Source: Pseudomonadota bacterium
Lineage (GTDB): Bacteria; Pseudomonadota; Gammaproteobacteria; Burkholderiales; Sulfuriferulaceae
Assembly (NCBI GenBank): GCA_021790515.1
Contig: JAJYHV010000026.1
Coordinates: 61,167 to 125,166, forward strand
Length of the DNA: 64,000 nt
Reading direction: 5' to 3'
The translations under genes and the position numbers were made by a program. Positions 1 through 64,000 of the stretch are shown piece by piece. Positions within the stretch are counted from its first letter, which is position 1. Each line of letters opens with the position of its first letter. The notes under the pieces were generated by a model. That model was given only the letters and a program-made list of their open reading frames with translations. It had not been told where the DNA came from and made no database searches.

Positions 1-884
1 ATGATGCGGCAGCGCGGTATACTGAGTTTTGCAAGAGCAGTTTCCCGTTTGAACAGGATTTGCGTGGCCTGAAAATTGTGGTGGATTGTGCGCATGGCGC
101 TTCATATCACATTGCGCCGCAGGTATTCCATGAACTGGGTGCCGAGGTCATTGCCGTTGGCAATACGCCGGATGGCACTAATATCAACCGTGAATGTGGC
201 GCGACACATACCGCAACCATGAGCGCCGCCGTTCGTCAGCATCGCGCTGGTTTCGGTGTGGCGCTGGATGGAGATGCTGACCGGGTCATGATGGCCGACG
301 CAGATGGCCGTATTTTTGATGGCGATCAGTTGTTGTACATCATCGCCAGATTCCGTCAATCGCTTGGCAGATTGAAAGGCGGTGTGGTGGGAACGCTGAT
401 GAGCAATCTGGGTTTGCAGCATGCGCTGGAGCGTTTGTCGATTCCGTTTGTGCGCGCCAGGGTGGGTGATCGGTATGTACTGGAATTACTGAATGAACGT
501 GGTTGGTATCTGGGTGGTGAGTCCTCCGGGCATATCCTGTGTTTGCAGAAGCATACCACCGGAGACGGTATCATCGCCGCTTTGCAGGTATTGCGCGCGT
601 TGCGTGAAACCGGTCAGACACTGGCGGAATATACGGCGGATTTGCACATGTATCCACAATGTCTGCTTAATGTTCGTGTGGCAACACCGGTAGACTTGCA
701 GCATGGCGACATACGGCACGCGGTTGAACGGGTAGAAAAGGAATTGGGTGTGAACGGCCGGGTGGTGTTGCGGTCGTCAGGAACCGAGCCGCTGGTTCGG
801 GTAATGGTCGAAAGCGCCGACGGTGCACAGGCACAGCGACATGCCGAAAGTATCGCCGCTGCTGTCCGTGCGGCAGTACGGTAA
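1..884 (+). CDS. glmM: Phosphoglucosamine mutase, C-terminal part (5' truncated by window edge)
   Basis: Frame open from the window start; contains GDADRVMMAD and ESSGHILC motifs and the C-terminal RSSGTEPLVRVMVE motif of phosphoglucosamine mutase. Confidence 0.95.
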   Translation, partial: DAAARYTEFCKSSFPFEQDLRGLKIVVDCAHGASYHIAPQVFHELGAEVIAVGNTPDGTNINRECGATHTATMSAAVRQHRAGFGVALDGDADRVMMADADGRIFDGDQLLYIIARFRQSLGRLKGGVVGTLMSNLGLQHALERLSIPFVRARVGDRYVLELLNERGWYLGGESSGHILCLQKHTTGDGIIAALQVLRALRETGQTLAEYTADLHMYPQCLLNVRVATPVDLQHGDIRHAVERVEKELGVNGRVVLRSSGTEPLVRVMVESADGAQAQRHAESIAAAVRAAVR

Positions 885-917
885 TCCCCCCATTTTTAGT
901 TGGGGTCAGAAGTAGGG

Positions 918-1673
918 TTACGCGGCCATGGCCAGCCGTTGTTTCGGTGTAATGCCACCCAAGGCCATGTGTGGGCGGTCGTGGTTATAATCATACATCC
1001 ACTTCGTTGCAAATAGCTGGACTTCGGCCAGGTCTTGCCACAAATACTGCGATAGCCATTCATAACGCACTGTCCGGTTGAACCGTTCGACATAAGCATT
1101 TTGTTGTGGGTTTCCGGGCTGGATATAATCCAGCCGGATGCCTTGCCTGGCTGCCCAGTCCTGCAACAGGCCGCTGATATATTGTCACTGCGAATGGCAA
1201 CCGGCTTGCCCCGCCATTCGATGTTCTGGTTCAGTGTTCGAATCACCCGTTCCGCTATCTGCAAGCTGATCATGCATGAAATCCATCGACCAACATTGGT
1301 TGATGGATTCTGGCACTGCAAGCGCTTCAGGTTTTTCCCTCACCAGCCGTTTTCTGGGCTTGATGCGCAGATTCAGCTCCAACTCCTTGTAAATTCGATA
1401 TACCCGTTTGTGATTCCAGCCAAATTCTTTTACGTTGCGCAGCCACAAAAAACACAGTCCAAAGCCCCAGTTGCGATGATTGTCCGTCAGCCGGATCAGC
1501 CAGTCGGCGATCTCGGCATTTTCGCTGTTCAGCCTGGCTTCATGACGATAGCAGGTTTCGCTAATGACCATGATATTGCAAGCCAGCCGGATCGAAATCC
1601 CTTTGTTCGCCACCAGTTCCTTGGCCACCTCGCGGCGTCGAGATGGCCGGGTTATTTTTTTCCGAGGATCTCC
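918..1673 (-). pseudogene. IS3-family transposase OrfB, disrupted by internal deletions/frameshifts
   Basis: rve-type fragments spread over three ORFs: ...NQCWSMDFMHDQLAD / ERVIRTLNQNIEWRGKPVAIRSDN / LQDWAARQGIRLDYIQPGNPQQNAYVERFNRTVRYEWLSQYLW. Confidence 0.85.
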
Positions 1674-1915
1674 TTCAGGATGTCGCCCTTCAGTCGTTCC
1701 TCGGCGTACATCTTCTTCAGCCGGGCGTTCTCGGCTTCCAATTCTTTCAAGCGGGACATCATTGGCACATCCAACCCGCCGTACTTCGCGCGCCATTTAT
1801 AAAACGTTGCCGTGCTGATTCCGTATTCCCGGCAAATCTCCGGTACCGGCGTGCCGCCTTCTACCCGTTTCAATGCCTCAATGATCTGACTATCCGTGAA
1901 TTTTGACTGCTTCAT
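1652..1915 (-). CDS. IS3-family transposase OrfA (HTH/leucine zipper)
   Basis: MKQSKFTDSQIIEALKRVEGGTPVPEICREYGISTATFYKWRAKYGGLD, typical IS3 OrfA; ends at an A-run (aaaaaaa) consistent with programmed frameshifting. Confidence 0.9.
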   Translation of the reverse strand: MKQSKFTDSQIIEALKRVEGGTPVPEICREYGISTATFYKWRAKYGGLDVPMMSRLKELEAENARLKKMYAEERLKGDILKEILGKK

Positions 1916-2119
1916 GTAGAGCTCCCTCGTATCGAGAAAATTCTACTTCCAATCCCAACTTTTTGCTGGGGGGATTACCAGTGGATTGTAGTAAAATTCG
2001 GTATAAGCGGAAGGTTGTCGGCATTAACGGATCGCAGGATCGATAATCGAAATAATATCAAATTCTTACAACATTTTCTGCCATTTTTATGAAATATTCA
2101 GATTGAGGCATAAACATAA

Positions 2120-3283
2120 ATGCTTGGCGTTTTCAATCCATTCTATTATTTTTTTGTTATAGCGATTTTGCTGATTTTTGCCAAAAATCCACTTTTCAAT
2201 TTAGCTGACGCGTCTTGGCATAGCACCACAAACAGAACGGTTAATATCGATGGCTTGAGGGGAATCCTCGCACTGAGCGTTCTCGTACAACATGCAGCCT
2301 TCCTGCATAATTCTCTCATCGGACTAAGTTGGCAAATTCCTATCCCCAACTTTTTTAATCAGACTGGACAGGCCAGTGTATCGCTTTTTTTTATGATCAC
2401 CGGTTTTTTGTTTTGGAGAAAAGCGGTAGAAGCCAATGGTCGCCTGCGTTGGGGTAAGTTGTACATCACCCGGTTTTTTAGAATCGCGCCTGTTTATTAT
2501 TTTTCCGTAGCGATCGTACTTTTTATCGTCTTTTATGCAAGTCACTTTCACCTGCGGGAATCACCAGCCAAATTGATGAAAGAGCTTTTTCCGCTATTAT
2601 TGGCGGGGTTTTACAAAGTGGGTCATCACATTAACGGCACAGATGCAGCGATAATAAACGCAAGCGTAACGTGGACACTCCGCTATGAATGGGAATACTA
2701 TCTACTGATATTACCAATATCAGCCATTTTTACGAGGCGTGTGGGTTGGCATATCTGGTATTCGGTGTCTGGATTTGTCTTGTTAACCATCATCACCATC
2801 AGATCACCTTCAAGTCACTCCGCTATTGCTTTGTTGGAATTTTTTGGAGGGATGTTGTGCGCATCAATCCATGAAAATTTTATATTAGTAATGAGTAACC
2901 GCATGAATTTTATATTTTCATTTGTTGTGTTGCTTCTATTATTGCTACTTGCGTTTTTTAAAACGGCTTATCAAACAGCACCTTTTTTAATTTTATGGGT
3001 AATATTTTTGCTCATCACTTCCGGGTGTTCTATTTTTGGTTTGCTGTCATCCAGAGCGGCAAGAAGGTTAGGCGAGTTGAGTTTTGATATTTATTTGTTA
3101 CATGGCATTGTGTTACATACTATTTTTAATTTCCAGAGCGTAAACAATTTCGCCCGGTCATCAACAATTTATTTCTGGATGCTGATTATACTTGTGGCCA
3201 TGCTCGCAGCACTGGTGGCCATGGCTACACATTTGTTGATAGAAGTGCCCGGAATTGGTTTTGGTCGGAAGTTGTCTCGCTAA
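2120..3283 (+). CDS. Acyltransferase family 3 (OafA/YrhL-like) membrane protein
   Basis: NIDGLRGILALSVLVQHAAFLHNS motif, many TM segments, FYxVAIxLF..LLHGIVLH pattern; AT-rich. Confidence 0.85.
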   Translation: MLGVFNPFYYFFVIAILLIFAKNPLFNLADASWHSTTNRTVNIDGLRGILALSVLVQHAAFLHNSLIGLSWQIPIPNFFNQTGQASVSLFFMITGFLFWRKAVEANGRLRWGKLYITRFFRIAPVYYFSVAIVLFIVFYASHFHLRESPAKLMKELFPLLLAGFYKVGHHINGTDAAIINASVTWTLRYEWEYYLLILPISAIFTRRVGWHIWYSVSGFVLLTIITIRSPSSHSAIALLEFFGGMLCASIHENFILVMSNRMNFIFSFVVLLLLLLLAFFKTAYQTAPFLILWVIFLLITSGCSIFGLLSSRAARRLGELSFDIYLLHGIVLHTIFNFQSVNNFARSSTIYFWMLIILVAMLAALVAMATHLLIEVPGIGFGRKLSR

Positions 3284-3496
3284 AGCATGATGCTTTCGGG
3301 AAACGGGAAACAGGGAACAGATCACGTTTTTTTGTTTTCACGAAAATACTTTTTGCGAATTTACCGTTCTGGCAAAATTTTGATGTGTGATCAAACCATT
3401 ACACACATTTACTCTGCGTCGAACAGCAACGCCGGGGTATTGCAAAAATAGTTGAGTGTTTTATACTGTTAATTCCGCTACTCTTGGAGTGCGATC

Positions 3497-3748
3497 ATGA
3501 ACACGTTCTTGAATGAGTTTCGTTCGCTTGATGCCATCAAGGTCAGTGAATGTCTGGTGACTTGGCACATATTTCGTAATTTGCTTGAAGCTGAAGATTT
3601 TGCATCCAATATTATGCTGGGTGACGGGCAGCATATCAGCGGCGGCAAAGATTTCGACAGTATTGGGCCATTGTGGTGGGTTGGCGTGGTTGTGGATGAT
3701 TTGGAACATTGGGGCAATCACGCTGCCGTGAACAAGCATGCGGCGTAG
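3497..3748 (+). CDS. Small hypothetical protein (83 aa)
   Basis: ORF only; competing minus-strand ORFs overlap and no family is recognised. Confidence 0.25.
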   Translation: MNTFLNEFRSLDAIKVSECLVTWHIFRNLLEAEDFASNIMLGDGQHISGGKDFDSIGPLWWVGVVVDDLEHWGNHAAVNKHAA

Positions 3749-3760
3749 TTTGCCCCCGCT

Positions 3761-4149
3761 GTCAGGATATTTGTCGCATCAACCATTCTTCAGGCTGCTA
3801 TTTGAGCCGATCTTTTCGGATTCAAACTGACATCCGGGCGAATGCGATTCAAGATCACCGTGCTGGTCAAACAGCACAAAGATCAGGTGCGGTTGCATTC
3901 GCTGAACGCCTGCCCGATCAACTCCGCTTTACCTTGTCAGCGGGGGTGGGTCAATTTTATTGGCCGCACCCCCGGTGGGTCAGTTTACTTGGCCATTGAC
4001 AATTATATATCAGCAAGCCAAAGCGAAACATCCGCAACGCTGGTCGGGGAAAACACGAAACTGGTAACCTGTTGGTGCTGTTAATTTGAATCCGGAAAAA
4101 CCGGTCCAAATGGCAGCCTGAAGAATGGTTGATGCGACAACTATCCTGA
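3761..4149. repeat. Long inverted repeat: arms about 3761-3830 and 4081-4149
   Basis: Reverse complement of left arm tcagtttgaatccgaaaagatcggctcaaatagcagcctgaagaatggttgatgcgacaaatatcctga matches right arm ttaatttgaatccggaaaaaccggtccaaatggcagcctgaagaatggttgatgcgacaactatcctga. Confidence 0.85.
3945..4001 (+). mobile_element. IS21-like element terminus remnant (tandem end repeats)
   Basis: Two direct copies GGTGGGTCAATTTTATTGGCCGC and GGTGGGTCAGTTTACTTGGCC ending ...ATTGACA; resembles the multiple terminal repeats of IS21-family ends; no istA/istB found. Confidence 0.5.
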
Positions 4150-4358
4150 AAGACGTCGCAAAGGCCGAATTGCCGACAGTGGCATTGCCGTTTCAATTGG
4201 TTCACGTGGAGACTATTACTCAGGCAGCCCATTTCTCCAGTCTTGCCCAGTCTGGATTGCTTACGAATCCAATCCGATTTTGCACGGAACAGCGCAAAAT
4301 GCTCACCGTTCCGAAACTTTCGGTCCAACCGCAGATTGCAAATAGCCGAAAAAACGGC

Positions 4359-5120
4359 TCAGCCGAATTTCCCGGTAATGTAATCTTCGGTTTCTTTTTT
4401 GCTCGGATTGGTGAAAATGACGTCGGTACGACCGAATTCCATCATCTCACCCAGGTACATGTAGGCAGTAAAATCTGATACGCGAGCGGCTTGCTGCATG
4501 CTGTGGGTCACGATAGCGATGGTATACTCGGTTTTCAGTTCGTGAACGAGTTCTTCGATACGGGCGGTTGAAATTGGATCAAGTGCGGAGGCAGGCTCGT
4601 CAAGGAGCAATACTTCCGGCTTGACAGCGATGCCCCGCGCAATGCACAAGCGTTGTTGTTGCCCACCGGACAGGCTATAACCACTTTGGCTGAGTTTGTC
4701 TTTGACTTCGTTCCATAACGCTGCTTTTTTGAGTGCCCATTCGACTCGGTCGTGGAGTTCTGCGCGCGAGACTTTTTCGTATAGCTTGATGCCAAAGGCG
4801 ATGTTGTCGAAAATGGACATCGGGAATGGAGTTGGTTTTTGAAAAACCATTCCGACTCGGGCGCGCAGGGTGTTGAGGTCAGTTTTTTTGTCGAGAATAT
4901 CAACGCCATCGAGTAGAATCTGCCCTTCTGCCCGCTGTCCTGGATAAAGATCATACATGCGGTTCAAGGTGCGCAGCAGGGTGGATTTACCGCAACCAGA
5001 AGGGCCGATGAATGCCGTGACTTGATTGACCGGGATATCAAGGTTGATGTCTTTGAGCGCGTGATTTTTACCGTAGTAAAAATCGAGCTTGCGCAGGCTG
5101 AATTTGATATTGGTTTCCAT
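4359..5120 (-). CDS. pstB: Phosphate ABC transporter ATP-binding protein
   Basis: Walker [10 protein letters not shown], signature [15 protein letters not shown], Walker [13 protein letters not shown]; PstB length. Confidence 0.97.
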
Positions 5121-5142
5121 GAGGCTCTCGCTGGATGGTGGG

Positions 5143-5979
5143 TCACTGTTCTTTTTTGAATAAAATGCGCGCGCTGATGCTAAGTATCAGTACCAGACTG
5201 GTAGTAAGCAATGCGCCAGCCCAGGCAAGGTTGTGCCAATCATCATAAGGGCTCATGGCCATCTGGAAAATGACAACGGGCAGGTTCGCCATGGGAGCGT
5301 TCATGTTGTTGCTGTAAAACTGGTTGTTCAGCGCGGTAAACAGCAGAGGCGCGGTTTCTCCGCTGATGCGGGCGATGGCCAGCAATATGCCGGTAATCAT
5401 GCCGGCTCGTGCCGCGCGCCAAGTGATCATGGTGACGACCATCCAGCGTGGTGCGCCGAGTGCAGCGGCGGCCTCGCGCAGCGTATCCGGGATAAGTCTC
5501 AGCATGTCTTCTGTCGTGCGCACTACCACAGGAATGACCAGCAGCGACAGGGCAAATGAGCCTGCCCAACCAGAAAAGTGGTGAACACGCATGACATAAA
5601 TTTCGTAAATGAACAGACCGACAATGATGGATGGTGCAGAAAGGAGAATGTCGTTCAGAAAGCGTGTGATGGGCGCCAGCCAGCCGCGCTGGCCGAATTC
5701 GGCCAGATAAGTGCCTGCCATGATACCAACCGGTGTGCCAATCAGCGTGCCGACGAACGACATCATCAAGCTGCCGGCGATGGCATTGACAAGGCCGCCA
5801 TCGCTTCCCGGCGGAGGGGTGCTTTCGGTGAACAGTTTGACGTGCAATCCATGAAAACCGAAATCGACCAACGTCCACAGAATCCATCCCAGCGCCATCA
5901 GGCCAATCAGCATGGCGATACCGGAGATGACCAGATTGGTACGGTTGAGCAACAGGCGTTTGGCGTAGGGTGAAAACAT
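5143..5979 (-). CDS. pstA: Phosphate ABC transporter permease PstA
   Basis: PstA-like permease with [22 protein letters not shown]; adjacent to pstB/pstC. Confidence 0.95.
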
Positions 5980-5987
5980 GAGGGATC

Positions 5988-6992
5988 CTAATCTTTATTG
6001 CCTTCCTGTTTGCGCAGTTGCAGCAACAGGATTTTTGAAATTGCCAATACCACGAACGTGATGAAAAACAGGATCAGGCCAAGTTCGATCAGAGCAGAGG
6101 TATACATCTTGCCGACTGCTTCGGTAAATTCGTTCGCCAACGCCGAAGAAATGGTGTTGCCCGGCATCAGGAGTGAAGTGGAGATGTCATGCGAATTGCC
6201 GATCACAAAGGTGACAGCCATGGTTTCACCCAGCGCGCGTCCCAGACCAAGCATGATTCCGCCCACGACACCAATGCGGGTATAGGGCAGTACAATATAG
6301 CGCACCACTTCCCAGGTCGTGGCGCCCAGACCGTAAGCAGATTCTTTCAGCATGGGTGGAACGATTTCAAACACGTCACGCATGACGGATGCGATGAAAG
6401 GAATGACCATGATGGCAAGGATAAGGCTTGCGGTCAATACGCCGATGCCCATGGGAGCGCCCTGAAACAGGAAACCGATAACCGGCAGGTTGCCGAGGTT
6501 GTCGATAAGCCATTGTTCAATGTGGTCGCCAAAAAAGGGTGCGAAAACAAACAGTCCCCACATACCATAGATGATGCTGGGGATGCCCGCAAGTAATTCG
6601 ATGGCAATTCCCAGTGGACGTTTAAGCCAGTTGGGTGACAACTCGGTCAAAAACAGTGCGATACCAAAACTGATGGGAACACCGATCAGCAAGGCGATGA
6701 ATGAGGTAACCAGCGTGCCGACGATAGGTACCAGACCACCGAATTTTTCGGTAACGGGATCCCACGCAGTGCCGGTGATAAAGCCGAAGCCAAATTTATG
6801 AATGCTGGGCAGGCTGCCAATGATTAGCGATACCAGAATGCCGAATAACAGGGCAAATACAATAAAAGCAAAGAGTTGTGCCAAGCTAACAAAGATTTTG
6901 TCTTGTATGGCGAAGCGTTGCATGCGCGTGTCGTGCGATGAGGTTTGATTTGACGTGGAAGTCATGTTTTCCTGACCGGGTTTGTGTTCCAC
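5988..6992 (-). CDS. pstC: Phosphate ABC transporter permease PstC
   Basis: [37 protein letters not shown] motifs; the start may be internal (about 6965). Confidence 0.95.
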
Positions 6993-7052
6993 GCCACGGC
7001 GACAGGAATATCTGCCGTCGTGGCGTAAAACGCTACAAAATGGTGTTGGATT

Positions 7053-8114
7053 TTACCAGATTGCTTTGCCGCTGGCGTCGTGAATTTTTTCAGACCAATC
7101 TTTTTCGATCAGATCGGTGACACTTTTTGGCAGAGGAACGTAATCCAGATCTTCAGCCAATTTGCCGCCTTTGTTGAATCCCCAATCGAAGAATTTCAGC
7201 ACAATCTTGCCATTTTCGGGATGGTTTTGTGTGGTGTGCATGAGAATGAAGGTGGCGCCCGTGATGGGCCAGCTCATTTTACCCGGTTCGTTGGTCAGCA
7301 TTTCATAAAAATCAGGTATTTTTGACCAATCGGTACCGGCAGCAGCAGCCTGGATGTTGGCGGCAAACGGAGGGACATATTGACCCTCGCGGTTTTGCAT
7401 CAATACATACGCCATTTTGTTTTGTTTGGCATAAGCGTATTCTACATAGCCAATCGACCCTTTGATGCGCTGTACAAAGGATGCCACGCCTTCATTACCC
7501 TTGCCGCCTACGCCGGCAGGCCAAGGGATGGAGGTATCAACACCGACTTTTTTTGCCCATTCCGGGCTGACTTTTGACAGATAGCTGGCGAAAATGAACG
7601 TAGTACCAGAACCGTCAGAGCGGTGAACAACGGTGATATGGGTGGATGGCAGATGCATGCCGCGATTCAATGCTTCAATTTCCGGGCTGTTCCAGGTGAT
7701 GACCTTGCCCATGTAAATGTCGGACAATACTTTGCCGTTCAGATGCAGTTTTCCAGCCTGTACGCCAGGAACATTGACAACGGGAACGACACCGCCGATG
7801 ACGGTAGGAAACTGCATCAAACCATTCTGTTTCAGCACTTCAGGTTTCAGTGGCATGTCCGAAGCACCAAAATTGACGGTGTTGTTTTCGATCTGTTTGA
7901 TGCCGCCACCAGACCCGATGGACTGATAGTTCAGGCTGACGCCGCTGCTGGCTTTGTATGCTTCGGCCCATTTGGCATAAATCGGGTAGGCGAATGTCGA
8001 GCCGGCACCAGTCATTTCTCCGGCGCTGGCAACTCCGGCGCTGAGCATTAATGCGGCAAGCAGGGTGTGGGTGACAAGATTCTTTATAGACATGCATTTC
8101 TCCATATTAATCAA
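7053..8114 (-). CDS. pstS: Phosphate-binding periplasmic protein PstS
   Basis: Signal peptide, GAGSTFAYPIYAKW, YQSIGSGGGIKQIE, HRSDGSGTTFIF. Confidence 0.97.
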   Translation of the reverse strand: MINMEKCMSIKNLVTHTLLAALMLSAGVASAGEMTGAGSTFAYPIYAKWAEAYKASSGVSLNYQSIGSGGGIKQIENNTVNFGASDMPLKPEVLKQNGLMQFPTVIGGVVPVVNVPGVQAGKLHLNGKVLSDIYMGKVITWNSPEIEALNRGMHLPSTHITVVHRSDGSGTTFIFASYLSKVSPEWAKKVGVDTSIPWPAGVGGKGNEGVASFVQRIKGSIGYVEYAYAKQNKMAYVLMQNREGQYVPPFAANIQAAAAGTDWSKIPDFYEMLTNEPGKMSWPITGATFILMHTTQNHPENGKIVLKFFDWGFNKGGKLAEDLDYVPLPKSVTDLIEKDWSEKIHDASGKAIW

Positions 8115-8406
8115 TCGAATGGCTGATATTTAACAACGGGTTTCCGTTGCGGGTTTTTAACTGGTTTCACTTTGTTCCCCAGGCCGGCATGGTTCAGCGT
8201 GATTTGGTCATGTTGGTCACCAACGCGTCCGGTACGTTTTTGACCCGCTTTGAACACAGAGCCGGACTCATTTCAGCATTCATATTCTACTTGAGATATA
8301 TTGCAGAAACATGACGATGTACAGATCGTCTATCAGCATTATTTTCCGTATATCATGACTACGTGTGTGGATTGCTGAAAATTTCAGGTTCTCTGTGAGG
8401 TAAACA

Positions 8407-11127
8407 ATGTGTCGCGATAGCATCACTTCCATAACGCCTGAATCATCGTCAGTTGACGCGGCAATCGCCGCAGCTTATCGGTTTTCTCGTTATTTTCAGC
8501 GCATTCACGATGCGGATGCAGGGTTTGTCGGGCAATTGATGCTGTCGCGGGTCTGGACACGACAAGCGCTGGAAGCCTGGCTCGATGCAGCGGATGTGAC
8601 GGATGAACTCAGCCTGCATCGCGCGTTGCGTCGCTTGCGCCAGTTGGTCATCGGGCAACTGCTGGTGCGTGATTTGGCTGGATGGGCGAGTCTGGATGAG
8701 GTGATGCGGGTGTGTACGGAACTTGCCGAGGTGACATTGAATTGTGCGCTGACGTGGCATGGGCAGTGGCTGTCTGCGTTACACGGCCATCCGCATTGTG
8801 CGGACGGCTCCATCATGCAGATGGTAGTAGTGGGAATGGGTAAGCTCGGTGGCGGCGAGTTGAATGTATCGTCCGACATTGATTTGGTGTACCTCTATCC
8901 GGAGGAAGGCGAGACAGATGGCACGCGTCCGATCACGCATCATCAGTTCTTTGTGTTTTTGGGGCAGCGTTTGGGACGGGCATTGTCATCGGTAGATGAA
9001 AATGGATTTGTGTTCCGCGTGGATACGCGTTTGCGTCCATGGGGGGAGTCTGGCCCGCTGGCTATGGGTTTTTCGGCGCTGGAAGAATATTTGCAGGGGC
9101 ATGGCCGTGAGTGGGAGCGTTATGCCTGGACCAAGGCACGGGCACTGACCGGATGTTGTCATCGTGAATTGGCGGCCATTGTGCGACCGTTCGTGTTTCG
9201 TAAATACCTGGATTATGGCGCCCTGGATGCCATGCGAGGCTTGCATGCCCAGATTCGGCGCGAGGTTATTCGGCGTGACCGGATTGATAATATCAAACTG
9301 GGGCCGGGCGGGATTCGTGAAATCGAATTTGTCGCACAAGTGTTTCAGCTGATTCGGGGTGGGCGTGATGTTGCACTGCAATTGCGGGGGACACGGGAGA
9401 CACTGGTGTTACTGGCACAACGAGGCCTGCTGGATGTTGAATTGGTCGACAGATTGTTGGTAGCGTACGCTTTTTTGCGCAAGTTGGAGCATCGTCTGCA
9501 ATATCTGGACGACGCGCAGACCCAAGCGTTACCGTCGTCAGAAGAGGATCGTCTGCGTTTGGCCGCCAGCATGGGGTTCACCGATGAAGTTGCGTTAAAT
9601 ACGGTGTTAAACAAGCATCGCAGAGAGGTGTCGCAGGCATTTGATGGTGTGTTTCTGTCACCGGCCGATCCGCTGCGTGAGCGTGTGGCCATGCCGGTGT
9701 GGCTGGGTGTGGTAGACGATGAGACCGCCGGTCATGAATTGGCGCAATGGGGATATACCAGACCGATGGTTGTGCTGGATCGGTTACGTGCTGTGCGGCG
9801 GAGTCAGCGTTATTTGCGTTTGCTGGAACAACATCGCGAGCGTTATGATCGGCTGGCGGCGTTGACAATTGAATTGGCAGCCCGTTTTGTCGATGAAACG
9901 ACATTGTTTCGCCTGCTTGATATTCTGGAAGCCATCGGCGGTCGTGTGGCATATATGGCATTGCTGGAAGAATATCCTCGTGCATTGTCACAATTGACGG
10001 AGATTTGTGCCGCCAGTCAGTGGGCGGCGCGCTATCTGGCGCAAAATCCGATTTTGCTGGATGAATTGCTGGATGTCCGTCTTTTGTTGGCCAAGCCGGA
10101 TTGGGCGGCATTTCAACAGACGCTGGATGCGCAATTAATGTCTTTTCATCAGGATACTGAGCGGCAGATGGACAGTTTGCGCCATGCCCGCCAACAGCAG
10201 ACATTTCACTTGCTGGCGCAAGAAGTGCTGGTTGGCGTGGCGTTGCCCGATCTGGCGCAATCTTTGAGCAGGCTGGCGGAAATTCTGCTGCAGGCGGTGT
10301 TGTCCCTGGCATGGGCAGGGGTGCGGGATCGCCATCGATCCACGCCGCGTTTCGCTATCATCGGTTATGGCAAGTTAGGCAGCCGGGAGTTGGGTTACGC
10401 GTCGGATCTGGACATGGTGTTTTTGTATGAGGACGAACATCCGGATGCCGGACTCATTTATGCACGATTGGCACAGCGCATTATTACCTGGTTGACCAGT
10501 CTGACGCCGGCAGGTATTTTGTACGATACCGATTTGCGCTTGCGTCCTGATGGTGCATCGGGTTTGTTGGTCAGTCAGATGATGGCGTTTGCAGATTATC
10601 AGCGTCACCACGCTTGGGTATGGGAGCATCAGGCATTGACTCGCGCCAGATTCGTTGCCGGTGATGTCGCCATTGGACAACAATTTTCGGCGCTGCGTGG
10701 CGAAATATTGCAGATGCCGCGTGACAAGACTACGCTGCGGCAGGATATTGTCGCCATGCGGCAGAAAATTCATGTCGCACACCCTGATTCTGAAGGGGTT
10801 TTTGATCTCAAATACAGTGCCGGTGGCATGATCGATGTGGAATTCATGGTGCAATTTCTGGTATTGGCGTATGCCGGACAGGCACCGGCGATGGCCGAAA
10901 ACGTCGGCGTGCCCGCATTGTTGCAGCGTGCGGGTGAACAGGGATTGGTGCCAGCGGATCTGGCCGCTCCGGTTGCCGCTGCCTGGCTGTCTTACTGGCA
11001 GATGCAACACGAGCAGCGATTACAGGACGTGCATCACGCACAGGTGGACGAAGTGCGCGTGGTGAGTGAAGTGCAGGCGGTCAGGACATTGTGGGCGTAT
11101 TTGATGCAGGATGGATCACGGGGTTGA
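8407..11127 (+). CDS. glnE: Bifunctional glutamine synthetase adenylyltransferase/deadenylase
   Basis: Two nucleotidyltransferase modules: GMGKLGGGELNVSSDIDLVYLY and GYGKLGSRELGYASDLDMVFLYE. Confidence 0.97.
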   Translation: MCRDSITSITPESSSVDAAIAAAYRFSRYFQRIHDADAGFVGQLMLSRVWTRQALEAWLDAADVTDELSLHRALRRLRQLVIGQLLVRDLAGWASLDEVMRVCTELAEVTLNCALTWHGQWLSALHGHPHCADGSIMQMVVVGMGKLGGGELNVSSDIDLVYLYPEEGETDGTRPITHHQFFVFLGQRLGRALSSVDENGFVFRVDTRLRPWGESGPLAMGFSALEEYLQGHGREWERYAWTKARALTGCCHRELAAIVRPFVFRKYLDYGALDAMRGLHAQIRREVIRRDRIDNIKLGPGGIREIEFVAQVFQLIRGGRDVALQLRGTRETLVLLAQRGLLDVELVDRLLVAYAFLRKLEHRLQYLDDAQTQALPSSEEDRLRLAASMGFTDEVALNTVLNKHRREVSQAFDGVFLSPADPLRERVAMPVWLGVVDDETAGHELAQWGYTRPMVVLDRLRAVRRSQRYLRLLEQHRERYDRLAALTIELAARFVDETTLFRLLDILEAIGGRVAYMALLEEYPRALSQLTEICAASQWAARYLAQNPILLDELLDVRLLLAKPDWAAFQQTLDAQLMSFHQDTERQMDSLRHARQQQTFHLLAQEVLVGVALPDLAQSLSRLAEILLQAVLSLAWAGVRDRHRSTPRFAIIGYGKLGSRELGYASDLDMVFLYEDEHPDAGLIYARLAQRIITWLTSLTPAGILYDTDLRLRPDGASGLLVSQMMAFADYQRHHAWVWEHQALTRARFVAGDVAIGQQFSALRGEILQMPRDKTTLRQDIVAMRQKIHVAHPDSEGVFDLKYSAGGMIDVEFMVQFLVLAYAGQAPAMAENVGVPALLQRAGEQGLVPADLAAPVAAAWLSYWQMQHEQRLQDVHHAQVDEVRVVSEVQAVRTLWAYLMQDGSRG

Positions 11128-11206
11128 TATCGTTTTCCCCGTCTCTGACAGATTGCCCGGATTTGCGCTACAATGCCCCTTTGTTAAAAATTTGCGTTGG
11201 AGCAAG

Positions 11207-12130
11207 ATGATGTCGATGGCGGACAGGGATGGCTGGATTTGGTATGACGGTAAAATGGTGCCGTGGCGTGAGGCAACGACGCATGTGCTGACGCACACTT
11301 TGCATTATGGCATGGGGGTGTTTGAAGGGGTGCGGGCGTATCAGACCGAACAAGGAACAGCGATTTTCCGGTTGGAAGAACATACCGATCGTTTGTTCCG
11401 CTCGGCCCATATTCTGAGTATGCATATGCCGTTTGACAAGGCGACACTGATGGATGCGCAGCGCGCCGTGGTGCGCGAAAACGGTCTTGCTACCGCGTAT
11501 TTGCGGCCGATGGCGTTTTATGGCGCCGAAGCCATGGGAATTTCTGCCAAAACCTTGTCCACACACGTTATCGTGGCGGCATGGACATGGGGCGCCTATA
11601 TGGGGGCAGACGCGCTGGAGCAGGGTATCCGGGTCAAGACATCGTCGTTTTCGCGCCATCACGTGAATGTGACGATGTGCAAGGCGAAGGCAAATGGTAA
11701 TTACATGAATTCGATTCTGGCGCATCAGGAAGCGGCGCAAGATGGTTATCAGGAAGCCTTGTTGCTGGATGTGGACGGATTTGTGGCGGAAGGATCTGGC
11801 GAGAACATATTCATCGTGCGTCGTGGCAAACTGATAACGCCAGATTTGACCAGCGCATTGGAAGGCATTACCCGTGACAGCATCATCACGCTGGCGGGAG
11901 AAATGGGATTGTCCATCGTGGAAAAACGCATCACGCGTGACGAAGTCTATAGCGCTGATGAAGCGTTTTTTACCGGCACCGCTGCTGAAGTGACCCCGAT
12001 TCGGGAGTTGGACAACCGCACCATCGGCACGGGTAGCCGTGGCCCTGTCACGATGGCGTTGCAGAAAAAGTATTTTGATTGTGTGCATGGTCGTGATACA
12101 AACCACGCTGACTGGCTGGCTTTGTGCTGA
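11207..12130 (+). CDS. ilvE: Branched-chain amino acid aminotransferase
   Basis: MADRDGWIWYDGKMVPWREA, HYGMGVFEGVRAY, EGSGENIFIVRRGKL; start chosen by family N-terminus. Confidence 0.95.
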   Translation: MMSMADRDGWIWYDGKMVPWREATTHVLTHTLHYGMGVFEGVRAYQTEQGTAIFRLEEHTDRLFRSAHILSMHMPFDKATLMDAQRAVVRENGLATAYLRPMAFYGAEAMGISAKTLSTHVIVAAWTWGAYMGADALEQGIRVKTSSFSRHHVNVTMCKAKANGNYMNSILAHQEAAQDGYQEALLLDVDGFVAEGSGENIFIVRRGKLITPDLTSALEGITRDSIITLAGEMGLSIVEKRITRDEVYSADEAFFTGTAAEVTPIRELDNRTIGTGSRGPVTMALQKKYFDCVHGRDTNHADWLALC

Positions 12131-12158
12131 TTCTGCAAACAATGGAGATTGCGTGCAA

Positions 12159-12377
12159 ATGACACAACAGACGATACAAACGCTTACACAACAGTCAGAG
12201 CAGGACATTATTGGCGTTACTGCCGCCGACTTGCCTTTGCACTGCCCGACCCCCGGCATGCCTGCCTGGAGCGCACATCCTCGTGTTTTTTTGGATATTG
12301 TTCATACCAGGCAAGCGAGTTGCCCTTATTGTGGCACACGTTTCAAACTGGTAGGCGATACCCCGCACGGGCATTGA
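12159..12377 (+). CDS. Zinc-finger domain (CHCC) protein
   Basis: LHCPTPGMPAWSAHPRVFLDI...ASCPYCGTRFKL typical zf-CHCC small protein downstream of ilvE. Confidence 0.85.
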   Translation: MTQQTIQTLTQQSEQDIIGVTAADLPLHCPTPGMPAWSAHPRVFLDIVHTRQASCPYCGTRFKLVGDTPHGH

Positions 12378-12408
12378 CGCGTCTTGACTGCTCAATCAAA
12401 CACCGGTT

Positions 12409-13272
12409 TCAGTCAAATACGACCGTCTTGTTGGCGTAAAGCAGCACGCGGTGCTCGCTGTGCAGGCGAACGGCGCGGGAGAGAACGATTTTCTCCAGGT
12501 CAGCGCCGCGCCGGATGAGGTCGTCGAGGTTGTCGCGGTGCGAGATGCGGGCGACATCCTGTTCAATGATGGGGCCGTCGTCCAGAATCTCGGTAACGTA
12601 GTGGCTGGTGGCGCCAATCAGTTTGACGCCGCGCTCAAAGGCGCGGTGGTAGGGTTTCGCGCCATGAAACGCGGGCAGGAACGAATGATGGATGTTGATG
12701 ATGCGTTGCGGGTAGTGGCGGATAAAATCAGCTGACAGTACCTGCATATAGCGCGCCAGTACAATGAAATCGATATGGTGGTGGCGCAGGATGGCGAGTT
12801 GCTCGGCTTCTGCTTCCGCTTTGCCGTCCTTGTGGACAGGAATGTATTGAAAAGGAATGTTATAGGCTTGTGCCAGCCATTGTGTATCGTGATGGTTGCT
12901 GATGATGATGGGAATGTCGCAGTTCAGTTCGCCGGCCTGATAGCGGTAGAGCAAGTCGGCCAGACAATGGTCGTAGCGCGATACAAAAATTGCCATACGC
13001 AGTCGTTGGGTGGCATGGGCAAGTCGCCAGTGCATGCCAAACTGTTGCGCAATAGGGGAAAAGGCAGTATGGAATTGTTCCAGCGCCAGATCGAATGACT
13101 GTAAGTCCCATTCAACGCGCATGAGAAACGTGCCTGATTCGGCGTCCTGATGCTGGTCGGCATGCAGTATGTTGGCGTTGTGTTGGTATAGAAACTGGGC
13201 AATGGCGGCAACCAGACCTTTTTGATCCGGGCAACTGATGAGCAGGATGGCGGTATCATGGTGGACGGTCAT
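12409..13272 (-). CDS. purU: Formyltetrahydrofolate deformylase
   Basis: N-terminal ACT (LLISCPDQKGLVAAIAQFLY) plus formyltransferase-like HHSFLPAFHGAKPYHRAFERGVKLIGATSHYV. Confidence 0.95.
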   Translation of the reverse strand: MTVHHDTAILLISCPDQKGLVAAIAQFLYQHNANILHADQHQDAESGTFLMRVEWDLQSFDLALEQFHTAFSPIAQQFGMHWRLAHATQRLRMAIFVSRYDHCLADLLYRYQAGELNCDIPIIISNHHDTQWLAQAYNIPFQYIPVHKDGKAEAEAEQLAILRHHHIDFIVLARYMQVLSADFIRHYPQRIINIHHSFLPAFHGAKPYHRAFERGVKLIGATSHYVTEILDDGPIIEQDVARISHRDNLDDLIRRGADLEKIVLSRAVRLHSEHRVLLYANKTVVFD

Positions 13273-13294
13273 GCGGTGCTTTCGGGCAATGCTT

Positions 13295-15560
<2,266 letters not shown>

Positions 15561-15626
15561 TTATTTGCCATTCCATGCTACCTTGCTGGTTTGTCTGCTT
15601 TGGCAGATCGTCAATCACCAAATGGC

Positions 15627-15649
15627 AAAGACACCATACAGGTGTCTTT
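15627..15649. terminator. Short hairpin AAAGACACC-atac-aGGTGTCTTT
   Basis: Inverted repeat aaagacaccatacaggtgtcttt in the rpmA-obgE gap. Confidence 0.35.
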
Positions 15650-15783
15650 GGGGAACGGCTGATTTATTCTCACATGCCCGCGACGGAGGAATAAATCGGC
15701 ACTTCCCTGGGAAGCCTGTCGGACTTGATTCGTCCTGCCCTTTGGGTTGCAACGGCATGGCAAATCAAGTCCGACAGGCTCCT
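15650..15783. repeat. Copy A of interspersed repeat family: a short fold-back (15650-15708) joined to an 18-bp perfect inverted repeat AGCCTGTCGGACTTGATT (15713-15730) / AATCAAGTCCGACAGGCT (15763-15780)
   Basis: Sequence inspection; the same termini recur at 32505-32841 and 38581-38744. Confidence 0.85.
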
Positions 15784-15890
15784 GGCTTTGTCAGTTTGTG
15801 CCGGCGGGCATGGCAGAAAAACATTTTCCATCAAATCAACAGCGTGTATTCAATACGCGGTTGTGTGTTGGTATGTGTGCCGGCTGGTTG

Positions 15891-16154
15891 TCAGGCGGAA
15901 GCCGGTACGATGTTGACTGTCTTGCGACGGGCAGCGCCCTTGACGACAAATTGCACCGCGCCATCAATGGTGGCGAACAGGGTGTGATCTTTGCCCATGC
16001 CGACATGGGTGCCAGGGTGAAACTGGGTGCCACGCTGGCGGACAATGATGTTGCCTGCGATGACCTGTTCTCCACCAAAGCGCTTGACGCCAAGACGTTT
16101 GGAATGTGAGTCGCGACCGTTACGTGAACTGCCACCTGCTTTTTTGTGTGCCAT
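15891..16154 (-). CDS. rpmA: 50S ribosomal protein L27
   Basis: [29 protein letters not shown]. Confidence 0.98.
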
Positions 16155-16166
16155 GTCTTGAGCTCC

Positions 16167-16505
16167 TTAAGCCGAGATACCGTCGATGCGGATTTCGGTG
16201 TAATTTTGGCGATGACCTTGCTGTTTACGGTAGTGTTTGCGGCGACGCATCTTGAAGATGCGGATTTTGTCGTGTCGGCCGTGAGCGACGACGGTAGCGG
16301 TGACGCGAGCACCGTCAACCAGAGGCGCGCCAACCTTGATGTTGCCATTGCTGGCGACCAGATAAACCTGATCCATCACAAATTCGCTGCCAACATCCGC
16401 GGATATCTGTTCTATTTTCAATTTTTCGCCAGCGCTGATACGGTACTGCTTGCCGCCGGTTTTTATGACCGCGTAGTTGAGACTGTTGTCCATGGAAATC
16501 TCCAA
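16167..16505 (-). CDS. rplU: 50S ribosomal protein L21
   Basis: [22 protein letters not shown]...[23 protein letters not shown]. Confidence 0.97.
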
Positions 16506-16577
16506 ATCAAGACCAGAGTGAATCGGGCATTATAAACCAGTTTTGAAAAATATCAAGCATATCGGATAGTTGTCGTC

Positions 16578-16607
16578 GAGATGAAGGGGTGCGAGATGAA
16601 GGGGTGC
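16578..16607. repeat. Perfect tandem duplication, 15 bp x2 (gagatgaaggggtgc)
   Basis: Read directly. Confidence 0.95.
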
Positions 16608-16790
16608 AAGATAAGGGAGGTGAATCTGGTGCGAAATCCGGTATGGAGTGGTGGCCGGGATGGTGTTGTTGAAAAGAGTCACTATGTGACACCAATTATC
16701 CCAATCGTCGGTATATTTACGCTGTCGCCTTGACACAACATGCCCAATCTTCTTACCATTCAGACATCTATTTTCAGGTAATTTTTTTCA

Positions 16791-17753
16791 ATGCAGGCTT
16801 TACAGGCATTTTTGGCTGCGGACATGCAGCGTGTCGATGCAGTTATCCGTTCTCGTTTGCGCTCGGAGGTTGTGCTGGTCAATCAAGTGGCCGAATATAT
16901 CATTGATAGCGGCGGTAAGCGTCTGCGACCAGCGCTGGTGTTGCTCACGGCAGGCGCGATGGGTTTTGATGGCGAGGCAAGCCATGTGCTCGCCGCTGTG
17001 ATCGAGTTTATTCATACGGCGACATTGTTGCATGACGATGTGGTGGATGAATCTGATTTGCGGCGTGGACGTGATACGGCCAACGCGTTGTTTGGTAATG
17101 CGGCCAGCGTGCTGGTGGGCGACTTTTTATATTCACGCGCGTTTCAGATGATGGTGGAACTGGGGCAGATGCGGGTGATGCAAATATTGTCCGATGCGAC
17201 GAATATCATTGCCGAAGGCGAAGTATTGCAGTTGATGAACTGCCATAATGCCGACATCAATGAGCAAGATTATCTGCATGTCATTCGTTATAAAACGGCG
17301 AAACTGTTTGAGGCGGCGGCACGTCTTGGTGCGATACTGGGTGGCGTGGACGTCGGGCAGGAGCAGGCATTTGCTGCCTATGGCATGCATTTGGGTACAG
17401 CTTTTCAGTTGATTGATGACGTGCTCGATTATTCCGGTGATATGTCTGAAATAGGTAAAAACCTGGGCGATGATTTGGCCGAAGGAAAACCGACACTGCC
17501 TTTGTTGTATGTGTTGCAGCAAGGTGACGCCAGCCAGTCTGCGTTGGTGCGCTCGGCGATTGAGCATGGCGGTTTGCAACAGTTTGATGCCATTCTGACG
17601 GCGGTGCGCACTAGCGGCGCGCTGGATTATACCCGCCAGCGTGCACAGGAGGAATCACAACGTGCACTGTCGATGTTGTCTGACGTACCGGATTCGCCAT
17701 ATCGACAGCATTTGGTGAATCTGGCGCAATTTGCGGTGGACAGATCGTTTTGA
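16791..17753 (+). CDS. ispB: Octaprenyl/polyprenyl diphosphate synthase
   Basis: GGKRLRPALVLL, LLHDDVVDESDLRRG, FQLIDDVLDYSGD. Confidence 0.95.
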   Translation: MQALQAFLAADMQRVDAVIRSRLRSEVVLVNQVAEYIIDSGGKRLRPALVLLTAGAMGFDGEASHVLAAVIEFIHTATLLHDDVVDESDLRRGRDTANALFGNAASVLVGDFLYSRAFQMMVELGQMRVMQILSDATNIIAEGEVLQLMNCHNADINEQDYLHVIRYKTAKLFEAAARLGAILGGVDVGQEQAFAAYGMHLGTAFQLIDDVLDYSGDMSEIGKNLGDDLAEGKPTLPLLYVLQQGDASQSALVRSAIEHGGLQQFDAILTAVRTSGALDYTRQRAQEESQRALSMLSDVPDSPYRQHLVNLAQFAVDRSF

Positions 17754-17826
17754 TGATCGTTTGTCAGCATCGCTTGATTGCATGTTGTCGGAGCAAGCGT
17801 CAGGAAAGGTGCGGGCGGTTGATGAT

Positions 17827-18084
17827 ATGCTGAAATTTCTGTTCTGGTTGCTGGTGGGGGTGTATGTATACCGACGTTGGATTGCGCCGTCGCGGCGCGG
17901 TTCGTTGGATATCCCTCCTGCTGCTCCACAGGGGAAGGAACTTTCCGTGGATGCGGTGCGTTGCCGGCAATGTGGCATGTATGTGCCGCGCGATGAGGCA
18001 ATCCACAATGGCGTAGATTGGTTTTGTTCGCCACAGCACGAGCAGGAATGTCGTCATGCACCCCACGAGTCTCGTCATGGATGA
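17827..18084 (+). CDS. PP0621-like small protein with Cys pair
   Basis: MLKFLFWLLVGVYVYRRW...VRCRQCGMYVPRDEAI...FCSPQHE. Confidence 0.7.
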   Translation: MLKFLFWLLVGVYVYRRWIAPSRRGSLDIPPAAPQGKELSVDAVRCRQCGMYVPRDEAIHNGVDWFCSPQHEQECRHAPHESRHG

Positions 18085-19687
18085 CAGTCTGTTCGTCGAA
18101 ACAGAAACGGTTGTCACGCCTGTTCCGCCGACACCAAGCGAACGTAACTGGAAAACCCTGCAATATTGGAACCTGTACCGGTTCATCGTGGCGATGGGTT
18201 TGTTGTTGAGCAATTTGCTGGAGGCGCGTTGGCGACCGTTCGGGCATATTCATCCGGACGGTTTTTTGCTGGCGAGCGCAATGTATACCAGTTTGTCGAT
18301 ACCTATCATGATGATGGCTAATCGGCACAGCCCACGTTTTGAGATGCAGGTGACGTTGCAGGTGCTGGTGGATATTCTTGCGCTGGGCTGGATGATGGCT
18401 GCCAGCGGTGGCGTGCGAAGTGGTCTGGGATTATTGATGATTGTGGTGCTGGCCATCAGCGCATTGGTGACTCCTGGCCGGATGGTGATGTTTTATGCCG
18501 CGCTGGCGACCACGACGACATTGGTGGCGCAGGTGTTTTCGATTTTGCGTGGACAGGAAGATGTGCCGGGTATCAGTCAGGCCGGGTTGATGGGGCTGGC
18601 TTTTTTTGTCACAGCGCTGGTGGCCTATGTGCTCGCTGAGCGTAGTCGCAAAAGTGAAACGCTGGCGGCACGCAGTGCATCCGATTTATATAGTTTGGCG
18701 CAGATTAACCAGCTGGTGATTGATGACATGCAGGATGGCATTATCGTGCTCGATGGCGAGGGCCGGATTCGGCAGGCTAACCGGCAGGCGTGCCGTGTGC
18801 TGGGAAATTGTCAGGGTGGCGAGCAAAACCTGGCGCACCGTTTACCGGTATTGGGAGAATATTTGCAGCAGTGGCGGCAAAATCCGCTGGCTGGGTTTCC
18901 TGTGCTATCGCTAGGTGATCGCGGGGAACAGTTTCAGCCTGTTTTCATTGCGGTGAGCAATAAACGTGTGATGGGCGCGGTGCTGTTGCTCAAGGATATG
19001 TCGCGGGTATACGCGGCGGCGCAACAAATCAAGCTGGCGGCGTTAGGGCGGTTGACTGCGAATATTGCACATGAAATCCGCAATCCGCTGGCAGCCATCA
19101 GTCACGCGACGGAATTGTTGCGTGAAGCGCCGGACATGGGGCGGGATCGACTGTTGCAGATTGTATTGCAGAATATTGCGCGTATCAATCATCTGATTCA
19201 GGATGTCATGGCGTTGAACCGGCGTGACCGTATGCAGCGTGAGCGCATTCTGTTATATCCGTTTTTGATTGAATTTCTGGAAGATTTTCGGGCGACGCAA
19301 GAGTTGCCGACAGACGAGATTTTATTGGAAGGTGCGGCAGAAGTATCGATGGTGTTTGACCGCGAGCATCTACGTCAGGTCTTGACCAATCTGACATTGA
19401 ATGCTGTCCGGTATGGACGGCATTTGCCTGCCAGCGTTCGCGTACGCATCGAGGCGAACGAACGGACAGTCGCAATTCATGTGCTCGATGACGGCAAGGG
19501 TATTTCTGCGGAGGATCTGCCGCGTCTGTTTGAGCCGTTCTTTACGACGGATGCTGCAGGGACAGGACTTGGTTTGTATATTTCACGTGAATTGTGTGAG
19601 GCAAATGGCGCCAGTCTGGTGTACCTGCCCGATAAACACGGGGCGCATTTCAGGATAAGTCAGGAGCGTAGTGATGGCAAAGCGTGA
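18056..19687 (+). CDS. pilS: Sensor histidine kinase, PilS-like
   Basis: N-terminal TM helices, PAS, HisKA (LTANIAHEIRNPLAAISHATELL), HATPase (TAAGTGLGLYISRELCEANGA); followed by a PilR-like regulator. Confidence 0.8.
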   Translation: MHPTSLVMDDSLFVETETVVTPVPPTPSERNWKTLQYWNLYRFIVAMGLLLSNLLEARWRPFGHIHPDGFLLASAMYTSLSIPIMMMANRHSPRFEMQVTLQVLVDILALGWMMAASGGVRSGLGLLMIVVLAISALVTPGRMVMFYAALATTTTLVAQVFSILRGQEDVPGISQAGLMGLAFFVTALVAYVLAERSRKSETLAARSASDLYSLAQINQLVIDDMQDGIIVLDGEGRIRQANRQACRVLGNCQGGEQNLAHRLPVLGEYLQQWRQNPLAGFPVLSLGDRGEQFQPVFIAVSNKRVMGAVLLLKDMSRVYAAAQQIKLAALGRLTANIAHEIRNPLAAISHATELLREAPDMGRDRLLQIVLQNIARINHLIQDVMALNRRDRMQRERILLYPFLIEFLEDFRATQELPTDEILLEGAAEVSMVFDREHLRQVLTNLTLNAVRYGRHLPASVRVRIEANERTVAIHVLDDGKGISAEDLPRLFEPFFTTDAAGTGLGLYISRELCEANGASLVYLPDKHGAHFRISQERSDGKA

Positions 19688-21032
19688 AACGCGCACGACC
19701 ACTCCCGTTGTGCTGGTGGTGGACGACGAAGCGGATATTCTGGAATTGCTGGAAATGACCTTGTTGCGCATGGGGTTGGACGTGGTCAAGGCGTCCAGTG
19801 TCGGAGTGGCGATTGAAAAACTGTCGACACAGGATATTGACCTGTGTTTGACCGACATGCGTTTGCCGGATGGCGATGGACTGGCAATCATTCGCTATAT
19901 TCAGGCTGAACGTCCGCGTATTCCCGTAGCAGTGATGACCGCGCATGGCAATATGGATAACGCCGTGATGGCATTGAAAGCAGGCGCGTTTGATTATCTG
20001 TCCAAACCCGTGACGCTTGAACAGTTGCGCGTGTTGATCAAATCCGCCTTGCGGCTGGATGACGTGGTAACCGTTTCACAGGTACAGGCCCTGGCTGGTC
20101 AATCGGCTGCGATGGAACAGACACGAAACATGATTGCGCGTCTCGCACGGACCCAGGCGCCGGTGTATATCACAGGAGAGTCGGGGAGTGGCAAGGAGCT
20201 GGCTGCTCGACTCATTCACGGGCAGAGCGCGCGGGCGAGTGGCCCCTTCGTACCGGTAAATTGTGGCGCGATTCCCGAAAACCTGATGGAGTCAGAATTT
20301 TTTGGTTATCGTAAAGGTGCGTTTACTGGCGCTGACAGCGATCGGGACGGTTTTTTTCAAGCGGCCAATGGCGGCACGCTGTTTCTGGATGAAGTGGCAG
20401 ACTTGCCTTTGCTGATGCAAGTCAAGCTATTGCGGGTCATTCAGGAAAAACGCGTGCGCAAGCTCGGCGCTACGCAGGAAGAAGCCGTCGATGTGCGGAT
20501 TATCAGCGCTACACACCAGAATCTTGCTCGGCGCGTGGAGGCTGGCCAGTTCCGGCAGGATCTGTTTTTCCGCCTGAATGTCATCACCCTTCGCATGCCT
20601 TCGTTGCGTGAGATGCAGGAAGATATTCCACTGATTGCCGGGACGATTTTTCAGCGCCTGGCACAGGAAAGCCGTCGCAGCGCGCCAATATTGACCCGTT
20701 CTGCCATCGATGCCTTGCAACGGTACGGCTATCCCGGCAATGTACGTGAGCTGGAAAACATTCTGGAACGCGTATTGGCGCTCAATGATGGGCAAGCGAT
20801 CAAGGCCGAGGATTTGCAACTGGCACCGGTTGCGGAAGAGATGGATGTGTTGACGCCGCCAGCCGAAGGCAATACCAAGTGGCCATTGCAAGAATACCTT
20901 GATCGAATCGAACGGGCGGCTATTGAAGAAGCGCTGGAGAAAACACGCTACAACAAAACCGCCGCAGCAAAAATGTTGGGTATCACTTTTCGGGCGTTGC
21001 GTTACCGGTTGGAGCGACTCGACATGGAATAA
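19671..21032 (+). CDS. pilR: Sigma-54-dependent response regulator, PilR-like
   Basis: Receiver VVDDEADILELLEMTL; AAA+ GESGSGKELAARLIHGQS, GAFTGADSDRDGFFQAANGGTLFLDEVADL; Fis-type HTH. Confidence 0.85.
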   Translation: MMAKRETRTTTPVVLVVDDEADILELLEMTLLRMGLDVVKASSVGVAIEKLSTQDIDLCLTDMRLPDGDGLAIIRYIQAERPRIPVAVMTAHGNMDNAVMALKAGAFDYLSKPVTLEQLRVLIKSALRLDDVVTVSQVQALAGQSAAMEQTRNMIARLARTQAPVYITGESGSGKELAARLIHGQSARASGPFVPVNCGAIPENLMESEFFGYRKGAFTGADSDRDGFFQAANGGTLFLDEVADLPLLMQVKLLRVIQEKRVRKLGATQEEAVDVRIISATHQNLARRVEAGQFRQDLFFRLNVITLRMPSLREMQEDIPLIAGTIFQRLAQESRRSAPILTRSAIDALQRYGYPGNVRELENILERVLALNDGQAIKAEDLQLAPVAEEMDVLTPPAEGNTKWPLQEYLDRIERAAIEEALEKTRYNKTAAAKMLGITFRALRYRLERLDME

Positions 21033-21122
21033 TGCTGAAAACAGTGACTGACGCTGTCATCAGATTGTCATCAAATTCATTGCATCGTGGTGGTAATCTT
21101 CAGATTTCGAGGGGGGAATCGT

Positions 21123-21494
21123 ATGCAGGAATCGCCGTTCAAGGGCAAAAAAGGCTTACAGCGGGTCTGGAACGCATTGTTATATTCGCTGGATGGCTTG
21201 CGTGCGGCACTGCGGTATGAAGATGCGTTTCGGCAAGAAACATTGCTTGCCATTGCCATGGTGCCGTTGGCGCTGTATTTGCGTCATGCCCCGGTTGAAC
21301 GCGCGTTGATGATTGCTTCCGTCCTGTTGGTGTTGGTGGTTGAATTGCTTAATTCAGCCGTGGAAGCCGCCGTCGATCGCATTTCATTTGAACACCATCA
21401 CCTGATCAAGCGCGCCAAAGACATGGGCAGCGCTGCCGTATTGATTGCCTTGTTGAATGTGCTGGCGGTGTGGGGAGTGATTTTGCTGTGTTGA
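21123..21494 (+). CDS. dgkA: Diacylglycerol kinase
   Basis: ALRYEDAFRQE, VVELLNSAVEAAVDRIS. Confidence 0.93.
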   Translation: MQESPFKGKKGLQRVWNALLYSLDGLRAALRYEDAFRQETLLAIAMVPLALYLRHAPVERALMIASVLLVLVVELLNSAVEAAVDRISFEHHHLIKRAKDMGSAAVLIALLNVLAVWGVILLC

Positions 21495-21529
21495 CCTGTC
21501 TTTCCCTTGCAAGCGAAAGACAGGTTTTT
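21494..21529 (+). terminator. Rho-independent terminator after dgkA
   Basis: acctgtctttc-ccttgcaagc-gaaagacaggt followed by ttttt. Confidence 0.85.
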
Positions 21530-21538
21530 CAGATCAAA

Positions 21539-22348
21539 TTACGCGATTGTTTTGTTGCGAGGCTGCTGGGGTTGACGCAAATACAGAAAAACAATGCCCA
21601 AAGCCGAAAGCATCAACCAGTCTGATGGCGGCAAAGGCGTGGCGGCAGGCGACCCGACGAATGTAACGTCCATGGAAACGAGACTGAACGGGGCGCCATC
21701 CATTGGATTCGCCGTGCCACAGAATGCGCCCGTGAATGGGCAGGTGACATTTTCGCCAATGACAAGATTCCCGTTTTCATCAAATATGGAGGTTGTTCCG
21801 TCCGGATTGTCGACGTAAGCGTTATTCAGGGGTCCTGTAAAAAGTCCAAACGGAGTATCTGTCAGCAATACGGAAGTTGTCGGGCTGGTAGCGCCTGGCG
21901 GAGCGGTTATTGTCTGGTATGCATATGGAGCAGGAGTGCCGCCTACACCTTGGAGATAGGTATTGAAGCTGGGGCCGTTACCTCCTTCTGAAATCGTGAC
22001 TACGCTGCCCAGTGGGGAATAAGACGAAGATAAATCAAGGGTGATGCTGTTGAGGATGAATGGCGTTGCACTGGTAATGGTGCCTTGATTTCCTTCGGGG
22101 GCGATCTGACCAAGCCATACGGCGGGCGTGCCTGTAGCTTCGGCGAATGTCGCTCCGGGATCCCATCCGGAGTAGTCAATGCCGTAACCAGTAGCAAGCG
22201 GTAGCCCGTTTGACGGTGTGAAGTCGTTCAAACTGAAGCCATCGATGCTGGAACCGGAATATCCCGCAAAGGAAATGTTTTGGGCGAGTGATGTGTGCGA
22301 TATGGCGACGAGGGCTGTTGCCAGAAAAAAATTGGATATCTTCATCAA
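21539..22348 (-). CDS. Secreted protein with PEP-CTERM-like C-terminal sorting segment
   Basis: Signal peptide; C-terminus ATPLPPSDWLMLSALGIVFLYLRQPQQPRNK (PxP-W-hydrophobic-basic). Confidence 0.65.
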   Translation of the reverse strand: MMKISNFFLATALVAISHTSLAQNISFAGYSGSSIDGFSLNDFTPSNGLPLATGYGIDYSGWDPGATFAEATGTPAVWLGQIAPEGNQGTITSATPFILNSITLDLSSSYSPLGSVVTISEGGNGPSFNTYLQGVGGTPAPYAYQTITAPPGATSPTTSVLLTDTPFGLFTGPLNNAYVDNPDGTTSIFDENGNLVIGENVTCPFTGAFCGTANPMDGAPFSLVSMDVTFVGSPAATPLPPSDWLMLSALGIVFLYLRQPQQPRNKTIA

Positions 22349-22360
22349 TAAATCCTTTTG

Positions 22361-22384
22361 AATGATTTGAATTAAATGATTTGA
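22361..22384. repeat. Short tandem duplication, aatgatttga with 14-bp period
   Basis: aatgatttgaattaaatgatttga, upstream of the PEP-CTERM-like gene. Confidence 0.85.
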
Positions 22385-22846
22385 ACGATGGGTGTCGGCA
22401 AGCGCAATTGTTTATAGTGCGTTGCGTTTGCCAAATAATGCTAATATAAATAATGTATTTTTTCCACTACCCGTTCGGGTGACGGGTGCGAAAATCGTGT
22501 CAGCCAATCGATGGCGGTAGCGGCGCACGCGTTGGTGATTGCCCCGGTATGCCGGCGGTTGAGCCGTTTTATTCGTCTGCGGCAGTTACCGTTGATTACA
22601 CTTTGTTTGAATGTCGTCGCATTGACCAAAATATGGCAAAGGTATGGGTGGTTTTGTCGAATTGTTTATTTTTTTATTATTAATGAATAGTGTCTTGCGC
22701 CGTATTGGTGCGCGAACGAGATGGATTTTTTGAGACGCGTTGCAAGCGCTGCATGTCCGCATGTTTGTCGCTTTGTGGATTATTCAGGTTTTCCGGCTCG
22801 CTTTTCAGCGGTTGGTCTGCGCACTGTTTTCATCGGTTTAAAGTGG

Positions 22847-22874
22847 TTGACATTGTGACAGTCTGTGCTAGAAT
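22847..22874 (+). promoter_or_regulatory. Sigma70-like promoter TTGACA-N16-TAGAAT
   Basis: ttgacattgtgacagtctgtgctagaat; 289 nt upstream of tRNA-Gly. Confidence 0.7.
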
Positions 22875-22971
22875 GCAAAGCCTCGTTGGTTGAGTGGTTT
22901 GTTGGTCGGGTGGTTGAGCAGGTTTGCGCTTGGCTTCCATGCTGAAAAATCAGTCGGGATGGTGAAATTTC

Positions 22972-23010
22972 AACGGTTGAAGCGAACGGTTGAAGCGAAC
23001 GGTTGAAGCG
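22972..23010. repeat. Perfect tandem repeat, 13 bp x3 (aacggttgaagcg)
   Basis: Read directly. Confidence 0.97.
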
Positions 23011-23162
23011 GTTGATGTGTCAACTGCTGATATTTAACCTGATGACTCTAGATAATTTGTTGCTGGAGATTCGTTACCGGAAAAGCATTGTCGGGATATT
23101 AAACTCTCGGCAAGAGAATTGGGTGATGATGTCTGGCAGGCAAGGTTTTTGTTGCAAAGCGT

Positions 23163-23238
23163 GCGGGAATAGCTCAGCTGGTAGAGCGATACCTTGCCAA
23201 GGTATAGGTCGCGAGTTCGAACCTCGTTTCCCGCTCCA
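23163..23238 (+). tRNA. tRNA-Gly (GCC)
   Basis: Cloverleaf gcgggaa...cttGCCaag...gttcgaa...ttcccgc t CCA. Confidence 0.96.
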
Positions 23239-23303
23239 GTCGTTGGCTTTGCGAGCTGTGGCAAGTATGTTGTCCGGTTCTATGGTTCGCAGAGCGAAAA
23301 TGA

Positions 23304-23330
23304 GGGAAAGCGGTAGTGCTTTCCCTTTTT
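23304..23330 (+). terminator. Rho-independent terminator gggaaag-cggtagtg-ctttccc-ttttt
   Basis: Hairpin plus T-run, 66 nt after tRNA-Gly. Confidence 0.8.
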
Positions 23331-23370
23331 AGTTGTTGTGTGTGTCTGTGTGTGCCGCTTATATTGAGCC

Positions 23371-23500
23371 ATTGAAAAATGTCGCGAGCGTAGCCAGCAT
23401 GAGATGGAAGGGGATGAAAAATCGGCATTTACTACTTGTAAATGAAGATTTCAGCCGTTTCTCCAACGAAATGTTGGCAGGCACAATGGTTTTCAGCAGC
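23371..23500. repeat. Long imperfect stem-loop between tRNA-Gly and tRNA-Cys
   Basis: Apex catttac-tactt-gtaaatg; outer arms gccagcatgagatggaag / ctccaacgaaatgttggc are partly complementary. Confidence 0.5.
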
Positions 23501-23509
23501 CTAAGCAAG

Positions 23510-23583
23510 GGCGGGGTGGCAGAGTGGTTATGCAGCGGCCTGCAAAGCCGTGGACGCCGGTTCGATTCCGACCCCCGCCTCCA
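23510..23583 (+). tRNA. tRNA-Cys (GCA)
   Basis: ggcgggg...cctGCAaag...gttcgat...ccccgcc t CCA. Confidence 0.95.
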
Positions 23584-23585
23584 AT

Positions 23586-23674
23586 GCCCGGGTGGTGAAA
23601 TTGGTAGACACAAGGGACTTAAAATCCCTCGCTGAGAAATCGGCGTACCGGTTCGATTCCGGTTCCGGGCACCA
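23586..23674 (+). tRNA. tRNA-Leu (TAA)
   Basis: gcccggg...agggactTAAaatccct, long variable arm, gttcgattccggttccgggc a CCA. Confidence 0.95.
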
Positions 23675-23694
23675 ACTGGCAGATTGAAATGTAT

Positions 23695-23714
23695 GGGCGT
23701 TGCGCCCTTTTTTT
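23695..23714 (+). terminator. Terminator gggcg-ttg-cgccc-ttttttt after tRNA cluster
   Basis: Hairpin plus T-run. Confidence 0.75.
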
Positions 23715-23729
23715 GTTTGTGGGGTCTTG

Positions 23730-24158
23730 ATGACGCTGGAAGAAAAACTGGGCGCGACCCTGAATGGATTGGGATACGAGTTGGTGGATATGTCCCGGTC
23801 GTTGAAATCCGGTTTGTTGCGAATTTTTATCGACAAACCAGAAGGCATTACACTGGACGATTGCGAGCGAGTGAGTAATCACCTTGGCGATTGGTTGGCA
23901 GTAGAAAATGTGGCGTATGAACGGCTGGAAATTTCGTCGCCCGGGTTGGATAGACCCTTGAAGAGGCTGGCAGATTTTCAACGTTTTCTGGGACGTGACG
24001 TACAATTACGTTTGCGTATGGCGTTGTCCGGGCAGCGTCGCTTTCTGGGTAGACTGGTGTCTGCGGATGTGACCGGTGTCGTGGTGCAGATTGATGGCCA
24101 TGATGTCACGTTTGGCTTGGACAATATTGATCAGGCACGTTTGGTGCCGGATGTATGA
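23730..24158 (+). CDS. rimP: Ribosome maturation factor RimP
   Basis: LGYELVDMSRSLKSGLLRIFIDKPEGITLDDCERVSNHL; position before nusA. Confidence 0.95.
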   Translation: MTLEEKLGATLNGLGYELVDMSRSLKSGLLRIFIDKPEGITLDDCERVSNHLGDWLAVENVAYERLEISSPGLDRPLKRLADFQRFLGRDVQLRLRMALSGQRRFLGRLVSADVTGVVVQIDGHDVTFGLDNIDQARLVPDV

Positions 24159-24183
24159 TGCGTAGAACAAGGGGTTGTCGGAA

Positions 24184-25656
24184 ATGAGCCGCGAGATTTT
24201 GCTGTTGGCCGATGCGCTGGCCAGAGAAAAGAATGTCAACCGTGATGTGGTATTCGGGGTGCTGGAGCAGGCGTTGGCTTCTGCGACGAAAAAACAGCTC
24301 CGGGACGATATTGATGTGCGGGTGGAAATTGATCGCAACACCGGCGACTATCAGGCATGGCGATATTGGCAGATTGTTCCGGATGATGAACACGAATTTC
24401 CGGAAAGTCAGATTGCATGGACCGATGCGCAGGTTTCCCATCCGGGATTGGCATTGGGTGATACGGTGCGTGAGCCGCTGGAAGCCGTTGAATTCGGCCG
24501 GATTGGCGCGCAGGCAGCCAAACAGGTGATTTTGCAGCGTATCCGGGATGCGGAACGCGAGCAGATTCTGAATGATTTTCTGGAACGGGAAGAATATCTC
24601 GTGACTGGCACGATCAAACGTGTCGAACGAGGCAATGCCATTGTCGAGTTTGGTCGCGTGGAAGCGACATTGCCACGTGATCAAATGATTCCAAAAGAGA
24701 ATTTGCGTTCTGGCGATCGGGTGCGGGCGTATCTTCTGCGGGTTGACCGTAGTGCGCGCGGACCACAGATTGTGCTTTCACGTACGGTACCGGAGTTTAT
24801 TGCCAAACTGTTTGAACTGGAAGTGCCGGAAATCGAAGAAGGCCTGCTGGAAATTAAAGGCGCGGCACGTGATCCGGGCATTCGTGCCAAAATCGCGGTA
24901 AAATCAAACGATCCACGTCTTGACCCGATTGGCACGTGTGTTGGTATGCGTGGTTCGCGTGTGCAGGCGGTGACAGGTGAGCTGGCGGGTGAGCGGGTAG
25001 ATATCATTTTGTGGTCTGCAGATGCGGCGCAATTTGTGATCAATGCGTTGGCACCCGCCGAAGTGAGTAGTATCGTGGTTGATGAAGACCGGCACAGCAT
25101 GGATGTGGTGCTGGATGAAAACCAGCTGGCGCAGGCCATTGGTCGCAACGGGCAGAATGTGCGTTTGGCGTCCGAACTCACCGGATGGGAATTGAACATC
25201 ATGACGGTGGAAGAAGCACAGCGCAAAAATGAATCCGAGGCCACCACGTTACGCACGCTGTTTGTGGAAAAACTGGATGTCGATGAAGAAGTGGCGGATA
25301 TCCTGGTGCAGGAAGGCTTTGCCAGTATTGAAGAAGTGGCGTATGTACCGATTGGTGAAATGCTGGACATTGAAGGATTTGATGAAAGTCTGGTGAATGA
25401 GTTGCGCGCGAGAGCACGCGATGCGTTGCTGACTGACGCCATTGCCAGTGAAGAACAGGTCGAATCCAGCACGCGTGCACTGTCAGCGCTGGAGGGAATG
25501 GATGAAACCCTGTTGCAGCAATTGGCCGGACAAGGCATTCAGGATGCCGATGCACTGGCCGAGTTGGGGGTAGATGAATTGGTTGAAATGACCGGGGTAG
25601 CAGAAGAACGTGCGTCCAAATTGATTATGGCGGCACGGGCTCCCTGGTTTTCCTGA
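24184..25656 (+). CDS. nusA: Transcription termination/antitermination factor NusA
   Basis: NusA N-terminal domain, S1/KH ([31 protein letters not shown]), AR repeats. Confidence 0.97.
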
Positions 25657-25844
25657 TGGACAGCCATCAGGGTGATGTCCTGGCAACACGTCACGAACGC
25701 GGGCAGGGTAAGGGCGAAGAGATGGGCGAAACCGGTGTGTGTAACATGGCATGACGGTTTCCGGCGATCCGGGAAATTATCGGCAAGCGCAATTGTGTTG
25801 TGAAGGTTTTGGAGTGTAATAGACAAATAAATGGGTAGCTTGCC

Positions 25845-28739
25845 ATGAATGTAGAACAATTTGCCCAGGAATTGCGCCTGTCGACAGAGTTATTGCTGGA
25901 ACAGTTGCGCGCAGCAGGTGTCGTTAAATCGCTGGCGGGTGACGAAGTCACCGAGCAGGATAAGTCTCGTTTGCTGGATTATCTCAGCAAAAAGCATGGT
26001 GCGCGCGAAAGCAAGGGAAAAATAACGCTGACGCGCCGTGAGACGACAGAAATTCGCCGTGCCGACAATAACACCGGAAAGGCTCGCACCATACAGGTTG
26101 AAGTGCGTAAAAAACGGGTTTTGATCAAACGCGACGCAGTCACCGATGTGCCAGAACCTGAATCGGCTGTTGTATCCGGAATGGCGATGGCGCCAGAGGA
26201 CGATGTATATGACAATACTGCCACGACAGTAGATGAGCCTGTGGTAGAAATGGTTGCAGCACTTGTTGAATCGCGCGATGTGGTTGAACCGGTGGTAGAT
26301 GAACAGCGTGAATTGTCCGTGGAGGAAGAACCGGTTGCGGACGATGCCATGACCGGTCATGCCATTGTGGACAATGTGGCTGAGCAGGCTGAATCCGTTG
26401 TGGATGATGCAAAAGCTCCCGTTATCTTGTCAACAGAGGACAATGTGTCTGCCAAGCCGGAGGAAGTGGCGCCGGCGCGTCGCCGTGTGATGCGACCGGT
26501 GCTTGACGAGCAGGAATTGGCAAGGCGAGCGGAAGAAGAGCGCCGTCAATCAGTATTGCACGCGCGTCAGGCGGAAGAATTGCGTCTGAAACAGGAGCGC
26601 GAACAGCGGCGTAAACAGATATTGGAACAGCAGGCTCAAGTTGCCGTTGCTCCTGTTGCTGTGGCTGCCGAAAAGTCCGAAAAACCGGAAAAGTCGGAAA
26701 AATTAGCGGATAAAACTGACAAAACATTACACAAGCCAGCGCCAAAAACGAGTGCGCCTGCCGCGACGGACAAACCGGGTGACCGGAAAAATCGGGACAC
26801 GGGTGTCAAATCCAAGGATGGTGGTTGGGGTGATGCGCAGGCACGTAAACGTGGTGGCCTCAAGTCTCGTGGCGATGTGGGCGGTGGTGCAGATGCCTGG
26901 CGCAACCGTAAAGGTGGCGGTAAACATACGAATAAACATGATGCTGATTCAGCCAATAATGCTTTCAACATGCCAACAGAACCTGTGGTGCAGGAAATCT
27001 TGTTGCCAGAAACCATTACGGTTGCTGAATTGGCGCACAAAATGTCGGTCAAAGCGGCAGAGCTCATCAAGATACTGATGAAATTGGGTAGCATGGTCAC
27101 GATCAACCAGGTGCTGGATCAGGAAACTGCCATGATTGTGGTAGAAGAAATGGGGCATGTAGCCAAACCCGCACCGATAGATACCCCAGAAGCGTTTCTG
27201 GAAGAATCCGCGCAACATGAATTGGTGTTACAACATCGTGCGCCGGTCGTCACCGTCATGGGACACGTTGATCACGGAAAAACTTCTTTGCTGGATGCCA
27301 TTCGCCGTGCACGTGTTGCCAGTGGCGAAGCGGGAGGCATTACCCAGCATATTGGTGCGTATCATGTGGAAACCGATCATGGTATGGTAACTTTCCTGGA
27401 TACACCGGGCCATGAAGCGTTTACTGCCATGCGAGCCCGTGGCGCCAAAGTGACCGATATCGTGGTTCTGGTGGTGGCAGCTGACGATGGTGTCATGCCA
27501 CAAACCGTCGAAGCTATCCATCATGCCAAGGCTGCGAATGTACCATTGGTTGTCGCCGTCAACAAAATAGACAAGCCGGAAGCCAACCCGGAGCGTATTC
27601 GTCAGGAACTGGTCGCACAAGGTGTGGTACCGGAAGACTGGGGTGGTGATACCCAGTTTGTGGAAGTTTCCGCCAAGAAAAATCTGAACATCAATGGGCT
27701 GATTGAAGCTATTTTGTTGCAGGCGGAAGTGCTTGAACTCAAGGCTCCGGTGGATTCTTCAGCGCGGGGTGTGATTATCGAAGCGCGGTTGGACAAAGGA
27801 CGCGGGCCGGTGGCGACATTGTTGGTGCAATCCGGCACGCTCAAGCGTGGTGATGTGTTGCTGGTAGGATCGGTGTATGGCCGTGTTCGTGCCATGCTCG
27901 ACGAGGATGGCAAGACAGTGCAGCAGGCAGGCCCTGCCATTCCGGTCGAGATTCAGGGGTTGTCTGATGTGCCGCGCGCAGGTGAAGATGCGCTGGTGTT
28001 GCAGGATGAGCGCAAAGCGCGTGAAATCGCCTTGTTCCGGCAAGGGAAATTCCGTGATGTGCAGTTGGCCAAACGGCAAGCCGCCAAACTGGAAACGATG
28101 ATGGAACAGATGGGCGAGGGCGAAGTCAAGCGCTTGCCGTTGATTATCAAGGCGGACGTACAGGGTTCGGTGGAAGCGTTGGCAGTTGCGCTGCAAAAAG
28201 TGTCCACAGAAGAAGTGCGGGTGGAATTGCTGCACACGGCGGTGGGCGCCATTTCGGAATCGGATGTCAATCTTGCGATGGCCTCCAAGGCCGTCATCAT
28301 CGGTTTTAATGTGCGGGCAGATGCAACTGCGCGCAAGCTGGCCGAATCGCTGGATGTGGATATTCGTTACTACAACATCATTTACGAAGTGGTCGATTTG
28401 GTCAAGGCCGCATTGTCTGGCATGCTGACACCGGAATTGAAGGAAAATGTGACTGGCATGCTTGAGGTGCGGGAAGTGTATGTCATTTCCAAAATCGGTA
28501 CGGTGGCGGGTTGCCATGTACTCGATGGTGTCATCAAGCGCGGCGAGCGCATTCGGGTATTGCGCAACGGCGAATTGATACACGAAGGTGAAATGGATTC
28601 GCTCAAACGCTTCAAGGATGATGTCAAGGAAGTCAAATTTGGCTACGATTGCGGACTTTCGCTGAAAAATTTTGATGCGCTGGAAGTTGGCGATAAACTG
28701 GAAGCTTACGAAGTGGTACAAGTTGCGCGCAGTCTTTAA
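25845..28739 (+). CDS. infB: Translation initiation factor IF-2
   Basis: GTPase [45 protein letters not shown]. Confidence 0.98.
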
Positions 28740-28753
28740 AGGTGAGATGAATC

Positions 28754-29137
28754 ATGGCAAGAGACTTTCCCCGCTCACGTCGTGTCGCCGAACAGTTGCA
28801 ACGTGAACTGGCGGAGATTCTGCGCACAGAGCTCGACGATCCTCGCCTGCGTCTGGTGACGGTAACTGAAGTCCAGTTGACGCGCGATCTGGAATCCGCC
28901 AAGGTGTACTTTACGGTACTTGATCCCGAAGCGCACGCCTTGCAGGCGATGACCATACTCAATCGCGCGGCAGGATTTATCCGTTCACAGCTGGGGCCAC
29001 GCATGCGGCTGCGCTTGGTGCCACAGTTGAGTTTTGTGTATGACACCTCGGTAGCACGAGGTGCCTGGTTGTCGAGCTTGATTGATGAGGCTGTGTCGCA
29101 ATCGGCGACGCCTGCTGACGACGGGCATGGTGATTGA
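28754..29137 (+). CDS. rbfA: 30S ribosome-binding factor A
   Basis: RSRRVAEQLQRELAEILRTELDDPRL...; between infB and truB. Confidence 0.96.
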   Translation: MARDFPRSRRVAEQLQRELAEILRTELDDPRLRLVTVTEVQLTRDLESAKVYFTVLDPEAHALQAMTILNRAAGFIRSQLGPRMRLRLVPQLSFVYDTSVARGAWLSSLIDEAVSQSATPADDGHGD

Positions 29138-30047
29138 GCGTCCGCGACGTATCAAACGCGCTATTCATGGCGTTTTCCTGTTGGATAAACCACGTGGATT
29201 GAGCTCCAATCAAGCGCTCTTGCGCGTGCGCGCCCTGTTTCAGGCAGAAAAAGCCGGTCATACTGGTACGCTGGATCCGTTGGCTGATGGCCTGTTGCCA
29301 ATTTGTCTTGGCGAGGCCAGTAAATTTTCTTCCTGGCAACTTGAGGCAAATAAAACTTATCGCGCCAGTATTTGTCTGGGTATCCAGACGACGACCGGCG
29401 ATGCCGAAGGAGACGTGGTGCAGAGCAGGCCTGTGCCCGATTCGTTGGATATTGCCTCCGTCATCGAGCGTTTCCGGGGCGATATTACCCAGATTCCACC
29501 CATGTATTCAGCGCTGAAAGTGCAGGGGAAACCCTTATATGCTTACGCTCGCGAGGGAATTTCTTTACCACGCCAGCCACGGCGGATACAGATTAGCGCA
29601 TTGCGGATATTGGCGCATCAGCTCCCGCAACTGGATATCGAAGTCAGTTGTAGCGCCGGTACTTATATTCGGACGCTGGCGGAAGATATTGGTCATGCTT
29701 TGGGTTGTGGTGCGCATTTGACTGCTTTGACCCGTATTGCCAGTGGCGGCTTTGCACTGGATTCGGCGCTGTCACTGGACAGGTTGGAAGCAATGGAATT
29801 GGTAGCCCGTGAGGCATGTTTATTACCACCAGATGTGTTGGTGGCGCATCTACCGGCGTTATCGATGAGCCTGGATGAGGCAAAAGCGCTGAAATTCGGT
29901 CGACAGATTGTGCGACAGGATATTTCCCCTTTGAAGCCGGGTATTTGTCGGGTGTATGATGAAAACGGTTTTATGGGGTTGATTATGCTGGATGAAACCG
30001 GGTGTTTGAAGCCACAACGTCTGATGCGTACCGATGGGAAGGCATGA
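29127..30047 (+). CDS. truB: tRNA pseudouridine(55) synthase
   Basis: HGVFLLDKPRGLSSNQAL, AGHTGTLDPLADGLLPICLGEA. Confidence 0.96.
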   Translation: MVIERPRRIKRAIHGVFLLDKPRGLSSNQALLRVRALFQAEKAGHTGTLDPLADGLLPICLGEASKFSSWQLEANKTYRASICLGIQTTTGDAEGDVVQSRPVPDSLDIASVIERFRGDITQIPPMYSALKVQGKPLYAYAREGISLPRQPRRIQISALRILAHQLPQLDIEVSCSAGTYIRTLAEDIGHALGCGAHLTALTRIASGGFALDSALSLDRLEAMELVAREACLLPPDVLVAHLPALSMSLDEAKALKFGRQIVRQDISPLKPGICRVYDENGFMGLIMLDETGCLKPQRLMRTDGKA

Positions 30048-30053
30048 TTCAGG

Positions 30054-30611
30054 ATGATGAAATTTTGTAGTGAGTGCGGTGGGTCGGTCGTGCAAGGTGT
30101 GCCGGTTGGTGATAATCGACCTCGGGAGGTATGCGCAGTATGTCATACCGTGTTTTACCAGAACCCGAAACTTGTGGTAGGCACGCTGCCGGAATGGGAA
30201 GGCAAGATATTATTGTGTCGTCGGGCGATTGAACCGCAATATGGAAAGTGGACGTTGCCGGCCGGCTTCATGGAAAATCTGGAAACAGCGCCAGATGGCG
30301 CCATGCGAGAAACGCGTGAAGAAGCCGGTGCCGAGGTAGAAAACCTGCAATTGTTTACGTTGTGCAATCTGCCCCATATCAGCCAGGTTTATTTGATATT
30401 TCGTGCCCGCTTGCTGAATCTGGATATGGCGCCCGGCGAAGAAAGCCTGGAAGTCCGTCTGTTTGAGGAAGATGAGATTCCTTGGCATGACCTGGCGTTT
30501 CTGGCAATAGAATATACCTTGCATCGCTATTTTGAGGACGCGCGTCGCGGTGAGTTCGTTCTGCATATGGCCGATATTCCGCAGCGCAGTCGCCATGCCT
30601 CAGCCGATTGA
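30054..30611 (+). CDS. NUDIX hydrolase with N-terminal zinc ribbon
   Basis: MKFCSECGGSV...CAVCHTVFYQNPK; Nudix box GFMENLETAPDGAMRETREEAGAEV. Confidence 0.88.
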   Translation: MMKFCSECGGSVVQGVPVGDNRPREVCAVCHTVFYQNPKLVVGTLPEWEGKILLCRRAIEPQYGKWTLPAGFMENLETAPDGAMRETREEAGAEVENLQLFTLCNLPHISQVYLIFRARLLNLDMAPGEESLEVRLFEEDEIPWHDLAFLAIEYTLHRYFEDARRGEFVLHMADIPQRSRHASAD

Positions 30612-30702
30612 TTCGCCGATCGATACTAAAAAACGTCGTGTTGGCAAGCCTCGTTCCACTGAGCAAGTTTTGCTTATCCTGTTTCCTTGCTGGTTTAAAA
30701 CC

Positions 30703-30743
30703 CCGGCCTAAAGGCCGGAAACATTTACCGGCCTAAAGGCCGG
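30703..30743. repeat. Two copies of the perfect 16-bp palindrome-like hairpin CCGGCCTAAAGGCCGG (25-bp period)
   Basis: 30703-30718 and 30728-30743 identical. Confidence 0.95.
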
Positions 30744-30763
30744 TGACCTGATTGCTGACGGAA

Positions 30764-30781
30764 TGAATCAGCGCTTCCTTA
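30764..30781. repeat. Copy D: partial terminus of the interspersed repeat family (aatcagcgcttcctta)
   Basis: Matches the AATCAGCGCTTCCC terminus of the 32505-32841 element. Confidence 0.65.
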
Positions 30782-32422
30782 GCCGGAAGCTGTGGTGCTG
30801 GCAGACAGCGGCGTACGGGTAATGCGGGAAAAAGGGATCATATTCCAGCGTTTATCCAGTTCGGTAGGATGAACGTACGTGCGGATACGATAAATGGCTT
30901 TTTCATGCGTGATGTTCTCATCAACAGAAATATCTTCATCCATGATGTCCAGGTAGCGACCAATGCGCACATTTTTTCCTAACAGCAGATTAGGTTCTGA
31001 TACGGCCAGGATTACATTTTCTGAAAGGTCATTTGATTTGCCGATGGCTTGGGTGCGCGCGGGTTGTGAGACGTCTTCCACTGGTTGAAAGGTGATGATT
31101 CTGGGCGCTTTTCCCAAGCGTTCCATGCCAAGCGTCGTCAAACGGCGGCCCTTTTTGTCTATCCAGCGCACGATCGCCAGAATGGGCGCTGTCGTGGGGG
31201 ACGTTTCAATCAGTAGCAGGTGTCCATGATTGATGTGGCACAGTGACATTTCCTCCGTGACTGTCAGTTGAAAAAAGGCTTCGCTGGGATGGCCGGTGAT
31301 GCGGCATTGTGCAGTAAAATGCAGAAGATTGTGTTGTGACAAGGGGACGATTTCGTGGCTTTCGGCATTGCAACCAATGGTGACTTCTGCAGGTAGCTCG
31401 TGGGTACTCGAAATGGTTCGGTTTGACAGGCGGGCATGCAGATATTCCAGTACCGGGCGACGGTCAGCCGTGCAGGGAACACCATACAGCTTGATGGTTT
31501 GCGGCGCCGAGCCCGTTTTGGATGTGGTCGTGATGATTTCTTCCAGCACATCGCGAATTGACCAATACAGGAAGGAATTGTCCTTGCTGATCGGGTGTAT
31601 GTTCAGATGAGGTGGTTGATTGCCGGTCAGGTCGATGGTATGCGTAGCCTGATTTTTGGACGAAGACAGATGAAGCATGTCGCGCCATTTCCATGACCAG
31701 TAAGCCGCGAGCTCGATTTCATGTGCGGTCAGGCCAACGGGCAGCATGAGATGCAGCAATAGTATGCGAGCGTAAACCGCTTCACAGGAGGCGTAAGCGT
31801 TTCCCTTCAATATCATGCTCTTGCCAGAAAATTCGTGATGCTGTGCAAGCAGATACAATCGGTTGACTGCCTGCCAGACTTGAGCGGTTGGTAGTTCGAA
31901 GCGCAAATAACGCCATTGAATCAGCTTGCCATGGTAATGCAATGCGCGTAGCACCAGTGTCGGTAAAAGAGAGTGGGAGGTATTCTGGTGGGCATGAACC
32001 TTGACCAGATGTTGATAGATTTGTGCCAATAAACGATAAAAAACGGTAATTTCTTGCAGGAAGGCCGAATTGGCAGCTTTATTTTTTTGTTGGTTGGAAA
32101 AAAACCGGCTGATGAGGCCATATTGTAATTTTGAACCAGCTTGCTCAACCAATCCCAACAGGTGAATATGCTGAACATCGTGCGAAACATTCAGCCGATG
32201 AAACTCGTCCAGCAGAGAAACTACCCGCTGATGGGCGTCATACTCCGGGTATGATGTCAGCTGTGTCAGCCATTGGTGCAGAGCCTTCAGGCTCTCCAGC
32301 GGAGACTCCTGTTTGGGACGCATCTTTTGTCCCAACAGCGTGGCCATGTTTTTTATCATCGTCTTCTTGCCTGCGGAGTAAGACGGCAGGGTTATCTGTT
32401 TTGTCGAGTGACGATTATGCAA
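30779..32422 (-). CDS. 547-aa hypothetical protein; helical N-terminal half, beta-rich C-terminal half
   Basis: Long ORF with coherent composition; C-terminal ILAIVRWIDKKGRRLTTLGMERLGKAPRIITFQP is vaguely PilZ-like but not decisive. Confidence 0.7.
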   Translation of the reverse strand: MHNRHSTKQITLPSYSAGKKTMIKNMATLLGQKMRPKQESPLESLKALHQWLTQLTSYPEYDAHQRVVSLLDEFHRLNVSHDVQHIHLLGLVEQAGSKLQYGLISRFFSNQQKNKAANSAFLQEITVFYRLLAQIYQHLVKVHAHQNTSHSLLPTLVLRALHYHGKLIQWRYLRFELPTAQVWQAVNRLYLLAQHHEFSGKSMILKGNAYASCEAVYARILLLHLMLPVGLTAHEIELAAYWSWKWRDMLHLSSSKNQATHTIDLTGNQPPHLNIHPISKDNSFLYWSIRDVLEEIITTTSKTGSAPQTIKLYGVPCTADRRPVLEYLHARLSNRTISSTHELPAEVTIGCNAESHEIVPLSQHNLLHFTAQCRITGHPSEAFFQLTVTEEMSLCHINHGHLLLIETSPTTAPILAIVRWIDKKGRRLTTLGMERLGKAPRIITFQPVEDVSQPARTQAIGKSNDLSENVILAVSEPNLLLGKNVRIGRYLDIMDEDISVDENITHEKAIYRIRTYVHPTELDKRWNMIPFSRITRTPLSASTTASG

Positions 32423-32504
32423 GTTTTATGCCTCGACGTAAATCGGGATGACATCGAAATGGCATCAATCTGTACAATGAGATACAGGATTCTTGTGGGC
32501 ACGC

Positions 32505-32841
32505 TAGGGAAGCGCTGATTAATTCCCACACGGTCGCGACAGCGGCTTGGCGGGATGAAATGCAAGGCGCAACGCGCAGTCAAGGGTTATTCTCCCTTGG
32601 GTCAGTACCCAAGAAATAATAGCCTTGACAAGCGGCGCAACGCGGCAGTTCGCTCGCCAAGCCCCGTCCCGCCGTGCATGTTTTGCACGTTTTCAACGTG
32701 GCGGTTGCAACCAAATTGCGCGCTCGCTTCGCCGACCTCCCTGGCATCGTAGTCCCGGCTACGACCTTCGTCGTTCGACTCGCGATCATCGCAATTTGGT
32801 CTGCTTTGCTCCTCGTGGAGGAGTTAATCAGCGCTTCCCTA
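32505..32841. mobile_element. Copy B: MITE-like non-autonomous element, 16-bp perfect TIRs GGGAAGCGCTGATTAA / TTAATCAGCGCTTCCC flanked by TA
   Basis: ta-gggaagcgctgattaa ... ttaatcagcgcttccc-ta; internal fold-back sequences; no transposase ORF. Confidence 0.85.
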
Positions 32842-32905
32842 AATCCGGATAGTCGCATTTTTGCGACATGGTTGACAAAAATGGGCGGGTAAGTGCCCTG
32901 GTGCG

Positions 32906-34003
32906 TCAAAGGGACTGCTCGTTATCCAATGGTATGTTCGTGTGTTCGTACCAACCCTTGGTCGCATTGACGACCCTCACCACGAGCAGCATGACAGGCA
33001 CCTCAATCAGGACACCAACCACGGTAGCCAGTGCCGCACCAGAATGAAACCCGAACAGGCTGATGGCGGTGGCCACGGCCAGTTCGAAGAAGTTTGAAGC
33101 ACCAATCAGTGCCGACGGACTGGCGATGTTGTGCTTTTCTCCCAGAGTGCGGTTGAGCCAGTATGCCAGTCCGGCATTGAAAACAACCTGAATGAAAATG
33201 GGCACCGCCAGTAGCAGGATGATGACCGGTTGTTGCAAAATGGCCTCGCCCTGAAAAGCAAACAGCAGCACCAGCGTCGTGAGCAATGCGGCGATTGAAG
33301 CAGGGCCGATTGCATTCAATACATTATCGAGCGCTGGTTGACCTTTTCTCAGCAAAAAATAACGCAAGGATTGAGCCAGAATGACGGGAACGATGATGTA
33401 CACCAACACGGAAACCAGTAAAGTTGCCCACGGAACGCTGATGGTGGATATGCCGAGCAGCAACCCGACCAATGGCGCGAAGGCAAATATCATGATGGTG
33501 TCGTTGAGCGCGACCTGGGACAGGGTGAACAATGGATCGCCATCGGACAGACGGCTCCAGACGAATACCATGGCAGTACAGGGGGCTGCTGCCAGCAGAA
33601 TCAATCCGGCAATATAACTGTCGAGTTGGACTGCGGGCAGATAGGCGGCAAACAGGTGGCGGATGAACAGCCAGCCGAGAAAAGTCATGGAAAAAGGTTT
33701 GACCAGCCAATTGACGAACAGGGTCACGCCAATACCCCGTACATGCTGGCGAACCTCGTGCAAGGCGGAAAAATCGACGCGAATCAGCATCGGGATGATC
33801 ATGACCCAAATGAGCAATCCGACGGGAATGTTCACCTCGGCAATCTGCCAGTTACCGATGGTATGAAAGACGGCCGGGAACCATTTCCCCAGGGTAATGC
33901 CGACAAAAATGCACGATACGACCCATAAGCTCAGATAACGCTCGAACCATGACATGGGCGCGCCGGATATTTTTTTTGCCGTGATTTCGCATTGACCGCT
34001 CAT
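32906..34003 (-). CDS. acr3: Arsenite efflux permease, ACR3 family
   Basis: MSWFERYLSLWVVSCIFVGITLGKWFP, APCTAMVFVWSRLSDGDP, PSALIGASNFFELAVATAISLFG. Confidence 0.93.
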   Translation of the reverse strand: MSGQCEITAKKISGAPMSWFERYLSLWVVSCIFVGITLGKWFPAVFHTIGNWQIAEVNIPVGLLIWVMIIPMLIRVDFSALHEVRQHVRGIGVTLFVNWLVKPFSMTFLGWLFIRHLFAAYLPAVQLDSYIAGLILLAAAPCTAMVFVWSRLSDGDPLFTLSQVALNDTIMIFAFAPLVGLLLGISTISVPWATLLVSVLVYIIVPVILAQSLRYFLLRKGQPALDNVLNAIGPASIAALLTTLVLLFAFQGEAILQQPVIILLLAVPIFIQVVFNAGLAYWLNRTLGEKHNIASPSALIGASNFFELAVATAISLFGFHSGAALATVVGVLIEVPVMLLVVRVVNATKGWYEHTNIPLDNEQSL

Positions 34004-34428
34004 GGCGTAGTCTCCAGTTGTAAAGCATTTTTTACTGCCGAGGTCAGTCGTTGACGGATATCGTCGCGTACTGCAATGAAGCTTTCCAGCGGTTCACCAT
34101 GCGGGTCGTGAAACGGCAGATGAATTTGGGGCACTGGCCGTGGAAATATCGGACAGGTTTCTTTCGCATTGTCACAAACAGTGACGACCAGATCGACGGG
34201 CTCATCCAATAATTGATCGATATCTTTGGGATACAGGCCATCGGTCGGCAAATCGAGCAGTTGTAACGCCTTGATGGCGTTTTCCGCCACTTTGGGTTGC
34301 GGACGGGTGCCGGCAGAAAGCGCGCGTACCTGGCCTGCCAGATCATGATTCAATAGTACTTCGGCCATTTGTGAACGGCAGGAATTGCCCGTGCAGAGCA
34401 CGAGAACGGTTTTGAGCGGAGATGTCAT
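34000..34428 (-). CDS. arsC: Arsenate reductase, LMW-PTP/thioredoxin type
   Basis: VLVLCTGNSCRSQMAEVLLNH, VDLVVTVCDNAKETCPIFP. Confidence 0.93.
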   Translation of the reverse strand: MTSPLKTVLVLCTGNSCRSQMAEVLLNHDLAGQVRALSAGTRPQPKVAENAIKALQLLDLPTDGLYPKDIDQLLDEPVDLVVTVCDNAKETCPIFPRPVPQIHLPFHDPHGEPLESFIAVRDDIRQRLTSAVKNALQLETTP

Positions 34429-35321
34429 GTTGGCTCCTGGATTTCGTGGCGGGGCAGCTTGCCAATGGCAGTGAATTCGTGTTGCAGGGACAATCGATCC
34501 AGTTTGTCGGCGGGCAAATTCAGCAGCAATCCGATGCGTCGTTGCAGCAAGTGGAAAGCTTGCCGCATGGCCTGTTTTTTTTGTTCATCACTGCCGTCGG
34601 CGATAACCGGATCGTCAATACCCCAATGCGCTGTCATGGGTTGCCCCGGCCAGACCGGACATTTCTCACCGGCAGCCTTATCGCAAACAGTAAACACAAA
34701 ATCCATGACGGGTGCGTCAGGGCGCGAAAACTCATCCCAGCTTTTGCTGCGCAGCTTTTCTACCGGAAAATTTTGTTGTTGCAGCAATTCCAGCGCAAAA
34801 GGGTTGACTGCGCCAGACGGATGGCTGCCCGCGCTGAATGCAAGAAAGCGGCCTTTACCCAAGTGATTGAGCAGTGCTTCGGCCAGAATGCTGCGAGCAG
34901 AATTACCGGTACATAAAAACAACACCTGATACACATGCGGTTTCATAATGCTACTCGCCTTCTTTTTCACGGTGGTCGAATTCAGGGGAGTTGGAAATTG
35001 CTCCGGCTGAATACTTGTTCTGGCCGATAAACAGGGCTCACCTTCACAACAATTATTGGTCAAAAAATGCAGCAATTCATTCATCGCATCGTAATCTGCG
35101 ACATAACGGATGTGGCGGCTTTCACGTTCGCCGTGGATTAAACCCGTTCGTTGCAAATGCGCCAGATGAAACGACAGTGTGGCGGGCGCCATCTGCAAAG
35201 CATCACCAATGAAACCGGCGTACAGGCCTTTTTTGCCCGCCTGCACCAACAGACGGAAAATGGCCAGACGTGACTCGTGTCCCAGTGCTGCCAATAAAAC
35301 CGAAGCGTTTAATATTTCCAT
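34425..35321 (-). CDS. Fused ArsR repressor - LMW-PTP-type ArsC arsenate reductase
   Basis: N-terminal wHTH (LAALGHESRLAIFRLLV..MAPATLSFHLAHLQRTGLIHGERESRHIRY) with CCEGEPC, then VLFLCTGNSARSILAEALLNH...VFTVCDKAAGEKCPVWPG in one ORF. Confidence 0.92.
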   Translation of the reverse strand: MEILNASVLLAALGHESRLAIFRLLVQAGKKGLYAGFIGDALQMAPATLSFHLAHLQRTGLIHGERESRHIRYVADYDAMNELLHFLTNNCCEGEPCLSARTSIQPEQFPTPLNSTTVKKKASSIMKPHVYQVLFLCTGNSARSILAEALLNHLGKGRFLAFSAGSHPSGAVNPFALELLQQQNFPVEKLRSKSWDEFSRPDAPVMDFVFTVCDKAAGEKCPVWPGQPMTAHWGIDDPVIADGSDEQKKQAMRQAFHLLQRRIGLLLNLPADKLDRLSLQHEFTAIGKLPRHEIQEPT

Positions 35322-35343
35322 ATTTCAAGTATCATGGAAATAT
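35312..35343. promoter_or_regulatory. Perfect 10-bp inverted repeat ATATTTCCAT-N12-ATGGAAATAT, likely ArsR operator
   Basis: Read directly; the left arm overlaps the start codon of the ArsR-ArsC fusion. Confidence 0.7.
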
Positions 35344-35352
35344 CAAAAAAAG

Positions 35353-35372
35353 TCAACCATGATCAACCATGA
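35353..35372. repeat. Tandem duplication, 10 bp x2 (tcaaccatga)
   Basis: Read directly. Confidence 0.9.
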
Positions 35373-35541
35373 TAAAGTCGTGCCAACAGGATGACCGGCG
35401 GAAATAACCGGTAAGATGATTGACCGAATCAAGCGAGAAAATATTCTCATCCGGGTCGGAAAAGTGTACAATTCGCGCTCGACTTTGCTGGCGTGAAAAT
35501 GCATTGGCATCAGCATGTCTCGTACACCAGTCAGCACATCA

Positions 35542-35632
35542 GGAAGCGTGGCCGAGCGGTTTAAGGCACTTGTCTTGAAAACAAGCGACGGCTTATACCC
35601 GTCCGTGAGTTCGAATCTCACCGCTTCCGCCA
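35542..35632 (+). tRNA. tRNA-Ser (TGA)
   Basis: ggaagcg...cttgtctTGAaaacaag, long variable arm, gttcgaatctcaccgcttcc g CCA. Confidence 0.96.
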
Positions 35633-35738
35633 GAACGCCATTTCATCCGGTCTCAAATTTGTTGTGTTGTGAAAGAAGCGCAGATTCATTCCTCCATGAC
35701 TGGCTGACAACCACCCGCAAGAAGGTTGTACCGAAAGC

Positions 35739-35776
35739 GCAAAAAAAGCGGGACAGTCTTTGTGACTCTCCCGCTG
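35739..35776 (-). terminator. Rho-independent terminator of the porin-like gene
   Basis: Minus strand: agcgggagagtcacaaagactgtcccgct followed by ttttttt. Confidence 0.85.
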
Positions 35777-35816
35777 GCGATCAGCGCGTCATGATGCTGA
35801 CGTCGATGATTTTAAA

Positions 35817-37241
35817 TTAGAATGCGTACACCGCCCAAATATCGATTTGATTGCCAATGGAATTGACAACCGCTGTGGCTTGCTCCAAGGCCAAACTTCC
35901 TGCTGCACCCACTGCTCCGGGGTTGGGAATGGTAATGGAACGATCAATATAATCCACTACTATTCTGCTCAACGGAGTGACATGGTATTCGAGTGCTAGT
36001 GAAGTGTCTTGAAATATACGTTCTGCTGCAGCATTGTTGGGCAAACGATCATAATAATCATAACGCAGGACCGCTTCTATGCTCTTGGTCAGGAAATATC
36101 CGCCTGAAACATCATAACCATTGGCCGTATTATTGCTGCCTGCATACACGATTTCGTCATACAGTGCAGGTACTGCCGCCATACCAGGCGTCTCATTGAA
36201 CACTGCCGGCGCAGCAATGTTGCCGCTACCCTCGAAGTATTCTGCCTTGACGTCAAGACCACCTCGTGTCATATAACCGTTGCGGTAGGTCATGCCAAAA
36301 CCGTCCCGCGTCATGTTGCTGGAAGATGGGGTAGGTTGTCCTGGCATCACACCTATTTCAGGACGTGCGGCTTGTCCCCAAATGAAACCCGTTAAGTCAT
36401 TGCGAAAAAAACGGCCTTTTTCACTGCCGAGCAAGTAAGATGCCTGGAGTCGTGCCGCAACAATGGGGCCATTCGAAGTGCCTGTGTCCAGCAGTCTGCC
36501 ATAATCAGCCAGCATTGCTCCATACGCCACTTCGACCTTTGGCGCGACCATAAACCAGTCTTCCGCCATGATACCGGGATAACGGAAGCCATTGTTACCG
36601 GATACGTCGCCACCAGGTACCGCGTAGCCGTCTTTTGTCCCCGGCGTGGCCAATTTGTAATTTATTCCATTGTTGTAGAATGTCGGTTGCATCAATTGTT
36701 GCAAGCCTGTGCCAAATGCATCGAGGAAATTGAAATTCATGAAACCTTCCATCGCGCCTTCAGGGCCTGGCGCACGGATGTTACCGATTTCAAAGCGTAC
36801 ACCCGGAATGTAATGGCTGAACACCATGTTCGCATCAATGATTCTGGGCGCGTAATGACCCCATGAATAGTCATAACCGTTTTGACCCGCTTCTACACCC
36901 ACATAATACGAGATGTCGGGGTTACCGATGCTGCCGCGTACAAAGAACCTCGCACGCTGCATAAAGAGTTGTGAACTGGAATCAAACGTTGGCGCAACTT
37001 CGTTAAAGTGGGCAGTTTGATCGTTTGCCGGAGCGTGGGGGTAGCCGTTCACGATCACAGAACTGGCTTGAATATCCGTGGAAAGAGGTTGAAGAAAGCC
37101 GATGAACTGTCCCGCACCCCATTCAGGTAAAGAAATGGTTTGGATATTAAACCAGTTGGCGGCGTTAGCCGGTTGACACACATACAAACTCAAGCTCGCG
37201 CCGATACCCAGCGCGAATTTCATCGCATTTATTTTTTTCAT
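35817..37241 (-). CDS. Outer-membrane porin-like beta-barrel protein
   Basis: Signal peptide MKKINAMKFALGIGASLSLYVCQPANA; alternating aromatic strands, C-terminal IDIWAVYAF. Confidence 0.75.
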   Translation of the reverse strand: MKKINAMKFALGIGASLSLYVCQPANAANWFNIQTISLPEWGAGQFIGFLQPLSTDIQASSVIVNGYPHAPANDQTAHFNEVAPTFDSSSQLFMQRARFFVRGSIGNPDISYYVGVEAGQNGYDYSWGHYAPRIIDANMVFSHYIPGVRFEIGNIRAPGPEGAMEGFMNFNFLDAFGTGLQQLMQPTFYNNGINYKLATPGTKDGYAVPGGDVSGNNGFRYPGIMAEDWFMVAPKVEVAYGAMLADYGRLLDTGTSNGPIVAARLQASYLLGSEKGRFFRNDLTGFIWGQAARPEIGVMPGQPTPSSSNMTRDGFGMTYRNGYMTRGGLDVKAEYFEGSGNIAAPAVFNETPGMAAVPALYDEIVYAGSNNTANGYDVSGGYFLTKSIEAVLRYDYYDRLPNNAAAERIFQDTSLALEYHVTPLSRIVVDYIDRSITIPNPGAVGAAGSLALEQATAVVNSIGNQIDIWAVYAF

Positions 37242-37527
37242 GAATCCCCCGAATTGTTTTAAATTTTCATATCGATAATGCGTTAAATTTCCTTTAAAAA
37301 CTTCTTTTAAAGTATCTCCTTTGGTCAATTAATCTTAAACCAAACAAACTTGTTTGGGTGCTTTGCAGCGGGACGATGCGTCCCTCCATTTTCCTGTTTG
37401 TTCGGTGGTGCCGACACATAAGCAAAATCGGCAACTTCCTCACCATTTCACATATGTGACAGGTAATTGGTGACCGAGTGTTTTATCTTTACTGTGTGAT
37501 GTCGTTGACGCACGGTTAGCCGTCTCT

Positions 37528-37557
37528 GTCATCTACGTCATCGTCATCTACGTCATC
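37528..37557. repeat. Perfect tandem duplication, 15 bp x2 (gtcatctacgtcatc)
   Basis: Read directly. Confidence 0.95.
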
Positions 37558-37784
37558 CATTTTCCGGTGTTGTCGGAAATCGTCGCGCCGGCAATTGGTC
37601 ATGATTGATGTATCACCCAACTGGGGTTAAACCACAGATAAATTATAAGACGTGGCATGTTGCATTATTATTCCACATATATTCCATATATTTTTGTTTG
37701 ATGTAATTTGAGCTAAAAATTTGGAATAAACTTTTGGCTGTGCCGTCTTAACTACCGTGGCACAGTTATCTTTTGCACTGTTAC

Positions 37785-37816
37785 CTTTTGATGGTGCGCA
37801 CTTTTGATGGTGCGCA
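37785..37816. repeat. Perfect tandem duplication, 16 bp x2 (cttttgatggtgcgca)
   Basis: Read directly. Confidence 0.95.
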
Positions 37817-37903
37817 CACCAAAATTCGTGTACAACCAGCGTCAGGAGATACCAGCGCAGGAAATTGGCCACATTTTGAATCAGTATGATGCGTTGTGCA
37901 GAA

Positions 37904-37942
37904 TTTAAACCCGGACTTGTTTAAACCTGATTTTATTTAAAC
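37904..37942. promoter_or_regulatory. Three TTTAAAC direct repeats at exact 16-bp spacing
   Basis: TTTAAAC at 37904, 37920 and 37936, 88 bp upstream of the 38030 start codon. Confidence 0.6.
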
Positions 37943-38029
37943 TTTGGATTTGTTTTGTAATACTTTGTTCTGTCAGTTTCCGGTTTGGAATAATTTCGTT
38001 TTTGGCGTAAAAATCATCAAGGAGTTTTA

Positions 38030-38557
38030 ATGAAAAAAATTAGTTCAGTGATTATGTTGCTTTCTCTTGTCAGTACCTTGCTTTTGGCACAGACGCCAGC
38101 CTTGGCTGGCGATGACGACAGTTTTGCACCAGGCGGCACCGCCATTGATCACTCCACAGAACAGTTTCACGATCTCAAAGTCGTGATGGATTTAAAAGCA
38201 CATTACGCTAGTGACGTCTCATTTGGATTGATGGTCGCCAAGCGGGTTGCGGCATATCCCGGAACCAAACTGATCGTGATCGTCGAAGGCCCAAAAGTCG
38301 CGATGTTTGCCAAGAAAAACTATCTTGATTATCAGGGTGATGTCGACGAATGGGCTGATTTGGCGAACAAGGGCGTTCAAGTTGAATTCTGCGGTAATTC
38401 TGTGCATGGCGCAGGACTAAAACCTCAAGATATGGATGGATTGAGTAAAAGCACGCCTGCTGTTGTGAATCCTGGCGCTTATCCGACCATCGCTCATTAC
38501 GAGCAAATGGGTTATGCTTTGGCTTTGCCTAGCCCACAGGACAAGCCTGCTCAATAA
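38030..38557 (+). CDS. Secreted DsrE/DsrF-like protein
   Basis: Signal peptide ...LLLAQTPALAG; DsrE-like core with single Cys GVQVEFCGNSVHG. Confidence 0.75.
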   Translation: MKKISSVIMLLSLVSTLLLAQTPALAGDDDSFAPGGTAIDHSTEQFHDLKVVMDLKAHYASDVSFGLMVAKRVAAYPGTKLIVIVEGPKVAMFAKKNYLDYQGDVDEWADLANKGVQVEFCGNSVHGAGLKPQDMDGLSKSTPAVVNPGAYPTIAHYEQMGYALALPSPQDKPAQ

Positions 38558-38580
38558 TTTCCAAATAATTCATTGCCAGG

Positions 38581-38744
38581 AGCCTGTCGGACTTGATTTG
38601 CCATGCCCGTTGCAACCAAATCGCGCGCTCGCTTCGCCGACCTCCTTGGCATCGTCGTCTCGGCTACGACCTACGTCGTCCGACTCGCGATCATCGCGAT
38701 TTGGTCTGCTTTGCTCCTCGTGGAGGAGTTAATCAGCGCTTCCC
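38581..38744. mobile_element. Copy C: hybrid member of the repeat family (left AGCCTGTCGGACTTGATT, right TTAATCAGCGCTTCCC)
   Basis: Right about 135 bp nearly identical to 32703-32839; left terminus identical to copy A at 15713-15730. Confidence 0.85.
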
Positions 38745-38778
38745 AACTTAAACCGTCAAATTCACAAGGAAACAAACC

Positions 38779-39267
38779 ATGAAATTTCAACATCAATTCA
38801 TATTGTCGTTGCTTGCCGGCGCATTGGCTTTCAATGTTCCCGCTTTTGCCGATGGTGTTGCACCGGCTTCCGCTTATGTCAAGCCTCATATGACACATGG
38901 TCAATACGGCGACATGAATGTGGTGGTGCCCTTGACGAATGAAATGGTGTTGCCCATGAAACTGCGCAATATCGCCAATTCACTCAAGGTCATGGATACT
39001 TGGGGCGGCAAGCTTAATGTCAAGGTGGTGATGTATGCCAAAGGGTTGGCTTGGCTGAAAACGCCCACCGATGATCAAAAAGCACAGCTCGATAATTTGC
39101 GCAGTCATGGCGTACAATTCATGGTGTGCAATAATTCATTAATGGAGTTGGGTATTGATTACCATACCCTTTATGGCGTCAAGGAAAGCGACATCGTGCC
39201 TTCTGGTTTGGCTGAAGTGGCATTTTTACAAGCACGGAAACACTATGTGGTTGATCCGTCGATGTGA
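38779..39267 (+). CDS. Second secreted DsrE-like protein
   Basis: Signal peptide ...AFNVPAFA; GVQFMVCNNSLMELGI matches the DsrE-type Cys motif. Confidence 0.75.
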   Translation: MKFQHQFILSLLAGALAFNVPAFADGVAPASAYVKPHMTHGQYGDMNVVVPLTNEMVLPMKLRNIANSLKVMDTWGGKLNVKVVMYAKGLAWLKTPTDDQKAQLDNLRSHGVQFMVCNNSLMELGIDYHTLYGVKESDIVPSGLAEVAFLQARKHYVVDPSM

Positions 39268-39318
39268 TTTGTGGTCTCGTTTGCGCCCCCGGCTTTGGTC
39301 CCGTGATCCCTCTTTGTG

Positions 39319-41451
39319 TCAGACGGGGTGTGACCCGTTGTCAAGAATGTTTTCTGACCGGCGGTGACTTAATGCTTGCTCAAATTCTTTTACAGGCATT
39401 GGTTTGCTGAAGAAATAACCTTGAAAATTGACGCAGTGATGCTGGATGAGAAAGTCTTTCTGCATTTTTGTTTCCACGCCTTCTGCAATTACCTCCATGC
39501 AGAGGTTGTGCGCCATGGCGATGATGGTTTGCACGATGATGGCGGCATCGTTATTTTCGGCGATGTCGTGAATGAATGTCTGGTCGATTTTGAGTTGGTC
39601 GATGGGTAGTTTCTTGAGGCTGGACAGGGAGGAATGTCCGGTGCCGAAGTCATCCATTGCGAATTTTATGCCGGTTTTTTTGAGGGCCTGCATTTTGTGG
39701 ATGGCGTCAGCGGTGTTGCCCAGCACCATGCTTTCCGTGAGTTCGAGTGTCAAAAGCGCTGGATTGATGCGGGTTGACGACAGTATCTCGATGATTTGTC
39801 CTACGAAGTCGGTCTGCTTGAATTGGCGTGCGCTGACGTTGACGGCAAGGTGCAGATGTTTTTTTTCTTGTTCCTGCTCCCAGACCTTCAGTTGATGACA
39901 GGCCGATTTCAGTACCCACAGGCCGATGGGAACGATCATCCCCGTTTCTTCCGCAACAGGGATGAACTCGCCGGGAAGGATCATGCCGTGGATCGGGTGC
40001 TGCCAGCGCAGCAGCAGTTCTGCGCCGACAATTTTCCCTGTACTGTCGGTTTGCGCTTGATAAAACAGGTGGAATTGTTGCTGCGGTAATGCCTGTTTCA
40101 TCGATTCTTCCAAAGAAGAACGTATTTCGACGCTGGTCTGCATATCGAGATCGAAAAACTGGATGGCGTTGCGCCCATTTTTTTTGGCTTGATACATGGC
40201 GATGTCTGCCTGTTTCATCAGATCATCGATGGGGGTTTTATCGCCGGAAAACAGGACGATGCCGATGCTCGGCGTGCTGTGACGGTCGTATCCGGCCAGA
40301 TGATAGGGGTGACTGAGCGTGACCAGAATTTTTTTGGCAAGGGTTTCCAGTTGACGGGTGGCTTGCTGCTCGTGTTGGCTCAAATTTTCCAGAACGATGA
40401 CAAATTCGTCGCCACCCACGCGGGCCACGGTATCTTCCTGGCGTACGCAAGCGGTGAGTCGTTGTGCCACCTGTTTCAGCAACAGGTCACCGACGCCATG
40501 ACCGAGGGTGTCGTTCAAGGTTTTGAAATTGTCCAGGTCGATGAAAATCAACGCGCCATACAGTCTGTTGTGTGCGCTGGAAACCAGTGCATGCTGAAGC
40601 CGGTCGATAAGAAACCGTCGGTTGGGCAGATCGGTGAGCGGGTCATAAAAGGCCATCCGGATCGTGTGCTGCCGTTGTGCGTTCAGTTCGGATATATCGC
40701 GCCCGACAGCGATGACCGCGGTAATCGAACCGGACAGGTCACGTTCTGCTGTCATGCGAATGAGATGGTAGATTTTTGTTCCGGTAGCGGATTCCGTGAT
40801 CAATTCAAATTCGGCGTCCTGTCCCGTGATGAACACCCTGCGGAGAGAAGATTCGTATTCGCTGTATTCCGGTCCTCCGGGAAATTCCGAAGGTTTTTTG
40901 TTCATCATGGTCGCCAGACTGCCGCCGAGTACCGCGCATAGTGCGGGATTGATATAAATACGGCGACATTCGGTATCGTAACGCGCGATGGTGTCGGGAG
41001 AACTTTCGACCAGCGTGCGCCATTCTTGCTCGCGGATAGCCAGCAGTTCTTCCTGGTGTTTCCGGTCATCAATATTGAATGTGACACCGATAAAGCGGCG
41101 CCCGCTGTTGTTGTCGTGGCGATCCGTGATCCTGCCGTAATTTGCGTACCACACCCACGCGCCATGCTTGGCGCGCACCCGGAATTCGCAGCGGTATTGT
41201 TCCGTCATGCCCATCAAATGATCATTGATGGCCGTTTGAACCAGAGAGACATCGTCGGGGTGGAGGAGACTGAAGATGTCGTTCATGTGCGCGGGGAATT
41301 CGTTTTCGTCGTAGCCCAGTTCGGCAAAAATTTTGTGTGCCCTGCGCACGACGCTGCCAGTCAACAGATCGTTTTCCCACAGATCCAGTCCTGCGGCTTC
41401 CAGCGCGAGTTCAAGCCGCTCTTTGTTGGCGTCTTGTTCGGTCATGTCCAT
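39319..41451 (-). CDS. PAS-PAS-GGDEF-EAL protein (diguanylate cyclase/phosphodiesterase)
   Basis: ARVGGDEFVIVLENL with upstream RQED I-site; EAL-type GAELLLRW, MDDFGTGHSSLSSLKKLPIDQLKID. Confidence 0.93.
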   Translation of the reverse strand: MDMTEQDANKERLELALEAAGLDLWENDLLTGSVVRRAHKIFAELGYDENEFPAHMNDIFSLLHPDDVSLVQTAINDHLMGMTEQYRCEFRVRAKHGAWVWYANYGRITDRHDNNSGRRFIGVTFNIDDRKHQEELLAIREQEWRTLVESSPDTIARYDTECRRIYINPALCAVLGGSLATMMNKKPSEFPGGPEYSEYESSLRRVFITGQDAEFELITESATGTKIYHLIRMTAERDLSGSITAVIAVGRDISELNAQRQHTIRMAFYDPLTDLPNRRFLIDRLQHALVSSAHNRLYGALIFIDLDNFKTLNDTLGHGVGDLLLKQVAQRLTACVRQEDTVARVGGDEFVIVLENLSQHEQQATRQLETLAKKILVTLSHPYHLAGYDRHSTPSIGIVLFSGDKTPIDDLMKQADIAMYQAKKNGRNAIQFFDLDMQTSVEIRSSLEESMKQALPQQQFHLFYQAQTDSTGKIVGAELLLRWQHPIHGMILPGEFIPVAEETGMIVPIGLWVLKSACHQLKVWEQEQEKKHLHLAVNVSARQFKQTDFVGQIIEILSSTRINPALLTLELTESMVLGNTADAIHKMQALKKTGIKFAMDDFGTGHSSLSSLKKLPIDQLKIDQTFIHDIAENNDAAIIVQTIIAMAHNLCMEVIAEGVETKMQKDFLIQHHCVNFQGYFFSKPMPVKEFEQALSHRRSENILDNGSHPV

Positions 41452-41455
41452 TTTT

Positions 41456-42640
41456 TCAGCCTGGATAAGGGAGTGCGCCGGCGTAACCGATGTTGCGTAA
41501 CAGTCCGGCGAACGATGCGATGACGCCAGGCGCGCGCCAGAGTTGGGGAGCAGCGTTTATTTTTATGATACTGACGGCATAACCCGTACTTTTGCTTGTG
41601 CCGAAATCAAAATATGATGCCAGATCGTTCTTTGCATTGGAGAAACCGTGCCCGGTTCGTTCCGAATAGTAACAGATGGAATCCGGTGCAATGATATCCG
41701 GCATGCTGCTTGAATTCGAATACATGATCAGGTTTTCGTTCAGGTTGTAAATGTAGTGTGTTTCGGTGCTTTTCGTTTGGTCGGGGTGATTGTCGAGACG
41801 GATGATGCCAGCGTCCAGCGATGCGCTGTTGGTTGCTTGTGTGACAGATGTGATATAAAAATTGCTCAGTACTACGCTGGCTGGCCGTCTGGTTGTTGCG
41901 GTGATTTGTACCGCCACTTCGGCAGCCGATGGAGGGACAACGGCATTTGATAAAAACCGGCCGAGCGCCCAGGTCTGCATGAGCGTTTCGCTGATATAGT
42001 TGGCTGTCAGGGCATAATTGTTTGCCTGGCTGGATGGCCAGAGGGCGATTCCGGCAAAGCTGCCGAAAGCAGAAACGATACCCCCGGCCAAGGTTTCGAT
42101 TTGAGCGGCGGTCGCGGCATTCAACAAGGCGGACTGTAATGTCGCCGTCGTTTCGGCATCGTTGGCCAAGACGCACGGACTGGCGGCAAGTGCCGTGCTG
42201 CCGCCATATGTGGTTTGCGGCAGTTCCGGCACGGCCCTGCCGGCGCCGTCCCCGTTGACAACCCAAATGTCGTTGTCGGCAATGGCGGCTGCGATAAGAG
42301 GAACAATGGAATTGATGGGTCCGATTTCTCCCGGAATGATGCATCCCAGGCTTGTTCCGGTTTCATTTTCGAATGCGCGGAGGGTATTGGACAGAGAATG
42401 CTCAATATTTGTCAGTGTCAGGCTGTCTGCGGCGTCGGGCGAGCCCATCATTGCCAGTACGCAACAATTCGTTGCCCCATCGTAATTTTTTACCCAAACG
42501 GAACCTTGCCAGCCACGGTTTGCCAGTTCGTCGATGATGTGGGTAGCGTCATGGTAGCTGCCGCCTCCACCGCTGCCCAGAATTGCTGCGCCGGTGGCGA
42601 TGTACCGGAAATCGGCGATTCCAACCGAATGATCTGTCAT
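41456..42640 (-). CDS. DUF917 (S-methyl thiohydantoin desulfurase-like) family protein
   Basis: FRYIATGAAILGSGGGGSYHDA, IPGEIGPINSIVPLIAAAIADNDIWVVNGDGAGRAVPELPQTTY. Confidence 0.8.
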   Translation of the reverse strand: MTDHSVGIADFRYIATGAAILGSGGGGSYHDATHIIDELANRGWQGSVWVKNYDGATNCCVLAMMGSPDAADSLTLTNIEHSLSNTLRAFENETGTSLGCIIPGEIGPINSIVPLIAAAIADNDIWVVNGDGAGRAVPELPQTTYGGSTALAASPCVLANDAETTATLQSALLNAATAAQIETLAGGIVSAFGSFAGIALWPSSQANNYALTANYISETLMQTWALGRFLSNAVVPPSAAEVAVQITATTRRPASVVLSNFYITSVTQATNSASLDAGIIRLDNHPDQTKSTETHYIYNLNENLIMYSNSSSMPDIIAPDSICYYSERTGHGFSNAKNDLASYFDFGTSKSTGYAVSIIKINAAPQLWRAPGVIASFAGLLRNIGYAGALPYPG

Positions 42641-42770
42641 GATTTTTCCGTATCGTTGGTATGGATTGGTGTAAGGTGGATGTCTTGGGGGGCTGTTCTC
42701 TATTCTGGCTTTTGACACAGAGAATGTAAAAAGTCAATTGTGTTATTCAAACGGAATAGAAAAACCGATT

Positions 42771-42788
42771 GAATCAGCGCTTCTCTGA
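42771..42788. repeat. Copy E: partial terminus of the interspersed repeat (gaatcagcgcttctctga)
   Basis: Similarity to AATCAGCGCTTCCCTA. Confidence 0.5.
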
Positions 42789-42997
42789 CCATGACCGTCA
42801 ATGGCGGTCATGATACCTGAATTACATGAAATTGTGGTATAGGAGGAGCGATTTTGTCTGTGTTTCGTTGATCCGGTATCAACGATGTGGCGGGTATGTG
42901 TTCGCCGGTATCGTGCCGGATGAATGCCGCAGATTGCCCGATGGCTTCTGGTTGTTGGCTGTGTTAGAATCTTTGGCTTGTTTGCGCTGAATAGTTA

Positions 42998-45562
42998 TTG
43001 AATCTCATGGAATCTTTTGCCAAAGAAACACTGCCGGTCAGTCTTGAAGAAGAAATGCGCCGTTCGTATCTGGATTACGCCATGAGTGTCATCGTCGGGC
43101 GAGCGTTGCCGGATGTGCGCGATGGTCTGAAACCGGTGCACCGGCGTGTGTTATACGCCATGCATGAAATGTCCAATGACTGGAACCGTGCGTATAAGAA
43201 ATCGGCGCGTATCGTTGGCGACGTCATCGGTAAGTATCATCCGCACGGCGATACAGCAGTGTATGACACGATTGTGCGCATGGCGCAGGATTTTTCCTTG
43301 CGTTATCCGTTGGTGGATGGTCAGGGTAACTTCGGTTCGGTGGATGGCGATAGTCCGGCAGCCATGCGGTACACTGAAATTCGCATGGCGCGCATTGCGC
43401 ATGAGTTGCTGGCCGATCTGGACAAGGAAACGGTTGATTTTGGCCCCAATTATGACGGTTCCGAGCATGAACCGCTGATTTTGCCGGCCAAAATTCCCAA
43501 TTTGCTGATTAATGGTTCGTCTGGCATCGCCGTGGGGATGGCGACCAATATTCCGCCCCACAATTTGACGGATGTGTGCAATGCCTGTCTTACCCTGCTC
43601 AAGGAGCCGGGCACGGAAATCGAAGCGTTGATTGATATCATTCGTGCGCCGGATTTTCCCACGGCAGGCATTATTTATGGGGTAAGTGGCGTCCGGCAAG
43701 GCTATCTCACCGGGCGTGGGCGGGTGGTGATGCGTTCACGCACGCATTTCGAAGATCTGGACAAAAATGGCAATCGTCAGTCCATCATCATTGATGAGCT
43801 GCCTTATCAGGTCAATAAAGCCAATTTGTTGATCAAGATTGGCGAGATGGTGCGTGAAAAACGCCTCGAAGGAATTTCCGATTTGCGCGACGAGTCGGAC
43901 AAGTCCGGCATGCGAGTGGTCATCGAGCTCAAACGGGGCGAGGTGGCAGAAGTTGTGCTGAACAATCTGTTGAAGCATACACAGATGCAGGACACGTTCG
44001 GCATGAACATGGTGGCGCTGGTGGATGGGCAACCGCGCTTGCTGAATCTGAAAGAAATGCTGGAAGCTTTTTTGCGTCATCGGCGCGAAGTGGTGACGCG
44101 GCGTGTGCGTTATGAATTGCGTCGTGCTCGCGAGCGCGGGCATTTGTTGGAAGGGTTGGCGGTAGCGTTGTCGAATGTGGATGAAATCATCGCGCTCATC
44201 AAGGCAGCACCAACACCGGCTGAAGCAAAATTGGCGTTGATGCAGCGGCGTTGGCGCTCGGCGTTGGTGGAAGAAATGTTGACCCGCGCCAGTGTCGATG
44301 CCGGGCTGTATCGTCCCGAAGGACTGGCGGTCGAATTTGGTTTTGCGGTGGATGGTTATCGTTTGTCGGATACGCAGGCACAAGCCATTCTGGATTTGCG
44401 TCTGCAACGATTGACCGGGCTGGAGCAAGAAAAAATCTTCTCTGAATACGGTGAAATCGTCACTAAAATTGCGGACTTGCTGGATATCCTTGCCCGACCG
44501 GAGCGTATCACGCAAATCATCCGGGAAGAGTTGGAACAGATCCGGAATCAGTTTGGCGATGCGCGCCGTTCCGAAATTGTGGCGCATGCGCAGGATTTGG
44601 GTATCGAAGATTTGATTACACCGCAGGACATGGTAGTGACCCTGTCGCATGGCGGTTACATGAAATCGCAACCGTTGGACGATTATCAGGCGCAAAAACG
44701 GGGCGGGCGCGGCAAGCAGGCGATGCAGACCAAGGACGATGACTTCATCGAACGGTTGTTTGTCGCCAACAGCCATGATTATATTCTGTGTTTTTCTAAC
44801 TTTGGCCGTGTATACTGGGTCAAGGTTTATGAAGTGCCGCAAGGTAGCCGGCAGTCGCGCGGTAAACCGATTGTCAACCTGTTGCCGCTGGGGGATGGTG
44901 AGAAAATCAATGCCATTTTGCCGGTCAAGGAATTTGTCGATAATCGCTATGTGTTTATGGCCACTTCGTCTGGTGTGGTGAAAAAGACACCGCTTTCCGA
45001 GTTTTCCAACCCGCGTCGCGCGGGCATCATCGCCGTCGGGCTTGACGAGCAGGATTATCTGGTTGGTGTGGCGCTGACCGATGGGCAGCATGATGTCATG
45101 TTGTTTTCCAACGGTGGGAAAGCTGTGCGGTTCGACGAAAACGATGTGCGTTCGATGGGACGTAATGCGCGTGGTGTTCGAGGCATGAAACTTGGCGAAG
45201 GGCAGCGGGTCATTTCGTTGCTGGTCGCCGAAAATGAAGATCTCTCGGTGTTGACGGCGACGGAGAATGGTTACGGCAAGCGGACCAATGTGGCCGAATA
45301 CACACGACATGGACGTGGTTCGCAAGGCATGATTGCAATTCAGACCACGGCGCGTAATGGTCAGGTTGTGGCGGCGACGCTGGTTGAGCCGGATGACGAA
45401 ATCATGCTGATTACCGATGGTGGCGTGCTGATTCGTACCCGTGTGCGCGAAGTGCGAGAGATGGGGCGTGCCACACAGGGCGTGACGCTCATCAATCTGG
45501 ACGCGGGCCAAAAGTTGATTGGTGTCGAACGTGTTGCAGAAAGCGAAGGAGAGAGTGAATGA
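42998..45562 (+). CDS. gyrA: DNA gyrase subunit A
   Basis: [59 protein letters not shown] start probably 43007. Confidence 0.98.
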
Positions 45563-46689
45563 CCTTGTCATCATTGACGTCATCCCCGACATCAGCTTCG
45601 GTCAATTCTCTCGTTTATAATTTCAGCGCTGGTCCGGCCGTGTTGCCTAAAACGGTGCTGGCGCAGGCGCAGGCAGAAATGCTCGACTGGCATGGTTCCG
45701 GTATGTCGGTGATGGAAATGAGTCATCGTGGCCCGGAGTTCATGTCGATTATTGCTGACGCAGAAGCAGATTTACGTGCCTTGATGGCTATTCCTGACCA
45801 GTATCGCGTGTTGTTTCTGCAAGGTGGCGCGTGGACACAGTTTGCCATGGTACCGATGAATCTGGTGCGTGGTCGTGCTGGTGTGGATTATGTGCATACC
45901 GGGATGTGGGCAGAAAAGGCCATCGAAGAGGCGCGTCATTATGCGACGGTACATCTGGCTGCCAGCGGTGAGGCAACCGGATTTCATGCCGTCCCGCCGC
46001 AATCGGGTTGGCAACTCGATGGTGAGGCGGCCTATGTCCATATTACCACCAACGAAACCATTGGCGGGGTGGAGTTTCACTGGACACCGGAAACAGGCGA
46101 TGTCCCGTTGGTGGCGGACATGTCATCCGATATTTTATCGCATCCGGTTGATGTCAGCCGGTTTGGCCTGATTTACGCCGGGGCACAAAAGAATATTGGT
46201 CCGGCCGGATTGACAATCGTCATCGTGCGCGAAGATTTGCTGGCTGAACCCGTGGCCGGCACGCCGACCATGCTGGATTATCGTACTCATGTTGAACACG
46301 GCTCGATGTTCAATACACCGCCTACTTTTGCCATTTATATGGCTGGGTTGGTGTTTCGCCATCTGAAGGCAATGGGAGGGTTGGAAGCTGCGGCACAGCG
46401 CAATCGCCTTAAATCCGATTTGTTGTATCAGACCATCGATGGCAGCAATGGCTTTTACCGGAATCCGGTCGCGGTGGAGAGTCGCTCGCGCATGAATATA
46501 CCCTTTACCCTGGCCGATACTGCACTCGATGGGCTTTTTTTGCGTGAAGCCGAATCGCGCGGATTGTTGCAGTTAAAAGGACACCGCCTGGCCGGCGGCA
46601 TGCGCGCGTCTTTGTACAATGCCATGCCGTTGTCCGGAGTGGAAGCCTTGGTGGATTTCATGCGGGATTTTTCCCGTTTGCGTGCCTGA
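45559..46689 (+). CDS. serC: Phosphoserine aminotransferase
   Basis: [46 protein letters not shown]. Confidence 0.97.
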
Positions 46690-46702
46690 CGCGGGTGATG
46701 GT

Positions 46703-47833
46703 ATGGCAGGCGATATGGCAAACGATACCGGGCAGGAAAATACCGAACAATTGACGACGTTACGTACGCAAATTGATACGGTGGACAGTGAATTGCTGTC
46801 GCTGCTGAATCAGCGTGCTGCATTGGCCCAAGCGGTTGGTACGCTGAAGCGGGGAACGGTTTATCGTGCGGAACGTGAAGCGCAGGTTCTGCGCCGCATG
46901 GCTGCGCAAAATCCAGGGCCATTATCCGATAAATCCGTGATGTTCCTGTTTCGTGAAATCATGTCGGCCTGCCTGGCGTTGGAACATCCTTTGCGGGTTG
47001 CCTATCTTGGTCCGCAAGGTACGTTCAGCCATGCCGCAAGTTTGCGGCAATTCGGCCATGCTGCGCTGTTACAACCCTGCGTGTCGATTGATGAAGTATT
47101 CCACGACGTCGAGGCGGGCAATACCGAGTACGGTGTGGTGCCAGTCGAGAACTCGACAGAAGGGGCAGTCAACCGGACGCTGGACCTGTTGCAGACGACA
47201 CCCTTGTTCATCTGCGGTGAAATGGAGCTCCGTATTCATCATGTGTTGATGCGCAAGATGGATGGGTTGGATGGAGTACGTGTCATCTACTCGCATGCGC
47301 AATCTTTTGCGCAGTGTCATGACTGGATCTCGCGTCATTTGCCTGGCGTCGCGCAAGTGGCGGTTGCCAGTAATGCGGAAGCCGCACGGCTTGCTGGCCA
47401 GGATGCCTCCGCGCTGGCCATTGCGAGCGAGGAGGCCGCTCGACAGTATGGTTTGCAGTGTCTGTTTATGCATATTGAAGATGAGGCGGATAACACCACA
47501 CGTTTTATGGTTATTGGTAAATCAGATGCGGAACAACCCAGCGGACAGGACAAGACTTCTTTGCTGATGGCGTCTGCCTCGGCCAGTCAACCAGGCGCGA
47601 TCGTGCGTTTGCTGGAGCCTTTCCGGGATGCGGGGGTTTCGTTGACCAAGCTGGAATCACGGCCGGCACGACAGGCGTTGTTTCCTGCATCTGTCACGCC
47701 GTGGGAATATGTATTTTTTGTGGATATTGAAGGGCATCGAAAGGATGTTTCGGTGCAGGCGGCGCTGGAGCGCGTAAAAACAGAAGCGAGTTTTTTACGT
47801 GTGTTGGGTTCTTATCCAAGGTGTGTACTATGA
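46703..47833 (+). CDS. pheA: Bifunctional chorismate mutase/prephenate dehydratase
   Basis: CM domain [59 protein letters not shown]. Confidence 0.96.
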
Positions 47834-48933
47834 TGGCATGTGATTTGGCTCCTGCACATGTGCGAACATTGCTGGCGTACCAGCCCGGCAAGCCGATAGA
47901 AGAACTGGCGCGAGAGTTTGGCCTTGCCGTTCACGATATCGTCAAGCTGGCGTCGAACGAAAACCCGCTGGGCAGTAGCCCCCGTGCCTTGTTGGCAATC
48001 GATCAGGCGTTGCCAGAGATGGCGCGTTATCCGGACGGGAATGGTTATGTGCTGAAAAGCGCATTGTCGCGTAAATTTGCGGTGCAGCCGACGCAAATCG
48101 TGCTGGGTAATGGTTCAAACGATGTGTTGGATCTGGCGGCACGCACCTTTTTGCATTCAGGGGCATCTGCAGTGTACGCGCAGCACGCGTTTGCGGTTTA
48201 TCCGTTGGTGACGCAGGCAGCGGGTGCACGGGGTATTTGCGTGCCGGCGAAGGAGTATGGTCACGATCTGGAAGCCATGTTGGCGGCGATGGCGCCAGAT
48301 ACACGGTTGGTATTTATTGCCAACCCCAACAATCCAACCGGAACACTATTGTCGAATGAGGCGTTACTGTTTTTTCTGCGGCGCGTTCCTCCGCAGGTAT
48401 TGGTGGTGCTGGACGAAGCCTATGGCGAGTATCTGCCTGAGAACTTGCGCTCAAAATCGATGGATTGGTTGGCTGAGTTCCCTAATTTGTTGGTAACAAA
48501 GACCTTTTCCAAGGCATATGGTCTGGCTGGGCTGAGGATAGGCTATGCGCTGGCGCACCCTGATGTGGCAGAGTTGATGAATCGGGTACGTCAACCGTTC
48601 AACGTGAGCAGTTTGGGCTTGGTAGCAGCGACTGCTGCGCTGGACGATGATGATTTTATTGCGCGTGGTTATGCCGCTAATCGTTTGGGTATGGCACAAT
48701 TGACACAGGGTTTGCGACACTTGGGTATTGAGTTCATCCCGTCAGAAGCCAATTTTCTGGCGTGCCGCATCGGTAACGCGAGTATGGTGTATCAGCGTCT
48801 TTTGGCGCAAGGTGTGATTGTACGGCCGATAGCGGCCTACGGTATGCCGGAATTTTTGCGAGTCAGCGTGGGGCTGGCGGCAGAGAATGAACGATTTTTG
48901 CAGGCGTTGAAAACCGCCATCGAGGAGCAGTGA
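47830..48933 (+). CDS. hisC: Histidinol-phosphate aminotransferase
   Basis: [46 protein letters not shown]. Confidence 0.95.
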
Positions 48934-49949
48934 TGATTATTGTGATGAGTCCGGAAGCCACCGAGCAACAGATTGAGGCAGTGGTAAAAAAGATTCAGGA
49001 ATATGGTTGTGATGCCAATATTTCTCGTGGTGTCGAGCGTACGCTGATTGGCGCCATTGGTGATGAACGACGTATCAATCAGGAAACCATTGACGCGATG
49101 CAGGGTGTCGAGCAGTCGATGCATATTGTAAAACCTTATAAAATCGTTACCCGCGAGTGGCATAAGGAAAACACGGTCATCGACATCAGCGGCGTGCCTT
49201 TGGGTGGCAATACTGTACAGGTGATTGCTGGTCCCTGTTCGGTGGAAACGCAACCACAGATGGATGCGGCAGCGCATTACGTCAAGGCGGCCGGGTGTCG
49301 TTTGATGCGTGGCGGTGCATTCAAACCGCGCACCAGTCCCTATGCTTTTCAGGGTAAAGGTGTCGAAGGACTGGAGATGTTCCGTCGCGCAGCCGATGCC
49401 GAAGGATTGCCGATCGTGACCGAGCTGATGGATGTCCGCATGCTGGAAACCTTCATGGAATGGAATGTGGATGTTATTCAGATTGGTACGCGCAACATGC
49501 AAAATTTTGATTTGCTGAAAGAAGTCGGTCGCGTCAACAAGCCGGTGATTCTCAAGCGAGGCATGTCGGCCACGATTTCGGAATGGTTGATGGCGGCTGA
49601 ATACATTGCTGCGGGCGGTAACCATAATATTATTTTTTGTGAACGGGGCATCCGCACGTTTGAAACAGCGTATCGTAATGTGCTGGACGTCACGGCAATT
49701 CCTGTGCTGAAAAGAGAAACGCACCTGCCTGTCATCGTTGACCCATCGCACGCTGGCGGTAAGGCATGGATGGTGCCGGCATTGGCACGTGCTGCCGTGG
49801 CTGCGGGCGCGGACGGCCTGTTGGTGGAAATGCATCCTGTGCCTTGTGATGCCTGGTGTGATGCCGATCAGGCATTGTCGCCGGAAGAGTTGCAACAGCT
49901 GATGCGTGAGCTGGCTGGCGTGGCGCAGGTGATTGGCCGCGATATTTGA
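48930..49949 (+). CDS. aroF: 3-deoxy-7-phosphoheptulonate synthase (AroF, regulatory N-terminal domain type)
   Basis: [44 protein letters not shown]. Confidence 0.95.
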
Positions 49950-50019
49950 TTCACGGTATTTGATCGTGATATCAACGCGCGTGGATCAGCAGGAGGTATT
50001 GCAGGCATTGAATGTCCCG

Positions 50020-50889
50020 ATGCAAATTATCGACAGGCTGGTGGTTGTTGGCGTTGGTCTGATCGGCGGTTCGCTGGCGTTGGCGCTGAAATCTGCCGGT
50101 ATGGTGCGGCAAGTGGTGGGCGTGGGGCGATCGGCAGAGAATTTGCATTGGGCGCAACAGCACGGCATTATCGATGTCAGTTGCGAACTGGTTGATGCGT
50201 TGCAAGGCGCGAATGTGGTATTGCTGGCAACTCCGGTCGGACAGATGCCGGCTGTGATGCAGGCCATGTCGCCCCATCTTGCGGCGGGCACATTGGTAAT
50301 GGATGCCGGTAGCACCAAACAGGATGTGGTCGATTGTATGGTCAGGTATTTACCGCAGCATTTGCGTTGGTGTGTGCCGGCACATCCGATTGCCGGCGCT
50401 GAATTCAGTGGCGCCCGCGCAGCCCGCGCAGATCTTTTCCATAATCGGAACGTAGTGTTGACGCCACTGGATGAAACAGATGCGGAAGCACTGGCGCAAA
50501 TCACTCGGTTGTGGCAGCACAGTGGAGCCAGTGTCGGACAGATGCCGGCAGGTGAACATGACGCAGTGTTCGCAGCGGTCAGCCACTTGCCGCACATGCT
50601 GGCGTTTGCGCTGGTTGATATGCTCGCGCGACGCGATAATGCGGCGCAACTGTTTGCTTTTGCTGCCAGCGGATTTCGTGATTTTACCCGGATTGCCGGT
50701 AGCAGTCCGGAGATGTGGCGCGACATTGCGCTGGCAAATCAACCGGCGCTGTTGCGCGAACTTGACGCCTATCAGGCGCAATTGACCCAATTGCGTGCAG
50801 CGTTGGCGAAGAAGGATGGTGAAGCGCTGATGCAGTCGTTTTCGTTTGCCAGCGCGGCGCGTATTCGCTGGGGAAACGAGAGAATGTGA
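50020..50889 (+). CDS. tyrA: Prephenate dehydrogenase
   Basis: IIDRLVVVGVGLIGGSLALALK, HPIAGAEFSGARAA; the ORF extends 5' to 49933. Confidence 0.92.
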   Translation: MQIIDRLVVVGVGLIGGSLALALKSAGMVRQVVGVGRSAENLHWAQQHGIIDVSCELVDALQGANVVLLATPVGQMPAVMQAMSPHLAAGTLVMDAGSTKQDVVDCMVRYLPQHLRWCVPAHPIAGAEFSGARAARADLFHNRNVVLTPLDETDAEALAQITRLWQHSGASVGQMPAGEHDAVFAAVSHLPHMLAFALVDMLARRDNAAQLFAFAASGFRDFTRIAGSSPEMWRDIALANQPALLRELDAYQAQLTQLRAALAKKDGEALMQSFSFASAARIRWGNERM

Positions 50890-50907
50890 CATGTCTGTGA
50901 CATCACC

Positions 50908-50936
50908 TTGTTGTGACTGCCGATTTCCGTTATAAT
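50908..50936 (+). promoter_or_regulatory. Candidate rpsB promoter with perfect TATAAT and GC-rich discriminator
   Basis: ttgttg-N17-tataat followed by ctcgcccgcccc. Confidence 0.55.
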
Positions 50937-51040
50937 CTCGCCCGCCCCGTGGTGCAAGCTACGCAAACAGTTGGCAGGTTTCACTGGCAATCTGGTTGGT
51001 TCCTTAAATGCGCTGCGACAGCAAAAAATGCAGCGTGGTG

Positions 51041-51066
51041 GCAAGAAACAGAGGCAAGAAACAGAA
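51041..51066. repeat. Perfect tandem duplication, 13 bp x2 (ggcaagaaacaga)
   Basis: Read directly. Confidence 0.95.
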
Positions 51067-51361
51067 GAGTGCCTTTGGAAATTTGAAGTTCGCCCAGGCA
51101 CAGGACGCGAAAAAAGTTTCATAGAGCAGTATCTGCTTGATGTATAAGCAATAAACTTTTTATGCGACGTTGTGTTTGGCGTGAAGTCCGAATTTTCAGA
51201 GTTGTCCGGAGTGTACTTCCGGTTTTATTTTGAAACAGTTTTTCGAAGTTTTATGCTGGAAAGCAGTGCTTTCCGAATTCGCACAGCCGTATCGACTCTG
51301 GGTGTTCCATTGAATGGAATAGGTGTTGCGGCTGGAGGCTTAACCCTTGAGGACTTTATTT

Positions 51362-52117
51362 ATGAGTATTACCATGCGTCAAATGTTGGAGGCCGGTGTT
51401 CACTTTGGCCACCAGACCCGATTCTGGAACCCGAAAATGGCACCGTACATTTTCGGCCATCGTAACAAAATTCACATCGTCAATCTGGAAAAAAGTCTGC
51501 CTTTGTTTCAGGATGCGCTCAAGTTTGTGCGTAAACTGGCCGGCAAGCGTGGAACCATCCTGTTTGTGGGCACCAAACGCTCGGCACGTGAAATCATCCG
51601 TGAAGAAGCAGAGCGTGCCGGCATGCCTTATGTGGATAATCGTTGGCTTGGCGGCATGCTGACCAATTTCAAGACGGTTCGCCAGTCAGTCAAACGTATG
51701 AAAGAACTGGAAACCTTGTTGACGGAGGGTGTGGCACGTTTGTCCAAAAAAGAAGTGTTGATGCTGCAACGCGAACTTGACAAACTGACACGCAGTCTGG
51801 GCGGCATTCGTGATATGGAAGCTTTGCCAGATGCCATTTTTGTCGTCGATGTCGGGTATCAAAAAGGCGCGGTGGTGGAAGCCAATGCTTTGGGTATTCC
51901 AGTGATTGGCGTGGTCGATACCAATAACAGTCCGTTGGGCGTCCAGTATCTCATTCCTGGTAATGATGACTCCAATCGTGCGATTCGTCTGTATGCGCGG
52001 GGCGTAGCAGATGCTGCTCTGGAAGGACGTAACGAAGCAATTGGCGATTTGCTGGTGGAAGAAGCTGGCGGGTTCGTCGAGGGAGAAGAAAGCATCGAAG
52101 GTGCGGATGCGGTATAA
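51362..52117 (+). CDS. rpsB: 30S ribosomal protein S2
   Basis: [31 protein letters not shown]. Confidence 0.98.
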
Positions 52118-52143
52118 TGCGCCGCAGCGTGCAATGAGGAGAA

Positions 52144-52170
52144 GGGGGCGTGCTTCGCCCCTTTTTTTTG
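52144..52170 (+). terminator. Rho-independent terminator between rpsB and tsf
   Basis: gggggcg-tgctt-cgcccc-tttttttt. Confidence 0.85.
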
Positions 52171-52228
52171 GACAGAAGGCGAGCGTGCAGGTTGCCTGGC
52201 GTGTGCCTGAATGAGTAAGGAGTGATGA

Positions 52229-53101
52229 ATGGCTGAAATTACCGCAGCAATGGTCAAGGATTTGCGTGAACGTACCGGTCTTGGCATGATGGAATGCAAA
52301 AAAGCATTGAATGAAACGCAAGGCGACATGAGTGCTGCAGAAGATTTGTTGCGCATCAAGAGCGGTGCCAAAGCCAGCAAGGCCGCAGGCCGTGTGGCAG
52401 CTGAGGGCGTGATTGGCGCATGGGTCAGTGCTGATGGAAAAAAGGGCGCGCTGGCGGAAATCAATTGCGAGACCGATTTTGTGGGACGTAATGAGGATTT
52501 TCTGGCCTTTGCCAAGGCTGTGGCGCAATTGGCGGCTGAACAGCAACAGGCGGATGTTGCCCGGTTGGCGGAGGGAGCGCTGCCTGGTGGAAAACTGGAA
52601 GCGGTGCGGCAGGCATTGATTATGAAATTGGGCGAAAATCTGACGGTGCGTCGTGTGGCGTGTTATCACACGAACGATAAACTGGCGTTGTATTTGCACG
52701 GCAGCAAAATTGGTGTCATGGTCGATATCGCCGGTGATGAAGTCTTGGGTAAGGATGTTGCCATGCACATCGCGGCCAGCAAGCCGGTTTGTGTGTCGAA
52801 AGATCAGGTATCGGCCGATCTGATTGCCAAAGAACGGGAAATTTACAGTGCGCAAGCAGCCGAGACTGGCAAACCTGCTGATATTGTGGCTAAAATGGTC
52901 GAAGGGCGTATCAGCAAATTTTTGGCAGAAGTGACATTGTTGGGCCAACCGTTTGTTAAAAATCCTGATGTGACTGTTGAAAAATTATTGGCGGAACAAA
53001 AAGCCCGTGTCAATGGGTTTACCATGTTCACCGTGGGCGAAGGGATTGAAAAAAAGGCTGTGGATTACGCGGCTGAAGTGGCTGCTGCGGCCAAGGTATA
53101 A
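52229..53101 (+). CDS. tsf: Elongation factor Ts
   Basis: [35 protein letters not shown]. Confidence 0.98.
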
Positions 53102-53103
53102 AC

Positions 53104-53820
53104 ATGTCGACACCTGTTTACCAGCGGATATTGCTCAAACTGTCAGGTGAGGCCCTAATGGGCAACGACAGCTATGGCGTCAATCGGGACACGATTATTG
53201 GCATTGTCAACGAGGTCAAGGCCGTGATTGATATGGGTGTCGAGGTGGCGATTGTTATTGGCGGCGGTAATATTTTTCGTGGCGTGGCGCCCGGGGCGGC
53301 AGGGATGGATCGGGCAACGGCGGATTATATGGGCATGTTGGCGACCGTCATGAACGCATTGGCGTTGCAGGACGCGTTTCGTGGCGTGGGTGTTCCCAGT
53401 CGCGTGCAATCCGCATTGACTATTGAGCAGGTGGCGGAACCCTATATTCGTGGTAAAGCGATTCGTCATCTGGAAGAAGGACGGGTGGTTATTTTTGGTG
53501 CCGGAACCGGAAATCCGTTTTTTACCACGGATACCGCAGCAGCCTTACGTGGGATGGAAATCAATGCCGAGATAGTTATCAAGGCCACCAAGGTTGATGG
53601 TGTTTATACTGCAGATCCCGTGGTTTACAAGGACGCTGTGCGTTATAAAACACTCACTTTCGATGAGGCCATTCAAAAACATTTGCAGGTGATGGATGCC
53701 ACAGCGTTTACGTTGTGTCGTGATCAGAATATGCCGTTGGCCGTGTTGGGTATTTTTCAGCATGGTGCGCTGGCGCGATTTGTGTGTGGTGAGGACGTAG
53801 GTACCATTGTGCGACGTTAG
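53104..53820 (+). CDS. pyrH: Uridylate kinase
   Basis: [37 protein letters not shown]. Confidence 0.98.
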
Positions 53821-53837
53821 GGAGTGGCAGCAATATC

Positions 53838-54395
53838 ATGTTGAATGACATCAAAAAATCCGCTGAAGGGCGGATGCAGAAAAGTCTGGAAGCGTTAAAG
53901 ACCGATCTGGGTAAAGTGCGCACCGGTCGCGCTCATACCGGATTGCTGGATCATGTCATGGTGGACTATTATGGTACGCCAACTGCTATCAATCAGGTGG
54001 CAAATGTGACTTTGATGGATGCGAGAACAATTGCTGTACAAGCCTGGGAGGCGAAACTCACGGCGGCCATTGAAAAAGCGATTCGTGATGCGGATTTGGG
54101 TTTGAACCCATCAAGCCAGGGTAATATGATTCGCGTACCCATGCCGGCGCTGACGGAAGAGCGGCGGCGCGATCTTATCAAGGTGGTGCGTACTGAGGGT
54201 GAAAATGCCAAGGTTGCTGTGCGCAATGTGCGTCGGGATGCCAATGAGCAATTTAAAAAACTGTTGAAAGACAAGGAAGTCGGTGCAGACGATGAGCGTC
54301 GTGCGCAGGAAGATGTACAGAAACTGACCGACCGTTATATCGCTGAAGTGGATAAGTTGCTGGCTGCCAAAGAGGCGGATTTGATGGCGGTTTGA
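53838..54395 (+). CDS. frr: Ribosome recycling factor
   Basis: [33 protein letters not shown]. Confidence 0.98.
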
Positions 54396-54399
54396 CACG

Positions 54400-55155
54400 G
54401 TGTTTCAATTTTCAAGTTCTACCCAAACCATTCCGTCGCTATCTGCCGTGCCGCATCATGTGGCGATTATCATGGATGGTAATGGGCGTTGGGCGAAGCG
54501 CAGAATGTTGCCTCGGATTGCCGGGCATAAACGCGGCGTGGATATGGTGCGGGAAATCGTACGGGCCTGTGGTGAACGTGGTGTCAAATTTTTGACATTG
54601 TTCGCATTCAGTTCGGAAAATTGGCGCAGGCCACAGGAAGAAGTCAGTTTGTTGATGGATTTGTTTCATTTTGCACTCGAACATGAAGTCAAGTTATTGC
54701 ACAAGCAAGGAGCGCGGTTGAAAGTCATTGGTGATTTGACGCGTTTTGACGGTAAACTTCGACAGATGATTGATGAGGCGGAGTGTTTGACTGCCACCAA
54801 TACCGGCCTGACATTGACCATCGCGGCCAATTATGGTGGTCGCTGGGATATGTTGCAGGCAGTGAGCCGTTTGCTGGCCGAACAACCGGATTTGGCCGGT
54901 TTACCCTTGCGTGAGCAGGATGTGGCGCCGTATTTGAGTACTTATTACGCGCCTGAGCCGGATTTGTTTATTCGAACGGGTGGCGAGCAACGTATCAGTA
55001 ATTTTTTGCTGTGGCAACTGGCATATACGGAGTTGTATTTTACCGATTGTTTGTGGCCGGATTTTAACGCTGGACAGTTGGATAAAGCCATTGCGTCGTA
55101 TCAGAAACGCGAACGTCGATTTGGTCGCACCAGTGAACAGGTGGGTAGTGCCTGA
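54400..55155 (+). CDS. uppS: Undecaprenyl diphosphate synthase
   Basis: [56 protein letters not shown]. Confidence 0.97.
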
Positions 55156-55247
55156 CTGGGTGATGGTGGCGTGAGTGATGGTATTTTGGTTCGCATCTGC
55201 ATTGGTACAGATGGTTTGTGTTCTGATGATAGGTGAGAAGCGCTAGC

Positions 55248-56063
55248 ATGTTACGACATCGTATAGTGACTGCGGTATTGTTGTTGAGTGGATTGATGAT
55301 CAGTCTGTTTGCCATCGGGCAGCGAGGCTGGGCGATTGCCATGCTGTTTCCATTGGTGACAGGATTAATGGAATGGGGAAGATTGTCTGGCCTGTCCGGT
55401 CGGGTGCTGGTTGCCTATGTGGTGGTAACATCGTTATGTTCGGTTGCCATACATTGGTTGGGTTTGGCGTTTTGGCTGTATGTCTGGGCGGCAGTCTGGT
55501 GGCTGTGTGTCGTGCCCTTGTGGTTGGTGGCTGGCTGGAAAATGGACAGTCAGTGGTCGCGTTTGCCGCTGGGTTTTTTGATGTTGGCCCCACTTTGGTC
55601 AGCTTTTCTTGACTTGCGCGTGCGCGGACCATGGTGGGTGTTGTTATTGATGGGTGTAGTGTGGGTAGCGGACATTTTTGCCTATTTCGCTGGCCGCTGG
55701 TTTGGACGACATCGTTTGGCGCCGCGCATCAGTCCGGGAAAAACCTGGGAGGGTGTTGTCGGTGCATTGATTGGCGTGTTGATATATGTATTGATGGCGG
55801 CAAAGATTGTTTTTAGCGCGACAGAATTTCATTTCTGGTGGCAAACCGTAGTTTTTTTGGCTGTATTAATGTTGTATCTGAGCATAGTGGGCGACTTGTT
55901 TGAATCGTGGATGAAGCGTCTGGCACAGGTCAAAGATAGCGGGAACATCTTGCCCGGACATGGGGGTATGCTGGATCGCATTGATTCATTGATGGCGGCA
56001 TTGCCGGTGGCAACCTTGATTGTTTGTTATGCGGATTCGGCCAGTTTGCAAAACTTCTTGTAG
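55248..56063 (+). CDS. cdsA: Phosphatidate cytidylyltransferase
   Basis: MKRLAQVKDSGNILPGHGGMLDRIDSL; context. Confidence 0.95.
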   Translation: MLRHRIVTAVLLLSGLMISLFAIGQRGWAIAMLFPLVTGLMEWGRLSGLSGRVLVAYVVVTSLCSVAIHWLGLAFWLYVWAAVWWLCVVPLWLVAGWKMDSQWSRLPLGFLMLAPLWSAFLDLRVRGPWWVLLLMGVVWVADIFAYFAGRWFGRHRLAPRISPGKTWEGVVGALIGVLIYVLMAAKIVFSATEFHFWWQTVVFLAVLMLYLSIVGDLFESWMKRLAQVKDSGNILPGHGGMLDRIDSLMAALPVATLIVCYADSASLQNFL

Positions 56064-56087
56064 AAATTATTGTAAAGATTATCGTTC

Positions 56088-57272
56088 ATGACACAGCAAA
56101 AAATAACTATTTTGGGCGCTACTGGCAGTATAGGGGTCAGCACGCTTGATGTGGTGGCGCGTCATCCGGACAGGTTTTCTGTGTTTGCCTTGACCGGGCA
56201 TCGTCAACTGGAAAAACTCGCAGAGCAGTGCCGTCGGTATCAACCGCGATTCGCCGCAGTGCTGGACGAGGGCCAGGCATCCCGTCTGCGCGAACTGCTT
56301 GCACCGTTTGTGTTGCAGACCGAAGTGTTATCAGGGATTGAAGCGTTTGAGCAATTGTCGTCTGCCAGTGAAGTGGATACTGTAGTGGCGGCCATTGTTG
56401 GCGCGGCTGGTTTGCGCCCTACTCTCGCTGCAGTGCGTGCCGGCAAACGTGTTCTGCTTGCCAATAAAGAAACGCTGGTTGTGGCTGGACAGTTGTTTAT
56501 GCGCACGGCAAAAAATTCTGGTGCAGTATTGTTGCCGGTAGATAGCGAACACAACGCGATTTTTCAGAGTTTGCCGCAGCCCTGGCAGGGCGATTTGGCG
56601 ATGTGTGGGGTGAGAAGAATTATTTTGACGGCTTCTGGCGGGCCATTTCGAGCTTATACGCTGGATGCCATGTCACAGGTGACGCCGGAGCAGGCTTGTG
56701 CCCACCCGAACTGGGTGATGGGCAAAAAAATATCGGTTGATTCTGCCACCATGATGAACAAAGGGTTGGAAGTCATCGAAGCGCATTATCTGTTCAATGC
56801 TGCGCCAAAACAGATTGAGGTTGTCATCCATCCGCAAAGTGTGATTCATTCCATGGTTGATTATCTGGATGGCTCGGTGATGGCGCAATTGGGTAATCCG
56901 GACATGCGTACACCGATAGCTCATGCCTTGGGCTACCCGGATCGGATCGATTCTGGCGTTAGCATGCTCGATTTGATTGGTAAAAATCTGACTTTCGAGC
57001 GCCCGGATGATGCGCGTTTTCCTTGTCTCAAACTGGCGTTCGATGCGCTGGAGCGAGGCGGTGTCATGCCGGCGGTTCTGAATGCGGCTAACGAAGTGGC
57101 TGTGGAGGCTTTTTTGGGGCGGCGCATTCGCTATGATCAGATTTCTTCTGTTATTGCAGCGGCCATGACGCAAGCTTACGCGCATTCGGCGCAAACACTG
57201 GATGATCTTCTGGCGGTGGATGCGGATGCCAGGCGGTTTGCACAACAACAGTTGTTGCGGTGCGCGGCATGA
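56088..57272 (+). CDS. dxr: 1-deoxy-D-xylulose 5-phosphate reductoisomerase
   Basis: [65 protein letters not shown]. Confidence 0.98.
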
Positions 57273-58621
57273 GTACTGTAATGACTATTCTGGCATATGG
57301 GGTTGCGCTGGCTGTGCTGATTGTGTTTCACGAGTTTGGTCATTATGCCGTTGCCCGGTTGATGGGTGTCAAGGTGCTGCGTTTCTCGTTTGGCTTTGGC
57401 CGGGTGCTGTTTTCACGACGTTTGGGTAAAGATGGTACGGAATGGGCGTTTTCACTGGTTCCACTAGGGGGCTATGTTAAAATGCTCGACGAAACCGAGG
57501 CTCCGGTCGAATTGGGAGAGCGCGAGCGGGCATTTAACCGCCAGCCGGTCTGGTCGCGGATGGCGATTGTTGCGGCAGGCCCGCTGGCTAATCTGTTGCT
57601 GGCATGGTTGTTATTCTGGGTATTGTTCATACATGGAGTACCGGCCATGCGACCGATACTGGCCGAACCATTGGCCAACACGCCTGCCAGCATGGCAGGG
57701 TTGCATGCCGGGGATGAAATTGCGCGCATGGCGGGTGAGCCGGTGCAAAGTTGGACTGATGTCAACTGGATATTGTTGCGTCATGCGGGCAGCCATGTGC
57801 CGTTGGCATTGCATCTGTCGGATGGGCGCGACACGTATTTGAGTGTGTCGGCGTTGCGGTTGGATGATGAAAAACAGTCGCCCATGCGACAATTGGGGTT
57901 GCGTTTGTACGATCCGCCTTTGCCGCCGGTGATTGGTGAAGTCTTGCCGGACAGCGTGGCGGCACGAGCGGGTTTGCAGGTGGGCGATGTCGTTAAAGAA
58001 CTGGATGCGGTGCCAGTAAAAAGTTGGCAGGACGTGGTGTCGGCGGTACACGCACACCCGGGTGTGCGATTGTCTTTTGTCATTCAGCGCGGCGCCACTC
58101 GGTTGACCATGCAGATGGTGCCGGCTACGGCTGGCGGACAAGGCAAACTGGTGGGGCGTATTGGTGCCGGGCCGGAAATCGATGAACACTGGTTGGCAGG
58201 ATGGATGTTTACACAGCGGTATTCATTTTTTTCAGCAGCGGAATTGGCTTTGCAGCGCTGTGACGAGATGGTGGGGTTGAACCTGCGTATCATCAAGAAA
58301 CTGATAACCGGGCAGTTGTCGTGGCATACCGTATCCGGTCCATTGACAGTAGCCAGTTATGCCGGAGAATCTGCTCGCATGGGGGTGTTGTCCTTTGTTG
58401 GTTTTCTGGCGGTGGTCAGTATCGGTTTGGGTGTGTTGAATTTATTACCCATCCCTTTATTGGATGGCGGTCATTTGATGTATTATGCCGTTGAATGGTT
58501 GACAGGATCGCCTGTATCACAACGGGTAGTCGAATGGGGTCAGCGTGTTGGACTCGCAGCCTTGCTGGCGTTGATGCTGGTGGCTTTTTATAATGATGTT
58601 ACCCGGTTGTCTGGTTTTTGA
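57269..58621 (+). CDS. rseP: RIP metalloprotease RseP
   Basis: HEFGH motif, PDZ domains, [15 protein letters not shown]. Confidence 0.97.
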
Positions 58622-58623
58622 AG

Positions 58624-60960
58624 ATGCATAAATCGATAGTTGCAGTGATGGTGTTGGCAGCATGGGCAGGGACGGCCCATGCCATGGACAGTTTTGTCGC
58701 CAAGGATATTCGTGTGGATGGTATTCAACGCACGGAGCCCGCGACCGTATTCAGTTACTTGCCGGTCAAGATTGGTGATACGATTGACGACGCCAAGGCG
58801 GACGAGATTATTCATGCGTTGTATGCCACGGGGTTCTTTAAAAACATTTCTCTGGAACGACAGGGAGATGTGTTGGTTGTCAAGGTGCAGGAGCGCCCGG
58901 CCATCAACAAGATTGAAATCAACGGTAACAAGGAATTTACTGCCGACGAACTCAAAGATGGTCTGAAACAGGCAAAATTGACAGAGGGGCAGATTTTTGA
59001 TCAGGCTGTGCTCGATCGCGCGGTGCAGGAAATCAAACGGTTGTATTACACGCACTCCCGATATTCCGTGTCCATCAATACCGTGGTGAAGCCGTTGTCG
59101 CGCAATCGGGTCACGGTGATATTCAATATTGACGAAGGCGCCACGGCGAAAATCGAACAGATTACGTTTGTTGGCAATCATGTCTTTTCTGACAAACAGT
59201 TGGGCAAGGCCATCAAGCTTGGAACGCCGGATTGGCTGAGTTGGTATACCAAAAACGATCAGTATTCGCCCGATAAACTGGCTGCGGATGTCGAGGCGCT
59301 GCGCTCGTATTATTTGAATCGCGGTTATCTGGAATACAGTGTGGATTCTACTCAGGTAGCGATTACGCCAGATAAAAAAACGATCGACTTGACTTTTAAC
59401 ATGACGGAAGGTCCCCGTTATACGGTAACAGGCATCAAGCTCGGCGGAAATTTGATTGTGCCAGAACCCGAATTACGCAAGTTGATTGACATTCAGCCGG
59501 GCGACGTGTTTTCGCGACAGAAAATCACCGACGCGTCGAAAAAAATTGGTGACCGTCTGGGCAATGATGGTTATGCGTTTGCGAACGTGAATGCTGTGCC
59601 CGAAGTTGATAAAGACAAGCATACGGTTGCTTTTACGTTCATGGTCGATCCGGGGCATCGCGTATATGTCAATCATATCAATTTCAGCGGTAATAAGCTG
59701 ACGCGCGATGAAGTGGCGCGGCGTGAATTCCGTCAGCTCGAAGGCAGCTGGTATGATGCTTCGTTGATTCATTTGTCCAAAATCCGGTTGCAGCGTTTGG
59801 GATATTTCAGTGACGTAACCATTGAAACGCCCGCGGTACCCAATACAAATGATCAGGTGGACGTGAATGTAACAGTCAAAGAATTGCCGACCGGCAGCAT
59901 CATGGCCGGGGTCGGCTTTGCCTCGCAGGAAGGGTTGATTCTTTCGGCATCGATATCGCAAAACAATCTTTTTGGCAGCGGTGATTCGCTGTCGCTCAAT
60001 TTGAGCAGCGGTTTATTTGCGCAAAATTATTCTTTGTCGTTTACCAACCCATACTCGACCGTTGACGGTTTGAGTTCTGGTTACGATATTTACCAACAAG
60101 TCACCAATACGACACAGTTGGTGACCTTGGCGCCATACGAGGACAGTACGACCGGCATCGGCGCCCGCTTGGCAATTCCGTTAAATGAACAGGATACGGT
60201 CAGCCTTGGTGCGGCTTATGAATTTACCAATATCGGTATCGTGCCGGGAAGCAGTCCGCCACAATACATTGCGTATGTCGAACAATATGGAAATAATAAT
60301 ACGACGGCGCGGTTGAATTTGGGTTGGGCGCATGATACGCGTGATGATCTGATCTGGCCGACATCCGGTATGCTGGAACGTTTGTATGGCGAGATAGGCA
60401 CCCCATTGGGCAGCCTGCATTATTACAAGGTTAATTATCAGCAGCAATGGTTTGATTCTCTGAATAAAACCTTTACCCTGATGCTGAATGGACAAGTCGG
60501 TTATGGTAATGGTTATGGTGGGCAGGGCTTGCCGTTCTTCCAGAACTTTTATGCGGGTGGCGTGACTTCAGTACGTGGTTATGATATATCTACCATTGGT
60601 CCAAAATACTATGACCCTCTGTATGGCACTTATATTGCCACCGGTGGTAATGAGAGCGCTACGGGCAATATCGAGTTATTGTTCCCGATGCCCGGCATGG
60701 AAGATAACCATGCCGTGCGGCTGAGTGTGTTCATTGATGGCGGCGCCATCAGAGATACCAATGCGGATGTGGCGGCTTATGACGCACAGTCTCCCGGCAA
60801 CCCGTATCTGACCAGCAGCGCCTTCCGTTATTCTGCCGGTTTTGCCGTGAACTGGATTTCACCGGTGGGCCCACTCAAATTCAGTCTGGCGCATGCGCTG
60901 AATCCGCAACCTTTCGACGTGACTGTGCCGTTCCAGTTTACACTGGGGCAGGTGTTTTAA
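58624..60960 (+). CDS. bamA: Outer membrane protein assembly factor BamA
   Basis: POTRA repeats, IRVDGIQRTEPATVFSYLPVKIGD, C-terminal VPFQFTLGQVF. Confidence 0.97.
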   Translation: MHKSIVAVMVLAAWAGTAHAMDSFVAKDIRVDGIQRTEPATVFSYLPVKIGDTIDDAKADEIIHALYATGFFKNISLERQGDVLVVKVQERPAINKIEINGNKEFTADELKDGLKQAKLTEGQIFDQAVLDRAVQEIKRLYYTHSRYSVSINTVVKPLSRNRVTVIFNIDEGATAKIEQITFVGNHVFSDKQLGKAIKLGTPDWLSWYTKNDQYSPDKLAADVEALRSYYLNRGYLEYSVDSTQVAITPDKKTIDLTFNMTEGPRYTVTGIKLGGNLIVPEPELRKLIDIQPGDVFSRQKITDASKKIGDRLGNDGYAFANVNAVPEVDKDKHTVAFTFMVDPGHRVYVNHINFSGNKLTRDEVARREFRQLEGSWYDASLIHLSKIRLQRLGYFSDVTIETPAVPNTNDQVDVNVTVKELPTGSIMAGVGFASQEGLILSASISQNNLFGSGDSLSLNLSSGLFAQNYSLSFTNPYSTVDGLSSGYDIYQQVTNTTQLVTLAPYEDSTTGIGARLAIPLNEQDTVSLGAAYEFTNIGIVPGSSPPQYIAYVEQYGNNNTTARLNLGWAHDTRDDLIWPTSGMLERLYGEIGTPLGSLHYYKVNYQQQWFDSLNKTFTLMLNGQVGYGNGYGGQGLPFFQNFYAGGVTSVRGYDISTIGPKYYDPLYGTYIATGGNESATGNIELLFPMPGMEDNHAVRLSVFIDGGAIRDTNADVAAYDAQSPGNPYLTSSAFRYSAGFAVNWISPVGPLKFSLAHALNPQPFDVTVPFQFTLGQVF

Positions 60961-60963
60961 GGA

Positions 60964-61455
60964 ATGATGATGCGTTGGTTGGGATATGCAATTGTTGTGT
61001 TGTTGTTTTCTACCCAGGCGTGGGCGGATATGCGTATTGGTTTTGTCAATACCGACCGGGTCATGCGTGAGGCACCCATTGCATTGGCCGCGCAAAAGCG
61101 ACTGGAAAAGGAATTTGCGCCACGAGACGTCGCATTGCAGAAAATGGCAAAACAGGTCAAGGAATTGCAAGCGCAGCTGGATCGGGAAGGCGGTTCAATG
61201 TCCGATACCGACCGGCACAACAAAGAGCGTGATCTCGCGAATCTGACTCTGGAATATCAGCGCGGTTTGCGTGAATTTCGCGAAGATCTGAATTTGCGTC
61301 GTAATGAAGAATTGGTCAAGGTGCAGGACAAGGCGCGCAAAGCCATCCAGACTTTTGCCGTAAACGAAAAATATGACCTGATTGTAGAAGATGCCGTGTA
61401 TTACAATCCGCGTATTGATATTACTGATCGCATCATTCGCATGTTGGCACAGTAG
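60964..61455 (+). CDS. skp: OmpH/Skp-family periplasmic chaperone
   Basis: Signal peptide, [28 protein letters not shown], coiled coil; after bamA. Confidence 0.93.
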
Positions 61456-61469
61456 TCGCAGAGCCTGGT

Positions 61470-62513
61470 ATGACGACCTTTTATACCCTGACGGAATTGG
61501 TGCGGCGTTTTGGCGGTAGCCTTGTGGGAAATGCTGACACCAGAGTGAGGCAGATTGCGAGCTTGCAGACGGCAACTGCGAATGATATTGCTTTTTTGAC
61601 CAATCCGAAATGGCGTGGTCAATTGGATACCAGTCTTGCGGCAGCATTTATTCTTGCGCCAGCCATGGCGGATGCTACCAATAAACCTCGTATCGTCACA
61701 GACAATCCCTACGCATACTTTGCCAAGGTTTCCGGGCTGTTTAATCCGCCGCCCGATATGGAACCTGGCATCGCCGGTAGTGCTGTGGTGCACCCGGAAG
61801 CCAGGCTGGGCAAGGATGTTCGTGTGGGCGCAAACGTCGTGATTGGTTGCGGAGTCATTATCGGGGATGGCGCCCGTATTGGCGCCGGTTCGGTGATTGG
61901 TGATGGTACAGTGATTGGTATGCAGGCGCGTTTATATGCAAATGTCACTATTTATCACCGTTGTGTCATTGGCGACAGAGTGATTTTGCATAGTGGTTGT
62001 GTGATTGGCTCGGATGGATTCGGTCTGGCGCAGGAAGATGGCCATTGGCTGAAAATTCCCCAGATAGGCCGGGTAGTGATTGGCCATGACGTGGAAATCG
62101 GCGCCAACACGACTGTTGATCGCGGTGCGCTGGATGACACCATCATTCACGATGGCGTCAAACTCGACAACCTGATTCAGGTGGCGCATAACGTACAGAT
62201 TGGTGCGCATACGGCAATCGCAGCCTGCGCCGGTATTGCGGGTAGCGCAAAAATTGGCGCACATTGCACGATTGGCGGTGCGGCGATGATTTTTGGGCAT
62301 ATCGAAATTGCCGATGGGGTGAATATTTCCACCAACACGTTGATTACCAAATCGTTACCAAAACCAGGCAGTTATACCTCGACCCCACCGTTTGCCGAGC
62401 ACGGTGAGTGGCTCAAGAATGCTGTGCACATGCGACATCTCGACAGCATGGCCAAACGGTTGCGTGCACTGGAAAAAAAAATGGAAACATTGATGGAAAA
62501 CAAGGAAGAGTAG
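61470..62513 (+). CDS. lpxD: UDP-3-O-acylglucosamine N-acyltransferase
   Basis: Hexapeptide repeats, [48 protein letters not shown]. Confidence 0.97.
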
Positions 62514-62516
62514 TGC

Positions 62517-62948
62517 ATGGAAATTAACGAAATCATGGCATATCTGCCACACCGTTACCCTTTTTTGCTGGTGGACAGAGTGGTGAGTCTGGTGCCGGAT
62601 AAATCCGTTGTCGCATTGAAAAATGTCTCTATGAATGAGCCCTTTTTCACCGGGCACTTCCCGCGTCATCCGGTCATGCCGGGCGTGCTGATTCTGGAAG
62701 CGCTGGCGCAGGCGGCAGCCTTGTTGTCATTCAAGTCGGTAGGTGGACCGCCAGACGAGGATGCGGTGGTATATTTTGCCGGTATTGACAAGGCGCGCTT
62801 CAAAAAACCGGTCATGCCAGGCGATCAACTTATACTGCATGTCGAAATTTTGCGCCATCTCAAAGGGATCTGGAAATATAGCACTTATGCTGAGGTCGAT
62901 GGGCAACGCGTGGCAGAAGCAGAAATGATGGCGACATTGCGGCTATGA
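62517..62948 (+). CDS. fabZ: 3-hydroxyacyl-[ACP] dehydratase FabZ
   Basis: [39 protein letters not shown]. Confidence 0.98.
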
Positions 62949-63730
62949 GCGTAGAAAATTTGATTCATCCTACCGCCATCGTGCATCCAAAAGCCAGATT
63001 GGGAGCCCGCGTCAGTGTGGGCGCGTACAGTGTCATCGGCGAGCACGTGGAAATAGGCGATGACAGCAAAATCGGGCCGCATGTGGTGTTGGAAGGACAT
63101 ACGCGTATTGGTCTGGCCAACCGGATTTTTCAGTTTTGCTCATTGGGAGAAATCCCGCAGGATAAAAAATACAACAATGAGCCGACACGCCTGGACATCG
63201 GCGATCGTAACGTTATTCGTGAGTTTTGCACGTTCAATATTGGCACGGTGCAGGATGCAGGTGTGACCCGTATTGGTTCGGATAACTGGATAATGGCTTA
63301 TGTGCATGTCGCACATGATTGTCAGATCGGCAATCATACTATTTTTGCCAATAATGCTTCTCTGGCCGGGCATGTGCAAATAGGAGATCACGTGGTTCTC
63401 GGCGGGTTTACTGGTGTGCATCAATTTTGTCGCATCGGGGCGCATGTCATGACGGGGATATCGACAGTGGTGTTCAAGGATATTCCACCTTTTGTGATGG
63501 CTGCCGGACAACCCGCAGCGCCGCATGGCATCAATACCGAAGGTTTGAAGCGGCGCGGATTTTCTGTCGATGCATTGTCTACACTCAAGCAAGCCTATAA
63601 AATCGTCTGGCGCGAAGGTTTGACCGTGGCCGATGCGCTGGCTAAATTGAGTGAACTGTCGCCCGTAACAGCAGAAGTGGCTGCATTAAGCGCGTTTCTG
63701 TCTATTCCTGGGCGTGGCATTATTCGCTGA
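62945..63730 (+). CDS. lpxA: UDP-N-acetylglucosamine acyltransferase
   Basis: [33 protein letters not shown], hexapeptide repeats. Confidence 0.98.
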
Positions 63731-63731
63731 C

Positions 63732-64000
63732 ATGTCTGCGCCACGCTCTGCACCTCGTTCTGCACCGCGCATTGCTATCGTGGCGGGAGAAGCTTCTGGC
63801 GATTTGCTTGGCGGACATTTGATTCGTGCCGTGCGCGCACAATGTCCAAATGCCGAGTTTTATGGCATTGCCGGCCAGCAAATGATGCTCGCAGGCGCCA
63901 ATACCATGTTCCAGATGGAAAAATTGTCTGTTAGTGGTTATGCGGAAGTCTGGCGGCGCTTGCCCGAACTGTTACGCATCCGGCGCGAATTGAAGAAAAA
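63732..64000 (+). CDS. lpxB: Lipid-A-disaccharide synthase, N-terminal part (3' truncated by window edge)
   Basis: RIAIVAGEASGDLLGGHLIRAVRAQCPNAEFYGIAGQQM. Confidence 0.95.
   Translation, partial: MSAPRSAPRSAPRIAIVAGEASGDLLGGHLIRAVRAQCPNAEFYGIAGQQMMLAGANTMFQMEKLSVSGYAEVWRRLPELLRIRRELKK

Follow-up and report, generated by a model that had tools for sequence, protein, structure and literature searches.

A multicopy MITE with IS5-type termini and a two-armed fold conserved in several bacterial families

Between positions 32505 and 32841 of the window (the whole stretch of 64,000 nucleotides that was analysed), a segment of 337 bp is closed by matching inverted ends, which were confirmed as ta-GGGAAGCGCTGATTAA on the left and TTAATCAGCGCTTCCC-ta on the right. 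The locus raises the question of what kind of element this is, by what agent it was moved, and what its pronounced internal folding means. The preliminary description took it for a non-autonomous, structured mobile repeat with perfect 16 bp TIRs and a duplicated TA target. The 16 matched base pairs are present, and the boundaries do lie at the TIRs, although each had to be shifted by one base. The base preceding GGAAGC is A or G in other copies and changes in step with their 4 bp duplication; the outermost G/C pair therefore belongs to the target duplication, and the TIR proper is 15 bp long. Identical 4-mers around several copies (CTAA at L002, L007 and L023; TTAG at L011; TTAA at L012 and L013) likewise establish the TIR as GGAAGCGCTGATTAA and the duplication as YTAR, in place of the TA that borders most copies. 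The window copy alone would not prove YTAR, as its duplication is imperfect (CTAG at 32504–32507 and CTAA at 32839–32842, agreeing in three of four bases) and its empty site reads GCAA. The MITE proper occupies 32508–32838 of the + strand (331 bp), with perfect TIRs at 32508–32522 (GGAAGCGCTGATTAA, + strand) and 32824–32838 (TTAATCAGCGCTTCC, − strand).

The window copy is intergenic, lying between two − strand genes, an acr3-like arsenite transporter gene and a 547-codon ORF. As the preliminary description had noted, the segment carries no transposase: the ORFs within the 331 bp are chance frames, and no IS5-type DDE transposase is encoded there, so that the element is a derivative presumably moved by IS5 and not an IS5 element itself.

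If the segment is mobile, related copies and unoccupied target sites should be found, and both were. A blastn search of its own 2.0 Mb assembly, the check first proposed for this locus, returned 55 matching stretches, and the element is thus not single-copy. TIR-like sites with at most three mismatches number 160 in the 2.0 Mb genome, against 9 for a reversed-pattern control. Copies were compared from the stretches around the TIR or element sites of the genome, and fall into size forms of about 331, 300, 275, 215, 179, 162, 140, 123 and 45–66 bp, of which the shortest are palindromes comprising hardly more than both ends. A plasmid collection searched with the element gave no match. Several copies (L007, L011, L013, L017, L332, L335, L341 and L348) sit exactly at the TAA or TAG stop codon of a neighbouring ORF, which the YTAR duplication leaves intact; at L007, for example, the upstream ORF has its stop codon within CTAA.

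Empty sites were sought in G015, a genome of the same genus that is 92–94% identical around the window locus, and four were found. At the window site, G015 reads GGGCACG-GCAA-ATCCGG where our sequence has GGGCACG-CTAG-element-CTAA-ATCCGG, and the other three sites carry CTAA (L007), TTAA (L010) and TTAC (L012), of which the first two are YTAR. The length of the empty site is exact at the window locus, L007 and L010, and a 5 bp deletion lies alongside at L012. The nearest named record, JAJYGL010000149 (L149), belongs to a proteobacterial MAG and is 87% identical to a G015 copy. The element thus combines what is expected of a MITE: it is short and without a transposase, its TIRs are common to autonomous insertion sequences, it occurs in many copies with duplications, and it leaves precise empty sites. 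That part of the preliminary description which spoke of a non-autonomous, structured mobile repeat is borne out.

The fold-backs reported inside the segment are also real. The + strand of the window copy folds at −165.8 kcal/mol, compared with −116.0 ± 5.5 kcal/mol for shuffled sequences (z −9.1), and the − strand yields a z of −10.5. This copy is an enlarged version of a core of about 275 bp. Arm 1, a long imperfect hairpin (GACAGCGGCTTGGCGGG...CTCGCCAAGCCCCGTC), spans approximately 32538–32668 as judged from the fold, and is capped at 32596–32613 by an apical hairpin (CTTGGGT-CAGT-ACCCAAG) that characterizes the 328–331 bp form and is absent from the 275 bp form. A 32 bp hairpin module (GCCGTGCAT...ACGTGGC) found in the 300–331 bp forms follows at 32671–32702, where the 275 bp form has a 4-base loop. 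Arm 3, a hairpin of ACCAAATTGCGC...GCAATTTGGT with the inner stem CGTAG/CTACG, occupies approximately 32703–32809, again as placed by the fold.

Full-length relatives of 269–275 bp were found in 15 genomes belonging to five families of one order (f1, f15, f16, f36 and f37), and identity falls to 55%. An alignment of 24 sequences (A1), from which the fold was itself derived, yields a common structure in which the TIRs pair as a closing stem around two long arms separated by a small hairpin. Of 2277 cells in the 95 pairs of this shared fold, 95.4% hold standard pairs, whereas slid controls are 35.9–42.2% paired. Changes on both sides were seen in 54 of the 95 pairs, against 28.1 ± 2.5 in shuffles and 12–18 in the slid controls; none of 500 shuffles scored as high, but such counts are not probabilities, as related sequences were compared and their own alignment supplied the structure. 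For the TIR stem, transposase recognition would by itself be expected to produce compensatory changes. In the arms, however, at least two Watson–Crick types occur in 18 of 27 shared pairs of arm 1 (24 sequences) and 18 of 30 of arm 3, together 36 of the 57 pairs predicted on both strands, and the result therefore does not rest on the TIRs. Across at least five families, compensatory changes have preserved the fold.

A hairpin of about 60 bp within arm 1 (L011:1556–1615, core positions 53–112) is 80–85% conserved in further families, with matches in G059, G241, G275, G353, G379 and other genomes where the rest of the element is mostly unmatched, and it may be a separate module.

What maintains the pairing is less certain. 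In pairs predicted on both strands, G–T mismatches number 40 and A–C mismatches 51, and in the union of pairs 88 and 91. As the two kinds are about equally frequent, no transcript strand is favoured and the fold is more likely to be kept at the DNA level. The constraint or process responsible thus probably acts on DNA and not through one defined RNA, and would maintain the fold as a cruciform or a single-strand hairpin formed while the DNA replicates or the element transposes, by correction of one arm against the other, or by both. Such correction, through template switching or gene conversion, could by itself produce covariation and preserve pairing that serves no function. The lack of strand preference agrees with this account, as do the near-perfect palindromes of 45–58 bp in the same genome (L207, L249 and L256), which consist of the ends only and indicate that rearrangements between the arms do happen. 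Correction would be expected to erase internal mismatches, yet these persist in nearly all 24 sequences: columns 58/111, 59/110, 61/107, 62/106 and 70/98 contain only 0–2 Watson–Crick cells each. Stem columns are also better conserved than unpaired ones (0.84 versus 0.73), and the core keeps a constant length of 269–275 bp in five families. Fixed mismatches and stem conservation thus tell against pure correction, and strand symmetry and the palindromes tell for it; we regard neutral covariation as quite possible, though short of probable.

A functional RNA would be an obvious alternative for so stable a fold, with transcripts acting as an sRNA, an RNase III substrate or a terminator. Stability on both strands and the strong covariation are compatible with such a role, and in Coxiella the MITEs QMITE1 and QMITE2 give rise to sRNAs (PMC5896051). 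Selection on one RNA strand should nevertheless favour G–U pairs and not tolerate A–C, at odds with the balance of mismatches given above. Moreover, Rfam returned only sub-threshold matches and none over the gathering score, and the genes flanking the copies occur in every relative orientation (14 tandem, 5 convergent and 5 divergent). We therefore consider an RNA function unlikely.

The agent of movement is suggested by the ends. Across GTDB species genomes, at least 117 stretches from several phyla contain the TIR together with a flanking TA. Two of them answer to the full-length insertion sequence with the same TIR that was first recommended as a search target: they are contigs of 1218 bp, from Massilia soli (L109) and Paraburkholderia ribeironis (L080), in which an IS5-family transposase lies between TIRs of the MITE type (NF033581, E 5e-101 and 1.5e-107, respectively; Pfam domains DDE_Tnp_1 and DUF772). 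YTAR is also the reported target duplication of IS5 (PMC10359306). The MITE accordingly resembles the IS5 family (NF033581, transpos_IS5_4) in its 15 bp TIR, GGAAGCGCTGATTAA or variants, and its 4 bp YTAR duplication. It differs in having no transposase gene and a body of 275–331 bp, which bears no recognizable similarity to an IS5 interior beyond the TIR and a few adjacent bases. Of the two affiliations originally offered, IS5 is upheld; the other, an IS630/Tc1-type MITE, draws on the TA flanking most copies but is rejected as extremely improbable, since the duplication, identical around several copies, is 4 bp instead of the 2 bp TA of that group and the TIR matches IS5-family elements.

The parent transposase was predicted to lie elsewhere, and the TIR is indeed found on full-length IS5 elements of other genomes, while the host assembly contains no match to DDE_Tnp_1 or to the L109 transposase. 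Nor was a transposase of matching TIR type found in the MITE-bearing genomes G015, G002, G005 and G052. The absence of an IS5 parent is weak evidence, as assemblies break at repeats; contigs end in repeats, and the insertion sequence may simply be missing from them. Full-length IS5 copies in G001 and G011 were considered as parents and rejected because their TIRs differ (GGATGCTCTGAACAA and GGATACTCTGAACAA). Mobilization in trans is thus proposed by analogy, given that neither the host nor the MITE-bearing sister assemblies hold a transposase with matching TIRs. An IS5-type transposase acting in trans would bind the MITE TIRs and insert the element at YTAR targets, including some TAA or TAG stop codons that the duplication would restore, and this enzyme would now be absent from the host assembly or lost. 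We are confident that the element is an IS5-type MITE, presumably mobilized in trans by an IS5-type transposase, with an old unit of about 275 bp as its body and a conserved fold.

The partner need not have stayed the same. In other hosts the TIRs of the MITE differ, and both ends are changed together. The TIR GGAAGCCCTGAACAA is shared by MITEs L335 and L337 and both ends of a 1166 bp IS5 (L320), and GGAACCACTGATTTA by MITE L332 and the border of an IS5 remnant (L321). This paired exchange, matching IS5 ends, fits repeated capture of the MITE by related IS5 transposases. Other short elements carry the same TIR around unrelated interiors (L057, L061, L063, L072, L120 and L156 among others), including 98–145 bp elements in Nitrosomonas and Nitrotoga and others in Fretibacterium, Treponema and Clostridia.

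Bacterial MITEs are mostly regarded as short-lived decay products of one insertion sequence. The present element contrasts with that picture: its body, constant in length and conserved in fold, recurs in five families with at least four TIR types, and IS5 ends matching two of these types were found elsewhere in that order. Tentatively, and with more doubt than assurance, we suggest that selection maintains the two-armed fold as a functional component of the transposon, a strand-neutral DNA device through which the element has survived in several families while its IS5 partners were changed by swapping both TIRs together. Were the fold selected, the structure of a non-autonomous element, beyond its ends, would be under selection.

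As an IS5-type MITE the element is soundly assigned to a known kind, and what exceeds the routine is its two-armed fold, conserved in several families, together with the exchange of TIR types. A literature search for the TIR sequence and for such MITEs in related bacteria found nothing, and no description of the element turned up in Rfam or in the papers covered. The Correia/NEMIS-type elements of Neisseria are similar as small, intergenic, TA-flanked hairpins of high copy number, but have another TIR, measure 100–150 bp and form a single simple hairpin, and they are known to be processed by RNase III. QMITE1 and QMITE2 of Coxiella burnetii, with about 50 copies of 150–400 bp, are also comparable, but their duplications are variable (2–3 or 7–11 bp) and, unlike the present case, no cross-family conserved fold is reported for these sRNA-producing elements in the abstract of PMC5896051.

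The TIRs also appear to serve as targets themselves. At seven contig ends (G000:C75, C67, C62, C37, C36, C22 and C6; L265–L271) the same 116 bp abut one and the same base of the MITE TIR, TTAATCAGCGCTT|ATATGGACGCCTCCCG, and the element to which they belong is itself unassembled. Sequences related to these 116 bp form the ends of IS110/IS1111-type elements in L277 and L275, downstream of a DEDD transposase (NF033542, E 6e-94 in L277), the position of the guide RNA region in IS1111-type elements (PMC11187229). Judging from the shared junction and these relatives, the most likely reading is that an IS1111-type element selected this one TIR base on at least seven occasions, which would constitute a second layer of parasitism stacked on the MITE TIRs. 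Parallels are IS4321 and IS5075, which insert in Tn21 TIRs (as cited in PMC11187229), and IS1111, of which QMITE2 is a target (PMC5896051).

Two minor observations concern the window. Arsenic genes, named by inspection only, adjoin the MITE at 32906–35321 and comprise the acr3-like transporter, an arsenate reductase-like ORF and a 298-amino-acid ORF in which an ArsR-like domain is fused to a second reductase-like domain. A degenerate relative of 55 bp, with the imperfect TIRs GGAACGGCTGATTTA and GGAAGTGCCGATTTA, lies at 15652–15706.
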